The notes below the pieces were generated by a model. It ran no database searches, was not told the DNA's origin, and worked only from the letters and a program-made list of their open reading frames with translations. The position numbers and the translations under genes were made by a program. 61,662 nt of DNA. Source: Nitrobacter winogradskyi (GTDB taxonomy: Bacteria; Pseudomonadota; Alphaproteobacteria; Rhizobiales; Xanthobacteraceae). Of this stretch, positions 1 through 61,662 are shown piece by piece (position 1 is the first letter of the stretch; each line of letters opens with the position of its first letter). Where the stretch lies: assembly GCF_006539545.1 (NCBI RefSeq), contig NZ_BJNF01000026.1:1-61662 (forward strand), read 5' to 3'.

Positions 1-36
1 CTTTACGGCGATAACTACGGAAATGTCCGGACTCAT
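1..36 (-). CDS. Glycosyltransferase family 2, N-terminal fragment
   Basis: Only the first 12 codons are inside the window, starting at an ATG at 36. They read MSPDISVVIAVK, the usual first beta strand of a GT-A fold family 2 glycosyltransferase (typically S-V-V-I-P/A-V-Y/K-N). It lies 61 bases downstream of the family 4 glycosyltransferase on the same strand, so both probably belong to one surface polysaccharide operon. The call rests on a very short motif and the neighbour. The rest of the gene is off the left edge. Confidence 0.45.
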   Translation of the reverse strand, partial: MSPDISVVIAVK

Positions 37-97
37 CGCGGCCCCGTTTGTTGTGTTCCCACTAATAGTCCGATACGGCCGTCTTTGCCAAGACGCC

Positions 98-1360
98 TCA
101 CTGCGCCAGTGCCCGCGCGTAATGCGCGCGCCTATACATCTCCAGAAGCCGCGCAGAATTCGAAACCGGATTAAAATTCTTCTCTGCAAGTAGACGGGCG
201 CTCTGCCCCATCTTTGCGGACTTGATTCGGTTATCAGCGAGGTAGCATATCGCCTCCGCGAGCGCCTTCGGAGACTTCTCTGGAACCGATAGCCCTGTTT
301 CGCCATGAACCAGCGTGTCAGGTTTCGGATCCTCAACCGCAACAATGCTGGGAACCCCTGCAAACGCAGCTTCAAAAACAGGTCGCCCAGCGGCTTTGAG
401 GTGCGAGGGAAAAGCCAGAACGTCGAAGGCATCATAAGCGACCGAAATATCACATGTTGGTCCAAGAAGATGGAAGTGCGTTCCGATCCCATACTCGCTT
501 ATCTTGTTCACTACATCTGATCCGATATTCTGAGCTAAGCCGAGTGCAGCCAATGCTCTTGCTCTTAAACTTCGATCATCGTCCGTCATGCCGCCAACGA
601 TAGCGAACTGAATATCGCGTCGTTTGTCGCAAACGATCTTTGCCGCCTCCACTAAGTCCATAATACCCTTAGAGACGTGCAGGCTTCCGACATATCCAAC
701 CGTGAACATCCCGCCCATCAGTGCCTTGTCTAACTTCTCCTTAAAAGGGGGGTCGGGACGATCCGAAGCCCGTGAAAAGGAATTATGCAAGACTTCGACG
801 TCAATATCTTGTGGCAGCGAAGACCGCACGGTCTCATCAATCGCGATTACCATGACAGCTTGCGAGCGCAGAATCGACCGGATTAGTTTTGATCGCTTGC
901 TCCTAACGACATTATTCTGCGGCGACCTCACATGAACGATCATCGGCGCCCTAAAGATCAGGCGCGCGACCAGGCCAGGTATGATCTCCGTAACCTCGTT
1001 GACATGAATGACGTCAATGCTTCGCCACCTGCGCTTCGCTCGAACAATACTCGCCAGTGTATATGGCAAATGAAACGCTTCCCGAAGCAGGACCAGCCAG
1101 CGAGCGCCTCTGTAGTGGCTATACTGAGTATTATCGAAACGTGTTAATCCACGCGTGACAACCATATCTTTCGCCAGCTTTCGATAATATTCGAGGGCCG
1201 TGCCATCGGCTGCCACAAAGTACCCTTCAACAGAACCAGGCGGCAGAGATCTGATCGCCTCATACAAGCTCCGAGAAGCTCCACCAAACGGGCCCACCCC
1301 ATCAACGTAGAGCACCCGAATGCTTTTACTATCGCTCCCAACCATCGTCGATGAATTCAT
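98..1360 (-). CDS. Glycosyltransferase family 4 (GT-B fold)
   Basis: A 420-residue retaining glycosyltransferase that would move a sugar from a nucleotide-sugar donor to a lipid-linked or polysaccharide acceptor at the cytoplasmic face of the membrane. The N-terminal acceptor domain has a Gly-rich loop (GPFGGASRSL, about residues 23-32). The C-terminal donor domain starts at VGYVGSLHVSKG (about 222-233) and holds the E-x7-E type motif near GRPVFEAAFAGVPS (about 328-341). Length is normal. Its base composition looks more AT-rich than the phage genes to the right, which suggests separate ancestry. It is co-directional with the phage late genes. Whether it is prophage cargo (surface conversion) or host DNA beyond a lost phage end cannot be decided here. 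The sugar substrate is unknown. Confidence 0.85.
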   Translation of the reverse strand: MNSSTMVGSDSKSIRVLYVDGVGPFGGASRSLYEAIRSLPPGSVEGYFVAADGTALEYYRKLAKDMVVTRGLTRFDNTQYSHYRGARWLVLLREAFHLPYTLASIVRAKRRWRSIDVIHVNEVTEIIPGLVARLIFRAPMIVHVRSPQNNVVRSKRSKLIRSILRSQAVMVIAIDETVRSSLPQDIDVEVLHNSFSRASDRPDPPFKEKLDKALMGGMFTVGYVGSLHVSKGIMDLVEAAKIVCDKRRDIQFAIVGGMTDDDRSLRARALAALGLAQNIGSDVVNKISEYGIGTHFHLLGPTCDISVAYDAFDVLAFPSHLKAAGRPVFEAAFAGVPSIVAVEDPKPDTLVHGETGLSVPEKSPKALAEAICYLADNRIKSAKMGQSARLLAEKNFNPVSNSARLLEMYRRAHYARALAQ

Positions 1361-1575
1361 TGACTACTCAAAATGTTAGAATGAATACCGCGTGCGCAAG
1401 AAAACTATGCTGGATTGCCGAAACGCTCGCTGTAGCGTGGCTTCTTATAGTGTTCCCCGGTTGTTACTTCTACCGCAAAATCCATTATGACCGCCCCACT
1501 GCACTCGCCTGGGGACTTCTCGCAGGACGATTTGCTCAGGATCAGAGCCAGCTTCAGGATGGCTGACCATATTCC
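1361..1575. other. Gap between glycosyltransferase and tailspike genes
   Basis: A plus-strand open frame starting at 1351 or 1381 could encode a peptide of about 60 residues with one hydrophobic stretch. It has no clear ribosome binding site and no recognisable similarity, so it is not called. I looked here for a copy of the tRNA-Leu 3' end found at the right prophage boundary and saw none. Confidence 0.4.
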
Positions 1576-4074
1576 TTACCGGTTCGTAATTTTGAATAGG
1601 ATATTGCCGGACACACCGTTTACCGGAGACCCGCTGGAATTGGTAAAATACACTTTGACGGTGTTGGTGGCCGTCACGCGAGCGTAGGCGATGCCGATGC
1701 CGCCGGTCGGCGTAAATTGAAAGTTTGCTTCGACAAAAGCATTTGAAGCAGCCCCCGGCACGTCGAGGTTAACATCGATTCCGGTCGTGGGGATGTTGGT
1801 CGATGGCATCGCAATTGACGAAAAAAACGGGGCAAGGCTCCCGCGAATGACGCGGTTTCCATCTTTGTTCAGAATGTTGCCACTCACTCCTGCCCCGCAA
1901 TTGTCGGCTTCGATCGTCACCACGTTACTGCGGATATCCGACAACAACGAAGTGCGCTGCCCCTCGTTGTTGTCCATGATGCCCGCCACATCGGCGCTCA
2001 GAAACCCGAAGCGAATACGACAGTCGCGAGAGCCTGAGACACTAAAGCCCGTGGCGAGGTTGGTGGCGTGATCAACGTCGATCGAGCATTGGTTGTTCGG
2101 TCGCGCCAAGCCGAAAAAGTCAGCGCTTTCTGACTTATCATCGATGAGGGCACCGGTTGCGGCGCGCTGAAGCCGACGGCATCGAACATCGGTGCGGAAG
2201 TTTTGGGCAAAAACCCAAATGCCACCGCCGAGCGAGGCCGACACGCGCCCTATGGATGAAATCTCATCGACACTTATCCGGTTGTGCGCTGTTGCATATT
2301 CAAAAAGGCCGGCGAACGGCGCGGCTCGAAGCACACCGCGACCGCTCACGGTGCAATGGGTACTCAGCACCGAGCCCATGCACTGATAGAAAGCATCTGG
2401 TCGGCCCGGATCGTCATAGAATTCGCCGTCGATGATGTACTCACCCGACACCCTGTGACCTGTCGCGCCTACGTGGATCACGGCGTCGGTGAAATGGTTC
2501 GGAAGCGAATTTGAAATCGTCACGACGCTACCGACAACCGACACAACGGTTGTGACGAAGGAGTTGGCCCAAAAGGTCGGAGTTCCCGATGTGTGCGACG
2601 CCGGCGTCGTCCCATTCGCGCCGCGCTGCGTGACCGTTACAACGCCAGAGGTAGAGATCGCGCCGAGAATAACCTCGTCGTCTACCGCGAGGTAGACATG
2701 CCCGCCGTGGATCGTGCGTGAAACATCACCGCTAAGATTGAACGTCGTCACGCTGGAATTGATGTTTCCGGCAAGATTATGAGTCACGCTCGAATCCGGG
2801 TAAATCCCCTCGATCGCGATGCGCGCTCCTGGCTCGAAGATTGACGGGTCATCAACCGTCACGGACGCGGTGTTATACACTCCGGTCCCGGTCGTCTGAC
2901 CAAGCCAGCTTGAAAGCATGGCCTTCTCGGTGTCGTTGGGGCTTGCGATGTTCCCGGTGACCGCAGTCAAGGGCTTGATGATGGTGCCATGCATTTCCCA
3001 ATGAAGATAGGACGGGCGTCGGAACGCCCCCGCGCCGGCAATGCCGATGTTCATTTCCTTCTTCAGCGTCACCGCGCCCGTGACCAGGTGGATGTTGGCC
3101 GCGCTGATGCCGTCGAAAAGATCAATCTCGGCTTCCACTTCGCCGCGCAATGCCCGCGCATCAATGGTGCATCCAGGGTAGGTGCCAGCGAGTTCGGAAA
3201 TCTTGGCGTTCAGCGGCGAAATGATGTCGCGCACGTTCGTCGCGTCGCGTACATCGGCCCAATCGGCCGCCGACAGCAGGGCTTTCAGCCCGAATGTGCG
3301 GGCAGCAACGTCGGCCACTGCGACCAGCTCGTGCGCGGTTTCATCGGCGTTGACTTGTAGAATCTTGCCGGCGCTCCCCGACACGATCGATGGCAGGCTG
3401 ACGCCCGCAGCCGCCGAGACAGCTTCGTCGCGCGCTTCTTCCGCAACATCTTTCGCCGCGACTACTGTCGCAAGAATTGCATCGGCATCAACAGCGACCG
3501 GCATCAACAGCGTGTAATGATCCACCGACCACAGCATAAGCTGCGTCAATCCTGCCAAGAGTGAATTTTCGGCAAGCTCAGTGCCGAATGCGCTCTTGAC
3601 TGTGACCGGCTCTCCGCCTTCGACGGAGATCGTGACGGCCCCGGTATTCGCAGCTAACGGCGTAAAGATATATGTGTGCTGTCCGGGCGTAGTCGGAAGA
3701 CCCGGAACAATGGTCGCCTCGATCGCATTTGCGGTGCCGCCTGTGGCGAGGATCACATAATCCCCAGGCAAGTCAGCGATGCGTGTCCAGGAGCCCGTCC
3801 CGCCCGCACCGGCCTTTTTGTAGAGGCCGTTGTAGGCTGCGGTGCTGTCGCCACGGACCTGTGCAAGCGAGTTGGCGACAGGAACGAGATTGGCGAAAAG
3901 AGCCGCGCGGGAGGCGTAGCTAAGGTTGATGGCTTCAAACCCCGCTGCAATATCAGCTTGCAGCTTGGTACCCCAGGCGCGAATCTCGCGCTTGTTGGGC
4001 TTGTGCGCCCCACTGGCAGGCACGCCGTTTATGTTGTAGTCGCGCCAGACCTCGGCAGCCGTCAACTCGGTCAT
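1576..4074 (-). CDS. Phage tailspike / receptor-binding protein
   Basis: An 832-residue virion protein at the distal end of the late operon. The first 110 or so residues are a conserved particle-binding head domain (begins MTELTAAEVWRDYNINGVP and includes TRIADLPGDYV). An Ala-rich helical stretch follows near residues 190-220. From about 340 onward there are short repeated beta segments rich in Gly, Asn and Asp, as expected of a right-handed beta-helix of the pectate-lyase type used for binding or cutting surface polysaccharide. The C-terminal 60 residues resemble a trimerising cap. It is the last phage gene before the glycosyltransferases, which could alter the polysaccharide it recognises. 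Catalytic residues cannot be assigned by eye. Confidence 0.75.
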   Translation of the reverse strand: MTELTAAEVWRDYNINGVPASGAHKPNKREIRAWGTKLQADIAAGFEAINLSYASRAALFANLVPVANSLAQVRGDSTAAYNGLYKKAGAGGTGSWTRIADLPGDYVILATGGTANAIEATIVPGLPTTPGQHTYIFTPLAANTGAVTISVEGGEPVTVKSAFGTELAENSLLAGLTQLMLWSVDHYTLLMPVAVDADAILATVVAAKDVAEEARDEAVSAAAGVSLPSIVSGSAGKILQVNADETAHELVAVADVAARTFGLKALLSAADWADVRDATNVRDIISPLNAKISELAGTYPGCTIDARALRGEVEAEIDLFDGISAANIHLVTGAVTLKKEMNIGIAGAGAFRRPSYLHWEMHGTIIKPLTAVTGNIASPNDTEKAMLSSWLGQTTGTGVYNTASVTVDDPSIFEPGARIAIEGIYPDSSVTHNLAGNINSSVTTFNLSGDVSRTIHGGHVYLAVDDEVILGAISTSGVVTVTQRGANGTTPASHTSGTPTFWANSFVTTVVSVVGSVVTISNSLPNHFTDAVIHVGATGHRVSGEYIIDGEFYDDPGRPDAFYQCMGSVLSTHCTVSGRGVLRAAPFAGLFEYATAHNRISVDEISSIGRVSASLGGGIWVFAQNFRTDVRCRRLQRAATGALIDDKSESADFFGLARPNNQCSIDVDHATNLATGFSVSGSRDCRIRFGFLSADVAGIMDNNEGQRTSLLSDIRSNVVTIEADNCGAGVSGNILNKDGNRVIRGSLAPFFSSIAMPSTNIPTTGIDVNLDVPGAASNAFVEANFQFTPTGGIGIAYARVTATNTVKVYFTNSSGSPVNGVSGNILFKITNR

Positions 4075-4088
4075 ATCATCTCTCTCGG

Positions 4089-5042
4089 TTATACCGTCTC
4101 ATAGACGATCGTAAAATCGAAGTAGGCACCGTTGGTGAGCCCGACGCTGTCGTAGATTAGCGCTGTTGGCGAGGTCGCGATCGTGCGGCCATCAGCGATC
4201 CGACCGTTGGCCGTGTTGCGGCATGTGAACGACCCGTTCGAAAGCGAATTGACGGGAAGCGGAATTGAAACCTGATCCGATCCGGAGTTTGGCGCCAACG
4301 TCGTTACGGTCGCTCGACCCGAAACGATGCAGAGCTTACCTATGATGATGTAGCTGTAGGCGAAGCTGCCCGCGCCGAAGTTCGTTCCGCCCTGGTTTTT
4401 CAGAACGGCCCCCGACGCCGTTGTAAAAGCCCCACCGGTGTAACCCGTCCCCCCATTTGCAACCGGCAGCGTTCCGGACACTTCCGAGCCGAGCGCGATG
4501 GTGGCGGCGCCGTCCTTCAAGGCGCTGCCGTCTGTCCCATTCCAGCGGGCGAACCCGCTGTCGGTCGACGATACAGGCCCCTCGATGCCACCGCCCCCGC
4601 CGGCCGGCGTCTGCCACGACCCGTCGCCGCGCAGGTAGGTGGACGAGGATGGTGTTCCCGTCGCGTCGATGTCGTCGACCCCGACATCATCCTTGGTCGC
4701 CATTGCGCCGAGCGACATGGCGAGGGCCGCGAGCGACGATGTGTCCGCCTTGCCTGATAGCGCCGTCTTGACCGCCTTCTGCGTCGGAAGTCGCGTGTTG
4801 CTGTCGGCTGTAAAAGCACTGTCAGTGTCGACAACACTCGTCGCGAACATCGCCGTCGTCAGGCCGCTGATCGTGTTATTGGCGGCGTCGATGGTCTTGT
4901 TCGTGAGCGTCTGTGCGAGCGACGCGAGATAGGTCGCAATCGACGATGCGAGAATGCCGAAGTTACTGCCGCTGGCAGCAGCGGCGAACTTCTCGGTTCC
5001 GTTGACGACCCTATCCGGGTCTTCCGATATCTTTCCGGTCAT
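4089..5042 (-). CDS. Phage tail fibre protein
   Basis: A 317-residue fibre-like protein. It has low-complexity segments common in side fibres: TLTNKTIDAANNTISGLTT near residues 46-64, TYLRGDGSWQTPAGGGGG near 138-155, and LPVANGGTGYTGGA near 195-208. The C-terminal 100 residues are beta-rich and likely form the tip. Its start codon overlaps the end of the upstream tail-tip gene by 4 bases, so translation is coupled. The sequence class is variable between phages, so function is inferred from composition and position. Confidence 0.75.
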   Translation of the reverse strand: MTGKISEDPDRVVNGTEKFAAAASGSNFGILASSIATYLASLAQTLTNKTIDAANNTISGLTTAMFATSVVDTDSAFTADSNTRLPTQKAVKTALSGKADTSSLAALAMSLGAMATKDDVGVDDIDATGTPSSSTYLRGDGSWQTPAGGGGGIEGPVSSTDSGFARWNGTDGSALKDGAATIALGSEVSGTLPVANGGTGYTGGAFTTASGAVLKNQGGTNFGAGSFAYSYIIIGKLCIVSGRATVTTLAPNSGSDQVSIPLPVNSLSNGSFTCRNTANGRIADGRTIATSPTALIYDSVGLTNGAYFDFTIVYETV

Positions 5043-6631
5043 GCTTCTTCTCTTATGTAGAGCGATCCATCCTCGCGGAACAGACTCGACCCATCCTCGC
5101 GCTTGATGCTCGGCGGGATGACGGGCGTTTCGCCGCCGGCCTCCGGATCGTAGGGTTCAAGAATTTCGGGGAACACGAGGATGAAGGTGAACGTGATCCG
5201 CCCGGCCATCAGATCGATGTCGGCGTCCTGAATCTCGATGACCGAGTCCTGAAGCCCGGACACGAAGGGATATTGAATTCTGACCCAACGCTCGCCGAGC
5301 GCGGCAAGGCCGTACAACGTCGTTGTGATTGTCCCGCTCAAGGGCGTGTTGAGACGCCTCATCGCCCGCTCAGCCAGCCGCCGCGCCTGCGTCTCGGTCT
5401 GCGTCCATTTCAGATCGAGGGACTGAGACCGCGTCATCCCCGTGAGCGATATCGACTCTTCGTCCCGGTAAGGCTCGGCCTGAACCTCCACATAGCCCGA
5501 GTTCGGGTCGGTGTGAGATATGTTGAGTTGATTGACGGCCTGCTCGTCGGCTTGCCCGTAATTGAGGTTGAAGTCGATGATGTGATTGGCTGCTATGGTA
5601 ACGGTCGGCTCTCGATACACCCCGACCTTGAGCGCGAGCGAGCCATCGCCGGCCTCAGCCAACCATCCGTCGCAAGTAGCCAGGATCGAATTGACGATAT
5701 CCTCGGGCTTGTTGTCGAACTGGTACCATCCGTTAGACGTGTAGCGCGGCTCGGTGTCGCCCGGAGTTGCGACCCGTTCGTCGCAAAGGTCCGCTTCGTG
5801 CATCCACAAGGCGAGATGCGCCGGCGTTGGAAACAGGATATCGAAATCCAGCCCCATGCACCCGTCGACCTGGGTGAGATAGTCGAGCAGTTGCAGGACG
5901 GGGTTGTAGGAAATCTTCCACGTCGAGGAATCCAGCCGGCTTTGCGTCGGGTCGCGCGGATCCCATACCGGCGAGCAATCGAGCACGAGGGAAAGAACAG
6001 GAAGCCCGCGCGGGTAGATCTCCGTGTAATCCTCGGGCTTGATTTCTTGACCTTGGCAATAAAGGGATGCCCAGAAGATGCCGATGCCGAAATGCGTGGC
6101 GGGGTCCCATATGCCGCCGCTTGGCCCGACACCGAAGAAGCTTTGAGTTGACCCGTCGCCGTAGCCGAAGTGAACCCTGACGTTGCCGGCAGGGCCGTAG
6201 CGGCCGTCATCAGCGAATGCCGGACGTATGGCGTCGGTTGCGCCGTGGTCGAACACCACCAGATCGTCATGCAGGTACATGTTCACGACAGCGGCAACGC
6301 GCCCGGAATGGACCGCCATCACGTCGTAGGAGTTCTTGTCGGCCTCCTCGAACAGCATGTAATAGCCGGCCAGCCGGTTGCGGCCATAGCCCCGGATGCG
6401 CGGCGGGATTCCCTGCTTAAGCGGGTGAGACCCGTTCTCCGGCTTCGGCACATCCGGCCGCAACGCATAGTTCAGCCCGATTGACGTGCCGAGGATGGTT
6501 GCAGTACCGACTGCGGTCGCCAGACTCACGCCGAGAAATGACGCACCGCTGATCGCTGAGCCGAAACCGATCCCCGTGATCGCCCCTGGCGCGACGCTCG
6601 CGATCAGTATGGTTCCGATCGTTTCAGCCAT
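5039..6631 (-). CDS. Tail tip / central hub protein (J-like)
   Basis: A 530-residue protein with a hydrophobic Gly/Ala-rich N-terminus (about residues 8-55, possibly membrane-active), then PPRIRGYGRNRLAGYY and a body rich in aromatic residues. The order of module, NlpC/P60-like protein then hub, matches the distal tail genes of siphoviruses and of the Rhodobacter gene transfer agent. It probably forms the baseplate hub that receives the fibre and spike and opens on infection. It overlaps the upstream DUF6950-like gene by 8 bases and the downstream fibre gene by 4. The lambda-J comparison is by role, not by proven sequence identity. Confidence 0.7.
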   Translation of the reverse strand: MAETIGTILIASVAPGAITGIGFGSAISGASFLGVSLATAVGTATILGTSIGLNYALRPDVPKPENGSHPLKQGIPPRIRGYGRNRLAGYYMLFEEADKNSYDVMAVHSGRVAAVVNMYLHDDLVVFDHGATDAIRPAFADDGRYGPAGNVRVHFGYGDGSTQSFFGVGPSGGIWDPATHFGIGIFWASLYCQGQEIKPEDYTEIYPRGLPVLSLVLDCSPVWDPRDPTQSRLDSSTWKISYNPVLQLLDYLTQVDGCMGLDFDILFPTPAHLALWMHEADLCDERVATPGDTEPRYTSNGWYQFDNKPEDIVNSILATCDGWLAEAGDGSLALKVGVYREPTVTIAANHIIDFNLNYGQADEQAVNQLNISHTDPNSGYVEVQAEPYRDEESISLTGMTRSQSLDLKWTQTETQARRLAERAMRRLNTPLSGTITTTLYGLAALGERWVRIQYPFVSGLQDSVIEIQDADIDLMAGRITFTFILVFPEILEPYDPEAGGETPVIPPSIKREDGSSLFREDGSLYIREEA

Positions 6632-7049
6632 CGAACGTCCACGCCCGCAGCATTGGAAGCCTGTCGTCGTTGTCCACCACCAAACCCATGTCCGATGTCA
6701 CAACGGCATAGCACCGTGGCGCGGCGCAGATCGCACCGGTCGGCCGGCGCCGTATCTCGCCGCCCGCCGAGTAAGGTGCATCGACCGCGACGATATCGCC
6801 CGCAACGGGTGTTTCCGTGGGCCGCATTCCAACCGCGGTCAGGCGCGAATGACAGGCTTCTAGAAAGCCGCCCTCGCGAGCGACGATGCGCTGAAACTCG
6901 CGCTCCGAAGAATACGTGCCACGGACATCAGCGATCGGATCGCGCCCACACACGTTGACAACCCAATCCGCCATGAAAGTCGAGCAATCCCACGTTCCCG
7001 GTGACCAGCGCTTGCGAAGCACGGATTCGAAGAATTCAGGGAGCGTCAT
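6624..7049 (-). CDS. DUF6950-like NlpC/P60-type tail protein
   Basis: A 141-residue protein when started at the ATG at 7049, which overlaps the upstream stop (ATGA). The segment GTWDCSTFMADW (about residues 17-28) looks like the catalytic Cys helix of NlpC/P60 folds, as in lambda K-type tail-tip proteins and GTA ORF14. The segment GDIVAV near residue 80 fits the beta strand that normally follows. A catalytic His is not obvious by eye. It likely trims or helps cross the cell wall when the tail docks. An alternative start 18 bases upstream at 7067 is possible. Confidence 0.7.
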   Translation of the reverse strand: MTLPEFFESVLRKRWSPGTWDCSTFMADWVVNVCGRDPIADVRGTYSSEREFQRIVAREGGFLEACHSRLTAVGMRPTETPVAGDIVAVDAPYSAGGEIRRRPTGAICAAPRCYAVVTSDMGLVVDNDDRLPMLRAWTFDG

Positions 7050-7660
7050 GCTGACAGCCGTGGCCACGTCTTGTTGAACCCGTTAGCGTAGAGCGGCGTG
7101 CGCTCGCAGAAGTAGTCGGTCGGATATCTGGCCCGCTGGTCCTGGTTCGTGAAATAGGCCAATCCCGGCCGCCGGCGGCCGGTCATAAGTGTCCCCGCGG
7201 AAAGTGTGACGGTTCTGACGGTCGATTGCCCGACCTCAGTCGGCGACACTTGCTGGATAGCGAGGTAGTCGGCGGTGTAGTTCTGAATCCATTTGATCGG
7301 GCCAAGGAGAGACCAGTCTTCGCCCATCACCGCGAAGCCGACAGAAACACGCTTCCCCTTGACCTGCTGTGCATCGCCGCCAGATGCGATCTGAAGAATC
7401 TCGCCGGTCACGCCGCTGATGGTGAAATCCACTCGCTGCGCCGCGCCGTTGATCATCTGCTTGAGGGCGGGCAGGCTGCCGACCTCGCCGAAGCCGTTGT
7501 ATTTTGCTCCGGCTTCATCGAGCACGTCGGGTTGCGTCGTCTCGAAAGGTCCAACGCCCAGCCACAACCTGACGACCGGGTCCGTTTCCAGGCGGAAAAA
7601 CACGCCGATGCGCGCGGAATTCCTGGCCAGCGCGGCCAGTTCATCTTGCGAAAGATTCAT
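7046..7660 (-). CDS. Minor tail protein (DUF2163-like position)
   Basis: A 204-residue protein located between tape measure and the NlpC/P60-like gene, where GTA-like phages carry DUF2163 or DUF2460 proteins of the distal tail. It starts MNLSQDELAALARNSAR and has a beta-rich middle. The end is rich in aromatic and basic residues (about 165-204). It overlaps the next gene by 4 bases. I do not recognise the family with certainty. The tail role rests on context. Confidence 0.6.
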   Translation of the reverse strand: MNLSQDELAALARNSARIGVFFRLETDPVVRLWLGVGPFETTQPDVLDEAGAKYNGFGEVGSLPALKQMINGAAQRVDFTISGVTGEILQIASGGDAQQVKGKRVSVGFAVMGEDWSLLGPIKWIQNYTADYLAIQQVSPTEVGQSTVRTVTLSAGTLMTGRRRPGLAYFTNQDQRARYPTDYFCERTPLYANGFNKTWPRLSA

Positions 7661-7666
7661 GACAGA

Positions 7667-8380
7667 TCAGACCGGATAGAAATATTCGACGAAGCTGACA
7701 TCCGGGTCAGCAAAGCGGCGCATCGACAATGTCAGCTTCATCACATTCGGGTCGGCGAGCATCATGACGCAACGCGGCCGGTCGAATTCGAGATACGTCC
7801 CTGCCGTCACCGCCTCCCGGAGCGGCGGGCGGAAGGTGATCACGGAGTTGCCTCCGCCTTGATCATCGACCGTGCCGACCTCATACAGATGCCAGCCTTG
7901 CGTCGGGTGCTCGATCGAGAAGAACTCGCCGCCGCGCAGCGGGCCGCCAGCGGCGAATGACAGTGCGAGGCTGACGGCCCGCAACGGCGCGTCCAGCAGA
8001 ACAGACGCGTCGACGATGTTCTGGGCATATCCCGCCCCGTCGTCGAAGAGCGCACCATCGGAGTGCGGCACGGCTCCGATCGCGTAGAGAGGCTTCCCAT
8101 CTACAATCGGCGCCGGGAAGTGGCGCTTGTCGCACATCGGCACGATGATCGGCGCTGAGCCGCCGTCGCACAGGACCTCCAGCGCGCGCCAGGCGCGGAC
8201 GTGATCCGGCGTGCGTAAATTGATCGAGCCGTATTCACACTTCCACAATCCGCCGCCGCTGGTCGTTACGCGAGGGAACGCGCCCTGCGCCGATTGACCG
8301 ACAGAAGCCGTCGATGACAGTATCTGCCACGACCCCGACCGCTCCCGCATGAGCGATGCTGAGAATTCCGGAACAGCCAC
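7667..8380 (-). CDS. Minor tail protein, unknown family
   Basis: A 237-residue protein immediately downstream of the tape measure gene (2 bases between). It begins MAVPEFSASLMRERSGSW and is mostly beta strand with a C-terminal FVEYFYPV. In long-tailed phages the gene after the tape measure usually encodes the distal tail protein that joins tube and baseplate, and that is the inferred job. No catalytic motif or membrane segment is seen. Confidence 0.6.
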   Translation of the reverse strand: MAVPEFSASLMRERSGSWQILSSTASVGQSAQGAFPRVTTSGGGLWKCEYGSINLRTPDHVRAWRALEVLCDGGSAPIIVPMCDKRHFPAPIVDGKPLYAIGAVPHSDGALFDDGAGYAQNIVDASVLLDAPLRAVSLALSFAAGGPLRGGEFFSIEHPTQGWHLYEVGTVDDQGGGNSVITFRPPLREAVTAGTYLEFDRPRCVMMLADPNVMKLTLSMRRFADPDVSFVEYFYPV

Positions 8381-8382
8381 GA

Positions 8383-10434
8383 CTATGCAACTCCGGTCGA
8401 CTGGAAGCGCTGGGCGCTCTGCATCGCCCTGCTCTGCCCCGCTATCGCCTTGGCGTGCTGTGCCAGAACGCCCCTGATCCGATCCACGGCCCCCGCGTCG
8501 GCTCCGCGCGCGTCGATCTGATAGACCGGCGCGAAGGTCTGCGTTGGCGCGCTACGGCCAGGTTTCGGGAGCCTGTAATTCGGCACCACCTCGGAACCGC
8601 GAGGCAGGTTTACCAGCTCCGGACCACGTTCACCCACGATCGCCATGCCGCCCGGCGCGAAATTCGTGCCGTTCGCGAACTTCGGGATCGCTGACAGAAT
8701 GCTGCTACCTCCCCCGCCACCCAGCATCCCGGCAATCGGTCCAAGGATCGCCTTCTTGATCGCTATCCTCGCCAGTTCATGAAGGATCAGGTTTGACATC
8801 GATTTGAAGGCGTCGGCAACCGAGCGCGTCCCGGTGATGACGTCGGCCAATTCGTCGCTCATCCGGTCGAGCGATTGGACGGCCACATATTCCAGCTGCT
8901 GCCCGATGTTGGATGACTCCCGCGCGAAGGTGGCGAGAGGGCCATTCAACTGTTCGAGCTGGCCGCGCGCCTTGGCATAGGCGTCGGCCAACTCGTTTAT
9001 CTTTGCTCGCTGCGCCTCGGTGACCTCGGTGTTGGACTTTCCGGCGCGGTGATTGGCTTCCCGTGCGGCGGTTTCCAGCTCGACCACGACGCGAGCGCGT
9101 TCCCGCGCCGTCGCAGTCTGGTCGATGGTCGACGCCTCAACGCCCATCAGGTCGATCTGGCGCTGCGTCATCGCCAAGCGGCGCTCGAAGGTGTCGCGAT
9201 CGGAGCCGGCCCCGCCGCCCTTCTTCGCCGCAGCCGTCACCGGGTTGTCCGCAAGGCTGACTTTCTTGGTCGCGAACGGCGAAAAGGCATCGTCAAACCT
9301 GCTCGACGCCGTAGACTTCTTGGCCGCAGCCTTGTCCGCCTCCGCGTTGGCGGCCGACATGGCCTTGCGCAACGCATTGAACCCTTCCGCCCGGCTGGCG
9401 ATTGCATCGCCGGCAGCCCGTTGAGCGAGTGAGCCGGAGGTGTCGAACAGAAACCGATAGAGGTTCTGAAACGATGGATCATTCCAGAGATTCTGCGCGG
9501 CCGCGCCCAGGGCGTCCAAGCCTCTATTGGTGTCCTGGAGGCTTTTGCTACTCGCCAACGACGTGAAGGCATCAGCGAGCTTGGTCACCGCGGCGGACAG
9601 CGTGTCCAGCGCCGATGTTGCCGCTCTGCTGGCGCCGCTGGCGTCGTTGATACGCCTCGCCGCGTCGACGGCGGAATTCTGAAGCCGCTCAAATCCTTGC
9701 GCCACTGTGAGTGACGCGCCGGCAACCTGTTGGTTGAGCATCACGGCGCCGGCCTGGAATCCCTTGAAGAACGCCGCCGACGACACCTTGCCATCGACCA
9801 CCAACTGCCGGAGCTTCGAGACTGAACCGCCGGCCTCGGTAATGCCGTTGGCCGCGGCCTGCACAATAGGCAACGCGCCTTCCAGCATCGAGTTGAATTC
9901 CTCGGCGCGCACCACCCCGGAGCCGAGCGCCTGCGATAGCTGCAACAGCGCGCCGGACGATTCCGCCGCCGATTTTCCTGACACGCGCAGCGCGACGGCC
10001 ACGTTGTCGGTGAACTTGAGCAGCTGTTCCGTCGAGACGCCAAGCTCCTTCTGAACCAGGCTGGCCCGGCCATAGAGCTGCACCAATGCCTCGAGCGGCG
10101 CGGCGTTCTTCTGCGCCGACACGAACAGCGCGTCATAGACCTTGGTGAGCTGCTCGCCGGAGAGGCCGGCGACCTTCAAGGCGTTGTCGATACGCGTGGC
10201 GGTATCGATAAATTTCTGCGCCTCGCGGAGGGAGAAGGCAGCCGCGAGGGCGCCGACCATGCCTTTGCCGAGCCCCGCGAAGGACCCGCTCACCTTCTTG
10301 CCGAGGCCGTCGAACTGCTTCTCGATGTTCTTGGTGCTGGCGCGAGAGTCCGCTTCCAGCTTCTTGAGCGCGCGCTGAATCTGGCGGGTGTCCGCCGAGA
10401 TCGAAAGCACCATCTGCTCGAGGTCTTGAGCCAT
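8383..10434 (-). CDS. Tail tape measure protein
   Basis: A 683-residue protein that sets tail length. The N-terminal 60 residues are charged and helical (QRALKKLEADSRASTKNIEK). The tape-measure domain typical of many siphoviruses spans about residues 75-270 (includes FIDTATRIDNALKVAGLSGE and LSQALGSGVVRAEEFNSMLE). A second helical region with RQIDLMGVEAS is near 425, and a C-terminal membrane-prone part has GPIAGMLGGGGGSS near 575. Its ATG at 10434 shares one base with the stop of the frameshifted chaperone reading frame (TGATG on the minus strand). Length fits a tail of roughly 100 nm by the usual 1.5 angstrom per residue rule, which is an estimate only. Confidence 0.92.
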   Translation of the reverse strand: MAQDLEQMVLSISADTRQIQRALKKLEADSRASTKNIEKQFDGLGKKVSGSFAGLGKGMVGALAAAFSLREAQKFIDTATRIDNALKVAGLSGEQLTKVYDALFVSAQKNAAPLEALVQLYGRASLVQKELGVSTEQLLKFTDNVAVALRVSGKSAAESSGALLQLSQALGSGVVRAEEFNSMLEGALPIVQAAANGITEAGGSVSKLRQLVVDGKVSSAAFFKGFQAGAVMLNQQVAGASLTVAQGFERLQNSAVDAARRINDASGASRAATSALDTLSAAVTKLADAFTSLASSKSLQDTNRGLDALGAAAQNLWNDPSFQNLYRFLFDTSGSLAQRAAGDAIASRAEGFNALRKAMSAANAEADKAAAKKSTASSRFDDAFSPFATKKVSLADNPVTAAAKKGGGAGSDRDTFERRLAMTQRQIDLMGVEASTIDQTATARERARVVVELETAAREANHRAGKSNTEVTEAQRAKINELADAYAKARGQLEQLNGPLATFARESSNIGQQLEYVAVQSLDRMSDELADVITGTRSVADAFKSMSNLILHELARIAIKKAILGPIAGMLGGGGGSSILSAIPKFANGTNFAPGGMAIVGERGPELVNLPRGSEVVPNYRLPKPGRSAPTQTFAPVYQIDARGADAGAVDRIRGVLAQHAKAIAGQSRAMQSAQRFQSTGVA

Positions 10435-10978
10435 CAGCCGTACTTCTCCAGAAGCTTCGTCATCTCATCTTCGTCAGGCGCTTCGGTTTTCTCAGGGTCG
10501 GCGTGCATTTCGTTAAAGATATCGACCGCATCGAAGAACTCGGTGACGGTCACCTGCCAGAAGTCGGCCGGCCGCCAGCCCATCGGGCCGATGGCGGTTT
10601 TCAGCCAGTCGCGGAACGGGAAGGGCTTGTCGTGGTCGTCGCCGGCGCGCCTTCGTCGCCGGCTTTGGCTTTTCCCTCGGAATCCTTGAGGTGATGGCTG
10701 AGAGCGGCGGCAAATGCCTTGGCGCAGGCCGGGAAGTCGGGAAGCGTCAGTTCCGCCGCGGCCCGCGCGCCGTCGCCCTTGACCGCGAGGTGCTGAACGC
10801 CGGCAATGGTCGCCGCGACCTCGACGCCGAGCAGGCGCTGATAGAGGTCGCCGAACGACTTACAGTCCAGCGCGGTAGAGACGGCAGCCAACCTGCCGAT
10901 CTCGGCGGCAATCACCAGATCGACAGAGCCGACGCGGAGCGGCACCTCGCCCCGCGCGCCATTTGCTGACAGTGCCAT
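10434..10978 (-). CDS. Tail assembly chaperone, long frameshift product (G-T type)
   Basis: Two frames encode one chaperone system that coats the tape measure during tail assembly. The zero frame (10978 down to 10601, 125 residues, begins MALSANGARGEVPLRVG) resembles the GTA-type chaperone Phage_TAC_11. The -1 frame continues without a stop to 10434 and encodes PFRDWLKTAIGPMGWRPADF, the Phage_TAC_6/DUF2376 signature (known from GTA gene 10.1). The two meet at a slippery heptamer at 10670-10676. The join keeps an open frame and ends next to the tape measure start, as in lambda G-GT. The short product would be made by normal termination at 10601. Confidence 0.85.
10670..10676 (-). promoter_or_regulatory. 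-1 programmed frameshift slippery heptamer
   Basis: On the minus strand the sequence is GGGAAAA, phased G GGA AAA in the short chaperone frame. This matches the X XXY YYZ rule exactly and is close to the lambda G-T site GGGAAAG. Slipping back one base enters the open frame that ends at 10434. No spacer structure was modelled. Confidence 0.8.
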
Positions 10979-10982
10979 GCGC

Positions 10983-11678
10983 TTACGCCGCGATCACGTC
11001 GGCGGTGCCGCCGCTGGTCGCGGTCGCGCTGCCGGACGTGTTGGTGGCGGTAACGGCGACCGTGATGGTCTTGCCGACGTCGCCGGTGACAGGAACGTAG
11101 GTTTCCCCGGTTGCGCCGGAGATATTCACGCCATCGAGCTTCCACTGGAACGTGAACACCGCCGAATGCGTCCAGGTGCCGACGTTCGCCGATAGGGTCT
11201 GGCCTTCCTGGGCGATGCCGGCGATCGACGGCAGCAACGTGTTGACCGGCGCACCGGCTTCGGCCGTGAAGGTGAGCGGACCGGCGGCGGTGAAAGTGGC
11301 CGAGAACTCCATATTGCCTTCCATCTCGCCGGAAAACTCGAAATCCGACACCATCCAGGAGCCGGCATAGGTCCCCTCGCCTGGCACCACGACCCGGGCG
11401 TTGAAAACCGTGGCGCCGCGCACGTGGCCCATCAAGATCGCCTGAGTTGCGCCGCTGATGAAAGCGCCAGATCCGGAGAAGGTCCGGTTGACGATGCCGG
11501 GCTCCGACTGCTTCTGCACGGCGGCGCCTGGATTGTCACAATCCGGCACGGTGGTATCGATCTCATTGGCCGACAGATTGAAACTGCGGGTTTTCAGCCC
11601 GCACAGATTGGCGAAGGCTTCCGGGATTTCGCCGTCACCGATCTTGATGAGTAGCAATCGGCCTTTTTGCTGAGACAT
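10983..11678 (-). CDS. Major tail tube protein with C-terminal Ig-like domain
   Basis: A 231-residue protein. Residues 1-145 look like a TP901-1-type major tail protein (RLLLIKIGDGEIPEAFANLC near the start, EFSGEMEGNMEFSATFTAAG near 115-134). Residues about 148-231 form an added Ig-like/Big domain of the kind fused to tube and capsid proteins (EGQTLSANVGTW, TFQWKLDGVNISGAT, VTGDVGKTITVAVTATN). Such domains decorate the tail surface and may bind host or environmental glycans. Position between the DUF3168 terminator gene and the chaperone is standard. Confidence 0.85.
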   Translation of the reverse strand: MSQQKGRLLLIKIGDGEIPEAFANLCGLKTRSFNLSANEIDTTVPDCDNPGAAVQKQSEPGIVNRTFSGSGAFISGATQAILMGHVRGATVFNARVVVPGEGTYAGSWMVSDFEFSGEMEGNMEFSATFTAAGPLTFTAEAGAPVNTLLPSIAGIAQEGQTLSANVGTWTHSAVFTFQWKLDGVNISGATGETYVPVTGDVGKTITVAVTATNTSGSATATSGGTADVIAA

Positions 11679-11747
11679 GAGAGCGTCCTTTCACGACAAA
11701 GCGCCCCGCGGCTCGCAGGGCGGTCAAAGCTGGGATATTTCAAGTAG

Positions 11748-12167
11748 TTACTCGGTGACGATGGCGACCATTTCGACCACGCCATGGCTGGTCAGGCCGT
11801 CAGGATCACGAAAAATGCGGGTTTGGCGGTGCTGAAGCGTTATCACCTTGTGGGTCGGTAACGACGCATCCCAATTGTGCAGCGATTTGACGACGGCGTG
11901 CGCGATCTGCTTGGCCTCGACGAAACCGGGCTTCCGCGACCAAATGTCGAGATTCATGGTGATCTCGTAACCGGTCACGCAGGTTGCGTCGTCCTGCAGA
12001 TCGTCGCTATCAGCGATCCCGACGAACGGGAAATCTGCCGTCACCGCGCCGCCGGAGCCGCGCGGCACATGGTCATAGACCCGTGCCCCAACGATCGCGG
12101 AAACCGCGGTGTCAGCCTTGAGGCGCGCAACGATTGCGCCCTGTAGTTCCAGCGAGGGAGATGCCAT
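11748..12167 (-). CDS. Tail completion / terminator protein, DUF3168
   Basis: A 139-residue member of the DUF3168 family, which caps the tail tube end and joins it to the head. Seen features are LQGAIVARLKAD near the start, GARVYDHVP near 27, FPFVGI near 46 and the conserved HNWDASLP/HQTRI-like stretch near 98-115. It sits between the gp10-like neck protein and the tube protein. Its start ATG shares bases with the upstream stop. Confidence 0.85.
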   Translation of the reverse strand: MASPSLELQGAIVARLKADTAVSAIVGARVYDHVPRGSGGAVTADFPFVGIADSDDLQDDATCVTGYEITMNLDIWSRKPGFVEAKQIAHAVVKSLHNWDASLPTHKVITLQHRQTRIFRDPDGLTSHGVVEMVAIVTE

Positions 12168-12577
12168 CAGGATTTTGCCCTGCGAACAGCCTTATTCACG
12201 GCGGCAGCCATCTTGCGGCGCGCAGTCTTGCGATAGGCGCGCCAGGTCGGAAAGATGTGTGGACGCGCCGTCATATTGACAGTGCCGAATTCGAGGAATC
12301 GCCAGGTGAATTTGGCAAACACGGCGGTCGCGTTCTTGTCCTTGGTCTCCCGGATCCCCGTTAACTCCTGATGAGGTCGATTGCCGATGCGATCAGCCTC
12401 GATGCTGCCCTTGTAATCACCCGTTGCACCGACCGGGGCGCGGGCCTCGATCCGGCTGGCTGCTTCCCGCGCGACCTCCATCTGTGCCTCTGCCAGCTCG
12501 CGCTCTGCGTCGGGTAACATCGCATTTAGCTTGCGCATGACCGCCTCGCGGCCGAGGAATTTCGACTTGATAGCCAT
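12167..12577 (-). CDS. HK97 gp10-like neck protein
   Basis: A 136-residue protein when begun at the ATG at 12577 (MAIKSKFLGREAVMRK). It has the family pattern of a helical N-terminus with REAASRIEARAPVGATGDYKGSI (about 36-58), then a Thr/Phe-rich core ending FGTVNMTARPHIFPTWRA (about 98-115) and a basic tail. HK97 gp10 family proteins act at the head-tail interface. The frame is open upstream to 12616, but that would overlap the closure gene by 40 bases. Confidence 0.85.
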   Translation of the reverse strand: MAIKSKFLGREAVMRKLNAMLPDAERELAEAQMEVAREAASRIEARAPVGATGDYKGSIEADRIGNRPHQELTGIRETKDKNATAVFAKFTWRFLEFGTVNMTARPHIFPTWRAYRKTARRKMAAAVNKAVRRAKS

Positions 12578-12921
12578 CAGGCCGCCACTCCGCGTTCGCA
12601 TAGCAGCGAAACCCACTGTCGATCCGTCTCTGGCGTCACGTCCCGCACCGCCCAGGCGGTGCCGTCACGCGCATCGACCAGCCGCCAGTCCGAATTGATC
12701 TGTCGCGTCTGGCTCGAGGCGCGCACGGTGATGATCACGGGATGCTTGTTCTCAAGCCGCGAAGCGATGACCGCCTCGCCGCCACGCAGATGCGCGAACC
12801 CGGCGCGGACGGAAAACTGCGTCGCAAAATCGCCAACCGTGCTTCCTGCCCCGTCGTCAATCTCCACGCGCTTCTGGCAATGCACCTTGTAATAGAGGTT
12901 TGGCGCGCTGATCTTCCCCAC
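12577..12921 (-). CDS. Head closure protein (SPP1 gp16-like)
   Basis: About 115 residues. I place the start at a GTG at 12921, just after the upstream stop; a TTG at 12942 would give 121 residues. The core RVEIDDGAG, FAHLRGGEAVIASRLE and the hallmark WRLVDARDGTAWAVRDVTP (about residues 79-97) match phage head-tail joining proteins. It would close the connector before tail attachment. It lies in the usual order connector, closure, gp10, DUF3168. Confidence 0.8.
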   Translation of the reverse strand: MGKISAPNLYYKVHCQKRVEIDDGAGSTVGDFATQFSVRAGFAHLRGGEAVIASRLENKHPVIITVRASSQTRQINSDWRLVDARDGTAWAVRDVTPETDRQWVSLLCERGVAA

Positions 12922-12922
12922 C

Positions 12923-13120
12923 TCACGCGCCCTCGATATCAAGTGCTACAGCGCGGCCGCTGAACGTCACCCTGACTTCTGCCGGCCTCGTCAGATCATC
13001 CTGAATGCATTCGATACCAATGACGCCAGGCAGCGGCTCGCCCTTAAAATAGACGCGCAACATGCCTCGTTCGGTCGTCTTAATCTTTAGATCGGACGCC
13101 GATGGCTTTGGAAGGGCCAT
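12923..13120 (-). CDS. Small unknown protein in the connector operon
   Basis: A 65-residue protein, MALPKPSASDLKIKTTERGM at the start, predicted all-beta with no Cys or membrane segment. It begins one base after the end of the connector gene and ends 2 bases before the closure gene, so it is clearly part of the morphogenesis operon. I do not recognise a family. Confidence 0.65.
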   Translation of the reverse strand: MALPKPSASDLKIKTTERGMLRVYFKGEPLPGVIGIECIQDDLTRPAEVRVTFSGRAVALDIEGA

Positions 13121-13717
13121 TTATACCCCCACCCTGCGAAACGGCGCGACCAATGCATCGATCGCACGCTGGTAGGATTCGCGCACCGCGGATTCCAGCG
13201 GGTCGTAGTTCAATTTGACCTGCAGGATGATCGCTAGCTTGATCGGCTCGGGCACGGTGCTCTGCGCAGGCGTCTCACCTTGAGCAGGCGTCGTAGCGTA
13301 TCCGGCCTTGAACGTGACCGAGATCGCATCGCGCCGCGAATAAATGCCGGGCCAGGGCTGATCCGGCTTCAAGCCGACATACGGGCCACGCGCATCGGTG
13401 AAAAGGTTGTAGACGGATGCGGCGAGCGTCTGCTGCGCATTGTCGCCGTCGAAATAGGTGATGCTCTCGATGGACAGCACCGGCGCCAGCGGCAACCGCA
13501 GGCAGTCTGAGAAGCACTCGAAATCTTGCCGCCATGTCTGTTCGACCAGGCAGCGGCCAAGGATCCCGGTCCACCCGTCGAAACGCTCGGTCGCCGCCGT
13601 CAGCAACGCGCCGATCATTGCATCGTCGTCGGTATGGTCGACACGCAGATGCGCTTTCACCTCAGCCAATGAGACCGGCGTGATGGTTGGCGCTGCTGTG
13701 CGGACGGGTGCAAGCAT
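13121..13717 (-). CDS. Head-tail connector protein (gp6/phiE125 gp8 family)
   Basis: A 198-residue connector. It opens with TPVSLAEVKAHLRVDHTDDD (about residues 13-32) followed by a helical bundle with LTAATERFDGWTGILGRCLV. This is the family signature of head-tail connectors that sit under the portal ring. A beta hairpin (GPYVGLKPDQPWPGIYSRRD) and a C-terminal helix follow, as expected. Length is typical. Confidence 0.85.
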   Translation of the reverse strand: MLAPVRTAAPTITPVSLAEVKAHLRVDHTDDDAMIGALLTAATERFDGWTGILGRCLVEQTWRQDFECFSDCLRLPLAPVLSIESITYFDGDNAQQTLAASVYNLFTDARGPYVGLKPDQPWPGIYSRRDAISVTFKAGYATTPAQGETPAQSTVPEPIKLAIILQVKLNYDPLESAVRESYQRAIDALVAPFRRVGV

Positions 13718-13766
13718 GGAAATCTCGAAAGAGAGGAGGGAGCGGCTCGAAAGCCGCTCCAGGTCA

Positions 13767-14153
13767 TCAGGCTACAGGGCGCTGTGCCGGGCGGCCGAGA
13801 ACCACGACGGCGCCGGCGGCGATCGACGTGCCGGAGGTCTTGGTGATGACCGCGCGGATGTAGCGTTTCGTGCCGATATAGCTCTGCCGATAGACGGAAG
13901 ATGCCTCAAGAGCCGCCGGAAGATCACCGATCAGATCGGCATCGTCCACATCAGCAAAATCACCGTCCGTAGTCGTGTCGCTCTCCTGCATGGCGATGAC
14001 GTAAAGCCCATCACCAGCAATCGCCCCGGTGTTGACGACCAATGCTGCGCTATCGTAGCCGCGGAGATCGACAGCCGTGCCCTTGAGCGTGGCCGACTGC
14101 ACTGCCGGGACAAGAGATGCCACGACGTTGATGTTTGAAGCGAGATCACGCAT
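13767..14153 (-). CDS. Probable capsid-associated protein, unknown family
   Basis: A 128-residue protein directly downstream of the capsid gene, beginning MRDLASNINVVASLVPAVQS. The middle is beta-rich with DLRGYDSAALVVNTGAI (about 29-45). The position is where related siphoviruses keep a head decoration or stabilising protein, and the beta-rich small size fits. Function is inferred from place alone. Confidence 0.6.
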   Translation of the reverse strand: MRDLASNINVVASLVPAVQSATLKGTAVDLRGYDSAALVVNTGAIAGDGLYVIAMQESDTTTDGDFADVDDADLIGDLPAALEASSVYRQSYIGTKRYIRAVITKTSGTSIAAGAVVVLGRPAQRPVA

Positions 14154-14214
14154 GTGCGTGTCCTTTCATGATATGAATGGAGAGAAGCGGGCGGCCGAAG
14201 CCGCCCGCAGATCA

Positions 14215-15498
14215 TCAATCGCCGAATTTCAGGAACTTTACGGCTTCAAAGCTGATCGCATCACCGCCAACGCGCTTGGTCGTGTAAAACCCGACGTAGG
14301 GCTTGTTGGTCAGGACATCACGCAGCACGCGGATGCCGACGCGATCCACGATCTGGTAGGCTTCGCGGAAGTCACCGAACGCAAGCGAGAGACTGTCCTG
14401 CGCCATGACTGGCATATCCTCGCCCTCAACCACGTTGAAGCCGAGAACCGTCCCGCCAGACAGCGCCGAGAGCGACGGCTGCCAGACATAGCCGCCCTGG
14501 CCGTCCTTCAGTTTGCGAATACCGGCAAGCGTCGCCCGCGACATCATGAAATTCGCGTTCTGGCGATACTTCGACTTGAGCGAATAAACGAGGTCGATCA
14601 ACTTGTCGGCCCCGTTGAGATTGGTGCCGAACGAGCCGTCCGTGCCGGTGAGGATGTGCTGAAATGTGCCCCACGCGCGGGAGGCGTCCGCCGTCGCCGC
14701 GGTCGGATAGGTCAGAAGGCCGCGCGGCTGACCGACGCCAGTTCCGTTGAGGAACGCGGCGTTTTCGGTGCGAGCGAACTTGTCCGCCGTCTTGTCGGCG
14801 AGCCAGCTTTCGATGTTGAACATGGAGTCGTCCAACAGCTTCTGCGTGACCTGCGGAAAGGCGTACAGTTCGTGCACGGGGATTTCCCACTTGCCGAGCT
14901 GCGGAGTGCCGGTGGCAGGACGGGCCGGCGTCTCACCGACCCAGCCGGCGGTACCTTCGCCGAGATCGTTGAAGCCTTCCAGTCGATCCGTGCCGATAGT
15001 GACGACGGATGCCACCTGGCGCATCGGGGTCGTCTCATAGACACGCTTGATCATGCGGCCGGAGACATCGGGGACGACGGTGTAACCGCCATCCGGGTCC
15101 GACCCGACCGACATGGCCTTGCGCTCGTCCATGGAAAGGCGCTCGCCCTTGCGCATGTAAGCGACGAAGCCGGCCTTGTAGGCGCGGTAGCCTTCGAGAT
15201 CGACCTGCTCGCCGCGCTCGGCGCCGAACTGCGCCGCCGCCTTGATCTCGTCCTTGTCGGCGTCACTGCCGCCGCCGAGCGAGATGCGATTGAGCTTGGT
15301 TTCGATGTCGTCGGCGCGCTTCTTGGCCTCGTCCTGGATCTTGTCGAGGGCAGCATTCAGCTTTTCGACCTTCTCGACGGTCGTGGCATCCGCCGCGCCA
15401 AGCTTCTTGATCTCGGCCTGCATTTCATCATTTGCCGACTTGAAGGCAGCAAAGGTCGCGCCCTGCTCATCGAGCAGTTTCTTCAGTTCCGGGTCCAT
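14215..15498 (-). CDS. Major capsid protein, HK97 fold
   Basis: A 427-residue capsid precursor. Residues 1-75 are a charged coiled coil (ELKKLLDEQGATF, EIKKLGAADATT), the delta domain that acts as internal scaffold and is removed by the protease. The mature shell should begin around residue 125-135, near MSVGSDPDGGY, as in relatives. The body has the family segments VYETTPMRQVASVVTIGTD, HELYAFPQVTQKLLDDS and NGTGVGQPRGLL. It is followed on the minus strand by the putative decoration gene. Confidence 0.95.
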   Translation of the reverse strand: MDPELKKLLDEQGATFAAFKSANDEMQAEIKKLGAADATTVEKVEKLNAALDKIQDEAKKRADDIETKLNRISLGGGSDADKDEIKAAAQFGAERGEQVDLEGYRAYKAGFVAYMRKGERLSMDERKAMSVGSDPDGGYTVVPDVSGRMIKRVYETTPMRQVASVVTIGTDRLEGFNDLGEGTAGWVGETPARPATGTPQLGKWEIPVHELYAFPQVTQKLLDDSMFNIESWLADKTADKFARTENAAFLNGTGVGQPRGLLTYPTAATADASRAWGTFQHILTGTDGSFGTNLNGADKLIDLVYSLKSKYRQNANFMMSRATLAGIRKLKDGQGGYVWQPSLSALSGGTVLGFNVVEGEDMPVMAQDSLSLAFGDFREAYQIVDRVGIRVLRDVLTNKPYVGFYTTKRVGGDAISFEAVKFLKFGD

Positions 15499-15507
15499 GC
15501 GGACCTC

Positions 15508-16194
15508 CTATTTTCGAGTGAGGATTGCCAGGTTGCGGCGCACGATCTCGATCGCGGCCATGTTCGCGTCCTCATCCCGAGGATTCGCCTTGAAACCGCC
15601 GGCGGCGATGGCCTTGGCGGCTGCATTCGAGAAACCACCTACATCCCGTAGGAATTCCTCAAATTCTCTGATGGTTTTGATGCTGTCTGCCGATTTGACG
15701 GCCTCGACGCGCGCCTTTCCATTCGCCGGGAATGTCACCAGCGACACTTCCAGCAATTCGACAGCCTTGAGCGTCCGGCGCGGGTCTTCCGGCTTGGCGC
15801 GCATCGACCATTCGACAGGCCGATATCCGATGGACATGCCGTTAATCGCCGGGCGCGGCGACATTTTCAGGAGCGTGTAAGCGTCTTTGCCGCGTGTGGT
15901 CGGTGCGAGCTGGCCTTCGACATACAGGCCCTTGCTGTCCTCACGCATTTCGGTCCATACGCCGACCGGCATGTTATCGTCGCCACCGAGAAACGATCCG
16001 TGCTGCAGCAACATCGCCGGCCAGTTGCCCGAAGATCGCGCATCTTTCAGTGTTTTTTCAAACGCGCCGGGCGCGATCACGTCCCCGTAGGCGTCGACAT
16101 TGCCGAAGCGCGCGCCATAACCCGAGAACGACATGGTTTCACCGTCACCCGCGAATTTGACTTCAAGCGGGGTGAGAAAGGTCTCTCGTTTCAT
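15508..16194 (-). CDS. HK97 family prohead protease
   Basis: A 228-residue serine protease of the S78/HK97 type, which cuts the capsid delta domain after assembly. Candidate catalytic residues are the His in MLLQHGSFLG (about residue 64), the Ser in NGMSIGYRP (about 118) and an acidic residue in ELLEVSLVTFPAN (about 145). The N-terminal SFSGYGARFGNVDAYGDVI is the typical start of the family. It overlaps the portal stop by 1 base and ends 9 bases before the capsid gene. Confidence 0.93.
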   Translation of the reverse strand: MKRETFLTPLEVKFAGDGETMSFSGYGARFGNVDAYGDVIAPGAFEKTLKDARSSGNWPAMLLQHGSFLGGDDNMPVGVWTEMREDSKGLYVEGQLAPTTRGKDAYTLLKMSPRPAINGMSIGYRPVEWSMRAKPEDPRRTLKAVELLEVSLVTFPANGKARVEAVKSADSIKTIREFEEFLRDVGGFSNAAAKAIAAGGFKANPRDEDANMAAIEIVRRNLAILTRK

Positions 16195-17432
16195 TACTCT
16201 TCCTCGCTCGCCGGCTTGGGTGCCGGGTTGGCAGGCTTGTTGACGATCGGCTTCGCCAGATCGTCGCCACCCTCAATGCGGTCCATTTCCTCGAGCCCGC
16301 GGACCTCGTTGGGCGTCATCCAGGCGCCGGAGCCTCCGGACCCGAGCGCCTTGGCGTAGAACTCCGCACGGTCCTTCGCCGCGCCGCGCATCAGCGCGTT
16401 CGGGATGAACTTTGTGTAGTAGCCTGCCGCCAGTTCTTCTTCCGAGAACAGGTTGACGTCGGCCGATTGCTCAATTCGCTGATACCAGGGCGCCAGCGTG
16501 TGAACGACGTGCGCCAGAAACATCTGCTCTGCGCTGGCATAGGTAGCGGCCTTGTCCGACTGACCAACCATGATCGGCATGACGCGAAATGCGCGGCAGA
16601 TTTCTTCAATCTGGAATTTACGGGTCTCGATAAGCTGCTGATCGACAGCGCTCATCATCTGCGCGGCCCATTTCGCCTCATTGTCCAGGATCACGGGCTT
16701 GCCGTACCGGTCGCCACCCGGCGCATGTCGGTCGAGCCACTTCGCCAGAAACTCAAATCGCTCCGGCGAAAGCTTGTCCTTCACCGAGTAAGACGACGAC
16801 GGCTGAGCGCCGTTCTTCTGGAATTCCGATTGCCCTTGTTCAAGCGTGACTGCGAGGCCGATCGCATTGCGGGCGAGTTTCGTCGCATCCATGCCCATCC
16901 ACGAATTCCACGACGGGCCGCGAAGGTGCCAGATGGCGTCCTGTCCGAATACCGCGGTCTCGCCTGTTTCTGCGGCAGCCACCTTGTATTCGAGCGAATA
17001 GTCCCTGTTCTGCTTGACCGTGACGCGATGCGGCTCGATCGGAATCAGCTCTGAAACCTCTCGCTTCAACCCAACCCGATTGACGAAAACATAGGCGTTC
17101 CCGCACAAGATCATGTGAAACATCAACGTTTCGCGAAACTCGAAACTCGTCTGCCACGGATTCGGGCGCCGATAGAGACGGTGATAGACTGGATGGTCCT
17201 TCGCCGGCTCGCTACCAGCCGCGGCATCGCGATACACCTTGAACGGGACTTGCGACACGCCTTCCGCGATCACTCGGCAACAGGCCAACACCGTCGCGAC
17301 CTCGAGCGCCGTCTGAACGTTGACGACGACACCGGAGCCGGATTCCCGGCCGCCGCCGTAAACCTGGCGCATGAGATCGTCCAGCGAGGCCGCTTTCTGT
17401 TCGCGGCCGACAAGTCGTTTCCAGAAACCCAT
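16194..17432 (-). CDS. Portal protein, HK97 family
   Basis: A 412-residue portal that forms the dodecameric DNA gate at one capsid vertex and docks the terminase. Seen are TALEVATVLACCRVIAEGVS (about 41-60), PYVF-like NAYVFVNRVG (about 113-122), IWHLRGPSWNSWMGMDATKL (about 168-187) and the GQSEFQKNGAQPSSSY clip region. The C-terminus has the standard GAWMTPNEVRGLEEMDRIEG. It follows TerL with a 12-base gap. Confidence 0.93.
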   Translation of the reverse strand: MGFWKRLVGREQKAASLDDLMRQVYGGGRESGSGVVVNVQTALEVATVLACCRVIAEGVSQVPFKVYRDAAAGSEPAKDHPVYHRLYRRPNPWQTSFEFRETLMFHMILCGNAYVFVNRVGLKREVSELIPIEPHRVTVKQNRDYSLEYKVAAAETGETAVFGQDAIWHLRGPSWNSWMGMDATKLARNAIGLAVTLEQGQSEFQKNGAQPSSSYSVKDKLSPERFEFLAKWLDRHAPGGDRYGKPVILDNEAKWAAQMMSAVDQQLIETRKFQIEEICRAFRVMPIMVGQSDKAATYASAEQMFLAHVVHTLAPWYQRIEQSADVNLFSEEELAAGYYTKFIPNALMRGAAKDRAEFYAKALGSGGSGAWMTPNEVRGLEEMDRIEGGDDLAKPIVNKPANPAPKPASEEE

Positions 17433-17444
17433 AAAGCAGTTTCC

Positions 17445-19298
17445 CTATGCGATTTCCCAGAAAGAGGACGACGCCTGAGTCGACGTCGCCACGCCGATCG
17501 ACATGGCGAGCGACACCATTCCGTCGATGCGGGTGGTGGCCTTGTCCTTGTTGAACATGCGATGCCCGGTGCGGTTCTGCTCGTAGACCACGCCGCCGGC
17601 ACACATGCGCATGACCGGGTTCACAGCGACCGTGATGCGCTTCTCGAGCAGCGCCGCCTCAAGCTTATTGATCGAGTCCGGCATCCACCAAACAATGTCG
17701 TCGGCGCCGGTCTCGCGGTTATGATCGCCGTCCCGCTCGCCGATGATGCGCCGCTGAAACCCTTGCGGGTGGACTTCGGCCGGGATTGACCCGCCCTTTT
17801 CGCCGAGCGCGTCCAGGAGCTGCTCGAGACCGTACTGGTCGGCACCGATCATCACCGGGTGATACTTCGCCACAAGATGCTGCAGAGCATCGGCGACCCA
17901 GGAATACCTGATCCGCGGACCTGGTACCGCCTCCATGAATTTCTTTTGGACCCATAGCTCATAGGGCGCACGGTCGGTTTTCGCGCGCTCTTTCAGCGTA
18001 TCGGCCGGCGTCCAGAACCACGTTTTAGAAGCAAATCGCCACTGATCTTTCGTCGCATCGAGCAGCCAGGTTAGTGTGAAGGCGGTCAGGTCGCGCGCGC
18101 GGGAGAGATCGAGGCCGCCATAGCACGGCACGTTGTCCGCGGTGAGTTTGTCGACATCGACATCGCCTTCGCAGTCCTCCCATACCTTGCGCGGAATGGC
18201 TGATGTCGCCGATTCCGTCCATTGGCAGAAGTGCAAGCGGCGCACGAGGCCTTCTTTCGAGGGCATGCCTTGCGCTTCCTGCACTTGCTCGCGGATAAAT
18301 GCGGGCTGAATCGAAACGCCGAGGTTCGGGTTGGCCTTGGGCCAACAGGTCTCATCCTCAAATGGATCGTCGGCCTCATCGAGATTCGCAATGAAGGCGA
18401 ACCAGGCATCGTTCTCGAATTCCCGCTTGAGGATCCGCACGGACATGTCGTGCTCCTGGCCGCAGACCGTCTTTTTGTCGAAACCGGAGTTCGTGATTTC
18501 GAACAAGAGCGCCTCCTGGTTGCCCTTGGTGCCGGCGCGCATCATCTCAATGACAGAATTGTCCGGGTGCTCATGCACTTCGTCGATCAACGCGCAATAG
18601 GGGCGAATGCCGGACTTGCCCTTTTTGTCGGACGAGATCGGCTTGAAGTAGGAATTCACACCGGGGCGACTGGTGTGCAGCTCCCACACCGGATTCGCAC
18701 CCTTCGGCTTCAGGCGCCGCCGCAACGCCGGTGATCGTTCCCACATCGCAACCGCGTCTCGAAACAGGATCGCCGCCTGATCCTTGTCGGTCGCCGCCGA
18801 ATAGACCTCGGCGCGCAGCTTGCGGCAGCCCAGCAGCATGTAGTGACCGATGCCGGCCGCGAGCGGTGACTTGCCGTTGCCCTTACCGATCTCGACGTAG
18901 GCGCGGCGAAACCGCCGGAAACCGAGCGCATTCTTCCAGCCGAACAGGGAGCCGATGATGAACGCCTGCCACGGCTGAAGGTTGAACGGCGACGCATAGG
19001 TGGACACCTCGCCATATTCGTCACGCTCCTCGACCTCGACCGTGAGCACGTCACGGAAGAATCCGATCGCGCGCTGCGCGGCATGCACGTCGAACACCAA
19101 GCCGCGCTTCTCGCCCGACGTGAGGTCGCGCTGATGACGCTCGCATGCGAGACGCACGAGCGGACCCGCAACGATCTCGCCAGCGAGGACGGCCGCGGCA
19201 TAAGCCGTGACCTCGTCCTCCGGTTCGAGATCAGGCTGCGGCGGCGGCGCGGCGCTCGGCGTCGCGTTCGGCGGCAACGTCGTCGAAAGTTCGTCCAT
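17445..19298 (-). CDS. Terminase large subunit
   Basis: A packaging ATPase and nuclease of about 617 residues. The Walker A-like loop is GKGNGKS (about residues 139-145), Walker B is PYCALIDEVHEH (about 233-244), and the nuclease domain begins with CYGGLDLSRARDLTAF, supplying a first metal-binding Asp. Further acidic residues follow in MIGADQYG. The ATG at 19298 gives a 68-base overlap with the methyltransferase gene; a TTG at 19319 is less likely. It would work with TerS at a cos-like site upstream. Confidence 0.93.
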   Translation of the reverse strand: MDELSTTLPPNATPSAAPPPQPDLEPEDEVTAYAAAVLAGEIVAGPLVRLACERHQRDLTSGEKRGLVFDVHAAQRAIGFFRDVLTVEVEERDEYGEVSTYASPFNLQPWQAFIIGSLFGWKNALGFRRFRRAYVEIGKGNGKSPLAAGIGHYMLLGCRKLRAEVYSAATDKDQAAILFRDAVAMWERSPALRRRLKPKGANPVWELHTSRPGVNSYFKPISSDKKGKSGIRPYCALIDEVHEHPDNSVIEMMRAGTKGNQEALLFEITNSGFDKKTVCGQEHDMSVRILKREFENDAWFAFIANLDEADDPFEDETCWPKANPNLGVSIQPAFIREQVQEAQGMPSKEGLVRRLHFCQWTESATSAIPRKVWEDCEGDVDVDKLTADNVPCYGGLDLSRARDLTAFTLTWLLDATKDQWRFASKTWFWTPADTLKERAKTDRAPYELWVQKKFMEAVPGPRIRYSWVADALQHLVAKYHPVMIGADQYGLEQLLDALGEKGGSIPAEVHPQGFQRRIIGERDGDHNRETGADDIVWWMPDSINKLEAALLEKRITVAVNPVMRMCAGGVVYEQNRTGHRMFNKDKATTRIDGMVSLAMSIGVATSTQASSSFWEIA

Positions 19299-20643
19299 CG
19301 GATTCCAGGGTGGCCACAAGGCCAGTAAATTGCTGCCAGCGCTTCACGGCGACATCGACGTAAAGCGGGTTCAGCTCAATCGCGAAGCACTTGCGGCCGG
19401 TGATTTCGGCCGCGATCAGGGTGGTGCCGGATCCGGAGAACGGCTCATAGACCATCTCGCCCGGCTGCGAGTTGTTCTCGATCGGCCGTTTCATGGCCTC
19501 AACCGGCTTTTGGGTGCCGTGACCGGTTTCCGACTTCACATGCTCGATGTTCCAGACGGTCGACTGCTTACGGCCGCCCTCGTAATGGCCGCGCTCGCCG
19601 TCGCGCACGGTGTAGGTCGCAACGTCGTGCTCCGGAACGAAGTGCCAGTGTTCGTCCGCACCCTCTTTCACCGCGTAGAAGCACGGCTCATGCTGGAAGT
19701 GATAATCGCCGCGCCCGAGCACATGACGCTGCTTCACCCAAACGATGTGCGCCCGAATCTTGAATCTGCAGGCCGTGAGGGAATTGGCGACGTCGCCGCA
19801 ATAGGCGCCAGCGTGCCAAATATACGCAACATCGCCAGGAAACAGCTCCCACGCCTCCCGCCAATCGGCGCGGTCATCGTTCAATACCTTGCCGGTCGCA
19901 GCATCCTTTGACGTGACGCCCGCCGCTTGCCGCCAGGCCGGATCATATTTCACGCCATACGGCGGATCGGTGACCATCAGGTGAGGCACCCGGCCCGCCA
20001 GAACGCGCGCGACATCCTCCGGATTGGTGGAATCGCCGTTGGTAATGCGGTGACGCCCGAGGATCCATACATCGCCGCGGCGTGACGTCGGCACCGGCGG
20101 CGGCTCGGGCATCTCGTCCGGATCGGTCAGACCGGCGGTCGGCTCATGCAGCAGACCCGCGATGCGGCCGGGCTCAAAGCCGAGCTGATCCAGCTCAACG
20201 CCGAGCGCGCCAAGCTCGAGCACTTCGCCCTTGAGCAGCTTCTCATCCCAGCCCGTCGACATGGTGAGCTGGTTATCGGCAAGGCGGAATTTGCGCTTTT
20301 CCGCATCTTCCCAGCCGACTGCGATCAGGACGCGGACCTCGGCGAACTGCTCTTGCTTCAGCGCCTCGAGCCGACCATGGCCAGCGATAACGACACCCGC
20401 CTCATCGACGAGCACACGGTGCACCTGCCCATATTGCCGGAGCGAAGCTCGAATCTGATCCAGCTGCGCCTGGTCGTGCTTCTTGGCGTTACGATCATAA
20501 GGCCGCAGCCGGTCGATCGGCCAGGTTTCCTCGCGAACACGATTGGCCGCACGCGGCCCGATGGGTTCAAGCTCGACGCGCGGCGCCTCGGCCTTCGGCT
20601 TCCGGGTCCGCTTTGGTTTAGTCGAAGTATTGGTCATTTTCAT
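19231..20643 (-). CDS. ParB-domain / DNA methyltransferase fusion
   Basis: About 470 residues from the ATG at 20643 (20637 is also possible). The N-terminal third is a ParB/Srx-like domain (RLRPYDRNAKKHDQAQLDQI, then VIAGHGRLEALKQEQ). The C-terminal part is a beta-class amino-methyltransferase: the catalytic motif VTDPPYGVKY precedes the SAM-binding FSGSGTTLIAAE. This points to N6-adenine or N4-cytosine methylation. It lies between TerS and TerL, overlapping both. A role in protecting phage DNA or in marking packaging DNA is an inference. The target sequence is unknown. Confidence 0.88.
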   Translation of the reverse strand: MKMTNTSTKPKRTRKPKAEAPRVELEPIGPRAANRVREETWPIDRLRPYDRNAKKHDQAQLDQIRASLRQYGQVHRVLVDEAGVVIAGHGRLEALKQEQFAEVRVLIAVGWEDAEKRKFRLADNQLTMSTGWDEKLLKGEVLELGALGVELDQLGFEPGRIAGLLHEPTAGLTDPDEMPEPPPVPTSRRGDVWILGRHRITNGDSTNPEDVARVLAGRVPHLMVTDPPYGVKYDPAWRQAAGVTSKDAATGKVLNDDRADWREAWELFPGDVAYIWHAGAYCGDVANSLTACRFKIRAHIVWVKQRHVLGRGDYHFQHEPCFYAVKEGADEHWHFVPEHDVATYTVRDGERGHYEGGRKQSTVWNIEHVKSETGHGTQKPVEAMKRPIENNSQPGEMVYEPFSGSGTTLIAAEITGRKCFAIELNPLYVDVAVKRWQQFTGLVATLESDGRTFDDVAAERDAERRAAAAA

Positions 20644-21088
20644 CAAACAGGTCGCCCTGACCGGGCAGAAGGTTGCGCTCATCGGTCGGCGACAAGCCGA
20701 GCATCGCAATGAGCGATCGCCACTGTCGCCAACTCTCGTTGACCTGCGCAACATGCGGGTGGCTTTTCACCTGATCGCCGTTGCGCGTTTTCACGCGGTA
20801 AATTTCGTGCGCCAGCGTCGGCATTGACGCCCGCAGGCCGCGCATTCGAACGGTGCAGCGGCAATATTCAATGATCGTGTCGATGTAGCGCGCCTTGAGA
20901 CGATCGACGGAAGGATCCGCAAGTATCGCAGCGACGCGCTTGTATTCCTTCTCGACCTCGGGCGGCAGGTCACGCGGCATCAGCCGGCGGATCGCCCGCT
21001 GCATCATCTTCTTGCGAAGCTTTTCCGCATCGACGTCATCCGGCCGCATCGGGATGACGTTTCGGAGCTTTGGTTTAGCACCGCGCAT
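20618..21088 (-). CDS. Terminase small subunit, P27 family
   Basis: A 156-residue DNA-recognition subunit. It shows the P27 pattern: PPEVEKEYKRVAAILAD (about 42-58), a Tyr-rich helix DTIIEYCRCTVRMRGLRAS (about 70-88), SHPHVAQVNESWRQWRSL (about 108-125), then LGLSPTDERNLL near 132. It would bind the packaging site and recruit TerL. The start is the ATG at 21088 rather than the TTG before it. It overlaps the methyltransferase start by 26 bases. Confidence 0.87.
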   Translation of the reverse strand: MRGAKPKLRNVIPMRPDDVDAEKLRKKMMQRAIRRLMPRDLPPEVEKEYKRVAAILADPSVDRLKARYIDTIIEYCRCTVRMRGLRASMPTLAHEIYRVKTRNGDQVKSHPHVAQVNESWRQWRSLIAMLGLSPTDERNLLPGQGDLFDENDQYFD

Positions 21089-21091
21089 CAA

Positions 21092-21299
21092 GGTGGCTTT
21101 TTGTATTTAATTCCAACTTTTTGCGTCCGAAGGGGGGCCGCCGGTCCCTAGGTGAAACCCTGCAAAGTTTTTTGCCCCCCGGGGTCATCCCATGGACGAA
21201 AATTTTTGGACCGGGATTCCGCATGGAGGCATTTTTTTACCTCGGGTCTCGTCGAAGATCTGGATTTTATTCTTATAATTTTAAGCCGCCGAGTGACCA
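21092..21299 (-). other. Candidate cos / packaging initiation region
   Basis: A 208-base non-coding stretch between HNH and TerS, the position of cos in HK97-type phages. It has a composition unlike the flanks: homopolymer runs of A and T (for example 21164-21170 and 21230-21237), C and G runs, and a CCCCGGGG palindrome near 21177-21184. No cut site can be assigned by eye. Nothing coding is supported here. Confidence 0.45.
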
Positions 21300-21680
21300 T
21301 CACCCTCCGACCCAACCATCCGCACCGATCACCGCCCTCTCGCGGCGACTGACCGCAACCGCCGTCGCCGAGTCCAACCACAGCTCGGCCTCCGGAAGCG
21401 CGCCGCGATCGAACATGTGCTCGAGCTGTTGTTTGACGACGTTATGGTGGAACGGACAGGACGGCTGCCACCTAGCCTGATCCCAGAACAGCGTCATGTC
21501 GCCTCGGTGCGGCACGACGTGATCGACCACTGCCGTTGGCGTCACCCTACCCTCTGCTTTGCAACCGAGGCAGAGCGGGTGCTTCCACTTGAACTGCTTC
21601 GCTGCACGATCCCAGCGCCCATCGTAACCACGAGAGCGAGCGGACCCACGGCGCGCGTCATAATCGGAAACTGTCGGCAT
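21300..21680 (-). CDS. HNH endonuclease beside terminase
   Basis: About 126 residues from the ATG at 21680 (an upstream ATG at 21701 is possible). The HNH motif is clear: HPLCLGC (Zn ligands, about residues 34-40), VVDHVVPHRGD (catalytic His in DH, about 51-61) and PSCPFHHNVVKQQ (about 73-85). Small HNH proteins next to TerS, such as HK97 gp74, stimulate terminase cutting at cos. That role is inferred from position. Confidence 0.88.
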   Translation of the reverse strand: MPTVSDYDARRGSARSRGYDGRWDRAAKQFKWKHPLCLGCKAEGRVTPTAVVDHVVPHRGDMTLFWDQARWQPSCPFHHNVVKQQLEHMFDRGALPEAELWLDSATAVAVSRRERAVIGADGWVGG

Positions 21681-21739
21681 ACTCAAAGGAAAGGCCTGCA
21701 CGGCATGGACACCGGCAGGCCAAGTCTATGGGAAGCGTC

Positions 21740-21804
21740 AGCGGCAGCATGAGCACTGCCGCTGCCCTAAACGAAGAACGCCGCCTGCATTGCTGCAGAC
21801 GGCG
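21740..21804. other. Two hairpins between HNH and NusG-like genes
   Basis: Stem one pairs 21740-21747 with 21756-21763 (8 bp, 8-base loop). Stem two pairs 21779-21789 with 21794-21804 (10 of 11 bp, 4-base loop). Neither has a following T run. They lie just past the terminator of the NusG-like gene, at the early-late boundary, and could be an antitermination or leader structure for the late operon. Confidence 0.45.
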
Positions 21805-21860
21805 CTCCCTCACCCCTGGAGTGCAACGGTCAATGGCGATAACCGCTACATCCCATAACG

Positions 21861-21890
21861 AAAAAGCCCCGCACGATGGCGGGGCGTTTT
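21861..21890 (-). terminator. Rho-independent terminator after the early operon
   Basis: A 7-bp GC stem (21866-21872 with 21879-21885) around a 6-base loop, with an A run on one side and TTTT on the other, so it can work in both directions. It follows the stop of the NusG-like gene by 14 bases and would separate early from late transcription unless read through. Confidence 0.8.
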
Positions 21891-21903
21891 GAGCGGAATC
21901 CTT

Positions 21904-22608
21904 TCAACGGCAGCGAAAGCTGCCTCGCCGAGGCCTTGGCCTCTCACGAACCGTGCAGACATCCGTTGGATACTGTGACGGTTCGATCTGCCACTCCGAC
22001 ACAACGGTCGGCGACAGGCGTCCGAATATCTCAATGGCTACGCTGAGTCGCCCTCTGGAGTCGAGTCGCTCAATTCGACCGGAGAAGTCGCGGAACGGAC
22101 CATCCACAATGCGAACGAGATCTCCAATATCGAACTTCGCGTCGCGTTTGCTGAACGGCGTGTTCGCAATCGCGACCAAAGCATGGATGTCCTCCATGCA
22201 AGCTCCGCGCTCCGACGTCGCTTCGCGCTCTGACGGAATGCGCGCGAACCATTCGCCAAACCGCAGCCATCCCGAAACGCCGCTTATATCTGCCGGTACG
22301 CGCTCAAAATCCGGAACGAACAGGAGTTGCGGGAATAGCGGCACCATGACCTGCCGCTTGATCTCATAAGTCCAGCTCGATCCATGCACCCTGCGAACCA
22401 CCCGCTGCTGCTTCATAATCAGAGGACAATAGGCGCTGACATTCCGCCGCTCGAATTCACGCATCACCTTGCGCTCGCGGCCCGGATGGGTACGCAGAAT
22501 GAACCACCACTTCGGCTGCATCGGCACCGATGCCGGGCCACGCACCGTGTCGAGATCAACCGTTCCGACGAATTGACCGATCTCAAGCCGCTGCAGTTCA
22601 CCGATCAT
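21904..22608 (-). CDS. NusG-like transcription factor, phage paralogue
   Basis: About 234 residues from the ATG at 22608, which overlaps the end of the initiator gene. The N-terminal NGN domain shows KWWFILRTHPGRERKVMREF (about 33-52), then PLFPQLLFVPDF. The C-terminal KOW domain is FDIGDLVRIVDGPFRDFSG (about 160-178) followed by SRGRLSVAIEIFGR. NusG and RfaH relatives bind RNA polymerase to control pausing and termination. As last gene of the early operon, right before a terminator and the late genes, it may be the late antiterminator. That is an inference. Confidence 0.85.
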   Translation of the reverse strand: MIGELQRLEIGQFVGTVDLDTVRGPASVPMQPKWWFILRTHPGRERKVMREFERRNVSAYCPLIMKQQRVVRRVHGSSWTYEIKRQVMVPLFPQLLFVPDFERVPADISGVSGWLRFGEWFARIPSEREATSERGACMEDIHALVAIANTPFSKRDAKFDIGDLVRIVDGPFRDFSGRIERLDSRGRLSVAIEIFGRLSPTVVSEWQIEPSQYPTDVCTVRERPRPRRGSFRCR

Positions 22609-23785
22609 CTTCCGGGCCTCCCTCTTGCTGGTCACCGATGACGTCATCGGAAGTTGTCGATGCATCGGGCGACATTTCGTCGGCCGCACTTTCGAGATAG
22701 ATCGTCCCGTCTTTCCTCGGCGGCCATGGCCAAGGCGCAAAGGCACCTGTCATGATCCGCCGGCGCGTCGCGACCGTGACGTGGTCAGCCAGATATCGAT
22801 CCCATGCCGCCGCTTGCTGATTGTTCAACGCGGACCACTGCGCTCGCGGTGGCGCGTTAGCCAGCGCCAGAAGCCGGGGCGTCAGCTCACCACGCCAGCT
22901 CACGCGGCCATCCGGCATGCGGTAGACCTTCTGAAAGAAAGCCTCGAGCATGGCGATCTGGTGCAGCGTTGCGAGTGCCGTGGCGGCGCTACTCCCGGGC
23001 GGATGATGCACGGTGGACGCCGTCGTTTCCGGCTTGGCCGCGGAAAGCAGCTCCCATCGCCGCTGCTCGAGGTACTTCCAGCCGGCCGGTATACGATCGC
23101 GCTTTACCCGCTTTTGCTCGGCGAGAAACCCAGCGATGCCTCGGAGTGCGGCTTCGCGCTGCTGGGCCGTGAGTGCGGCTGCGGCGTACGCCGTTCGCTG
23201 ACGATCGTCGACCGCAGCCGAAGGCCAGCGAGCCTCGAACGTCGTGAGAAAGCGGGCAACCGACTCATGTTCGGTCTTTCCCTCGCGCGCGCGCTCTCTC
23301 TCACGTTCAAGGTGGGGTCGTTCTAAGGGGTCGTTCTTGGTGCCCACGTATGTGTGGGCACCCGGTGCCCGCCCAGGGTGGGCACCCGGGTGCTCATCTA
23401 TGGGCACCCCCTCCGGAGCCGGACCGCACGAATCTGGCGCCGGAGGCAGGGTGCTCGCTGGTGGGCACCCCCGGCCGGGCTCATCCTGATCGAGCAATAC
23501 GCGGTATGCATAGCTCGCGCTTGGATGACGACTGGTGTCATCGTCATCAGAAAGATCGCGGCGCTTCATTTGCACCCAACCGGCGCCGACCAGGCGCTCC
23601 AGGGCGCGCTGAATGGTCGCGCGACCGCAGTCGAGCTCGGCGGACATCTTCACCTGACTGCGCCGGCACCAGCCCAAATCGTCGGTGTGCCGGCCAAGCA
23701 GGCACAGCACCTGCAAGTCGCGCGGCTCCAGCGAGCGGTCGGTGACAGCGCCGGCGGGAATAATCGAATATCGGGGCGACGGCAT
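22598..23785 (-). CDS. Replication initiator-like protein with winged helix
   Basis: A 395-residue protein. Residues about 1-85 form a winged helix (LQVLCLLGRHTDDLGWCRRS, ELDCGRATIQRALERLVGAG). A Pro/Gly-rich linker of about residues 100-150 is encoded by iteron-like DNA repeats. A conserved block near 180-245 (FEARWPSAAVDDRQR, IPAGWKYLEQRRWEL) recurs in a second phage protein. The overall plan, initiator with origin repeats inside its own gene, parallels lambda O. There is no helicase or primase motif, so host factors would be recruited. Confidence 0.75.
   Translation of the reverse strand: MPSPRYSIIPAGAVTDRSLEPRDLQVLCLLGRHTDDLGWCRRSQVKMSAELDCGRATIQRALERLVGAGWVQMKRRDLSDDDDTSRHPSASYAYRVLLDQDEPGRGCPPASTLPPAPDSCGPAPEGVPIDEHPGAHPGRAPGAHTYVGTKNDPLERPHLERERERAREGKTEHESVARFLTTFEARWPSAAVDDRQRTAYAAAALTAQQREAALRGIAGFLAEQKRVKRDRIPAGWKYLEQRRWELLSAAKPETTASTVHHPPGSSAATALATLHQIAMLEAFFQKVYRMPDGRVSWRGELTPRLLALANAPPRAQWSALNNQQAAAWDRYLADHVTVATRRRIMTGAFAPWPWPPRKDGTIYLESAADEMSPDASTTSDDVIGDQQEGGPEDDR
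23314..23471. repeat. Iteron array inside initiator gene (candidate replication origin)
   Basis: Four imperfect palindromes with the plan GGTGCYC(A/G)-N-GGGCACC: 23339-23362, 23364-23386, 23389-23409 and 23450-23469. The first three start exactly 25 bases apart; the fourth lies 61 bases further on. Beside them an 11-base direct repeat (GGGGTCGTTCT) occurs at 23314-23324 and 23327-23337. The array encodes the low-complexity linker of the initiator. No AT-rich melting region is obvious next to it. Confidence 0.75.
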
Positions 23786-23787
23786 GA

Positions 23788-24183
23788 TCAGTCCGGCGGC
23801 AAAATCTCGTCCGGCACGTCCATAACTCCGAGCGCGCCCTTATACGGGATTGGTGTTTTGAAGGGACGCGGTTTACGCAAAACGAGGCCGAACGGGCCAA
23901 AAAACCAGCGGGAAGGATGGTCGCGCACGCAGTCGATGATTTCGACGGTGCCGACCAGCGCGCCGAGCAGCCCGCATGCGCGGAAGTCGGCGAAAGTCGG
24001 CGGTCGAATACCCGCCAAAGCAGTGATGTCTTCGATCGCGAGCATCTCGGCGCGCGTCATTGTTGCGCTGGCATGGACAACGATGCGCCCGCGCAGATTC
24101 CAGCGCCTGTCGCGGTTCTCCATGTCCTTGCCAGCATGAAAGATGGCCCACGCCCAGGGCTGGCGAATGCTGATGGCTTTCAT
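23788..24183 (-). CDS. ASCH domain protein
   Basis: A 131-residue protein starting [19 protein letters not shown], the signature opening of ASCH/PUA-like folds that bind RNA or modified bases. The GRIVVHAS and GALVGTVEIIDC strands (about 34-41 and 80-91) fit the family. It overlaps the preceding gene by 4 bases (ATG at 24183). Some ASCH proteins are amidohydrolases acting on modified cytidine; which applies here is unknown. Confidence 0.85.
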   Translation of the reverse strand: MKAISIRQPWAWAIFHAGKDMENRDRRWNLRGRIVVHASATMTRAEMLAIEDITALAGIRPPTFADFRACGLLGALVGTVEIIDCVRDHPSRWFFGPFGLVLRKPRPFKTPIPYKGALGVMDVPDEILPPD

Positions 24184-24911
24184 GCGCCGCCCCCGCGCGC
24201 GCACTGGAATAACCCACCCGAAAGCGCCTCTCGTTTCTCCTTGAGAAGCTCGGCGAGCGCCGCATCATCGGCGGGCGCGTAGGCGTTCTTGCGTTTCGAG
24301 CGGAAGAACATGCCGCGCAAAGCATTCTGGCCGTACCACTCGATCTCCTTGATCAGATCGAGCGCGGCGCGGCGGCGCGGATCGCTCGGGCGCGGCTCTC
24401 CTACCTGCTTGTAGAGGCCTTTCCCGACGTGCTGGAATTCCGTGGTGGCGCAGATGTCCTCGGATGGCTTTTCCAGAACCCCTTCAAGGATCCTGATGAT
24501 TGACAGCGCGGCCCATTCGTAGCCCATGCGGAACAGCGGCGGCGGCAGCGTACCGGTCCGGCCATTATCGACATGGTGGATGTCGTTGCGCTTCTCCGCG
24601 AGCATCGCGGCGACGCTACGCTCATCCCAATCCTGATCGCCGCCAGACGCGGCCCGCCTCGCGAGTTCAGCAACAACATCCTGAAAAGCCATCTCGCGCG
24701 CGCGAGTCTCTTCCGCGAGACCAAGGTCATCCAGCTCACGGAGATCACGGAGAGACGCGCGCCGTGGCTGTAGCCGCTGGAGCGCGGAGCGCGCGATATC
24801 CTCAGCACGACAATGCGGGAGATAAAGGCCGATCGAATTCCAGTAATCCTGCAAAGACAGTGCGATCGCCTCGGTAAGGCTGATGTGATCTTCATCGGCA
24901 GAGACGGTCAT
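24180..24911 (-). CDS. Unknown early phage protein, 243 residues
   Basis: Helical and charged, beginning [20 protein letters not shown]. It has no clear motif; a basic patch [18 protein letters not shown] is near residue 207. Its ATG at 24911 overlaps the upstream stop by 4 bases and its stop overlaps the ASCH start, so it is co-translated with them. A further upstream start would break that spacing. I do not recognise a family. Confidence 0.65.
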
Positions 24912-25117
24912 GACTGTACCTCGCGCCGCGCATCGCATGGCGGTGTCGGCTGCGCCGGGAGCTGCTCACAGTCGCGCCAGAATTCAGTCCAGTGCACATC
25001 GCGCGGACCTTCGGCTTCATGCCGCGTGACCTTGACCATGCCGCACCGCCGGCACTCTCGTTCGGACTTGTGCTCGAACCGCGCCGGCTCGCCCCAGCTG
25101 TGACGGACCGACGTCAT
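24908..25117 (-). CDS. Small CxxC protein
   Basis: A 69-residue protein with [15 protein letters not shown] (about 20-34) giving one CxxC, and further Cys near residues 50 and 61, so a small zinc-binding fold is plausible. It overlaps both neighbours by 4 bases in the early operon. Function unknown. Confidence 0.6.
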
Positions 25118-25656
25118 CGCTGCACCTTGCGGCTACGATTGCGATCGAACTTCTCGCCCTCGGCGATCCCGAGCGCGCACCCCTTGACGAGATCGCGACG
25201 GAAGCCGGTCGGCTTCCACCATTCGATTTCCCAGGGCCAGAAATGCGGGAGATAGAACTTTGCATTGCGGCCGACATCGGCGCCTTCAATGAGATGACAA
25301 TCGGCCTGCTTGAGATAGGCAGCGCCCGCGTGCGCCAAATCCCCCCGCGCATGTTCATCGTCATGCGCCGAGTCCCAGCCCTCGACATCCTGTTGCCGAT
25401 AGCGCTCCGCGATCACCGCCTGCATGAACGGCGAGAGCGGCCGGCGGATATGCAGCGCCTCGAACAGCCGCCGCAGCGTGAACGACCGCACGATCGAGAT
25501 CGCGGTCATGATAAGCGCGAAGATGAAATTCGCATGCCACGGGACCGGAACCCCGAGCATCGGCAGGAAAACAGCCTGCGCGGCCATGCTGATGCCGAAG
25601 CCGACAACGATATTGATGATGCTTTCCAGCACCGACATCCATTTCGATTGTTTCAT
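25114..25656 (-). CDS. Membrane protein fused to a soluble phage domain
   Basis: A 180-residue protein. Residues 1-62 look like a DUF7220-type two-helix membrane unit ([20 protein letters not shown], then [16 protein letters not shown]). Residues about 75-180 are soluble with [37 protein letters not shown] and a Trp-rich [11 protein letters not shown], a block seen as a separate phage protein in other genomes. The fusion would anchor that soluble domain to the inner membrane. Activity is unknown. Confidence 0.65.
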
Positions 25657-27692
25657 CTCGCAGCCCCAAACATGTTGATTTGCACAGGCGTCAAAGGCTC
25701 CGGCTGCGTGAGCGGAGCCGGCGCGTTCGTGGCTTCGGTCTCCCGCAGCCAGGCGTGGCCGGCCTCGGTGACGGCGAGGCCGCCGCAGTCGTCGATGACG
25801 CTAAGAAAGCCGTGCCCGATCAGGTCGCGCTCGTAGCTCGCGCGCCGGGATGCCGACAGATCTGCGCGGTAAGCGCCGGCGACCGCTGCCAGCACCTCGC
25901 GCATCTCCTGTTCCTCATCGGAAAGATCAGAGACCGCAGGCGGTGTGAGCACTTTCGGCGCAACGCCGGCGCGCTCGCGCTTCAGCTCATCCAGACGGTC
26001 GTAGCCGGCAGCGGTAAGCCCCCAATCCGTGACACCGCCATACTTGAACACCAGCCCGCGGGCGATGTAGTCGACCGCAACCGGGCCGATGACGGCGAAC
26101 CGATCCGGCGTCGCGAAACTCGAGAACGCCTTGAGGACGGTGAATTCGTCGGCCTCGCTGTCGGGCGGCGGCGGCGCCGCTTCCGCCGACGCCCCGGCCA
26201 ATTCGGGCGCGACGCTGTCAATCGTATCGGCGAATTCGTCAACCGCATCGGCGGTCACGTCAACCGGATCAGTTGGGGCGGAAAGGACGAAAGCCGCGAC
26301 GGGCAACGTCGTCGCGCCTCCGGCGAATGACTCATCGGCCGTACTTCCGGGCGCGATGGTCTCCGCAGGTCGAAGTTGCAAGTTTGCGCAACTCGGCAAA
26401 CTGACCGCAATGCTTGTCTCAGCGGTCTCGTTGGTAATGGTGGCGGACTCGGTCGTCGCATCGTCCGACGACGGACTAGTCTGGTTGCCCCACCCTTCCC
26501 ACTTCGGCGGCAACGGATGCTCGGCATTGACGCGGGCGAACAGCTCCATCACCGGCAGCCCGCCGCACATGGTGGCGATCATCTCCCGGTAGAATTCAGG
26601 CTTGCGCGAATGTCCGAGCGGCTTTGAGCGCTCGCGATGATTGGAGCCGAACTTTTCCTTCGTATCCGGCTTCGGCAGGCCGCGCCCGCGCTTGAACAAG
26701 AGCAGGATTTCGTCCTGGTCGTAAGCAATTACGCCGCCGCCCTGATCTTCCGGGTGCTCTTCGTCGGTCTTGGTCCAGACGAAGGCGGTCGAGTAGCTGT
26801 CGCAGCCCCAGGCGCGCGCCACGGCCCACGCCAGCGGCAACTGCACCTTGCGTGTGATGACGCAACCATCATCGGTCGCGAATTCCATATCGACCGTATG
26901 CAGCGCGAACATGTGCGCGCGCGGGATCCAGAGAAATACCCAGGCATCCGGCAGCAGCACATCCTTGACCGGCAGCGCGCAGATGTCGTCCCACGTCATG
27001 GTGGGATAGTGGTTCTCATAAGAGCGGCCGGTGACACCCTGTTTCCGGTGCCAGGGCGGATCCGCATAGACGACGGGAAACCGGCGTCCCATTGGCAGTT
27101 TTGCAGTTTCGTCCGAAAGCGCCTGCTGCAGCGCGCGGCGCCGCTCGCGGCCATCGGCCTCGGCCTCAAAGCGTACAGCCTTCGCCGATACGAGCAGCCC
27201 GCGCTTTTCTTCGTCCGTTGCCGGAACAAACTGGACGATCTTATATGTACGCCGGTCGCGACCCTGCCGTTCAGTCGACTGGGGAATTTCCCCAGTCGAC
27301 TCGAGTCCGTCCCGCACCGAGCCGACCGTTTTGTGATCCACACCCAGCGATGCCGCAATCGCACGATCGCTCGCCTCCGGGCGTTCGCGCAGATCCTCAG
27401 CGATCAATTGCCGCCGCTGCTCGCGATCAAGATGGCGGCGATCCAGATTGAGCCGGCGCGCGTGCTGCCGCTTTTCGGTCTCCGTCAACCCATGACGAAT
27501 GAGGCGCGGCCATTGCGAAATGCCAAGCTCGCCGCAGATCTGCACGCGGTGATGGCCGTCGAGGATTTCACCGGTCTCGTCATATTCGACCGGAACCAGC
27601 ACACCGCGGGCCGCAATATCGTCTCTTAAGGCGGCATATTCATCGGCCGACAGCGGCGGCATGACCTGATAGGGCTGGTCTTCGGCACTCAA
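25653..27692 (-). CDS. ParB-domain / MT-A70 methyltransferase fusion
   Basis: A 679-residue multidomain protein. Residues about 10-75 are ParB-like (GVLVPVEYDETGEILDGHHR), followed by a helical DNA-binding section (EASDRAIAASLGVDHKTVGS, about 108-127). The MT-A70 N6-adenine methyltransferase core has VVYADPPWHRKQG with the DPPW motif (about 205-217) and SYENHYPTMTWDDI. An acidic Ala/Pro/Thr linker (about 400-520) leads to a C-terminal winged-helix-like region (VTDWGLTAAGYDRLDELKRE). Target site unknown; it may protect phage DNA or regulate genes. Confidence 0.85.
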   Translation of the reverse strand: MSAEDQPYQVMPPLSADEYAALRDDIAARGVLVPVEYDETGEILDGHHRVQICGELGISQWPRLIRHGLTETEKRQHARRLNLDRRHLDREQRRQLIAEDLRERPEASDRAIAASLGVDHKTVGSVRDGLESTGEIPQSTERQGRDRRTYKIVQFVPATDEEKRGLLVSAKAVRFEAEADGRERRRALQQALSDETAKLPMGRRFPVVYADPPWHRKQGVTGRSYENHYPTMTWDDICALPVKDVLLPDAWVFLWIPRAHMFALHTVDMEFATDDGCVITRKVQLPLAWAVARAWGCDSYSTAFVWTKTDEEHPEDQGGGVIAYDQDEILLLFKRGRGLPKPDTKEKFGSNHRERSKPLGHSRKPEFYREMIATMCGGLPVMELFARVNAEHPLPPKWEGWGNQTSPSSDDATTESATITNETAETSIAVSLPSCANLQLRPAETIAPGSTADESFAGGATTLPVAAFVLSAPTDPVDVTADAVDEFADTIDSVAPELAGASAEAAPPPPDSEADEFTVLKAFSSFATPDRFAVIGPVAVDYIARGLVFKYGGVTDWGLTAAGYDRLDELKRERAGVAPKVLTPPAVSDLSDEEQEMREVLAAVAGAYRADLSASRRASYERDLIGHGFLSVIDDCGGLAVTEAGHAWLRETEATNAPAPLTQPEPLTPVQINMFGAAR

Positions 27693-28177
27693 AACGGCAC
27701 CTCCCCCACGTCGACGCTGGCAGCGTGCGCGGTCAGCAGTTCAGCGATGATGGATTCCAGCGACGGGACACGGCCGCGCGGGCGGCGGTTGGCGGCATTT
27801 TCGCCGGGCGTCAGCCAGCGCAGATTGCAGCGACGGTTATCCAGCGTCTGCCCGTTGATGTGATCGACATGGCGCTTCGCCATGAACCGCTCGGAACGCG
27901 GGTCGCGGCGGATCAGGATCTCGCGATGCATGCGCACCGTAGCGCGGCCCGCCCCGACATTGCGCTTGGCATATTGCTGCCACGGCGTTCGCGAGCCCCA
28001 ACTGATGTTCCAGGTGACCTCGGTGAGCCAGCCATAGTCGTCGGCGTCAACCAGACAATACACGCCACGCCGCTCCGACAGCGGAATCAGTCGCCACGGC
28101 GTGGGCGACAGATCGACCTGTTCGAGCGTAATAAGTTCGACCGGCTGCGGCTTGAGGAGAGCGGCGGTGTGCATCAT
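27689..28177 (-). CDS. HNH endonuclease, homing type
   Basis: A 162-residue protein with a beta-rich substrate domain (YCLVDADDYGWLTEVTWNIS, about 40-59) and an HNH motif: MHREIL near 84, HVDHINGQTLDNRRCNLRWL near 103-122, then TPGENAANRR. This is the standard layout of phage HNH homing endonucleases. It sits in the early operon in frame with its neighbours (4-base overlaps), not in an intron. Confidence 0.85.
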   Translation of the reverse strand: MMHTAALLKPQPVELITLEQVDLSPTPWRLIPLSERRGVYCLVDADDYGWLTEVTWNISWGSRTPWQQYAKRNVGAGRATVRMHREILIRRDPRSERFMAKRHVDHINGQTLDNRRCNLRWLTPGENAANRRPRGRVPSLESIIAELLTAHAASVDVGEVPF

Positions 28178-28794
28178 TCGCCTTCACCTTCGTCGCTGCT
28201 TTCGTCGCTGATCTCATCCAGCTTGCTCGCCTGGCTGCGCTTCTCGGCCGCGTCGGCCTTGCGCCTGACGTCCTCGCTCGCAAGCTTTCCGCCGGGCACC
28301 ATGGTGAGCACGGTCGCCGGCGCTTTGAGAGAGCGGCCGGTCTTTTCCTTTGGCGCTGCCGCCGGCGGCACATAGACCTCGGCATAGGCCCGGCCCTCTT
28401 CGTCGCGCCACAGCCGCATCGGCTCGCCGCCGACGCGGGCGATGATTTCGCCGTTGGCCGGGATCAGCGACGACAACGCGTCGATGACCTGCTCGCGCGC
28501 CAGCACGTCGACGCCGAGCGCTCGCACCATCGACGGCAGCGGCGCCTCGGGCGTCATGCCGAGTTCGGCCATATAGGTCTCAAAGATGGAATCTTCCTCG
28601 GCGACCTCGGCCGGATCCTTGTCGCGCCGCTTGATGATGCGGCGCATGGCCTTGGTGTCGAAGCCCTCGGCTTTGGCTTCGGCGAACACCGCCTTCATAT
28701 CGTCGCCGAGATCACGCCGATCGGCCGCGATCCGTTCGACCCGCTCAATGAAATCCTTCAGGCGTGAGCGCGCTTCGGCGCGGGCCGTCGTCAT
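28174..28794 (-). CDS. GapR-like (DUF2312) DNA-binding protein with extension
   Basis: A 206-residue protein. The first 75 residues match DUF2312/GapR: RLKDFIERVERIAADRRDLG, KAVFAEAKAEGFDTKAMRRI and EDSIFETYMAELG. Host GapR clamps overtwisted DNA ahead of replication forks and helps topoisomerases. The remaining 130 residues are an added beta-containing region and an acidic Ser/Glu-rich tail (SDESSDEGEGE), unlike the roughly 90-residue host protein. It may replace or compete with host GapR during phage replication. That is an inference. Confidence 0.85.
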   Translation of the reverse strand: MTTARAEARSRLKDFIERVERIAADRRDLGDDMKAVFAEAKAEGFDTKAMRRIIKRRDKDPAEVAEEDSIFETYMAELGMTPEAPLPSMVRALGVDVLAREQVIDALSSLIPANGEIIARVGGEPMRLWRDEEGRAYAEVYVPPAAAPKEKTGRSLKAPATVLTMVPGGKLASEDVRRKADAAEKRSQASKLDEISDESSDEGEGE

Positions 28795-29414
28795 CGGACG
28801 CCCCTTTTCAATCTCTGCAGATCAGCATCGTGCGCCGAGTCGGGCATGGCGGATGACGCCACGTCCGACTCGGCTACCATCGGGGTTGCAACACCAACCG
28901 ATGAAGGAGATTCGCGATGAGCGACGACGAACGAAAGTGGCCCTACGGACTCGCGACCGATCACATCGATCGCCTGCATGACCTTGATCTGCAGCCGCCC
29001 GAGGTCTTCAGCGATGTCGTGCAGATATTCGAGAGCGGCGGCACACTGCGCTTTGTCTTTCGCGCTAGCCGTCCCGAACTCGGTGACCCCTGTAGCGACC
29101 CGACCGTTCCGGTCGCCCGAGTTGCTATCAGCCGGCGCTATTTCACCGCCGCGCTGCAGGATGCGCTCGCCAAGCTGCCGCCCGGTTGACGGCAGCAGCT
29201 TCCAGCGCTTCTCTTCCAGATATTTCCAACCGGCGGGCACGTATCTGCGGCGAAGCCGCTCCAGCTCGGCCAGGAAGGGTGCGACGCCGGCAAGCGCCGC
29301 CTCTCGATCGGAATCGGATAATCGCGATGCGGCCTGCGTAACCCGGTCCCGTTCGTCGAACGACGCGGTCGGCCAGGAGGCATTGAAGGAACTCAGAAAG
29401 GACTGAATGTTCAT
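28791..29414 (-). CDS. Protein sharing a domain with the replication initiator
   Basis: A 207-residue early protein. Residues about 5-75 repeat the initiator block: SFLSSFNASWPTASFDERDR and YVPAGWKYLEEKRWKLLP, against similar text in the 22598-23785 gene. The rest is helical (LEYLHDIAEDLGRLQIKV) and then low in complexity. It lacks the winged helix. It overlaps the GapR-like gene by 4 bases. It could modulate the initiator by sharing a binding partner. Confidence 0.7.
   Translation of the reverse strand: MNIQSFLSSFNASWPTASFDERDRVTQAASRLSDSDREAALAGVAPFLAELERLRRRYVPAGWKYLEEKRWKLLPSTGRQLGERILQRGGEIAPADSNSGDRNGRVATGVTEFGTASAKDKAQCAAALEYLHDIAEDLGRLQIKVMQAIDVIGRESVGPLSFVVAHRESPSSVGVATPMVAESDVASSAMPDSAHDADLQRLKRGVR
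28917..29189 (+). CDS. Possible antisense small gene
   Basis: A 90-codon frame on the plus strand inside the initiator-domain gene. It has a good ribosome binding site (GAAGGAGA, about 7 bases before the ATG) and a protein-like start MSDDERKWPYGLATDHID. It overlaps only the non-conserved half of the opposite gene (residues about 75-166). Third-position GC is high by rough count. It may be real or a chance frame. Confidence 0.3.
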   Translation: MSDDERKWPYGLATDHIDRLHDLDLQPPEVFSDVVQIFESGGTLRFVFRASRPELGDPCSDPTVPVARVAISRRYFTAALQDALAKLPPG

Positions 29415-29806
29415 CAGACATCCTCCAACGCTTGCGCTTTTTCCCGGCGAAGCTCGGCCTCGCGCTCATGAATGGTGAGAAGCCGCCGCGCCCTGCGGTC
29501 GCGCGCGATCCACTCGGCTTCGGCGCCGGCGGTGATGGCTTCGAGAACGATGCCGCCAATCGGACTGCGGAGCAGCGAGGCCAGCGCCGCGCCGTTCGGC
29601 GATTGCCGCCCGGCGAGCCACAATTCACAAACGCGCTGTGGCCGCTGCGCGAAATCCGCGAGTGTTTGCGCCAGCTTGTCGGGATGCTCCCGGCGCAGCG
29701 CGTCGACCACCCGCGAAAACCACCGATCGATTGATCGGTATTTACCGATCGAATGATCGGCCTCGGTTTTTGACAGCTTTGCGCCCGGCCGGCTTTGTCG
29801 GGTCAT
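29414..29806 (-). CDS. First gene of the early operon, unknown
   Basis: A 130-residue protein started at the ATG at 29806 (MTRQSRPGAKLSKTEADHSI); a longer frame to 29938 has no better signal. It is helical, with RVVDALRREHPDKLAQTLAD (about 32-51) and a basic C-terminus (ERDRRARRLLTIHE-like). It heads the long minus-strand operon. No family is recognised. Two 16-bp quasi-palindromes lie inside its 5' region. Confidence 0.65.
   Translation of the reverse strand: MTRQSRPGAKLSKTEADHSIGKYRSIDRWFSRVVDALRREHPDKLAQTLADFAQRPQRVCELWLAGRQSPNGAALASLLRSPIGGIVLEAITAGAEAEWIARDRRARRLLTIHEREAELRREKAQALEDV
29723..29760. repeat. Paired 16-bp quasi-palindromes
   Basis: Sites 29723-29738 and 29745-29760 both fit CCGATC-N4-GATCGG, with N4 being GATT and GAAT. 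They are 22 bases apart, about two helical turns, so they would face the same side of DNA. They lie within codons 16-28 of the first early gene. A repressor or methylation target is possible, and GATC also occurs by chance at this composition. Confidence 0.5.
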
Positions 29807-29979
29807 GATGAAACCCCGCCGACTTTCCAGCCCCGATACGAATCGCCGACAATCCGCCGCAGGGCCGTCACTGGCCTGCCATGGTCGCCAGCTGAAAGGC
29901 TGGGCCGCAGCGGTCGCCGATGCGCAATGGACGCGCATCGAAGCGGCGGGCTTTCACCCGCTTGACCATGGAGTCCGCC

Positions 29980-30105
29980 ATGACAGACATGGCGAGAGCG
30001 AAGCTCGTGCGCGTACGCGCGTACACGCGCCTGCGTTTCGGCCGAACCGAGCACGTCGGTGCTCACTTCAGGTCGATGCCCAGGCAACTGAGCTTCGATT
30101 TCTGA
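29980..30105 (+). CDS. Possible 41-residue basic peptide
   Basis: A short frame MTDMARAKLVRVRAYTRLRF onward, rich in Arg and ending QLSFDF. It lies in the 440-base stretch between the minus-strand early operon and the plus-strand gene at 30247. It has a weak ribosome binding site. The rest of this stretch shows alternating purine-pyrimidine GC runs and no other supported gene. Confidence 0.3.
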   Translation: MTDMARAKLVRVRAYTRLRFGRTEHVGAHFRSMPRQLSFDF

Positions 30106-30246
30106 GACGGCATCGCAACCCGTCCCAGCCAGTGACGGCCCGCCCCGCGCGGAGCCCGTGCTTACGCTTAACCTTCGCTCAGTCCCGATCTGTGAAGTTT
30201 CCCCATGGCCGACGGCCGCTGAGGAAACACCAGAAGGGGAACAATC

Positions 30247-30522
30247 TTGAGAAACGAAGTTCTGCCCGACCTGATCGATCCGGATCGTGTGAACGACATC
30301 TTTGCAGAGGGTCTCGCCCTGCTCGAAAAGATCGGGCCGGATTGTTTGAGATTCACGCTCTACGCAACACGCAACCTGGGCGACGGCGACATCGACCGGC
30401 ATGTCGTCGCGCGCATCATCGCGCCGATCTCGACGTTGCAGGCCGTGATGGCGCAGACGAGAGCCGTCCTGGCCGGGCGGCCGTTCATTACCGCGTCGCG
30501 CGGGAACGCGCCGTTGCAATAG
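30247..30522 (+). CDS. Small unknown phage protein, TTG start
   Basis: A 91-residue protein starting at TTG with GAAGGGG about 7 bases upstream. It begins MRNEVLPDLIDPDRVNDIFA and is mostly helical, with no Cys and no membrane segment. It converges on the Cro-like gene with 2 bases between, so the minus-strand early transcript reads across it in antisense. That would favour expression in the lysogen. Family not recognised. Confidence 0.55.
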   Translation: MRNEVLPDLIDPDRVNDIFAEGLALLEKIGPDCLRFTLYATRNLGDGDIDRHVVARIIAPISTLQAVMAQTRAVLAGRPFITASRGNAPLQ

Positions 30523-30524
30523 CG

Positions 30525-30740
30525 TCATTGCCCGACCTCCAACTCAAGGAAGTCGTTCGCCGAGACACAGCCACCCGAAACTTGATGAAGTGCCCGAATT
30601 GTCTGCCAATTCGGGCGCATCAACCCGCGGCGATACTTGCTGATTTGCGACCGGTCACAGGGGCTTCCCACCCCGCGCACCTTTTCCGCGAGCGCTTCGT
30701 CGCCAATACCAGCCGATTTCATCCAAACACTGAGTCGCAT
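30525..30740 (-). CDS. Cro-like HTH regulator
   Basis: About 71 residues from the ATG at 30740 (MRLSVWMKSAGIGDEALAEK). The helix-turn-helix is DEALAEKV...CDRSQISKYRRGLMRP, followed by NWQTIRALHQVSGGCVSAND. This layout matches small Cro/YdaS-type phage repressors. The operator at 30749-30765 ends 9 bases before the start, leaving no room for a ribosome site, so a leaderless message is likely. An upstream ATG at 30779 would place the operator inside the coding region. Confidence 0.75.
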   Translation of the reverse strand: MRLSVWMKSAGIGDEALAEKVRGVGSPCDRSQISKYRRGLMRPNWQTIRALHQVSGGCVSANDFLELEVGQ

Positions 30741-30748
30741 GGGCAAAA

Positions 30749-30765
30749 TGTGCATTACATGCACA
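30749..30765. promoter_or_regulatory. Operator 1 (17-bp palindrome)
   Basis: TGTGCAT-TAC-ATGCACA, perfect 7-base arms around 3 bases. It lies just before the Cro-like start and would block that promoter when bound. Three further copies occur around the CI-like gene. Confidence 0.85.
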
Positions 30766-30817
30766 ATCAAGGCAACCAATAATGTTCATACAGGGCAATG
30801 GAAGGCGGCTTTTCCCC

Positions 30818-30834
30818 GTGCATCATGTGCACAT
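30818..30834. promoter_or_regulatory. Operator 2 (17-bp, two mismatches)
   Basis: CGTGCAT-CAT-GTGCACA, differing from the consensus at one position in each arm. It overlaps the chosen ATG of the CI-like repressor, so binding would be autoregulatory. Weaker match suggests lower affinity. Confidence 0.75.
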
Positions 30835-31162
30835 GGCGCAAAATCGTTCGAAAAAGCCCGCCGAGCTGACCCGAACCCACCTACGTGAATGGCGGGAGTT
30901 CAGGGACATCACCCTAGAGGCTGCCGCTCCGAGGTTCGGCATCACACATGGGCAGTTGTCTAAAATTGAGCGCGGTGTAAGCCCATATAATCAACGCCTT
31001 TTAGAGGCCGCCGCGAAATTGTATGGCTGTACTATTGTGGATCTGCTCACCCGCGGCCCGGACGAAGCGCAGGATCTCTTTTCAGCCTATGCCGCCTTAG
31101 ATGACGACGGAAAGCGCCAAGCGGCCCGCCTCGTGGACGCCCTAAAAAGGCCGCGCCGCTAA
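30833..31162 (+). CDS. CI-like HTH repressor
   Basis: About 109 residues from the ATG at 30833 (MAQNRSKKPAEL). The XRE helix-turn-helix is LREWREFRDITLEAAAPRFG then ITHGQLSKIERGVSPYNQR. It lacks the LexA-like autocleavage domain, so induction would not follow the classic RecA route. It is divergent from the Cro-like gene, with operators on both sides. The gene is flanked upstream by operators 1-2 and downstream by 3-4. Confidence 0.8.
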   Translation: MAQNRSKKPAELTRTHLREWREFRDITLEAAAPRFGITHGQLSKIERGVSPYNQRLLEAAAKLYGCTIVDLLTRGPDEAQDLFSAYAALDDDGKRQAARLVDALKRPRR

Positions 31163-31163
31163 T

Positions 31164-31180
31164 TGTGCATTTGATGCACA
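31164..31180. promoter_or_regulatory. Operator 3 (17-bp perfect palindrome)
   Basis: TGTGCAT-TTG-ATGCACA, directly after the repressor stop codon. It pairs with operator 4, 35 bases downstream, to control the plus-strand operon. Confidence 0.85.
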
Positions 31181-31198
31181 TATAGACGTTGACTGCAT

Positions 31199-31215
31199 TG
31201 TGCATGTCATGCACA
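31199..31215. promoter_or_regulatory. Operator 4 with adjoining -35 element
   Basis: TGTGCAT-GTC-ATGCACA. A TTGACT hexamer at 31189-31194 lies between operators 3 and 4 and is a plausible -35 for the operon starting at 31247. The -10 is not clear by eye. Confidence 0.8.
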
Positions 31216-31228
31216 TTCATCCCGACAC

Positions 31229-31250
31229 CAAATCGGGAGACGCGCCATGG
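31229..31250 (+). repeat. Leader repeat copy 1 (ribosome site plus ATG)
   Basis: A 22-bp sequence identical to 31758-31779. It contains the purine-rich ribosome site (CGGGAGA) and the ATG of the membrane protein at 31247. A repeated translation leader suggests gene duplication or recombination between small modules. Confidence 0.8.
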
Positions 31251-31462
31251 TGCATCGTTTTTTCCGTTACATCGCTCGAAGTTTTTTTGGCGAAACACCG
31301 TGGCCGCTAGTCTCGGCTAGCGGCATCATCATCACTGCCGAGGCTGGCCTCATTGGTGCGCCGGTGTGGCTGACGATTTTGGGCGCCGGCGTGGCAGCAG
31401 CTGGCCTGCTAGGCACGATAAATCATCCAGGCGAGCCCAAAGACGAGCAGCACGATGGCTAG
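31247..31462 (+). CDS. Small membrane protein
   Basis: A 71-residue protein with a basic/aromatic start (MVHRFFRYIARSFFG) and two hydrophobic segments (about 22-35 and 39-57, PVWLTILGAGVAAAGLLG). It is the first gene of the repressor-controlled plus-strand operon. Its 3' end overlaps the opposite gene by 54 bases. Superinfection exclusion is one possible role, without direct support. Confidence 0.6.
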   Translation: MVHRFFRYIARSFFGETPWPLVSASGIIITAEAGLIGAPVWLTILGAGVAAAGLLGTINHPGEPKDEQHDG

Positions 31463-31735
31463 TGCCTGCAACGCAATTGATGCGCTCGTCCGCCTGCGAA
31501 AAACGACGAAATGGGTGCCGATCGGCCTACTGAAACGATCCAGAATCGGCGCTTCGCGTCGGTGCACCGTCGACCACTCAACGGCTCCAAACAGCAAGAG
31601 CCCGAGACCGACGACCACGCCGGGCGAAAACGCACCGCCGGCAGCCGCGACGATGATTAGCGGTCCGGCCGCAGTTACGACCTTCCACCAGGCATCGAGA
31701 CTAAAATTCTTCAAGCCTACGCCGTCGTCAGACAT
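31409..31735 (-). CDS. Inner membrane protein on the opposite strand
   Basis: A 108-residue protein (MSDDGVGLKNFSLDAWWK) with three hydrophobic segments: about 20-33, 35-53 and 85-105. It is convergent with the upstream small membrane protein and alone in being read against the operon. That suits a lysogen-expressed accessory gene. No family is recognised. Confidence 0.6.
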   Translation of the reverse strand: MSDDGVGLKNFSLDAWWKVVTAAGPLIIVAAAGGAFSPGVVVGLGLLLFGAVEWSTVHRREAPILDRFSRPIGTHFVVFRRRTSASIALQALAIVLLVFGLAWMIYRA

Positions 31736-31757
31736 CGAACAGATCCTCATTCAACCG

Positions 31758-31779
31758 CAAATCGGGAGACGCGCCATGG
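31758..31779 (+). repeat. Leader repeat copy 2
   Basis: Identical 22-bp copy of 31229-31250. Its ATG at 31776 is not in frame with the likely gene at 31792 (offset 16 bases), which suggests an indel after duplication or use of the second ATG. Confidence 0.75.
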
Positions 31780-31791
31780 CGCGATGCCAGA

Positions 31792-31989
31792 ATGCTTATA
31801 GCAATCGAAATTGCAGGCGCGATCGTCCTGACGGGTATCTACGTTGTGGGACTTCGGACGATCGCCTTGAATATCCGCGACATAGAAATGGTGCTGACTC
31901 ACTTGCTCAAGATGGAAAGGCGAATGACGACACGCAACGCCAGTGCGGATGTGCCGTCGACTTCAGACGGAAACTCGCCAGCCGAGTAG
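31792..31989 (+). CDS. Small single-span membrane protein
   Basis: A 65-residue protein with an N-terminal hydrophobic helix (IAIEIAGAIVLTGIYVVGL) and an amphipathic LNIRDIEMVLTHLLKMERR, ending in a Ser/Pro-rich tail. It follows leader repeat 2. Function unknown. Confidence 0.55.
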   Translation: MLIAIEIAGAIVLTGIYVVGLRTIALNIRDIEMVLTHLLKMERRMTTRNASADVPSTSDGNSPAE

Positions 31990-32099
31990 GCGATCCGATC
32001 GCGCCGCTTCGGCCGATCTCCCTGCTTTGCGTCGCGAGCTACCTCGCCGCTCCGCTCGCGTGGTTCGCGCTGCTCGCCTGGCTTTGGAGCCGGCTATGA
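31990..32099 (+). CDS. Possible small membrane peptide without a clear start
   Basis: This frame encodes PLRPISLLCVASYLAAPLAW then a second hydrophobic stretch, and its TGA overlaps the next ATG (ATGA), a sign of real translation. No ATG, GTG or TTG opens it nearby. The only upstream ATG in frame is at 31776 in leader repeat 2, which would give a non-protein-like first half. A frameshift is possible. Confidence 0.35.
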
Positions 32100-32326
32100 G
32101 CAACGTCATAGCCCTGCCCGGCCACGAAACCAGCGAGGTTATTGATCGCGTAGCTGCCGATCCCCTCGCGACCGCGACCCAGCTAGAGGCGACCGTCGCG
32201 CTCGCCGAATGGCAACGCCAGCGGCACCTGCCGCCGGCCGAGCGCATTGTCGGCGCATACCATGCCGACGTCGGCTACGAAGCTAAGCTCGATATCGTTG
32301 CCGCTGAAATGGCGAGGGCGTCATGA
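32096..32326 (+). CDS. Small unknown phage protein
   Basis: A 76-residue helical protein (MSNVIALPGHETSEVIDRVA) with WQRQRHLPPAERIVGAYH near the middle. It overlaps both neighbours by 4 bases. Family not recognised. Confidence 0.55.
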   Translation: MSNVIALPGHETSEVIDRVAADPLATATQLEATVALAEWQRQRHLPPAERIVGAYHADVGYEAKLDIVAAEMARAS

Positions 32327-32553
32327 GAAACCGCCCCTCACCCGCCTTTGTCGCCAAAGTGCTCGACGCACTGCCGCAGGACGGCGGCCCGATCTCATCG
32401 CGCGGCGTCTTTCTCGCGATCGGCGAAATCTCGACGCCGAGCTATGTCCGCATTGTCCTGCGCCAGCTGGCGATCGCGGGCCGCGTGATCGCCGCAGGCC
32501 CGAGCGGCCAGCGCGTTTATCGACGACCGCCAGCGCAACAGGAGGTCACATGA
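32323..32553 (+). CDS. Winged-helix-like small protein
   Basis: A 76-residue protein (MRNRPSPAFVAKVLDALPQD). The middle ISSRGVFLAIGEISTPSYVR then IVLRQLAIAGRVIAAG reads like a winged helix with a beta wing. DNA binding is plausible. It overlaps neighbours by 4 bases. Confidence 0.6.
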   Translation: MRNRPSPAFVAKVLDALPQDGGPISSRGVFLAIGEISTPSYVRIVLRQLAIAGRVIAAGPSGQRVYRRPPAQQEVT

Positions 32554-32828
32554 CGCGGAAGAAGCAGAAGAAAGTGGGCCGCCTCGCCATGCGGCACGAG
32601 GGCAGTTTCTGGAACGCCTACTATGCGCTCTCCGACACGATGGACGGCGCGATCCTGCTCGGCTCGATCCAGATGCGCTTCGTCGCCCATGAGAAGCGCA
32701 AGAACCAGTTCATGACGCTGATGCAGGAGGCGGTGTCCGACATGCTGACCGACATCACCGGCGAGAGGCCAACATGGCCTGACGGCCCCACTGTTGCGCC
32801 ACCACACGAACGCGCGGGGCATTCATGA
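32550..32828 (+). CDS. Small unknown phage protein with strong ribosome site
   Basis: A 92-residue protein beginning MTRKKQKKVGRLAMRHEGSF. AGGAGGT lies 4 bases before the ATG at 32550. It has WNAYYALSDTMDGAILLGSI and an amphipathic helix FMTLMQEAVSDMLTDI. Its last two codons and stop fall in the first copy of the 22-bp cassette repeat. Confidence 0.65.
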   Translation: MTRKKQKKVGRLAMRHEGSFWNAYYALSDTMDGAILLGSIQMRFVAHEKRKNQFMTLMQEAVSDMLTDITGERPTWPDGPTVAPPHERAGHS

Positions 32829-32842
32829 GCAAGACCAACATC
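32821..32842 (+). repeat. Cassette direct repeat, left copy
   Basis: A 22-bp copy of the stop-start junction of the DUF5131 gene, identical to 33557-33578. It includes ATGAGCAAGACC, the start codons of DUF5131, but here translation would stop soon after. It marks the left edge of a 736-bp insertion. Confidence 0.85.
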
Positions 32843-32862
32843 AATCGTGGCGGGAGGTGGTA

Positions 32863-33564
32863 ATGACATCGCCTGCTAGGCTTGAGGCCATCAAGAAGGC
32901 GACTGCCGCATCGGCTGCTAAGAAACGCGCACGGACGCACTGTAAGAGAGGCCACCCGCTGTTTGGCCCTAACGTTTATGTTCGTACCAATGGCGGCCGC
33001 GCTTGCAAAATGTGTGCGACACTCAGTCATCGGAAGACTGATGCAAACATGCCGAAACAAGAAAAGATCGTCCAGGTACTAGCCGCATTGCGTGAGGGAC
33101 GAACCAAAGACTCAATCACCAAGCGAAGAAAGATCATAAACTTTCTCGCTTTGAAGACGCTGCTAAACTCCGATCACGAGGAGGCACCTGCCATCGCCGC
33201 TCTTATAGAGCGCAACCGAAACATCTCGTTTCAGTCCAGATGCGGCAAGCCAACGGCTCCTCACGCGAACCTTAATCACTGGCTGATGACATTCGGAGTT
33301 GCTGCGGTCGATCAGGCCGTCAGTGGAATCCCGGACTATATCCGTGACGAAATTAAGAACGAGTTGTTAGCCCAGCTTTGGACTGGTGAGGTCGCGCCGT
33401 CGAATATTGCCGTCGCTGTTAAGAAGCTGCAACGGCAGATGTACAAGGACTACGAGCTATTTTCTAAGTTCAGCAACCACGTGAGCCTGGATGCGGTCCT
33501 TCACCACGATGGGACCAGAACACTGCACGACTTCCAGCACAGAAGCATCTGGGAGTATTCATGA
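32863..33564 (+). CDS. Zinc-motif protein in a mobile-looking cassette
   Basis: About 233 residues from the ATG at 32863 with GGGAGG 6 bases before it. A zinc-ribbon-like motif HCKRGHPLFGPNVYVRTNGG then RACKMC (about 25-51) resembles the DNA-binding part of some phage HNH proteins, but the catalytic HNH is not evident. The rest is helical, with IRDEIKNELLAQLWTGEVAP near 160-179. Codons look more AT-rich than the flanks. The last codons and stop rebuild the junction with DUF5131. A degenerate homing endonuclease is the leading guess. Confidence 0.65.
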   Translation: MTSPARLEAIKKATAASAAKKRARTHCKRGHPLFGPNVYVRTNGGRACKMCATLSHRKTDANMPKQEKIVQVLAALREGRTKDSITKRRKIINFLALKTLLNSDHEEAPAIAALIERNRNISFQSRCGKPTAPHANLNHWLMTFGVAAVDQAVSGIPDYIRDEIKNELLAQLWTGEVAPSNIAVAVKKLQRQMYKDYELFSKFSNHVSLDAVLHHDGTRTLHDFQHRSIWEYS

Positions 33565-33578
33565 GCAAGACCAACATC
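33557..33578 (+). repeat. Cassette direct repeat, right copy
   Basis: Second copy of the 22-bp repeat, 736 bases from the first. Here it serves both as the end of the inserted gene and as the true start of the DUF5131 gene, so the insertion leaves both genes intact. Confidence 0.85.
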
Positions 33579-34715
33579 GAATGGACAGAGCGCGTCTGGA
33601 ATCCATTTGCCGGCTGCTCGATCGTCTCGCCCGGCTGCACCAATTGCTACGCGATGAAGAGAGCGCGACGGATCGAGGCCTGCAACGCCGGGCTACGGCA
33701 GGGCCACGGCGGCTCGCCGCATTACGCCGGCACCACAAAAATCGTGAACGGCAACGCCGTGTGGACGGGCAAGATCGGTACCGCCTCGGATGAGGTACTG
33801 ACGGCGCCGCTGAGGCGTAAGAAGCCAACCACCTATTTCGTCAACTCGATGTCGGACCTGTTTCACGAGGCCGTGCCTGACGAGGCAATCGACAAGGTGT
33901 TCGCCGTCATGGCGCTGACGCCGCAGCACACATATCAGGTGCTCACGAAGCGCAGCGCGCGGATGCGGAACTACGTCATCCACCTTTACGAAACGGACGA
34001 GGGCATCGAGCGGCTGTCCGACGCGGCAGTGGCCGTATCGGGCTCTCAGTGCGCCGCTCACATCGAGGATGTGACGCCTCCGCTCCCCAACGTGTGGCTG
34101 GGTGTCAGCACCGAGCGGCAGAAGGAAGCCGACGAACGAATTCCTGATCTGCTAGCGACGCCGGCGGCGGTGAGGTTTATTTCAGCCGAGCCACTTCTCG
34201 GGCCGATTGATCTAACAGCAATCAAAGCTCCGCACGTTCCGGGAACGCCGGACGATAGCGATATGGGCTGGACCTTCAACGCGCTGGCGACGGGCGACTA
34301 TTACAGATTCAAGGACGATCGGGGATATAACGAGGGCGGTGATGGCCCGTACCGCGAGCACGCGCTCGATTGGGTCATCGTCGGCGGCGAATCGGGGGCT
34401 GGTGCCCGGCCGATGCATCCGGATTGGGTCCGATCTTTGCGCGACCAGTGCGCTTCTGCCGGCGTGGCGTTCTTCTTCAAGCAGTGGGGAAGCTGGTACC
34501 CGATCGTCGACCGCGACAACGATGATCCGGACTGGCGCGCTGATTACGGCCGGGCTAGCCGCTCGCCGGAGAAATTTCGCATCGTCAATCTCGCGGGAGG
34601 CTGCGGCTTCCACGGCGAGCGCGTGCACCTGATGCAGCGCTATAGCAAATCCGCCGCCGGGCGCCTGCTCGACGCCGTCACCCATGACGCCATGCCGGAG
34701 GCGACGCCGCTATGA
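33561..34715 (+). CDS. DUF5131 / phage Gp37-Gp68 family protein
   Basis: A 384-residue protein starting MSKTNIEWTERVWNPFAGCS, then IVSPGCTNCYAM: three Cys (about residues 19, 26 and 29) spaced like a radical-SAM cluster. Other family motifs are YFVNSMSDLFHE (about 90-101), HTYQVLTKRSARM (about 117-129), WLGVSTERQKEADERI and DWVIVGGESGAGARPMHP (about 270-287). The family is widespread in phages; its reaction is not established to my knowledge. Iron-sulfur chemistry on DNA or nucleotides is an inference. Confidence 0.88.
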   Translation: MSKTNIEWTERVWNPFAGCSIVSPGCTNCYAMKRARRIEACNAGLRQGHGGSPHYAGTTKIVNGNAVWTGKIGTASDEVLTAPLRRKKPTTYFVNSMSDLFHEAVPDEAIDKVFAVMALTPQHTYQVLTKRSARMRNYVIHLYETDEGIERLSDAAVAVSGSQCAAHIEDVTPPLPNVWLGVSTERQKEADERIPDLLATPAAVRFISAEPLLGPIDLTAIKAPHVPGTPDDSDMGWTFNALATGDYYRFKDDRGYNEGGDGPYREHALDWVIVGGESGAGARPMHPDWVRSLRDQCASAGVAFFFKQWGSWYPIVDRDNDDPDWRADYGRASRSPEKFRIVNLAGGCGFHGERVHLMQRYSKSAAGRLLDAVTHDAMPEATPL

Positions 34716-34906
34716 GCAGGACGCCCGCGCGCATCACCCAGGCTGACGTTTCCCGCGCTCTGCGAGCAGCAAAGCAGGCCGGCGCCGGCTACGTTGAAGT
34801 TATGCCGGACGGGACAATCAGGATCAGCTTTTCCCCGCAATCCACTGTTCCAACAAGCAAAACCCCAGAAACTCAGCTTGAACGGCCGCCGGATGTCATC
34901 CTGTGA
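34712..34906 (+). CDS. Small protein before the integrase
   Basis: A 64-residue protein (MSRTPARITQADVSRALRAA) with a helical start and a beta hairpin GYVEVMPDGTIRISFS. It overlaps the DUF5131 stop and its own stop shares a base with the integrase ATG. Position would suit a recombination directionality factor, but it is not a recognisable excisionase. Confidence 0.6.
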   Translation: MSRTPARITQADVSRALRAAKQAGAGYVEVMPDGTIRISFSPQSTVPTSKTPETQLERPPDVIL

Positions 34907-35994
34907 TGGCCGACATGGCAAGGCCCCGCCCTCCTTATCTGCTAAGTGAACGAACCCGCCACGGCAAGCGGGTCTGGTACGTCCGTATCGGGACCGGCCC
35001 GAGGATTCGGATTAAGGGCGAGTACGGCAGTGCAGAGTTTATGGAAGCGTACCATGCCGCCTTGGCAGGCGAGCGACCCCAGCCTAAGAGTGAGGCGGCG
35101 CGCGGTACGTTAGAATGGCTTTGGACGCTCTATCGCCAATCGTCGGCCTGGGCCGACCTATCGGCAGCGACCCGAAAGCAGCGCGAGAACATTATGAAGC
35201 ATGTTCTCAAAAGTGCCGGTCATCAGCCCTTGTCCCATATCACCCGCGCGTCGATCGTCGCCGGGCGTGACCGCAGAGCAAAGACGCCGTCCCAGGCGAA
35301 GAACTTCATCAGCACGGTTCGCGGCCTCTTTGGTTGGGCGCTCGATGCGAACCTGGTCAACTTCGATCCGACAGCCGGCGTGAAGCGGCCGAAGCGGAAA
35401 CGCTCGGAAGGATTCCAGGTCTGGACAGAGGATGACATCGAGAAATTTCAGAAGCGATGGAATCGAGGAACGCGGGAGCGCGTGATGTTCGATTTGTTCC
35501 TCTACACTGGACTGCGACGGGGAGACGCTGCCCAAGTTGGCAAGCAGCATGTCAAAGACGGCTCCATTTCCATCAACACGGAAAAGACCGGCATCCGCGT
35601 CACCATCCCGATTCAGCCAGAACTCCAAGCCACGTTGGATGCCGGCCCGGTCGGCGATCTGGCGTTCATTGCAACTGCCGCAGGCGTTCCGATGACGAAG
35701 GAGTCGCTTGGCAATGCATTCCGTGATGCCTGTCGATCCGCCGGCATTACAAAATCGGCGCATGGCCTTCGCAAAGCTGCGGCGACCAACGCGGCGAACC
35801 GCGGGGCAACTGAGCGCGAATTGGAGGCCCTGTTCGGATGGGTTGGTGGCCAGATGGCATCGCTCTACACGCGATCGGTAAACCGGGAGGCTCTATCAAA
35901 AGGAGCCGCCGCCAAGATGTCGAGGGACGAAAGGGAAACGTCTATCCCCGCACCCTGTGATAAGGTGCGGGCGTCAGGCCGAAAAACCGAGTAA
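34906..35994 (+). CDS. int: Tyrosine recombinase (phage integrase)
   Basis: A 362-residue integrase. The start is the ATG at 34906, joined to the upstream stop as TGATG; a GTG at 34903 is also possible. The core-binding domain is about residues 65-165 (RKQRENIMKHVLKSAGHQPL). Catalytic residues are Arg in LYTGLRRGD (about 200), His/Arg in AHGLRKAAAT (about 285-288), and Tyr in ASLYTRS (about 323). It ends 22 bases before the tRNA-Leu 3' end, the expected attachment site. Confidence 0.95.
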   Translation: MADMARPRPPYLLSERTRHGKRVWYVRIGTGPRIRIKGEYGSAEFMEAYHAALAGERPQPKSEAARGTLEWLWTLYRQSSAWADLSAATRKQRENIMKHVLKSAGHQPLSHITRASIVAGRDRRAKTPSQAKNFISTVRGLFGWALDANLVNFDPTAGVKRPKRKRSEGFQVWTEDDIEKFQKRWNRGTRERVMFDLFLYTGLRRGDAAQVGKQHVKDGSISINTEKTGIRVTIPIQPELQATLDAGPVGDLAFIATAAGVPMTKESLGNAFRDACRSAGITKSAHGLRKAAATNAANRGATERELEALFGWVGGQMASLYTRSVNREALSKGAAAKMSRDERETSIPAPCDKVRASGRKTE

Positions 35995-36016
35995 TAACAA
36001 GAGGATTTTTGGGCAA

Positions 36017-36101
36017 TGGTGCGCTCGAAAGGACTCGAACCTTCACGATGTTACTCACTGCCACCTCAAGGCAGCGCGTCTACCAATTCCGCCACGAGCG
36101 C
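36017..36101 (-). tRNA. tRNA-Leu (anticodon GAG), prophage attachment site
   Basis: An 85-base tRNA with encoded CCA. The acceptor stem pairs GCGCTCG with CGAGCGC. The anticodon loop is TTGAGGT (anticodon GAG) on a CTGCC/GGCAG stem, with a short variable arm (class II) and a GGTTCGAGTCC T-arm. It is intact. The prophage abuts its 3' end. Confidence 0.95.
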
Positions 36102-36222
36102 TAAATCGGGTCAGGCTCGCCGCCGGACCGATCGACGGCACCGATGTAACAAAACAATGATGGACGGACAAGGCCCAGCGAGACGTCCCTCCTCCCGATC
36201 GGTGGATTGGAAGACGGTTAGA

Positions 36223-36350
36223 ACCTTTCCGCTTCTGATGAAATCAGACGCGGGGCTCTATGATTTTGATTTGACGCGTTTTCTTCACGCGAACAGGTCA
36301 CCATCCTCGGGCCAAGCCCGAGGACATGCTTCGCTCGAAAACGCTATAGG
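36223..36350. repeat. Intergenic repeat element with inserted palindrome
   Basis: A rhizobial-type repeat: CTTCTGATG near 36233, TTGACGCG near 36271, CTTCACGC near 36283 and a closing GCTCGAAAACGCTAT near 36334-36348. An 8-bp stem palindrome, TCCTCGGG/CCCGAGGA (36304-36324), is inserted in it. The left half is similar to 47451-47520. It fills most of the gap between tRNA-Leu and the FliN-like gene. Confidence 0.7.
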
Positions 36351-36355
36351 ACGGC

Positions 36356-36619
36356 TTATCGGCGGTCCGGCGCGCGGGGCAGCATCTGTTTGACTTCGAC
36401 CGTGATGCGGTTTCGGTTGACCATCACGACGCCGCTGGCGACCGGGAGGTTGTTGGCGAGGATCTTGACCTCGTCCTGCTCGGTGGCGTCAAGCTCGATG
36501 ATGGCGCCACGGCTGAGCCGCATCACCTGATGAACGGGCATGGACGTTGTGCCCAGAACCACCATGAGATCGACCGATACTTTGTCGAGCGTCGCCACGA
36601 AATACAGACCCGGAGCCAT
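36356..36619 (-). CDS. FliN-like flagellar switch protein (SpoA domain)
   Basis: An 87-residue protein, almost entirely one SpoA/FliN domain: VSVDLMVVLGTTSMPVHQVM, RLSRGAIIELDATEQDEVKI and PVASGVVMVNRNRITVEV. FliN forms part of the flagellar C-ring that controls rotor direction and export. No flagellar gene is nearby, so this is a lone copy as in some rhizobia. It is divergent from lipB. Confidence 0.85.
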   Translation of the reverse strand: MAPGLYFVATLDKVSVDLMVVLGTTSMPVHQVMRLSRGAIIELDATEQDEVKILANNLPVASGVVMVNRNRITVEVKQMLPRAPDRR

Positions 36620-36662
36620 GCCAAATTGCTAGTGTTCCACACCACCACATGATGGTTAGCCA

Positions 36663-37358
36663 ATGATTAACAGCCGCCAGACCCTCGATCTGAAGCTGTT
36701 CGCGGCCTCGCCCGGCGAGCCCGTGGACTGGCGGCGGTCGGATCAGCCGGTGCCCTATCCGGAAGCGGTCGACGTCATGGAAAGGCGGGCCGCGGCGATC
36801 GCCTCTAGCGAGGCCGCGGAGCAGGTCTGGCTGCTGGAGCACCCGCCGCTTTACACCTCCGGCACCAGCGGACGCGAAGCTGATCTGGTGAAGGCCCGCT
36901 TTCCGCTATTTTCGACCGGCCGTGGCGGCCAGATCACCTATCATGGCCCCGGCCAGCGCATCGCCTACGTCATGCTGGATTTGAAGCGCCGCCGTCCCGA
37001 CGTGCGGGAGTTCATTGCCTGCCTGGAGGAATGGATCATCCGCACGCTCGACGCCTTCGGCGTCAAGGGAGAACGACGCGAGGAACGGGTCGGCGTCTGG
37101 GTGGCGCGCCCGGACAAGGGGCCGGGCCATGAAGACAAGATCGCGGCGATCGGCGTGCGGCTGCGCCGCTGGGTATCGTTCCACGGCGTCTCGCTCAATG
37201 TCGATCCCGATCTCAGCCATTTCGCCGACATCGTGCCCTGCGGCGTCATCGACCCGCGTTACGGCGTGACGAGCCTTGCCGATCTTGGTCTGCGTGTCGG
37301 GCTGACCGATGTCGATGAGACCTTGAAGCAGACCTTCGGCGAAGTCTTCGGGTTCTGA
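36663..37358 (+). CDS. lipB: Octanoyltransferase LipB
   Basis: A 231-residue enzyme that moves octanoyl groups from acyl carrier protein to lipoate-dependent enzymes, the first step of lipoate synthesis. Seen are [18 protein letters not shown] (about 52-69), [13 protein letters not shown] (about 86-98), the lysine in [12 protein letters not shown] and the acyl-accepting Cys near 193 ([11 protein letters not shown]). The start at 36663 has no strong ribosome site. Confidence 0.95.
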
Positions 37359-37422
37359 GCTCCTTCCGTTTCTTGTGACGGAATCAATAACCGCAAGTGC
37401 TCGCCATTCGGCAAACTACCGA

Positions 37423-39888
37423 TCACCACCTGTAGGAGAGGCTTCCCGTGATGCGACGCCGGTCGCCGTAGTAGCATGAAGTAAAACCGCCACAGCCTGC
37501 GACATAAGCGGTGTCGGCGATGTTCATAACGTTGACAGCCGCGCGCCAGTTACTCGCCCATTCGTAGTGAACGGCAAGGTCGCCCAGTACCACGGAGGGC
37601 ACTGCAATAAGATTGGCGACGTCGGCGAAAGATGAACCGACATAGCGCACGCCGCCGCCGAGACCAAAGCCGTCCAGCGCGCCTTCCCGGAACGTGTAGT
37701 CCGTCCACAACGAAGCAATCTGCCGAGGGACGGTGGTCGGAACCTTTCCGATCAAAGTCGGATCGAGATCCTTGCTGATGAACAGCTGGTAGTTGGTATA
37801 GCTCGCAACCACTTTGAAATCGCGGGTGATATTGGCCACGGCTTCCAGTTCGAGGCCGCGTGACGTCACTTCGCCGTTCTGTCGCTGGAAAGTCAGATTA
37901 ATCGGGTCGACAGTCAGAGCATTCTGGCGTTTGAGGTCGAACAAAGCGATGCCGAACCGCGCGTTCAGACCGACGGGTTGATACTTCAAGCCGACTTCAG
38001 TCTGCACTCCGGTTTCGGGTAAGAGCAAATTGCCGGCGGCATTGATGATTACGATCGGGTTGTAGCTCGTTGCGTAAGAAACATAGGGTGCGACGCCATT
38101 GTCAAAGTTGTAGATCAGGCCGGCGCGGCCGGAAAACTTGCTGTCCTGTCGGGTTAAAGTAAATAGGTCGGTATAGACCTGCTTTACCCAGTCGTTGCGG
38201 CCCGACAAGAGCAGCGTCAAACGATCCCACTTGATTTGGTCCTGCAGGTAGAGGCCGGCCTGCTTTTGTGTCACACGACCGTCCCGATAAAGCGGACCGT
38301 CGAAGGGCGGGTTAACGCCATACACCGGATTGAGGACGTTCAGATCGGTGGCCGGTCCCGAACCCTGTTTGTCGTCGAGCGCATAATGTTTTAAGTCGAG
38401 ACCCATCACCGCGGTATGCCGGAATGGACCCGTCGCGAAGCGATACTCAAACTGATTGTCCTGACTGAGTTGAGTCGCGTTATTTCGGGCGATGAAGGCG
38501 CCTCGCGCGATGTCGGCTGCGGCCGGAGTGGTCGCGTAGCCAAACCCAATGAGAGAGTTATAGTCAGCAACGACGTTCGCAACGCGCCCATTCTGGCGGA
38601 AGGTCGCGTTTTCCGAGAGATGCTTTTCGAATTGATAGCTGACCATTTTTTGCTGTCTGCTGTAGTCGCCAGCGGAGGGGTCGCCGATGAACAGGTTCGT
38701 TGGTATCCGTCCGAACGGAGCGTCGGTCACGGTTCCGACATAAGGCAGGAAACCTTGCACCCTTGTCCTGTTCTGGGATGCCATGGCGAGCACCGTAAGC
38801 CGCGTATCTACATCGGGTAGAAAGGTCACGGACGGCGCGATGAAATAGTTGTCGTCGTTGACGAAGTTCGTCTGTGTGCCGCCCCGATTGACCTGACCGA
38901 CGATCCTGTAGAGAATCTTGCCGGTTCCGGGCTCGGTCGTCGTGACAGGACCGCCGAAGTCGAATTGCGTGTAAGCGTTGCCGAAATTGTTGACGCCGGC
39001 CTCGATAAAGCCGATGCGCTCGGCGGGAGGCGCCTTGCTTACGGCGTTGACCAGTCCGCCCGGCGCCGATCCGCCGTATAAAATTGCTGACGGGCCGCGC
39101 AGGACTTCGACGCGCTCAAGATTGAACGGCTGCAGTTTCCAGCCGGTAAAAGTGGAACTGTAAAGCTGCAGATTATCGAGAAAAAGCGAATCGTTCTGCG
39201 CAAAAAATCCACGGATAACAAACCAGTCATCGCCATGATCCTGCCCATACTGGGCAGCCACGACTCCCGGCGTGTAGCGTAGGGTATCGTCGAATTTCGA
39301 AACGATTTTCTGGTCGCGGATTTGCTCGGCCCCTATGACCGAGATCGACTGCGGCACCTCGATCAGCGGCGTGTCGGTTTTGGTGGCTGTTGCGCTGCGG
39401 TTTGCAACGTAACCCTGCACCGGCCCGCGCGCGGTCTCGCCCTGTACGTCGATGGTCTCGAGCGAGATCACGCCGGTCGGCGCGGTACCGGTGGCAGTCG
39501 CACGGGGCTGCGTGATCAATACGTTTCGCGCATCCTTGAAAGAATAGCTCAGACCGGAGCCTTGAAGAATGCGCGCGATGGCCTGCTCGCGCGTCGCCGC
39601 TCCCTGAACTCCCGGCGATGTCTTGCCGCTCGCAATGGAGGCTTCATAGGAGAGCTGGATTCCCGACTGCCTGCCGAAGGCGGCGAGCGCTTGATTCAAG
39701 GGACCGGCGGGAATGTTGAAACTGGTCTGGGACTGGGCGAGCGCCTGGCTTTGCGGCACCGCGCTGCCGCCTATCATCGCCGTCGTCGCCAGCAGCGCCG
39801 CGATCAGCGCCTCGCGGACATCCTTGCAAAAGTCGCTCCCGCGAAACCCGTATTGCAAAGCCCTCTTCCCCAAAGCTCGTTGTCGCAT
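37423..39888 (-). CDS. TonB-dependent siderophore receptor with STN domain
   Basis: About 821 residues. After a signal peptide (ALIAALLATTAMIGGSA), an STN signalling domain lies near residues 55-130 (FNIPAGPLNQALAAFGRQSG), so it passes signals through TonB to the FecR protein upstream. The plug domain has APGGLVNAVSKAP-like text and the barrel ends with GSLSYRW (final aromatic residue). Length is normal. An earlier ATG at 39912 exists. It likely imports a ferric siderophore; which one is unknown. It is third in the sigma, anti-sigma, receptor order. Confidence 0.9.
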   Translation of the reverse strand: MRQRALGKRALQYGFRGSDFCKDVREALIAALLATTAMIGGSAVPQSQALAQSQTSFNIPAGPLNQALAAFGRQSGIQLSYEASIASGKTSPGVQGAATREQAIARILQGSGLSYSFKDARNVLITQPRATATGTAPTGVISLETIDVQGETARGPVQGYVANRSATATKTDTPLIEVPQSISVIGAEQIRDQKIVSKFDDTLRYTPGVVAAQYGQDHGDDWFVIRGFFAQNDSLFLDNLQLYSSTFTGWKLQPFNLERVEVLRGPSAILYGGSAPGGLVNAVSKAPPAERIGFIEAGVNNFGNAYTQFDFGGPVTTTEPGTGKILYRIVGQVNRGGTQTNFVNDDNYFIAPSVTFLPDVDTRLTVLAMASQNRTRVQGFLPYVGTVTDAPFGRIPTNLFIGDPSAGDYSRQQKMVSYQFEKHLSENATFRQNGRVANVVADYNSLIGFGYATTPAAADIARGAFIARNNATQLSQDNQFEYRFATGPFRHTAVMGLDLKHYALDDKQGSGPATDLNVLNPVYGVNPPFDGPLYRDGRVTQKQAGLYLQDQIKWDRLTLLLSGRNDWVKQVYTDLFTLTRQDSKFSGRAGLIYNFDNGVAPYVSYATSYNPIVIINAAGNLLLPETGVQTEVGLKYQPVGLNARFGIALFDLKRQNALTVDPINLTFQRQNGEVTSRGLELEAVANITRDFKVVASYTNYQLFISKDLDPTLIGKVPTTVPRQIASLWTDYTFREGALDGFGLGGGVRYVGSSFADVANLIAVPSVVLGDLAVHYEWASNWRAAVNVMNIADTAYVAGCGGFTSCYYGDRRRITGSLSYRW

Positions 39889-40000
39889 GTCCGAACTACC
39901 CCCGAGTGTCATTCGGGACTGGCGGCTCGCTGTTCGACGCAGTCCCTATGGGCTTTACGAACGGACCGTCGAATTTTCCTGTTTTTCGTGCGAGATTTTT

Positions 40001-40963
40001 TCAGACGGGCGAAATGATGGTCATGAAAGGCGTGACGGTGCGCACCTTCGCGCCGAACGGCCGAACCACGGCTTCCAGCGCCCCGAGCGGATCGGCAAGG
40101 TCAAAAACGCCGCTCACCACGCGAGAGCCGAGGAACGGATCGGCCATGACCACCCTTCCCGGCTGCCAGCGCGAGATTTTAGCGACCATCGCGGAGACGG
40201 TTTCCCTTTCGGCGACGATCATTCCCTCCCGCCATGCCGCGATCTGGGAGGCTTCGCGCGTGCCACGAGCAATCGCGTGGGAGGAAGTATCAAAGGTGAT
40301 CCAGTCGCCCGGATTCAATCTTTCCGCGAGACGAAGAGCGGAGTCGGCCGCTCTCGCCTCGACCGCACCGTGGTTCACGGAGACCGAGACGAATCCCGCG
40401 TCGTTGGACACGTCAAAGGCGGTGCCGAGCGCTGTCGCCGTGAGGTCGCCGGACAGGACCGAAAACGGCCGCGCCGCGTTGCGCGCCACGTCAAAATAAG
40501 CCATGCCCGCCAGAAGCCCGATCGTCCTTCGCGCGTCGGCAAAATCGATCGCGACCGCGCTATCGGGTCCCAGCGTGATCTCGCTGCCGTCGGACAAGGT
40601 AATGCGCCTGATTTCAGCGGTGGACGTCATGTAATCCGCCCGCGCGCGCAGAAGAGCGCCCGGCACCGTCAGCGATCCGGCCGCCGCAACGCCGGCGCCG
40701 ATCAGGCCGCCGATGACCAGCGTGCGCCGCGACATGCTGGCAACCCCGCCTTCAGCGACCGCGCGCTGCTCGGTCAGAACCCTTCCGGTCATGCCATGGA
40801 TCGCGGCGACCCTAGCCCAGGCCGCCTCGTGGCGGGAGCTGCGCGCCACCCACGTTCGCACCATATCGATGGAAACAGGGTTGGCAGGGTCGTTCTGAAG
40901 GCGAATGGCGAGGTCCGCCGCTTCGCGAAACAATCGGCGGTCCTCTGCTGGCGCCTCGGTCAT
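40001..40963 (-). CDS. fecR: FecR-type anti-sigma / signal relay protein
   Basis: A 320-residue membrane protein. A cytoplasmic N-terminal segment has DMVRTWVARSSRHEAAWARV (about 33-52), one transmembrane helix follows (LVIGGLIGAGVAAAGSL, about 80-96), and the periplasmic FecR domain has RRITLSDGSEITLGPDSAVA and DVARNAARPFSVLSGDL. It holds the ECF sigma factor until the receptor signals ligand binding. The start at 40963 is preferred over 41005. Confidence 0.88.
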   Translation of the reverse strand: MTEAPAEDRRLFREAADLAIRLQNDPANPVSIDMVRTWVARSSRHEAAWARVAAIHGMTGRVLTEQRAVAEGGVASMSRRTLVIGGLIGAGVAAAGSLTVPGALLRARADYMTSTAEIRRITLSDGSEITLGPDSAVAIDFADARRTIGLLAGMAYFDVARNAARPFSVLSGDLTATALGTAFDVSNDAGFVSVSVNHGAVEARAADSALRLAERLNPGDWITFDTSSHAIARGTREASQIAAWREGMIVAERETVSAMVAKISRWQPGRVVMADPFLGSRVVSGVFDLADPLGALEAVVRPFGAKVRTVTPFMTIISPV

Positions 40964-41069
40964 TCGTATACGTCCATCATCTCGCGCTGGATTACCGCGC
41001 GCCAAACCTTCCTATCGAAGATTACGAGTGGCGGGCCGGAATTTTCAGTTTTTCTTGAACGGCGGCCTG

Positions 41070-41573
41070 TCAGAGGCCGGTCAGCCGGGCATCGATATGA
41101 TCGTAGGCGTCCCGGATCAGCGACCAGACGCGGGAGGTCGAAAGACCGAGTTCGGCCGCGACCTCGGCAATCGTCATTTCATCGAGCCGATGCATTTCGA
41201 AGGCGACGCGGGTACGCTCGGGCAACTCGGCGAGCGCGGCCCTGGTCAGCGCCAGCTTCTGGCGGTCATAGACGGCAGATTCCGGAGACGGCGTGGGGTC
41301 GATGATCGCTGCAAAATCCTCGGCCGACATTTCGACCCGACGCAGCACCCGCTCGCGGCGCTGGTGATCGATGCCGAGATTGCGCGCCACCCGAAACAGA
41401 TAAGCCGCCGGGTTGTGAACCGTCACCGACCTGCCGGGTGGCGAGACCAGGACCTTGACGAACGTATCCTGGGTGATGTCCGCCGCCGTTTCCTCGCTCA
41501 GTCCCCGACGCCGCAGCGCCGCGGTAATGTCGCGCGCATGGCGTAAGAACAGCCTGTGAAGATCCCAGCTCAT
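41070..41573 (-). CDS. fecI: FecI-type ECF sigma factor
   Basis: A 167-residue sigma factor begun at the ATG at 41573 (MSWDLHRLFLRHARDITAAL). Region 2 is AADITQDTFVKVL and NPAAYLFRVARNLGIDHQRR. Region 4 is ALAELPERTRVAFEMHRLDE, then MTIAEVAAELGLSTSRVWSL. It would transcribe the receptor gene under iron limitation. It is followed by fecR at 107 bases and then the receptor. Confidence 0.9.
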   Translation of the reverse strand: MSWDLHRLFLRHARDITAALRRRGLSEETAADITQDTFVKVLVSPPGRSVTVHNPAAYLFRVARNLGIDHQRRERVLRRVEMSAEDFAAIIDPTPSPESAVYDRQKLALTRAALAELPERTRVAFEMHRLDEMTIAEVAAELGLSTSRVWSLIRDAYDHIDARLTGL

Positions 41574-41827
41574 GCGCGCCCCGAACGCCAGCCAGAAGCC
41601 ATCCCTTGCCCGCAAACGGATTCGCCCGGTGACAGCGGCTGCGGACAAACGGGAACGAAAGCAAAAGGGATCATGATGCGAACGTGAACCAGCCAAGGAT
41701 GAGGACGCCGACACGCTGTCACCGTCGCGTGGTCGGCTTCCAATCGTTTATGGCGTCCAAAATTCTTCTGCAACCGCAATGATCTAGATTGATTCTAGAG
41801 TGTTTCATGTTTTGCCGGAAGCACCTT

Positions 41828-41902
41828 ATGACGTCATTGCCGGGCTTGACCCGGCAATCCATCCTTAGATGGGCATGCGGGTCAAGCCCGCGTGTGACGA
41901 TG
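41828..41902. repeat. REP-like palindrome pair
   Basis: Two inverted repeats, 41838-41856 (7-bp stem, TGCCGGG/CCCGGCA) and 41877-41891 (5-bp stem, GCGGG/CCCGC), both with the CTTGA/TCAAG loop common in rhizobial REP elements. It occupies most of the 337-base space between fecI and the acylphosphatase gene. Confidence 0.8.
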
Positions 41903-41910
41903 AGGAAGGA

Positions 41911-42210
41911 TTACACCGTCGGAAGCTGTGAGAAGCGCTCTCCGGGGCGGATCATTTTCAGGGCGTTCGCCGTCACTGGCTGATCTTCAATATCATCCAC
42001 GCGCGCGAATTCCGGCCCGCTCCGGCATCGCGCCGTTATCTCCGCGACGGCTTCGGCCGGCCCCGCGAACAGCGCCTCGACGCTCCCGTCACGCCGGTTG
42101 CGCACCCAGCCGCCGACGCCGAGCCGGATGGCTTCGCGCATCGTCCAGTAACGGAAGCCCACGCCCTGAACACGGCCGCGGATCACGACCTGACGGACGA
42201 CCTCGTGCAT
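41911..42210 (-). CDS. acyP: Acylphosphatase
   Basis: A 99-residue enzyme that hydrolyses acyl phosphates. The phosphate loop is RGRVQGVGFRYW with the catalytic Arg, and the catalytic Asn lies in VRNRRDGSVEAL. The start at 42210 has GGAG 10 bases upstream. It lies 76 bases after the carboxylase gene, so it may belong to the same operon. Confidence 0.92.
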   Translation of the reverse strand: MHEVVRQVVIRGRVQGVGFRYWTMREAIRLGVGGWVRNRRDGSVEALFAGPAEAVAEITARCRSGPEFARVDDIEDQPVTANALKMIRPGERFSQLPTV

Positions 42211-42285
42211 CCAGTGCTCCCATCGGTTGCTGCCGGGCGAAACCACGGCGCGCGAATTCGAGGCATCGAGACGCCATGAAAGCGC

Positions 42286-44301
42286 TCAAGCGAATTCGAG
42301 GATCAGCGCATCGACCGCCAGCGTCGCTCCGGGCACCGCCGCAATCCTCTTGACCGTTCCGTCCTGCTCGGCGCGCAGCACGTTCTGCATCTTCATCGCC
42401 TCGATGACCGCCAGCGTCTCGCCGGCCTTGACCTCCTGTCCTTCGATGACGGCGATCGAGACGACAAGGCCGGGCATCGGGCAAAGCAGCTTCTTGCCGT
42501 TGTCGATGGCCGTTGCCACCGGCATGAGCCGCGCCGCAGCCGCCTCGGTTTCGGTAAACACATAAATCGCGACATCGAAGCCCTGATGCGCGAGCCGGAA
42601 TCCGTTTGTGATCGGCCTCACCTGTATTGCGATGGGGTGCCCGTCGAGCGTGCCTTGCCAGACCGGCTGGCCGGGCGCCCATCGCGAAAGTAATCGATGC
42701 GCTTCGCCGGCGCTTTCGTCCGCCTCAACAAAGCGAACCGCTATGGCGTCGTCGTCACGCCAGACTTCGAGCAGGATTTCATCGCGATCGAGCCAGACCG
42801 CGCGGCGCTTTTCCCGCGTTACCGGACGCCCGTTCATCTGGCCGGAGATCCGCCGCTTGCGCTCGCCGAGCACATGATCGATCGCAGCCGCCACCGCCGC
42901 AAGCCTGCGCGCGATCTCGCCTTCCGGCACGCGGGCGGTGAACCCGTTCGGAAACTCCTCGGCGATGAACCCGGTCGAGAGATTGCCGCCGCGCCAGCGC
43001 GGGTGATGCATCAAGGCCGACAGAAACGGAACGTTGTGCCGGATGCCGTCGATGTAGAATGCGTCGAGCGCCTCGGCCTGCGCCTCGATGGCGGCGATGC
43101 GAGACGGCCCGTGGGTTACGAGCTTGGCGATCATCGGATCATAGTGAATCGAAATCTCGCTACCTTCGTAGACGCCGGTGTCATTGCGCACGGTGACATC
43201 GTTCCGGCTCATTTCCACCGGCGGCCGATACTTGACGAGGCGTCCGATCGAGGGAAGGAAATTGCGGAACGGATCTTCGGCATAGACGCGCGACTCGATC
43301 GCCCATCCCGTCAGCGTCACGTCCTTCTGAGCGACCGACAGCTTTTCTCCCGCGGCGATGCGGATCATCTGTTCAACCAGATCGATACCGGTAACCAGTT
43401 CGGTAACCGGATGCTCGACCTGCAGGCGCGTGTTCATCTCGAGGAAGTAGAAGCTCTTGTCCTGCCCGACGACAAACTCGACCGTGCCTGCGGAGTCGTA
43501 GTTCACGGCCCTGGCCAGCGCCACGGCCTGCTCGCCCATCCTGCGCCGCGTGATCTCATCGAGCAGCGGCGACGGCGCCTCCTCGATGACTTTCTGGTTT
43601 CGCCGCTGGATCGAGCACTCACGCTCGCCGAGATGGATCACGTTGCCATGCTTGTCGCCCAGCACCTGGATTTCGATGTGCCGGGGTTCGACGATGAATT
43701 TCTCGATGAAGACGCGGTCGTCGCCGAACGAGGCTTTCGCCTCCGCTTTCGCCAGATTGTAGCCCTCCGCCACCTCGGCACTGGAATGCGCGATGCGCAT
43801 GCCCTTGCCCCCGCCGCCCGCGGAGGCCTTGATCATCACCGGATAGCCGATTTCACCAGCGATCTTTACCGCGTGCTCGTCATCCTCGATCACGCCGAGG
43901 AATCCCGGCACGGTCGAAACCCCTGCGCTCGCGGCTGCCATTTTGGATTCGATCTTGTCGCCCATCGCGGCGATCGCTTGCGGATGGGGTCCGATGAAAA
44001 CGATGCCGGCATCCGCCAGCGCGCGCGGAAACCTCTCGCGCTCGGACAGAAATCCGTAGCCGGGATGGACGGCTTCCGCGCCGCTCTTGCGGCAGGCTTC
44101 GACGATTTTCTCGATGACGAGATAACTCTCAGCGGCCGGCGGGGAACCGATCGGCACGGCATCGTCGGCCATCTTGACGTGAAGCGCGGCGCGATCCGCC
44201 TCGGAGTACACGGCGACGGTCTCAACGCCCATCCGGCGGGCTGATCTGATGATCCGGCAGGCGATCTCGCCGCGATTGGCGATCAGGATTCGTTTGAACA
44301 T
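42286..44301 (-). CDS. pccA: Acetyl/propionyl-CoA carboxylase alpha subunit
   Basis: A 671-residue biotin carboxylase joined to a carrier domain. The N-terminal half holds MFKRILIANRGEIACRII, the ATP-grasp Gly loop KASAGGGGKGMR (about 160-171) and FVVGQDKSFYFLEMNTRLQV (about 274-293). The C-terminal carrier ends with AVIEAMKMQNVL; Lys 637 carries biotin. It needs a separate carboxyltransferase (beta) subunit, absent here. Substrate could be propionyl-, methylcrotonyl- or acetyl-CoA; propionyl-CoA is most common in this group. Confidence 0.9.
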   Translation of the reverse strand: MFKRILIANRGEIACRIIRSARRMGVETVAVYSEADRAALHVKMADDAVPIGSPPAAESYLVIEKIVEACRKSGAEAVHPGYGFLSERERFPRALADAGIVFIGPHPQAIAAMGDKIESKMAAASAGVSTVPGFLGVIEDDEHAVKIAGEIGYPVMIKASAGGGGKGMRIAHSSAEVAEGYNLAKAEAKASFGDDRVFIEKFIVEPRHIEIQVLGDKHGNVIHLGERECSIQRRNQKVIEEAPSPLLDEITRRRMGEQAVALARAVNYDSAGTVEFVVGQDKSFYFLEMNTRLQVEHPVTELVTGIDLVEQMIRIAAGEKLSVAQKDVTLTGWAIESRVYAEDPFRNFLPSIGRLVKYRPPVEMSRNDVTVRNDTGVYEGSEISIHYDPMIAKLVTHGPSRIAAIEAQAEALDAFYIDGIRHNVPFLSALMHHPRWRGGNLSTGFIAEEFPNGFTARVPEGEIARRLAAVAAAIDHVLGERKRRISGQMNGRPVTREKRRAVWLDRDEILLEVWRDDDAIAVRFVEADESAGEAHRLLSRWAPGQPVWQGTLDGHPIAIQVRPITNGFRLAHQGFDVAIYVFTETEAAAARLMPVATAIDNGKKLLCPMPGLVVSIAVIEGQEVKAGETLAVIEAMKMQNVLRAEQDGTVKRIAAVPGATLAVDALILEFA

Positions 44302-44461
44302 GCCTGGCGACCTGCAACCTTCGGGAGCGGTCCAATCATCAGCAGGGTATACGCGGTCCGGCCTGCGACACTATAGCGTTTCCTCGTACAGAAGAACAAA
44401 ACAACAGCAAAGGCTTTTCAGCAGCATATCAGTCGCGGCCGCTCGATCCCGAACGCCCGAT

Positions 44462-44490
44462 AAAAAACGGCGGGCAAATAACCCGCCGTT
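44462..44490 (-). terminator. Terminator after the unknown protein gene
   Basis: A 9-bp stem (44466-44474 with 44482-44490) and 7-base loop. On the minus strand it is followed by a T run. It ends the 45089-44517 gene and separates it from the carboxylase gene. Confidence 0.85.
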
Positions 44491-44516
44491 CGTCGATTTA
44501 GAGCCTTCTGCCGCCC

Positions 44517-45089
44517 TTACATGCCGAGATCGAGAACGCCCGGAAGGTGCGCCAGCGGCAAGGTTGCCGCGCCGATCAGGCTCGCGACCAGCGCCATCAG
44601 CTGACGATTGCTGCGGCGTTTGCCGCGCATCTGGTTCGCAATCCACTCCAGCACTTCGATATTGACGCCCACCGCCCGGGTTGGCGCCCAGCTTTCGATA
44701 GCGGTATCCGGAGCCAGAGCGATGCTGCGCGCCGGCACGGGAAGCCCCGATGCGGACGCCGCGTGGTGAACGATGGCCTTGGCGAACAGATCGTCGAACC
44801 GCCCGCCATCGCTTCGCTCGGTGGCGGCATCGTTGATCTCGAACAGCGCCTCAGCCTCTTCCCGGCTGACCGGCTGGTTGTCCACGGCAGCGGCCGTCAG
44901 AAGGCGCTCACACCACGACGTATCGGTGGAGTCGAGCGCTCTGGAGAAGTGAACGCGGCCTCCCGCGGTCGGGCCCTCCCCCGTGATGACACCGTTACGG
45001 ACGGTTGCGAGGGCCGCCACCACGTCCTTCCGGCTCGCAATGGCGGATGTATCGATGGGAGCGGCGGCGGCGGACAGGTCGGAAAGCAT
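44517..45089 (-). CDS. Unknown 190-residue protein
   Basis: A mostly helical protein (MLSDLSAAAAPIDTSAIASR) with SREEAEALFEINDAATERSD near 76-95 and FAKAIVHHAASASGLPVP near 104-121, resembling EF-hand-like helices only loosely. The last 40 residues include QLMALVASLIGAATLPLAHL, a likely membrane-anchoring helix. It is single-gene, divergent from the peroxiredoxin. I do not recognise the family. Confidence 0.65.
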   Translation of the reverse strand: MLSDLSAAAAPIDTSAIASRKDVVAALATVRNGVITGEGPTAGGRVHFSRALDSTDTSWCERLLTAAAVDNQPVSREEAEALFEINDAATERSDGGRFDDLFAKAIVHHAASASGLPVPARSIALAPDTAIESWAPTRAVGVNIEVLEWIANQMRGKRRSNRQLMALVASLIGAATLPLAHLPGVLDLGM

Positions 45090-45460
45090 CGGTAGGGTTC
45101 TCTCTTCTGGATCAAATGAGCAATTTCATGCGGGCGTGAATCGTTCGTTAAAAATCGGACAATCCGCTAACGTGCTTAAATTTAACGGTCAGTTTGGTTG
45201 TCGCCCCCATGGCGGCCCCGGTTCAAGACATTGGCAACAGCTTTCGGCACGCGTGGGGCGACGGCGGGGCAACATCGGGACATCTTCGATCACGATGTCG
45301 TAGGGTTAATTCGCCACATCCGGGAGGTTTCGATAGGAAGATGCTCCGCAGTGCCTCCCGGAAAAAAAGATATTGTCTTTTTCGTAACCGGTTCCGTTTC
45401 GCGAGACCCGAGCCTATAGTCCCCGCCACCAGTTAACTGTGTGACACGAGGACGTGACTT
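45090..45460. other. Intergenic region between divergent genes
   Basis: 371 bases holding the promoters of the unknown gene (minus) and the peroxiredoxin (plus). A TATAGT hexamer near 45414 is a possible -10 for the peroxiredoxin, with no clear -35. No RNA gene or small coding frame is supported. Confidence 0.4.
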
Positions 45461-46120
45461 ATGACTTTATCGATTGGCTCGACCGCTCCCGACTTCGAAG
45501 CTGAAAGCACCGAAGGCCCCATCAGCTTTCACAAGTGGCTGGGTGATAGCTGGGGGTTGTTCTTTTCACACCCCAAGGACTTCACGCCGGTCTGCACCAC
45601 CGAGCTCGGCGCCGTCGCCCGGCTCAAGCCGGAATTCGACAAGCGGGGCGTCAAACTGATCGGCATCAGCGTCGATCCGACCGACAAGCATCACCTCTGG
45701 TCCAAGGACATCGAGGAGACGCAGGGCGTCGCGCCGAACTATCCGCTGATCGCGGATGTCGATTTCAAAGTCGCCAAGCTCTACGGCATGTTGCCGGCCA
45801 GCACGTCCGGCGACGTCAATAAGCGGACGCCCGCCGACAATCAGACCGTGCGCAACATCTTCGTGATCGGCCCCGACAAGCAGGTCAAGATCGTTCTCAT
45901 TTACCCGATGAGCACCGGCCGCAACTGGCAGGAGGTGCTGCGCGTGATCGACTCCCTGCAGCTTACCGCCAAGCACGGCGTCGCGACCCCGTCGGACTGG
46001 AAGCAAGGCGACGATGTGTTCTTTTCCGCCGCGGTTCCGGAGGAAGAGGCCCGCAAGAAATTCCCCAAGGGATGGAAGTCGCCGAAGCCGTATTTCCGGA
46101 TCGTCGAACAGCCGAAGTAA
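45461..46120 (+). CDS. 1-Cys peroxiredoxin (Prx6 subfamily)
   Basis: A 219-residue cytosolic peroxidase that reduces hydrogen peroxide and organic hydroperoxides. The peroxidatic Cys is in DFTPVCTTELG (about residue 45). The Prx6 C-terminal half is present (IYPMSTGRNWQEVLRVID, about 148-165), and there is no conserved resolving Cys. The length and the GWKSPKPYFR end match this subfamily. A hairpin terminator follows. Confidence 0.92.
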   Translation: MTLSIGSTAPDFEAESTEGPISFHKWLGDSWGLFFSHPKDFTPVCTTELGAVARLKPEFDKRGVKLIGISVDPTDKHHLWSKDIEETQGVAPNYPLIADVDFKVAKLYGMLPASTSGDVNKRTPADNQTVRNIFVIGPDKQVKIVLIYPMSTGRNWQEVLRVIDSLQLTAKHGVATPSDWKQGDDVFFSAAVPEEEARKKFPKGWKSPKPYFRIVEQPK

Positions 46121-46152
46121 CGCGCGCAGCTTCAACGCCTGCGCAAGTCAAA

Positions 46153-46179
46153 GGGACGCCGCAAGGCGTCCCTTTTTTT
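46153..46179 (+). terminator. Terminator after peroxiredoxin
   Basis: Perfect 8-bp stem GGGACGCC/GGCGTCCC with GCAA tetraloop and seven T residues. It separates the peroxiredoxin from the formaldehyde dehydrogenase gene. Confidence 0.93.
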
Positions 46180-46318
46180 GACCCCGCACAAAATCCAGCC
46201 CGTGCCCGAAAGCGGCCCCCCGCCCCCCGTTGCGGCTTTGGGAGCACAACCGTATCCTGCGCGGCAACACGCGTTCCCGTGGGATGCTCTTTCAATTCCT
46301 GCCAGAGAAGAAGTCGCC

Positions 46319-47446
<1,128 letters not shown>

Positions 47447-47450
47447 GGGG

Positions 47451-47520
47451 AGCCTTTTCGCTTCTGATGGAATCCAGAAGCGAGGCTGCTTGATCTCCAA
47501 CTGACACGTTGGCTTCACGT
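47451..47520. repeat. Partial copy of the intergenic repeat
   Basis: About 70 bases resembling the left half of the element at 36223, with CTTCTGATGG, a TGACACG core and CTTCACGT. It sits between two convergent genes, and its right edge touches the cyclase stop codon. The right half seen at 36290-36350 is missing. Confidence 0.6.
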
Positions 47521-49791
47521 TGCGTGGAGCGGTGCGATCTGTTCAGCCAGGCGGCGATAGAAGCCCTGCATGTCCTCGCCGGCAAGCTCCTGGCACCGGG
47601 CCAGGGCGGCTGCCGCTTCCAGCCCCTCACCTGCTTTGATCGCGGCCAGCAGCGCGCCGTGCCGCGCTCTCCATTCGGAGAACTCGGGTGATGCCGCCAC
47701 TGAATCATCGCCGACGATCGCATAAATTTTGGTGGGGCGTGACTTTCCCTTCAACAGGATCTCACCTGCCTCAAGCAGCGCAATCCCTCGAACGCGTCGT
47801 GCCACGTCCTCCGAAACCAGAAGATCCACATCGAGCGTCTTGCTTGCCGATTCGATCCGTGCCGCCACGTTCACGACATCGCCCATGGCCGAGTAGTTGA
47901 ATCGTCTTTGTGATCCCATGTTGCCTACGCAAGCCAGTCCGGCATTGATGCCGATTCCTATCCTGACGCGCGGGTCCGCGAAGCCGCGCGCGGAGAATTC
48001 GAAGACGTCTGCGTCGTTGAGAGCGGCGAGTGCCTCTCGCATCTTGAGCGCGGCCTGGCAGGCTCGGGTCGCATGATCGGGCACGTCGGCCGGCGCGTTC
48101 CAGAATGCCATGATCGAATCGCCGATGTACTTGTCGATCGTTCCCAGTTCATCCTGTATCGCGTCCGACAGCGGCGCCAGCAGCGTATTGATGAAATCGA
48201 CAAGCTCGGTCGCGGTCAGAGCTTCAGAGATCGGCGTAAACCCGCGAACATCCATGAACATCACGGAAATATCGCGGGACGCGCCACCGAGGCGCATCCC
48301 CTGCGGCGAATTTTCAAGCTGCGTGAGCAATTCCGGCGCGAGATATTGGCCGAAAGCCTGACGTACGAATTTCTTTTCGCGGTCGGATGCAACGTGAAGC
48401 ACACGCTCCACGGCGATATAGACCGTCAGCGCCGCCAGCGACGGAAAGATCGGGTCAATCAGCAGCCGAAAATGCGCGAAGGCGATCCACGATCCGGCCA
48501 ACCCCGCGACAAATCCGACGACGCCGGCATAGAACGAGAACCGCGCGCCAAACATCAGCACAAGACCGGCGACCAGGGCGCCGAACAACAAGGTCAGGAC
48601 GATCTCCAGTCCCTTGGCCCAGTCGGGCCGCTCGATGAAGTCCTGCGCAAGGATCTGCTCGATCACCTGCGCCTGAACTGAAACGCCCGGTACCGACCCG
48701 CCTAAAGGCGTCGTGCGTGAATCCATCAGGCCCGCAGCCGATGCGCCAACCAGAACGATCGCGCCATCGACCAGCGGCTTCACCGTCGCCTCTTTAGCGG
48801 GATCGAGAATGTCTTTCACCGACACGTAACGTTGCGGCCGGTCGCGATTGAAATAGACCCAGGACTCGCCGTTGCTCGTTAACGGCAGCTTGAACGCCCC
48901 TACCCGCATATCGATCAGCGCGGCGCTGCCGGTATCACTGTCGCCACTCGATCCGGTCCCGCGCACGATGATGCTTTTCTGGCTCTGGGCGACGCGGAGC
49001 GCCTCGATCGCAAGGCTGGGGTAGATGCTCGCCCCGTCGGAAAACAGCATGGGCACACGGCGGACGATGCCGCCGCGATCGTGCGAACTGAGATTGATGC
49101 CGCCGATACCCGCCGCCTTCTGATTCAATATCGGCAGGCTCGATACCGTGCCGCGGAACGGGGCCAGCACGTTTGCCGGATTGACGCCGACAAAGGCCAC
49201 CCCGGCCCGAACCGGCGGGCGCTTGTCATTGACGGCGCCGGTAGCGGCGAAGCCGAGCACGACCCCCGTGTTCTCGATCGCATCGGCAAACGCCTGATCA
49301 TGATCAGGCAGGTTCGCGAGCAGCTTCAGGGTCTGGTCGAGGTCGGGCGCGCCGGAGTCTTTCAAATCGTTGGCGAGCCGGCTCGGCGTCGTGCGATCCG
49401 GCTCGGAAAAGATGACGTCGTAGGCGACCACGCCTGCGCCGAGATCAGCAAGCCGGCGGGTCAGCGCGGCAAGACGCGTCCGTGGCCATGGCCACTGGCC
49501 ATATTCTGAAATCGAGGCTTCATCGATGTCGACGATCCGCACCGGCAGATCGGTGTAGGCGCGCGGCTTGAGCCGCTGATAGGTATCGAACGTGCGTTCC
49601 TTCAACTCGGTGACGATGCGCGGATCATACGCCCGCAGCGAAGCTAGCAGCACAAGGGTCACCACCGCAGCGCCGATCGCCCGAAGATTCTTGTTGCGCG
49701 TCAGCCGGCGCAGACGCGCCCACGCCAGCACCGTCCGAACGCGCAAGGTGTTCCGCAAACGCGTCGCGGCCTTCATCGCTCCGTCGCCCAT
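47515..49791 (-). CDS. CHASE2-domain adenylate/guanylate cyclase
   Basis: A 758-residue membrane receptor. An N-terminal helix (about 40-55) leads to an extracytoplasmic CHASE2 domain (about 55-330, VRIVDIDEASISEYGQWPWP, then DVIFSEPDR). Three membrane helices follow at about 370-460. The class III cyclase domain is about 505-690: MFMDVRGFTPISEALTATEL with two metal-binding Asp, and DKYIGDSIMAFWNAPADVPD. It would make cAMP in response to an outside signal. ATG codons at 49791 and 49776 are both possible. The outer-membrane protein upstream may share its pathway. Confidence 0.9.
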   Translation of the reverse strand: MGDGAMKAATRLRNTLRVRTVLAWARLRRLTRNKNLRAIGAAVVTLVLLASLRAYDPRIVTELKERTFDTYQRLKPRAYTDLPVRIVDIDEASISEYGQWPWPRTRLAALTRRLADLGAGVVAYDVIFSEPDRTTPSRLANDLKDSGAPDLDQTLKLLANLPDHDQAFADAIENTGVVLGFAATGAVNDKRPPVRAGVAFVGVNPANVLAPFRGTVSSLPILNQKAAGIGGINLSSHDRGGIVRRVPMLFSDGASIYPSLAIEALRVAQSQKSIIVRGTGSSGDSDTGSAALIDMRVGAFKLPLTSNGESWVYFNRDRPQRYVSVKDILDPAKEATVKPLVDGAIVLVGASAAGLMDSRTTPLGGSVPGVSVQAQVIEQILAQDFIERPDWAKGLEIVLTLLFGALVAGLVLMFGARFSFYAGVVGFVAGLAGSWIAFAHFRLLIDPIFPSLAALTVYIAVERVLHVASDREKKFVRQAFGQYLAPELLTQLENSPQGMRLGGASRDISVMFMDVRGFTPISEALTATELVDFINTLLAPLSDAIQDELGTIDKYIGDSIMAFWNAPADVPDHATRACQAALKMREALAALNDADVFEFSARGFADPRVRIGIGINAGLACVGNMGSQRRFNYSAMGDVVNVAARIESASKTLDVDLLVSEDVARRVRGIALLEAGEILLKGKSRPTKIYAIVGDDSVAASPEFSEWRARHGALLAAIKAGEGLEAAAALARCQELAGEDMQGFYRRLAEQIAPLHAT

Positions 49792-50081
49792 TCAGGCGCG
49801 AACAGAGAAACATGACCGCCGATGCAGCCTGAAAGGCTCGCCGGGTGGCGGCAGGCGCCTGCGGGCCTTCCGCGCAAGCCTGGATCGGCGCAATCAAGGG
49901 ACGACGACAAAGGGTCTCTAGTCCGGTTCAATGTTCCGGTGATCGGCCCGGCAACCCGCAGGCACGACGACATCGCGAATGCTGCCGGCGCATTATAGCG
50001 TTTTCGTGTGAAATGAATACCGCGGCCGGATCGCTGCCGCACGGCTTTGACGCGTGACCTATCAGGCAGGCTCGCCCGCCT

Positions 50082-51437
50082 TCAGAACCGTGCGGTCGGC
50101 CCGATCGAGACCGAGAAGTTATCGATGGTGAAATTCGGCAGCGACGAGTCGATCTTGGTGTAAAGGATCTGGGTCCGCAGACCCACGTTTCTGTACACCT
50201 GCGCATCGAAGATCGCGCCGTAGCGTTGTTCCCAGTCGTGCCTGATTTGGAAAGGATCGACGATCGGATTGGGCGCGTCGTAATTGGCCCAGCTAAAGCC
50301 GAAGGTCGGCGCGATCACGAACTGATGCGGCGTGCCGAACAACGGCAGGGCGAACGCGTACGGAAAAGCCATGTCGATCGAATAGCGCTTGTATGAGTAG
50401 AAATCGAAGGCAGCACGGTTCTGATCAAAGGCGGCGCGTGTCGTCCAATGCACCGGTCCGAAGCGGAAATCGGAAGTCACGACCGCCGATAGCAGATCGC
50501 CGGTTTGTTGACTGGCCGTTGGAAAGTTGAACGAGTCGGAAAAATTGCGGTGCCGCTGCTCGACGAACGCCTCCAGAAAGCCGTTATCGCCGATGGTCGT
50601 GCGCGCGGAAAAGCCCGCGCCGCCCGCCGAGAAATAAGTGGCATCCCCCAGCCAGACCTGATCTCCGATGCCGTAAAGCTTGACCGATGCGTTCTGCCCG
50701 ATCGCGAAACGCGGGCCGACCACGACCTCGACCAAGCCGAAATTGAACTGGTTGAGTTTGTATTGGCGCGAGTTAAGGCCGAGGAAACTCGCTTCGATGG
50801 CGTCCCCCCGCGTGCCGATCTTGTAGGCGTAATGAGCCGCGAGGGTCTGGAACATGTTCACGTCCGGACTCTTGCCGAACGAGCTGTTGAGGATTGCATC
50901 CTGACCCAAGGCGCGCACCATCAGGCTCGAGGGGCCGAGGTTGGCGTTGGTCTGATAGCGCAAGCCGGCTGTGGTGAATACGCTGAACTCATAGCGCGCG
51001 AGCCGGCGGTCGATCTCGGTCAGATAGGCACGGACCTGGGCGCGGATGTCATCGGGAGCGTCCGCCGCCTTGACCGCTTCCTGAAAATAGCTGCGCGCCA
51101 GTTCGTATGAGCCGAGCTTGAAGTACAGTACACCCAGTTCGAGTTTGACGCGCGGCAAATTCGGATTGAAGAAAAGCATCCTTTCGAGGGCGCCGATGGC
51201 GGCCTCATAGTCGCCGCGCTTGACGGCCTGCTCGGCAAACTTGAAACTCGCCTCCAGGTCGGCGGGGTTCTTGTACATCTGCTGGAACAGCGCATCGTAG
51301 TCCTGCTGAACGGCGGACGCCGCGGAGATGGGTGATGCGGAGATGGGCGATGTCGTCGACTGCGCCGCGGCTCCCGAGAAGCAAGCCGTCATCGTCAACA
51401 AAACGGACGCGACTTTCGCGGTCTGAATAAGTTTCAC
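50082..51437 (-). CDS. TPR / outer-membrane beta-barrel protein
   Basis: About 452 residues from a GTG at 51437, which gives a clear signal peptide (KLIQTAKVASVLLTMTACFS). The frame is open further upstream to 51497. TPR-like repeats lie near 55-140 (YEAAIGALERMLFFNPNLPR, VLYFKLGSYELARSYFQEAV). The C-terminal 300 residues are amphipathic beta strands ending NFSVSIGPTARF, with a final Phe as in outer-membrane barrels. It resembles surface assembly modifiers (DUF560). It is encoded upstream of the CHASE2 cyclase on the same strand. Confidence 0.75.
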   Translation of the reverse strand: MKLIQTAKVASVLLTMTACFSGAAAQSTTSPISASPISAASAVQQDYDALFQQMYKNPADLEASFKFAEQAVKRGDYEAAIGALERMLFFNPNLPRVKLELGVLYFKLGSYELARSYFQEAVKAADAPDDIRAQVRAYLTEIDRRLARYEFSVFTTAGLRYQTNANLGPSSLMVRALGQDAILNSSFGKSPDVNMFQTLAAHYAYKIGTRGDAIEASFLGLNSRQYKLNQFNFGLVEVVVGPRFAIGQNASVKLYGIGDQVWLGDATYFSAGGAGFSARTTIGDNGFLEAFVEQRHRNFSDSFNFPTASQQTGDLLSAVVTSDFRFGPVHWTTRAAFDQNRAAFDFYSYKRYSIDMAFPYAFALPLFGTPHQFVIAPTFGFSWANYDAPNPIVDPFQIRHDWEQRYGAIFDAQVYRNVGLRTQILYTKIDSSLPNFTIDNFSVSIGPTARF

Positions 51438-51753
51438 GCCACCACCCGGAACTTTGATGCGAGGCCTCCCTTCCATCTCCGTGGAAATATGGAGCAATTA
51501 CGCACCGTTATGGCTGCCAGATTAGCGGCGGTCTGCCCGATTGGAACAACGATATTCCCGCGTCGACACGATTTCGGAGCGGAGTCACCATTTTACCACA
51601 CATTGATCAAATGAAATCAACGGCTTGGTAGCACACATCGAACCGGGCGATTAACCGAACTGGTCCGGGATTATTAACAGGCGCTCTTTCCCTAGAAATG
51701 CTGCCTCCAAATCGCGTGACATCGGGACCCCGCAGTTCCTATAAGGGGAGCCT

Positions 51754-51830
51754 GCGCTCGTAGCTCAGCTGGATAGAGCATCGGATTTCGATTCCGAGGG
51801 TCGGGAGTTCGAATCTCTCCGAGCGCGCCA
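51754..51830 (+). tRNA. tRNA-Arg (anticodon TCG)
   Basis: A 77-base tRNA with encoded CCA. The acceptor stem pairs GCGCTCG with CGAGCGC. The anticodon loop is TTTCGAT on a TCGGA/TCCGA stem, giving anticodon TCG, and the T-loop is TTCGAAT. It is intact. Confidence 0.95.
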
Positions 51831-51962
51831 TTCGCCTTGGCCGCTCTCAACGAAAAGCGGGCCCGAATTGTTCGTGAACCGGCGCGCCAACGCACCCTTC
51901 CGGAACCGGATGGAACATCCTGCACCATGAGGTATAGTTCAGGGATTCGTTCTGGAGGTTCC

Positions 51963-52400
51963 ATGAAAAAGATCATACTTGCCACGTCGTTAATGCTGGG
52001 GGCTGCGCTGCTGTCGACCCCGTCCATGGCGGTCCCCGCCGCACCGGGCGCTATTCCGTCGCCGACGGCGATCCAGCCGGTTCAGTTCTTTTACGGCGGA
52101 CGAAACTATTGTTGGTACAACATGGGATGGCGCGGCCCCGGATTCTATTGGTGCGGTTTCGCATCGCGGCGTGGCATGGGCTGGGGTGGCGGCGCAGGCT
52201 GGCGTGGTTGGGATCATAGGGGCGGCCGCCACTTTGGCGGACCTCCGCACCGTCACGGTCCTGGCATGCATCATGGTCCCGGCACCCATCGCGGTCCCGG
52301 CCCCCATAACAGTCCTGGCATGCATCGCGGTGACAGAGGTCCTATCCCGCCCGGCAGAGTTCCCGGCCGACACGGCGGAGGCCATGGCGGCCGCTACTAA
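51963..52400 (+). CDS. Small secreted Gly/His-rich protein
   Basis: A 145-residue protein with a signal peptide (MKKIILATSLMLGAALLS, cut after SMA near residue 23). The mature part has NYCWYNMGWRGPGFYWCGF (about 48-66), then repeats rich in Gly, His, Arg and Pro (GPGMHHGPGTHRGPGPH). GAGG-like purines lie upstream of the start. The repetitive end suggests metal binding, without proof. It follows tRNA-Arg. Confidence 0.8.
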   Translation: MKKIILATSLMLGAALLSTPSMAVPAAPGAIPSPTAIQPVQFFYGGRNYCWYNMGWRGPGFYWCGFASRRGMGWGGGAGWRGWDHRGGRHFGGPPHRHGPGMHHGPGTHRGPGPHNSPGMHRGDRGPIPPGRVPGRHGGGHGGRY

Positions 52401-52468
52401 GCCTGTCGTCCGTTCTGATAGTGGAGCTGCGCCCTCCGCTTTCCATAAGGACGTTACATGATGTAAGA

Positions 52469-52498
52469 AACGGGTCTGCGGTATCGCAGACCCGTTTT
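52469..52498 (+). terminator. Terminator after the Gly/His-rich protein
   Basis: A 12-bp stem (52469-52480 with 52485-52496) and GTAT tetraloop, followed by a short T run. Confidence 0.85.
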
Positions 52499-52609
52499 CC
52501 ATCGATAAGCCCGGCGACGCCTGGAACGCCTCCGCATTGACGCGCTCGCGTCCTCTTTGACATAATGAGGCCGGGACAAGACAAAATTACCGGCTGCGAG
52601 CGGATCACC

Positions 52610-52960
52610 ATGAAAAATGGGCTGTATTCGGTTCATGTCGCCTTGCTTGACGGGCGTCTGGGCAAGGGCAGTGGCGTGGTCATGTTCCGCGACGGCAAAA
52701 TTCTCGGCGGTGATGCTTATCTGTTCTATACGGGCAGCTATTTCACCAAAGATGACGGCACTTTCAGGGGCGAGGTTCTGGTTCAGCGCCATACACCTAA
52801 TCCCGATCCGAACCTGCTGTTCAGCAGCCCGGAACCCGTGGGGATCGGCGTCACCGGAACATTCACGGATACGACCGGCACGATGAACGGCACAGCGCTG
52901 GTCGGAAAGGCGAGCCAGATTTTCCGGGCCACGCTGCGCAAGCTGGCGGACACGGATTAG
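52610..52960 (+). CDS. GrlR-like regulatory protein
   Basis: A 116-residue protein (MKNGLYSVHVALLDGRLGKG) with the GrlR pattern: VVMFRDGKILGGDAYLFYTG (about 23-42), FRGEVLVQRHT and GVTGTFTDTTGTMNGTAL (about 79-96). It is a beta-barrel fold with no DNA-binding motif. In enteric pathogens GrlR binds the activator GrlA; here the partner is unknown. It is convergent with the histidine kinase gene. Confidence 0.75.
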   Translation: MKNGLYSVHVALLDGRLGKGSGVVMFRDGKILGGDAYLFYTGSYFTKDDGTFRGEVLVQRHTPNPDPNLLFSSPEPVGIGVTGTFTDTTGTMNGTALVGKASQIFRATLRKLADTD

Positions 52961-52967
52961 GGAAGCG

Positions 52968-55616
52968 CTATTCCGCAGCGAGTTCCATGGGTGCGACCCG
53001 AGGCAGAAGGATATCAATGCGCGTGCCCTGCCCGGAATCGGAATCAAGTTCGATACGCCCTCCCAGCCGGCTCGTGACGATATTGTAGACGATGTGCAGA
53101 CCGAGGCCTGTTCCTCCTTGATCGCGCCTCGTCGTGAAGAAGGGATCGAACGCCTTGCGCCGCACATCGGGGTTCATGCCGCACCCGTCGTCGGAGAATA
53201 GAATCTGGACATTGTCCTCCCCTATTCGCCGGACGGTAATATTGACCGTGCCGCCCTTGCCGTCCGGAAAGGCGTGCGCGGCCGAGTTGAGAAACAGGTT
53301 GGTCAACACCTGGCCGTAAGGCCCCGGATAGCTGTTCATCGTGAGATCGGGTTCGCAATCGACCGTCAACGCGACATGATGCTTGCGCAGGGCGGGACGT
53401 AGACTCATCACCACCTGCTCGGTGAGTTCGCCGAGGTCGAAGGTGCGCTTGTCCGAATAGCTGCGGTCCGCGGCAACCTGCTTGAATGACTGGACCAGTT
53501 CGGCAGCGCGATTGAGATTGGCGACGAGTTGAGAGGCAGCATCGCGATTGGCCGCGATGAAATCGTTGAGGCTTGAGCGCCGCAACTGCCCACGCTCAAC
53601 CTCCGCGGCGAACAGGGCGATCTTGCGCTCCAGCGAAGAAGCCACGGTCAGGCTGATGCCGACCGGATTGTTAACCTCATGGGCGACGCCCGCAACAAGA
53701 CGCCCCAGCGCCGCCAGTTTTTCTGCCTCGATCAGCGAATTCTGGGTTGCGCGCAGATTACTGAGCGCCGCCTCGGCAGCGTCCTTGGCGCGCCGCATTT
53801 CCTGCTCGCTCCGCTTGCGGTCGCCGATATCGAGCGCGACCGTGACGATATTCTCCACACGGCCATCGGCGTCGCGGATCGGCAGCTTGTTGACCAGCCA
53901 TTGCCGCGTTTCGCCTGACGCATCCTGATATTCCTCTTCGTAGAAACCGAGCTCCTTACCGCTCTCAAGAACCCGCCTGTCGGTCTCACCGGTCTTTACG
54001 GCATCGTCACGCGACATGACTTCGCCCGCCGTCCGTCCTATCGCATCCGCGGGTTCTATCCCGAAGATGCCGGCCATGTAGCGATTCATCAGGACGTAAC
54101 GCGTCTCCGCATTCTTGACGTTGATCACCGCTGGCACGGTGTCGATCACCAGTTGCAGCAGACGCCGGCCCTCCGCGATCGTCTCCTCGGCTCTCCGCTG
54201 ATCAGTGATGTCGCGAACCACGCCTTCATAACGGACAATGCGGCCCCCTTCATCGCGGATCGCAGTCGCGCTATCGGAAAGCCAGAGGATGCCGCCATCG
54301 CACTGACGCACCTGATACTCGAACCCACGAACGGTCCCATCGCGCTCCATTCGTAGCTGGTATTTGACACGCGCTTCGGCATCGACGTAAACCGTCTGCG
54401 CACTGTTACCAATGCCGCGGATGAGATCATCGGGCGTTTCATACCCCATGATTCGCGCCAGCGCCGGATTGGCATCGAGGAGTTGACCGGCCGGCGTCGT
54501 GACATAGATTCCGTCGACCGAGCCTTCGAATAGCTTGCGATAGCTCTCCTCGGCAAGACGTTGCTCGGCCAGCGCTCGAACGGCAGCTTCTCGCGCGGAG
54601 TCCGCTTCAGCGAGCGTTCGGCGAAATACCTCTGCAGCCCGTGCGATATCCCCGATCTCGTTTTTGACGTCGGTTGATGGAATCGATGTTTCCTTTTGAC
54701 CACCAGCCAGTTTCCGGATGGCCCTTGCGATTGCCCTCAGGGGCCGAACCGTTCGGCTAACCACGAACGCCGCAGCAAGCCAGCCAATCACTATTCCCAC
54801 GCTGCCGAGGACGAGGCTCTGCCATTTTGTTTCGGCAAGCGTCCGGGCAAAATCGCGCGACAGCACCTTCTCACGTTCCGCGCTGAGCTCCCGCAATAAT
54901 TCCGTTACTCGCCCGATCAGCCGCCCCTCCGCGCCCAGCACATCCCTATCGAGATCTGCTATTTTCCGCTCCCGCAAGGATATCGCGATCACGGCATCCG
55001 CGTACGCCTCAACGGCTGCACGCACCTTGGGCTCACCGACATGAATGGCGCGCATCTTTTCAGCCGCCTGCTCTGCGGTCGTTGGATCATGCCCAAGCAG
55101 CGCGGCGGCGACATCGCTTTGCGCACGAAACAGTGTTCTTGATGTAGATTGATCCGCGGACTGCTCGATGACGAGTTCGAGTTTTTCACGAAGCGGTGGC
55201 AGCTTTTCGACCAGCTTCGCGCGGTCTGCAATCAGGCTCGTCGCCTGCTCTATACCTTTACGATAGTTCTCCAGCCGCGGTGCGACGCCATCGATCATCT
55301 CCTGCTGTTCCGGAGCGAGCTTGATGCGCGTCATTTTAAGCAGTTCGTTAAACGATGACGTGGCGCTCCACACCCGGCTGGACTGCGCATTTGGATCGGT
55401 GACGTAATCACGCGCCGCCAGCCGCAAATCGTTCATGCGGCGATCGAGTTCTTCGGCGAGATCGCCGACGCTGTCCAGTCGCTGCAATTCAGCAAAGGTG
55501 TTGTCGAGATGACGCGTCGCGAGGACACTGGCCACGCTGGTTATCGCGATAATCGTCAGCACCAGAAAGAATCCGCCAAAGGTAATCTGGCCGATCGACA
55601 GAGAAGATGATTTCAT
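52968..55616 (-). CDS. PAS/HAMP sensor histidine kinase
   Basis: About 882 residues from the ATG at 55616 (an ATG at 55649 is also possible). Two membrane helices (about 13-33 and 270-292) flank a helical periplasmic sensor. HAMP follows (SRTVRPLRAIARAIRKLAGG), then two PAS domains (about 360-480 and 490-610). The phosphoacceptor His is in GVAHEVNNP (about 646). The ATPase domain has NLFLNSAAHAF, DDGCGMNP and GGTGLGLHIV. There is no receiver domain, so the response regulator is elsewhere. The signal is unknown. Confidence 0.9.
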   Translation of the reverse strand: MKSSSLSIGQITFGGFFLVLTIIAITSVASVLATRHLDNTFAELQRLDSVGDLAEELDRRMNDLRLAARDYVTDPNAQSSRVWSATSSFNELLKMTRIKLAPEQQEMIDGVAPRLENYRKGIEQATSLIADRAKLVEKLPPLREKLELVIEQSADQSTSRTLFRAQSDVAAALLGHDPTTAEQAAEKMRAIHVGEPKVRAAVEAYADAVIAISLRERKIADLDRDVLGAEGRLIGRVTELLRELSAEREKVLSRDFARTLAETKWQSLVLGSVGIVIGWLAAAFVVSRTVRPLRAIARAIRKLAGGQKETSIPSTDVKNEIGDIARAAEVFRRTLAEADSAREAAVRALAEQRLAEESYRKLFEGSVDGIYVTTPAGQLLDANPALARIMGYETPDDLIRGIGNSAQTVYVDAEARVKYQLRMERDGTVRGFEYQVRQCDGGILWLSDSATAIRDEGGRIVRYEGVVRDITDQRRAEETIAEGRRLLQLVIDTVPAVINVKNAETRYVLMNRYMAGIFGIEPADAIGRTAGEVMSRDDAVKTGETDRRVLESGKELGFYEEEYQDASGETRQWLVNKLPIRDADGRVENIVTVALDIGDRKRSEQEMRRAKDAAEAALSNLRATQNSLIEAEKLAALGRLVAGVAHEVNNPVGISLTVASSLERKIALFAAEVERGQLRRSSLNDFIAANRDAASQLVANLNRAAELVQSFKQVAADRSYSDKRTFDLGELTEQVVMSLRPALRKHHVALTVDCEPDLTMNSYPGPYGQVLTNLFLNSAAHAFPDGKGGTVNITVRRIGEDNVQILFSDDGCGMNPDVRRKAFDPFFTTRRDQGGTGLGLHIVYNIVTSRLGGRIELDSDSGQGTRIDILLPRVAPMELAAE

Positions 55617-55730
55617 CCGCTGAAAGAATGCTCCGAACCCAGATGGCATGGCGTTTTGGACCGGCTCCCGACGGTCTTATATAGGCCGGATTGCCGCTTC
55701 GGGGAACAGGAAGACCAGATTAGCGGGCGC

Positions 55731-58700
55731 CTATTCCGCCGCCATCTGCCGCGGCACCACCGGGGGTGGATTCGCCAGGTCGCGCAGCAATTCCGCATGA
55801 CGGGCCCTGGTGTCGGCCACCGCCTTTTCCTTCACCGGACCATAACCCCGGATGCGGTCAGGCAGCGACAGCAGTTCGATCGCGGCTTCGACATTGGCCG
55901 GCGAAAGCCTGTCGAGCACCGCGGCCACATCGGTTTCGTATTCCGCGATCAGACTGCGTTCCAGCCGGCGCTCCGTGCTGTATCCGAAAACGTCGAAGGC
56001 GGTGCCGCGCAAGCCTTTCATTTTCGCCAGCAAGCGAAATACCGGCATCATCAGCGACTTGCCATAGGACCTCTTGGCAGGCCGACCGAGCGCGTCTTTC
56101 CTGCCGTCGAACAACGGCGGGGCGAGATGGAAGCGGATCCTGTAGTCGCCTTCGAACTGATCGCTGACCTGCTTCCTGAAGCGGCCATCCGTATAGAGTC
56201 GAGCGACCTCGTACTCGTCCTTGTAGGCGAGCAATTTGGCGTAGTTGATCGCAACCACGCGCGGCAAGGCATCGCCGTAGCCACCCTCGTTTGCCGCCTG
56301 CCGGACCCGGCTTACCGTCGCCCGGTATTTATCCGCAAGCCTCGCGTTCTGATAGTCCGCAAGGTGCGCCGCGCGATGCACAACGATTTCGTCCAGCGAC
56401 ATATCTCCCAGCACCTTCGGCGGGGCCGCCTCACCGGTTCCTTTCATCATCGCGGCAAGGCGAGCAGGATCCACCACTGCGAGCCGCCCAAGCCGAAAGG
56501 CTTCGACATTCATTTTCACGGCAACGCCGTTCATCTCGATCGCCTGCTCTATCGCCTCCGAGGTCAGCGGCAGCAAACCCTTCTGATAGGCGTATCCCAT
56601 CATCATCATATTGGCGGCGATGGAATCTCCGAGCAGTGTCTCCGCCGGCCTTGTAAAATTGAAGAAGGTGGAATCCTTGCGGAGCGCGGTTTCGAGGACG
56701 CGGCCGACCTTGCCGCTCTGGAAATTGAAGTCGCGATCGAGAACGAAGCCGGCGGTCGGAATAAGGTGAGTATTGATAAGACCGTAAGTGCGGCTCGACT
56801 CGCAGAGCGTGATCGTTTCCTTGGCTGCCGCGACTACTTCGTCAGCGGCAATGACGAGATCGGCCGTGCCGGTGACGATGCGCGAGCACGTTACCTCAGC
56901 GGGGTTTTGTGACAGCCGGACGTGGCTCAGGACCGCGCCACCCTTCTGGGCGAGGCCGGACATGTCGAGGATCATGCTGGCCTTCCCCTCGATATGCGCC
57001 GCCATGCCGAGCAACGCGCCGATGGTCAGCACGCCGGTGCCGCCTACCCCTCCGACTCCAATATTGTAAGGCCGGTGCAGCGAAGGCCGCGAAGCCGGAT
57101 CGGGCAGGTCGCCGATCTCGCCGAGGTCCGCCGGCGCGCGCTTTCGCAGGCGTCCGCCGTCGATCGTGACGAACGAAGGGCAGAACCCCTTGAGACACGA
57201 ATAATCCTTGTTGCAGGATGACTGGTTGATGGTGCGCTTGCGCCCCATCTCGGTCTCCAGCGGCTCCACCGAAATGCAGTTCGATTGCACCGAACAGTCG
57301 CCGCATCCTTCACAGACTTGCGGGTTGATCAACACGCGACGCTGTGGATCTTCCATGAGGCCACGCTTGCGCCGCCGCCGCTTCTCGGCGGCGCACGTCT
57401 GCACAAATACGATTGCCGACGTTCCCTTGGTCTCGCGGCAGGTTTTCATGACCGCATCGAGGTCATCGCGATGCGCGGTCCGCGTGCCCGGCGCGATGTC
57501 TGACGCCGGATAGATGTCCGGGTTCTCCGAAACCAGATAAATGTCGCGGATGCCTTCGGCATGAAGTTGAAAAGTGATCCGCTGTGGCGATAGCTCGCCG
57601 TCGAAATGCTGGCCGCCGGTCATGGCAACGGCGTCGTTGTACAGGATCTTGTAGGTAATGTTTGCTCCGGACGCGACAGCCTGACGGATCGCCAGACTCC
57701 CGGAATGGAAATAGGTGCCGTCGCCAAGATTGGCGAAGATATGCTTCTCATTGGTGAATGGCGCGATACCGACCCAGGGCGCGCCCTCGCCGCCCATGTG
57801 GGTATAAGTTTCGGTGTTGCGATCCATCCACAGCGCCATGAAGTGGCAGCCGATGCCGGCCATGGCGCGGCTGCCGTCGGGCACTTTGGTCGACGTGTTG
57901 TGAGGACACCCCGAGCAGAAATACGGCACGCGCATGACGGGAGTCGCTGGCTGCATTTGCGACGCCTGACGGCCGTTGAACCAGTCGGCCTTGGCGCGAA
58001 GCATGTCGGCGATTTCGGGATTGAGGTTCAGGCGCAGCAGCCGCTCAGTCAGGTATGACGCCAGGGAGGCGACACCCAGTTCCTGCGCGAACGGCAGGAA
58101 GCGCTTGTCGTGGTCGTCCATCTTGCCGATGATGCGTGGCCGCACGTCGTCGCGCCAGTTGAACAGCTCCCGCTTGATCTGGTTCTCGACGATCTCGCGT
58201 CGTTCCTCGACAATGAAAATCTCCTCTAGGCCGACGGCGAATTCGCGGATGCTCTGCGGCTCCAGCGGCCATGGCATTCCGATCTTCAAAAGCCGCAGAC
58301 CAATTTTTGCGGCGACCTGCTCGGTAATGCCCAGTTCGCGCAACGCCTGACGGATGTCCTCGTAACTCTTTCCCGAAGCCACGATGCCGAACCGCGCATT
58401 CGGGGAATCCATGGTCACGCGATTGATGTTGTTGGCGCGCGCGAAGGCGACGGCGGCAAAACCCTTGTGATCCTGCAAGCGCAGGTCCTGATCGTAACGG
58501 TCGTCGGGCCAGCGCAGGTTCAGCCCACCCGGCGGCATTTCGAAATCGGCGGGAATGACGAACGGCTTCATCTCATCGGTCAGATCGATCTCGGCCGTCG
58601 TTTCCACCGTCTCGGTGATGACCTTCATTCCAACCCAGCAGCCGGAATAGCGCGACATCGCGATGCCGAGCAGTCCCATCTCGATCATTTCGTGAATGCT

Positions 58701-59228
58701 GGACGGATAGAGATAGGGCATCAGCGCCGCGATGAACGCATGGTCGGACTGATGCGGCACGGTCGAGGATTTGGCGCCATGATCATCTCCCGCCAGACAC
58801 AGCACGCCGCCGTTCCTTGCCGAACCCGCGGCATTGCCGTGGCGGAATACGTCGCCGCAGCGATCGACGCCTGGGCCCTTGCCGTACCAGATCCCGACGA
58901 CGCCATCATAGCGCGCCCCCGGCGACAGATTGACCTGTTGCGACCCCCAGACCGCTGTCGCCGCAAGATCCTCATTCACGCCCGGCTGGAACTTGATGCC
59001 GTGCCGGTCCAGATGATGACGGGCGGCAAAAAGCTGCTGATCGTAGCCGCCGAGAGGAGAACCGCGGTAACCGGAAATGAAGCCCGCGGTGTTGAGGCCG
59101 GCGGCGCGGTCGCGGCGCATCTGCGCCATCGGCAACCTGACCAGCGCCTGAAGGCCGGTCATGAAGACGTGCCCTGATCCCTGGGTGTATTTCTGATCGA
59201 GGCTTATCGGACCCTGATTGATACCCAT
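55731..59228 (-). CDS. Indolepyruvate:ferredoxin oxidoreductase, fused subunits
   Basis: A 1165-residue enzyme that decarboxylates aryl pyruvates to aryl-acetyl-CoA and passes electrons to ferredoxin. The start at 59228 (MGINQGPISLDQKYTQ) has GGAGG about 8 bases upstream. The N-terminal part binds thiamine diphosphate (LWMDRNTETYTHMGGEGAPW, then ANLGDGTYFHSGSLAIRQAV). An iron-sulfur motif CEGCGDCSVQSNC is near residue 637. The C-terminal gamma-like domain has GVGGVGGTGVLTIGALLG. The fusion of IorA and IorB types is common in proteobacteria. Confidence 0.92.
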   Translation of the reverse strand: MGINQGPISLDQKYTQGSGHVFMTGLQALVRLPMAQMRRDRAAGLNTAGFISGYRGSPLGGYDQQLFAARHHLDRHGIKFQPGVNEDLAATAVWGSQQVNLSPGARYDGVVGIWYGKGPGVDRCGDVFRHGNAAGSARNGGVLCLAGDDHGAKSSTVPHQSDHAFIAALMPYLYPSSIHEMIEMGLLGIAMSRYSGCWVGMKVITETVETTAEIDLTDEMKPFVIPADFEMPPGGLNLRWPDDRYDQDLRLQDHKGFAAVAFARANNINRVTMDSPNARFGIVASGKSYEDIRQALRELGITEQVAAKIGLRLLKIGMPWPLEPQSIREFAVGLEEIFIVEERREIVENQIKRELFNWRDDVRPRIIGKMDDHDKRFLPFAQELGVASLASYLTERLLRLNLNPEIADMLRAKADWFNGRQASQMQPATPVMRVPYFCSGCPHNTSTKVPDGSRAMAGIGCHFMALWMDRNTETYTHMGGEGAPWVGIAPFTNEKHIFANLGDGTYFHSGSLAIRQAVASGANITYKILYNDAVAMTGGQHFDGELSPQRITFQLHAEGIRDIYLVSENPDIYPASDIAPGTRTAHRDDLDAVMKTCRETKGTSAIVFVQTCAAEKRRRRKRGLMEDPQRRVLINPQVCEGCGDCSVQSNCISVEPLETEMGRKRTINQSSCNKDYSCLKGFCPSFVTIDGGRLRKRAPADLGEIGDLPDPASRPSLHRPYNIGVGGVGGTGVLTIGALLGMAAHIEGKASMILDMSGLAQKGGAVLSHVRLSQNPAEVTCSRIVTGTADLVIAADEVVAAAKETITLCESSRTYGLINTHLIPTAGFVLDRDFNFQSGKVGRVLETALRKDSTFFNFTRPAETLLGDSIAANMMMMGYAYQKGLLPLTSEAIEQAIEMNGVAVKMNVEAFRLGRLAVVDPARLAAMMKGTGEAAPPKVLGDMSLDEIVVHRAAHLADYQNARLADKYRATVSRVRQAANEGGYGDALPRVVAINYAKLLAYKDEYEVARLYTDGRFRKQVSDQFEGDYRIRFHLAPPLFDGRKDALGRPAKRSYGKSLMMPVFRLLAKMKGLRGTAFDVFGYSTERRLERSLIAEYETDVAAVLDRLSPANVEAAIELLSLPDRIRGYGPVKEKAVADTRARHAELLRDLANPPPVVPRQMAAE

Positions 59229-59701
59229 TGCGCCGCCCTCTTCGTGCCTGGCCGCCCCCTTAGAGCTAGTGATGCGACTGCTCCAGAACCAGTCTTGTCG
59301 CTTCAAGAAGCGAACACTCGGGCAAACCCGGTGAGATAAAACCAAGCATCAAAAGATCGTAATTTCGTTACGAAAAGTCCGGACGCGGTTTCAGCTTATG
59401 TCTTTGCACCGCGCGCTCGCGCAAGGACATGTCACTCGGGACGCGAGGCCCATTAAAACCCGCGCCCGGTGATCATCGATCCTCTCCGTCTGGCAAGGCA
59501 GGGGATGACGAATTGAGCAGCCGGCAACGCCACACGTCTCCTTAACCATGTCGTCAATGAACGATCGGTAGGCGGCTCCATGCGTGTCGCTACGCGCTTC
59601 TTCAATGATGATGCTGTCAGATTCTGGACAGAGTTATCGCCGACCTTCCGGGTGCGAATCACGACTGCCGCGTTGCCGCGGCCGAACCAGAGGACGATTT
59701 G
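59229..59701. other. Intergenic region before the small secreted protein
   Basis: 473 bases between divergent genes. It should hold the promoters for the oxidoreductase and the secreted protein. No tRNA, repeat or small coding frame is supported. Confidence 0.4.
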
Positions 59702-59962
59702 ATGAAATCAGTATTTGCAGCAACCTTTCTCGTTGCCACCGTCGCAACCTTCGGCATGGCGGACGCCATGCCGTTGGCTCCGCCAGCATCGAGCGTGAAT
59801 GCTGACCTCATTCAAGTCGCGCACAGCTGCGGTCGTGGCTTTCATCGCGGCCCGCGCGGCGTCTGCATCGCCAACCGGCGCGGCCCGGCAGTCGATCGCC
59901 GGCAGCATCGCCGCTGCCGTTACTGGGGTCCGGGACGCCGCGTCTGCCGCACCTGGTGGTAA
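59702..59962 (+). CDS. Small secreted basic protein
   Basis: An 86-residue protein with a signal peptide (KSVFAATFLVATVATFGMAD). The mature half is rich in Arg, Gly and Cys (HSCGRGFHRGPRGVC, then CRYWGPGRRVCRTWW), like GCG/CRPN-type secreted proteins of rhizobia. The Cys pairs could form disulfides. Function is unknown. A terminator follows. Confidence 0.75.
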   Translation: MKSVFAATFLVATVATFGMADAMPLAPPASSVNADLIQVAHSCGRGFHRGPRGVCIANRRGPAVDRRQHRRCRYWGPGRRVCRTWW

Positions 59963-59990
59963 GAAGCGGTTCAGCGCGACGCTTAAGAAA

Positions 59991-60018
59991 AAACCCGCGG
60001 CTCCAGGCCGCGGGTTTT
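59991..60018 (+). terminator. Terminator after the small secreted protein
   Basis: A 9-bp stem (ACCCGCGGC with GCCGCGGGT) around a 5-base loop, with T residues after it and an A run before it. Confidence 0.85.
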
Positions 60019-60428
60019 GTCTTGTTGAATCGCTTCGCGCGCCTCGGAGCATGATCCGATCAAGTTGAACCGGACTATGCGCGTCAGTAAGCCCTGCATA
60101 CCAGCCCGGCCGCCGACAACGTGCTTTGCCGAGATACTTTGTACCGCAAGGAGCCGGACCGCGAAGCGAATGGGAGCACTTGCTTTCGAGCCGGTCACTA
60201 CGAAGTACTGCTGTCCGGCATTCATCCCCCGGCCTGTGCTGGCGTCAAGGCTCACTGGACCCGCTAATTTGCGGGCCTCGCACCCTGTCGAAAAACAGGC
60301 GGGGTGGTACAAAGGAACCGCTCTGGCCGCCTATCAGCCATGTGCGTGGAGGAAAGCGACATGCTTCAGCGGTTCCGTTAAGGCGGTCTTCAATTAGTGT
60401 GGCCGATAAAACCCTTAACAGGTGTCCC
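60019..60428. other. Intergenic region before the acyltransferase
   Basis: 410 bases with no supported gene. Short frames exist on both strands without ribosome sites or protein-like composition. A small inverted repeat near 60260-60270 (GCTAATTTGC-like) is the only structure noticed. Confidence 0.4.
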
Positions 60429-61538
60429 ATGGACAAGCCCCGCCACAGGTATTCTCGGGTACCGGTTCTTGATCTGCTGCGTCTTGCAGCCGTGGCGGCC
60501 GTTGTCCTTTACCACTATGGCTTCTGGGGGCCCACCTCAACGAGTGGCATCTCGCTGGTGGCCTTGCCTGCATTAGCGCCGGTAGGACAATACGGATTTC
60601 TCGGCGTATCGGTTTTCTTTGCCATCAGTGGCTTCGTCATTGCGTACTCGGCGGAGGGGCGGTCCTGGATTGGCTTCACCATTGCGCGTTTCAGTCGCAT
60701 CTATCCGACATTCGTTCTCTGCATGACGTTGACGTTTACGGTCATGCTGGTGGCTGGCGCCGGGCATCTTACGCGCTCGCAGTGGTTCGCCAACCTGATC
60801 ATCGCCGCGCCATTGGTCGGTCAGCCCTATGTCGACACCGTCTACTGGTCCCTGGTGATCGAGGTTGTGTTTTATGGATGGATCGCGCTGTTCATGATGT
60901 TGGGTTGGTTTCCTCGCCACATTGATGCGCTCATCCTTGTCTGGCTCGCAATCACGTTTGCGAACGAACTGACGATCGATGCCCCGATCTTCGAGAAGGT
61001 TTTCATAGCCGACGATAGCGGCTTCTTCGCGGTCGGCCTGCTGATCTACCAGCACTACCGTGGACGTCGCGGAGCGCGATTCTGGAGCCTGTTCGCCCTC
61101 GCGATGGGGACGGCGATCTTTCAGGCAACGCACAAGCTGGAGCGGCTCGGTGCGCATCCGGACAGTACGTTCGATCCGAGGGTCGTAGCGGTCATCTGCG
61201 TCGTAGGTCTGTTGGGCGTGTTCCTGGCAACGCGCATCAAGCGTATCCCGCTCCCTGCCACGTTTGTACTCGCCGCTGGTGGAATGACCTATCCGCTGTA
61301 CCTGTTGCACATGGAATTGGGTTACTTATTTTTTTCGGCGACGAAACCGCATGATCATGCCGCGATGGCCGTCACAATGATCATCGCAGGCATCGCAGTT
61401 CTTGCGTGGGTCATCTGGCGATTTGTGGAGCCGTGGATGCACCGACTTGTCAAATCCAAGTTGACCCAGCTCGCCTCCCGTTTCGGCTGGTCTTCAACAA
61501 GTCATCGACTCATTAAAACGCAACCAGATTCAGATTGA
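60429..61538 (+). CDS. Acyltransferase family 3 (OafA/YrhL type), altered 3' end
   Basis: A 369-residue inner-membrane enzyme of about ten helices that transfers acetyl or other acyl groups to surface polysaccharide. It opens RYSRVPVLDLLRLAAVAAVV, LYHYGFW (the His is in the catalytic HYG-like motif), then GQYGFLGVSVFFAISGFVIA. The ATG at 60429 gives a normal start. The last 15 or so codons read through IS5-like DNA, so the natural C-terminus was probably replaced. The core domain looks complete. Confidence 0.85.
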   Translation: MDKPRHRYSRVPVLDLLRLAAVAAVVLYHYGFWGPTSTSGISLVALPALAPVGQYGFLGVSVFFAISGFVIAYSAEGRSWIGFTIARFSRIYPTFVLCMTLTFTVMLVAGAGHLTRSQWFANLIIAAPLVGQPYVDTVYWSLVIEVVFYGWIALFMMLGWFPRHIDALILVWLAITFANELTIDAPIFEKVFIADDSGFFAVGLLIYQHYRGRRGARFWSLFALAMGTAIFQATHKLERLGAHPDSTFDPRVVAVICVVGLLGVFLATRIKRIPLPATFVLAAGGMTYPLYLLHMELGYLFFSATKPHDHAAMAVTMIIAGIAVLAWVIWRFVEPWMHRLVKSKLTQLASRFGWSSTSHRLIKTQPDSD

Positions 61539-61662
61539 TACGAGCTTGATGGTGGCGAGGAAGTTATCGTCGCGTTTGTCGTAGCGGGTGACGACCGTGC
61601 GATAGTGCTTGATTTTTATTGAAGAACCTCTCGACCAGATTGCGCTTGCGATAGAGCCGTCC
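61490..61662 (-). mobile_element. IS5-family element, partial and damaged
   Basis: On the minus strand the codons read RLYRKRNLVERFFNK, then in another frame HYRTVVTRYDKRDDNFLATI and KLVSI, the usual C-terminal end of IS5/IS427-type transposases. One extra A near 61617 breaks the frame. A TGA appears where relatives continue with IWLR. The element's end seems to lie near 61490, inside the acyltransferase frame. The rest is off the window edge. Confidence 0.75.

Follow-up and report, generated by a model that had tools for sequence, protein, structure and literature searches.

Origins inside initiator genes

Replication origins that lie inside initiator genes are known from phages and plasmids. 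The origin of phage lambda, as in its Stx-phage relatives, is in the middle of the initiator gene, where four imperfect inverted-repeat iterons are bound by the initiator and the unwinding region adjoins them (PMC7466680). The SPP1 initiator gp38 binds direct repeats within its own gene, at oriL (PMC6316719). In the plasmids pSK41 and pTZ2162, the RepA_N initiators use an N-terminal winged helix to bind four Rep boxes located centrally in rep, and the central linker, which is encoded by the origin, is dispensable (PMC5703833). The same paper reports that a mini-replicon of pPR9 replicates, and that the N-terminal HTH of pPR9 Rep is pfam13730 and has been likened to a phage replication protein (PMC5703833). 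The structure 4PT7 is cited together with S. aureus plasmid RepA proteins (PMC7145576). Sinorhizobium phage phi2LM21 encodes phi2LM21_p26, a relative of the protein described here that was called a putative replication initiation protein; in a word search, the main text of that paper contained neither 'origin' nor 'iteron' (PMC5537653).

The locus analyzed here is an initiator gene (22598-23785, minus strand, 395 aa) within a 61,662-nucleotide stretch of Nitrobacter winogradskyi DNA, referred to throughout as the window. As in lambda O, palindromic iterons lie within the gene, in the stretch that separates the N-terminal part from the C-terminal part. A preliminary description of this DNA had proposed that the iterons share the position of those in lambda O while their sequence is unlike lambda, and both statements were borne out. 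The locus differs from lambda in its iteron sequence, in having 13-mers with an AACG core and a GA/GC tail, in lacking an AT-rich tract, and in that no loader (P) gene was recognized in the early module; sequence similarity to the O-like PHROG 391 is weak (E 1e-3). Lambda O and pSK41 RepA share the order of winged helix, iterons in linker-coding DNA and C-terminal part. Unlike the staphylococcal RepA_N proteins, the protein here has no RepA_N domain (PF06970) among its Pfam-A matches up to E 0.01, its iterons are GC-rich without a poly-A core, and its C-terminal region, folded separately, gave no significant fold match in the PDB. The likeness to pPR9 Rep is in the N-terminal PF13730 (HTH_36) domain, for which the match here is below the cut-off (E 3.6e-5, 23.9 bits against a cut-off of 25). 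pPR9 Rep differs in being a chimeric protein of a staphylococcal plasmid with a pSK41-type C-terminal domain. In SPP1 the unwinding element is AT-rich, and the phage encodes both a loader (gp39) and a helicase (gp40); none of these was recognized here. In phi2LM21_p26, an array of a second type (type B, defined below) occupies the same place in the gene.

An initiator-like gene in a phage early module

Residues 6-309 of the encoded protein matched PHROG 270 (E 1.4e-13; positions 32-277 of 383 in the profile), a family named 'replication initiation protein'. PHROG 428 of the same name matched more weakly (E 1.4e-6), and all NCBIfam matches were far below cut-off. An AF2 model divides it into a winged helix, a disordered linker and a helical C-terminal part. 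The winged-helix DNA-binding domain spans residues about 5-98 (23492-23773, minus strand), with pLDDT of 91-96 in ten-residue blocks of residues 11-70 and 68-85 in blocks of 71-100, and the C-terminal helical region (residues 158-370; 22676-23314, minus strand) is confident over most of its length. Because the pTM is 0.46, the model does not give the relative placement of the domains.

In a Foldseek search of the PDB, the winged helix had its best match in 4pt7, 'Structure of initiator' (E 0.025, TM 0.46 by target length). Ranks 3 and 4 were 4pql and 5kbj, the latter a Rep-DNA complex, both of which we take to be of the same group as 4PT7, the S. aureus plasmid RepA proteins. These fold matches are weak (E 0.025-0.054 for the Rep entries) and intermixed with MarR-like regulators; a profile search of solved structures likewise returned mainly generic winged-helix regulators, the best being a MarR-family protein at E 0.0024. 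Viral fold models gave 74 matches at E up to 0.001. Most of the 50 viral (BFVD) matches listed (of 605) are unnamed or plain HTH proteins. Those with names comprise, among others, a RepA-like replication initiator at E 1.8e-6, the replication protein O of phage Min27 and a replisome organizer, each at E 4.1e-5, and a DnaD protein at E 1.4e-4.

The early phage module around the initiator contains GapR-like, MT-A70/ParB-like, HNH and NusG-like genes, and is followed by genes for the terminase small subunit (20618-21091) and large subunit (17445-19319), the portal, the head protease and the major head protein. An integrase gene beside tRNA-Leu (34903-36101) marks a likely attachment site. No helicase, primase or loader was recognized among the early-module proteins searched, with a diverged loader possible; the one 'DNA helicase' match (PHROG 16) corresponds to the methyltransferase part of the gene at 19231-20754. 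That gene and the one at 25653-27692, both on the minus strand, encode fusions of a ParB-like part with a DNA methyltransferase part, which in the gene at 25653-27692 is MT-A70. The module also encodes a phage-borne GapR-like DNA-binding protein (28174-28794, minus strand; PF10073, E 8.1e-26). Immediately downstream of the initiator is a NusG/KOW antiterminator-like gene (21904-22746, minus strand), and an antitermination gene is annotated beside the initiator relative in phi2LM21 and in a Nostoc phage too.

A palindrome array in linker-coding DNA

The preliminary description had reported four imperfect palindromes with GGTGCYC and GGGCACC arms within 131 bases, inside the linker-coding DNA of a winged-helix gene. 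All four are present at 23339-23469, where the array coincides with the low-confidence, disordered linker of the AF2 model (residues about 101-153). Palindromes 1 (23339-23362), 2 (23364-23386), 3 (23389-23408) and 4 (23450-23469, GGTGCTC...GGGCACC) were all delimited by pattern match, and each is kept in close relatives. The left arms of three palindromes are exactly 25 bases apart, as had been noted; this spacing does not hold as a fixed feature, since the palindromes differ in length (24, 23 and 20 bases) and spacings in the relatives are mostly 20-24. An 11-base direct repeat was confirmed at 23314-23324 and 23327-23337, directly 3' of the array in the gene direction. The absence of an AT-rich region was also correct: GC content is 73.5% in the array and 57% in the direct repeat, compared to 65.7% for the gene, and the GA/GC tail described below has 63%.

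The pattern GGTGCYCN{4,12}GGGCACC gave six strand matches at four places in the 61.7-kb window, all within the array, compared to 0.02 expected from 100 shuffles. A looser pattern ending in GRGCACC is found at six places in the whole 3.96-Mb genome, four of which are the array palindromes. Chance was assessed with 1000 synonymous permutations of the gene that held protein and codons fixed. Within 131 nt of the array, one 7-mer occurs six times without overlap, whereas the permutations averaged 2.55 and reached at most 5, so that none of the 1000 attained six. When perfect 7-bp inverted repeats were counted regardless of motif, the result was less striking, with 3 in the gene versus a permutation mean of 1.23. 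The eight arms occupy all three codon phases and are translated as GCP, AST, GVP, EHP, GAH, RAP, GAH and VGT; therefore, a repeated peptide cannot be their cause.

The array in relatives of the initiator

Relatives were gathered by protein similarity, with a second protein scan of viral contigs contributing the best 80 of 126. The 257 hits gave 161 distinct complete genes after incomplete, identical and under-230-aa entries were dropped, and setting aside 31 genes found by DNA pattern alone left a protein-found set of 130, the window's gene included. Type A or type B iterons are carried in the linker of 111 of the 130. Type A (41 genes) has GGTGCCC/GGGCACC arms in the linker, as in the window, and extends from 91% down to about 31% identity, whereas type B (70 genes, including phi2LM21) has CCTGCCG...CGGCACC arms in the same place in the gene.

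Seventeen of the 19 other genes were inspected, the remaining two (L034, L036) being barely related. A script counted inverted repeats (6-bp arms, no overlap) in the linkers, with no chance level attached, and gave 3-5 for 15 of these 17 genes and two for L171 and L204. By eye, the arms are GGTGCCAAC/GTTGGCACC in L216, L218 and L227, TGCCGCTATAGCGGCA in L043 and L159, GGTGTCC/GGACACC in L269, and ATGCCGGT/ACCGGCAT in L195 and L198. Whole half-site sequences have been swapped between lineages with the layout kept. The copies within one gene largely agree, so the iteron copies change together.

The preliminary description had suggested homologous initiator genes as a check, in which the repeats should be kept while the encoded residues drift, and this check was clearly passed. 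Arms in type-A genes use three codon phases, with at least two phases in 28 of 41 genes, and the same 7-mer is translated as GAH, GVP, GCP and GAQ. In a blind per-gene test against 60 synonymous permutations, the most repeated 7-mer had to exceed 95% or more of them and to fall within 90 codons past the winged helix; 102 of 130 genes passed and 28 failed, and even in 24 of the 28 failing genes the top 7-mer was within those 90 codons. No clear array was seen in L013, L017, L030, L031 and L035, relatives that are matched mainly in the C-terminal part and that the winged-helix profile matches weakly or not at all.

Three further relatives (L032, L037, L038) have the C-terminal half in common with the initiator, while their N-terminal part is barely or not matched by the winged-helix profile. 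By eye, their linkers contain other palindromes, TTAGCCC with GGGCTAA or TAGCCCT with AGGGCTA, and the N-terminal domain and array may have been exchanged as one cassette in these genes. Nostoc phage Nsp-JY10 (L289), recorded on a cyanobacterium, has a rhizobial-type initiator with a type-B array, and its host label may deserve a check.

Scans by DNA pattern alone

Two DNA patterns, for types A and B and free of protein information, were run against IMG/VR and retrieved 23 and 78 stretches, giving 100 loci (22 type A, 78 type B); these include the window's own phage (L060) and leave out L009, which also matched. The array was within an ORF with an initiator-type winged helix (E below 1e-3) at 88 of the 100 loci (15 of 22 type A, 73 of 78 type B). 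Seven of the other 12 look like truncated copies, being located where the stored stretch ends and having the downstream block (described below) as well; one (L139) is a distant relative at the winged-helix threshold; and four, all type A, are unrelated, comprising one zinc-ribbon gene seen three times and one collagen-like gene. By hand count, 19 of the 100 loci were on contigs already fetched by protein, some of which helped build the winged-helix profile; without those 19, the array was in a gene with the winged helix at 70 of 81 loci. A control pattern with similar composition and symmetry returned seven loci, none with the winged helix. By this comparison, the array location is nearly exclusive to this winged-helix gene. 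In the order searched, the strict type-A pattern was present in 1 of 297 genomes, the window's own, a result that describes the rarity of this pattern and is compatible with other iteron types.

A conserved block downstream of the palindromes

Past the last arm in the gene direction are two tandem 12-13-mers with an AACG core (23314-23338, minus strand; AAGAACGACCCC and TTAGAACGACCCC on the gene strand), which contain the 11-base direct repeat and are a candidate melting or loading element. A third, degenerate copy is at 23304-23311 (minus strand, CTTGAACG). It is followed by the GA/GC tail at 23284-23303 (minus strand; TGAGAGAGAGCGCGCGCGCG on the gene strand), identified from codon-identity ratios and from GAGAGAG in relatives. 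The AACG 13-mers were also considered by eye as CtrA-like TTAA pairs or DnaA boxes, and these assignments were dropped for misfit in spacing and sequence.

This block could be counted in 121 of 127 genes. At least two AACG copies occur within 60 nt past the last arm in 108 of the 121, mostly at a spacing of 13 or 14, with three copies in 63 and four in 3, and the mean per 60-nt stretch is 2.40 versus 0.39 in letter shuffles. GAGAGAG is found past the last arm in 93 of the 121 relatives. The AACG 13-14-mers and the GA/GC tail are common to groups with differing iterons.

Synonymous constraint was measured as codon identity relative to expectation at positions with the same amino acid. For type A (42 genes, including one known from the pattern scans alone; 827 pairs with less than 80% identity), a constrained block extends over codons 127-168 (23282-23407), with ratios of 2.0-2.3 over codons 127-156 and of 1.97 and 1.86 over codons 157-168 (1.86 for codons 163-168), before dropping to 0.83 over codons 169-174. 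Ratios were 1.4-1.8 over codons 103-126, which cover palindrome 4 and the next spacer, where data are sparse; windows on palindrome 4 gave 1.5-1.6, and the range outside the array and downstream block was 0.92-1.68. A parallel block was present in type B (70 genes, 2372 pairs), where ratios of 1.7-3.3 across the array and the downstream block fell to 1.0-1.2 immediately after it and were at most 1.64 elsewhere. By this comparison of coding sequences, selection acts on the DNA itself. Since constraint continues past the palindromes, the element is larger than the preliminary description had it, and consists of the palindromes, the tandem AACG 13-14-mers and the GA/GC tail.

A recognition-helix residue that varies with one iteron base

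Codon 60 (Arg in the window; 23606-23608, minus strand) is in the recognition helix of the winged helix and differs together with one iteron base, the base after TGCC, in 109 of 111 scored genes. The base was scored in 111 of the 130 genes, with 19 having no clear base. The combinations were Arg with C in 40 genes, Asn with A in 4, and Ala, Asp, Glu, Leu, Ser or Thr with G in 65. The two scored exceptions are L184 (Arg with G), whose half-site TGCGGCA makes the scoring doubtful, and L204 (Ala with A). Contacts of Arg with G, Asn with A and Asp or Glu with C are the usual chemistry; here the G or C would be the one on the opposite strand.

Residue 60 was chosen as the best of several separators of types A and B, and the rule was derived from the same data. 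Positions 12, 20, 70, 75, 76 and more separate the two types likewise, which makes ancestry a confounder that was partly controlled. The tree excluded the recognition helix, the linker and the genes L034, L036 and L046, and it has long branches; on the best tree, the iteron base needs 10 changes. Independent pairs across supported branches gave four in the same direction, none opposite and one with no difference for C/Arg (p 0.125), and two, none and one for A/Asn (p 0.5); the sign tests are not significant because the pairs are too few. The strongest indication that the winged helix reads the array is this agreement between residue and base, and judged from these sequence comparisons the array is almost certainly a DNA element read by the winged helix of the protein it helps to encode.

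The array as a probable replication origin

We consider it quite probable that the array is a phage replication origin embedded in the initiator gene, based on the protein family, the layout and the parallels with lambda O, SPP1 gp38 and pSK41 RepA. The candidate-origin reading of the preliminary description gains support from repeats that are kept as residues drift, from the agreement at residue 60 and from PHROG 270. Points that weigh against it are the lack of an adjoining AT-rich tract, the weak PDB fold matches, the confounding by ancestry and the two exceptions at residue 60, the 28 genes that failed the blind test, and the C-terminally matched relatives that have no clear array. In the mechanism we propose, the N-terminal winged helix would bind 3-5 palindromic iterons in the DNA encoding its own disordered linker. 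The bound initiator would then wrap or strain the DNA and engage the adjacent AACG 13-14-mers and GA/GC tail, the strands would open at these elements, and the C-terminal part would recruit host replication proteins, presumably through contact with the replisome. The broader proposal is about an even bet: a large family of origins in rhizobial-type prophages in which an initiator and its 3-5 sites switch specificity by the residue-60 rule (Arg with C, Asn with A, Asp, Glu, Ala or Ser with G) and in which GC-rich DNA, with no AT-rich tract, opens at the AACG 13-14-mers and tail.

The same protein-DNA evidence would apply if the winged helix bound inside its own gene as an autoregulatory operator and blocked transcription of the operon, and because the sites are within a coding sequence that precedes the NusG-like and late genes, they could act as a roadblock. 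No arms were found in the 500 nt upstream of the initiator gene, and among 109 type-A and type-B genes only one had at least two within 300 nt; this absence of sites near the gene start or in front of it speaks against a simple autorepressor. Together with 3-5 tandem sites, conserved 13-mers and a GA/GC tail that exceed what a roadblock needs, and with a family and several fold matches that are replication proteins, it makes an operator unlikely. A site for partition (centromere-like) or for packaging (pac-like), recognized by the initiator protein, is suggested by terminase genes about 2-6 kb downstream of the array and by the ParB-like domains encoded nearby. We regard it as very unlikely, in that the partner seen to differ with the sites, in a comparison that covered this protein, is the gene's own winged helix, and the integrase by tRNA-Leu points to an integrating prophage, which would have little need of partition.

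Each palindrome could also form a hairpin in the mRNA, and with a NusG/KOW protein gene coming next, the array might be an attenuator or an antitermination site for that protein. Such an RNA role is less likely still, given that the varying base goes with a recognition residue of the winged helix, that half-site sequences are exchanged between lineages while the layout stays constant, and that conservation extends to the AACG 13-mers and GA/GC tail, which are not palindromic. The linker is of low complexity and disordered, and the motif-blind inverted repeats are only 3 versus 1.23, as would fit repeats that arose incidentally from protein-level selection for a repetitive Pro/Gly/Ala/His linker. 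This explanation is the least likely of those considered, being contradicted by the one 7-mer that encodes GAH, GVP, GCP and GAQ, by the 0 of 1000 permutations that reach its count, and by codon identity at 1.7-3.3 times expectation.

Novelty and implications

The preliminary description called this a new origin type for rhizobial siphophages. As worded, this is too strong, since origins inside initiator genes are known; what does stand is that the iteron family, the GC-rich layout and the AACG 13-mers differ from those described. Among the papers listed by searches of open-licence PubMed Central, none was listed as describing these arrays or an origin of this kind. Three things look new: the iteron family, the match between its switches and a single recognition residue, and conserved GC-rich sequence in place of an AT-rich tract.

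These findings provide a predicted origin and initiator for a widespread prophage group, which by record titles is mainly from rhizobial and related genera. They also provide a natural variant series, in which an initiator has changed together with its multiple sites although these are constrained to encode part of the protein, so that co-evolution of a reader with a multi-copy site can be tested. With no AT-rich tract, such an origin also poses the question of how it would melt.

One further gene of the window resembles the initiator in part. This second ORF (28791-29414, minus strand), with no NCBIfam match, resembles initiator residues about 163-249 at 48-51% identity and lacks the winged helix. 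The pair formed by the initiator and this second ORF is also present in a genome of the same genus (G004).
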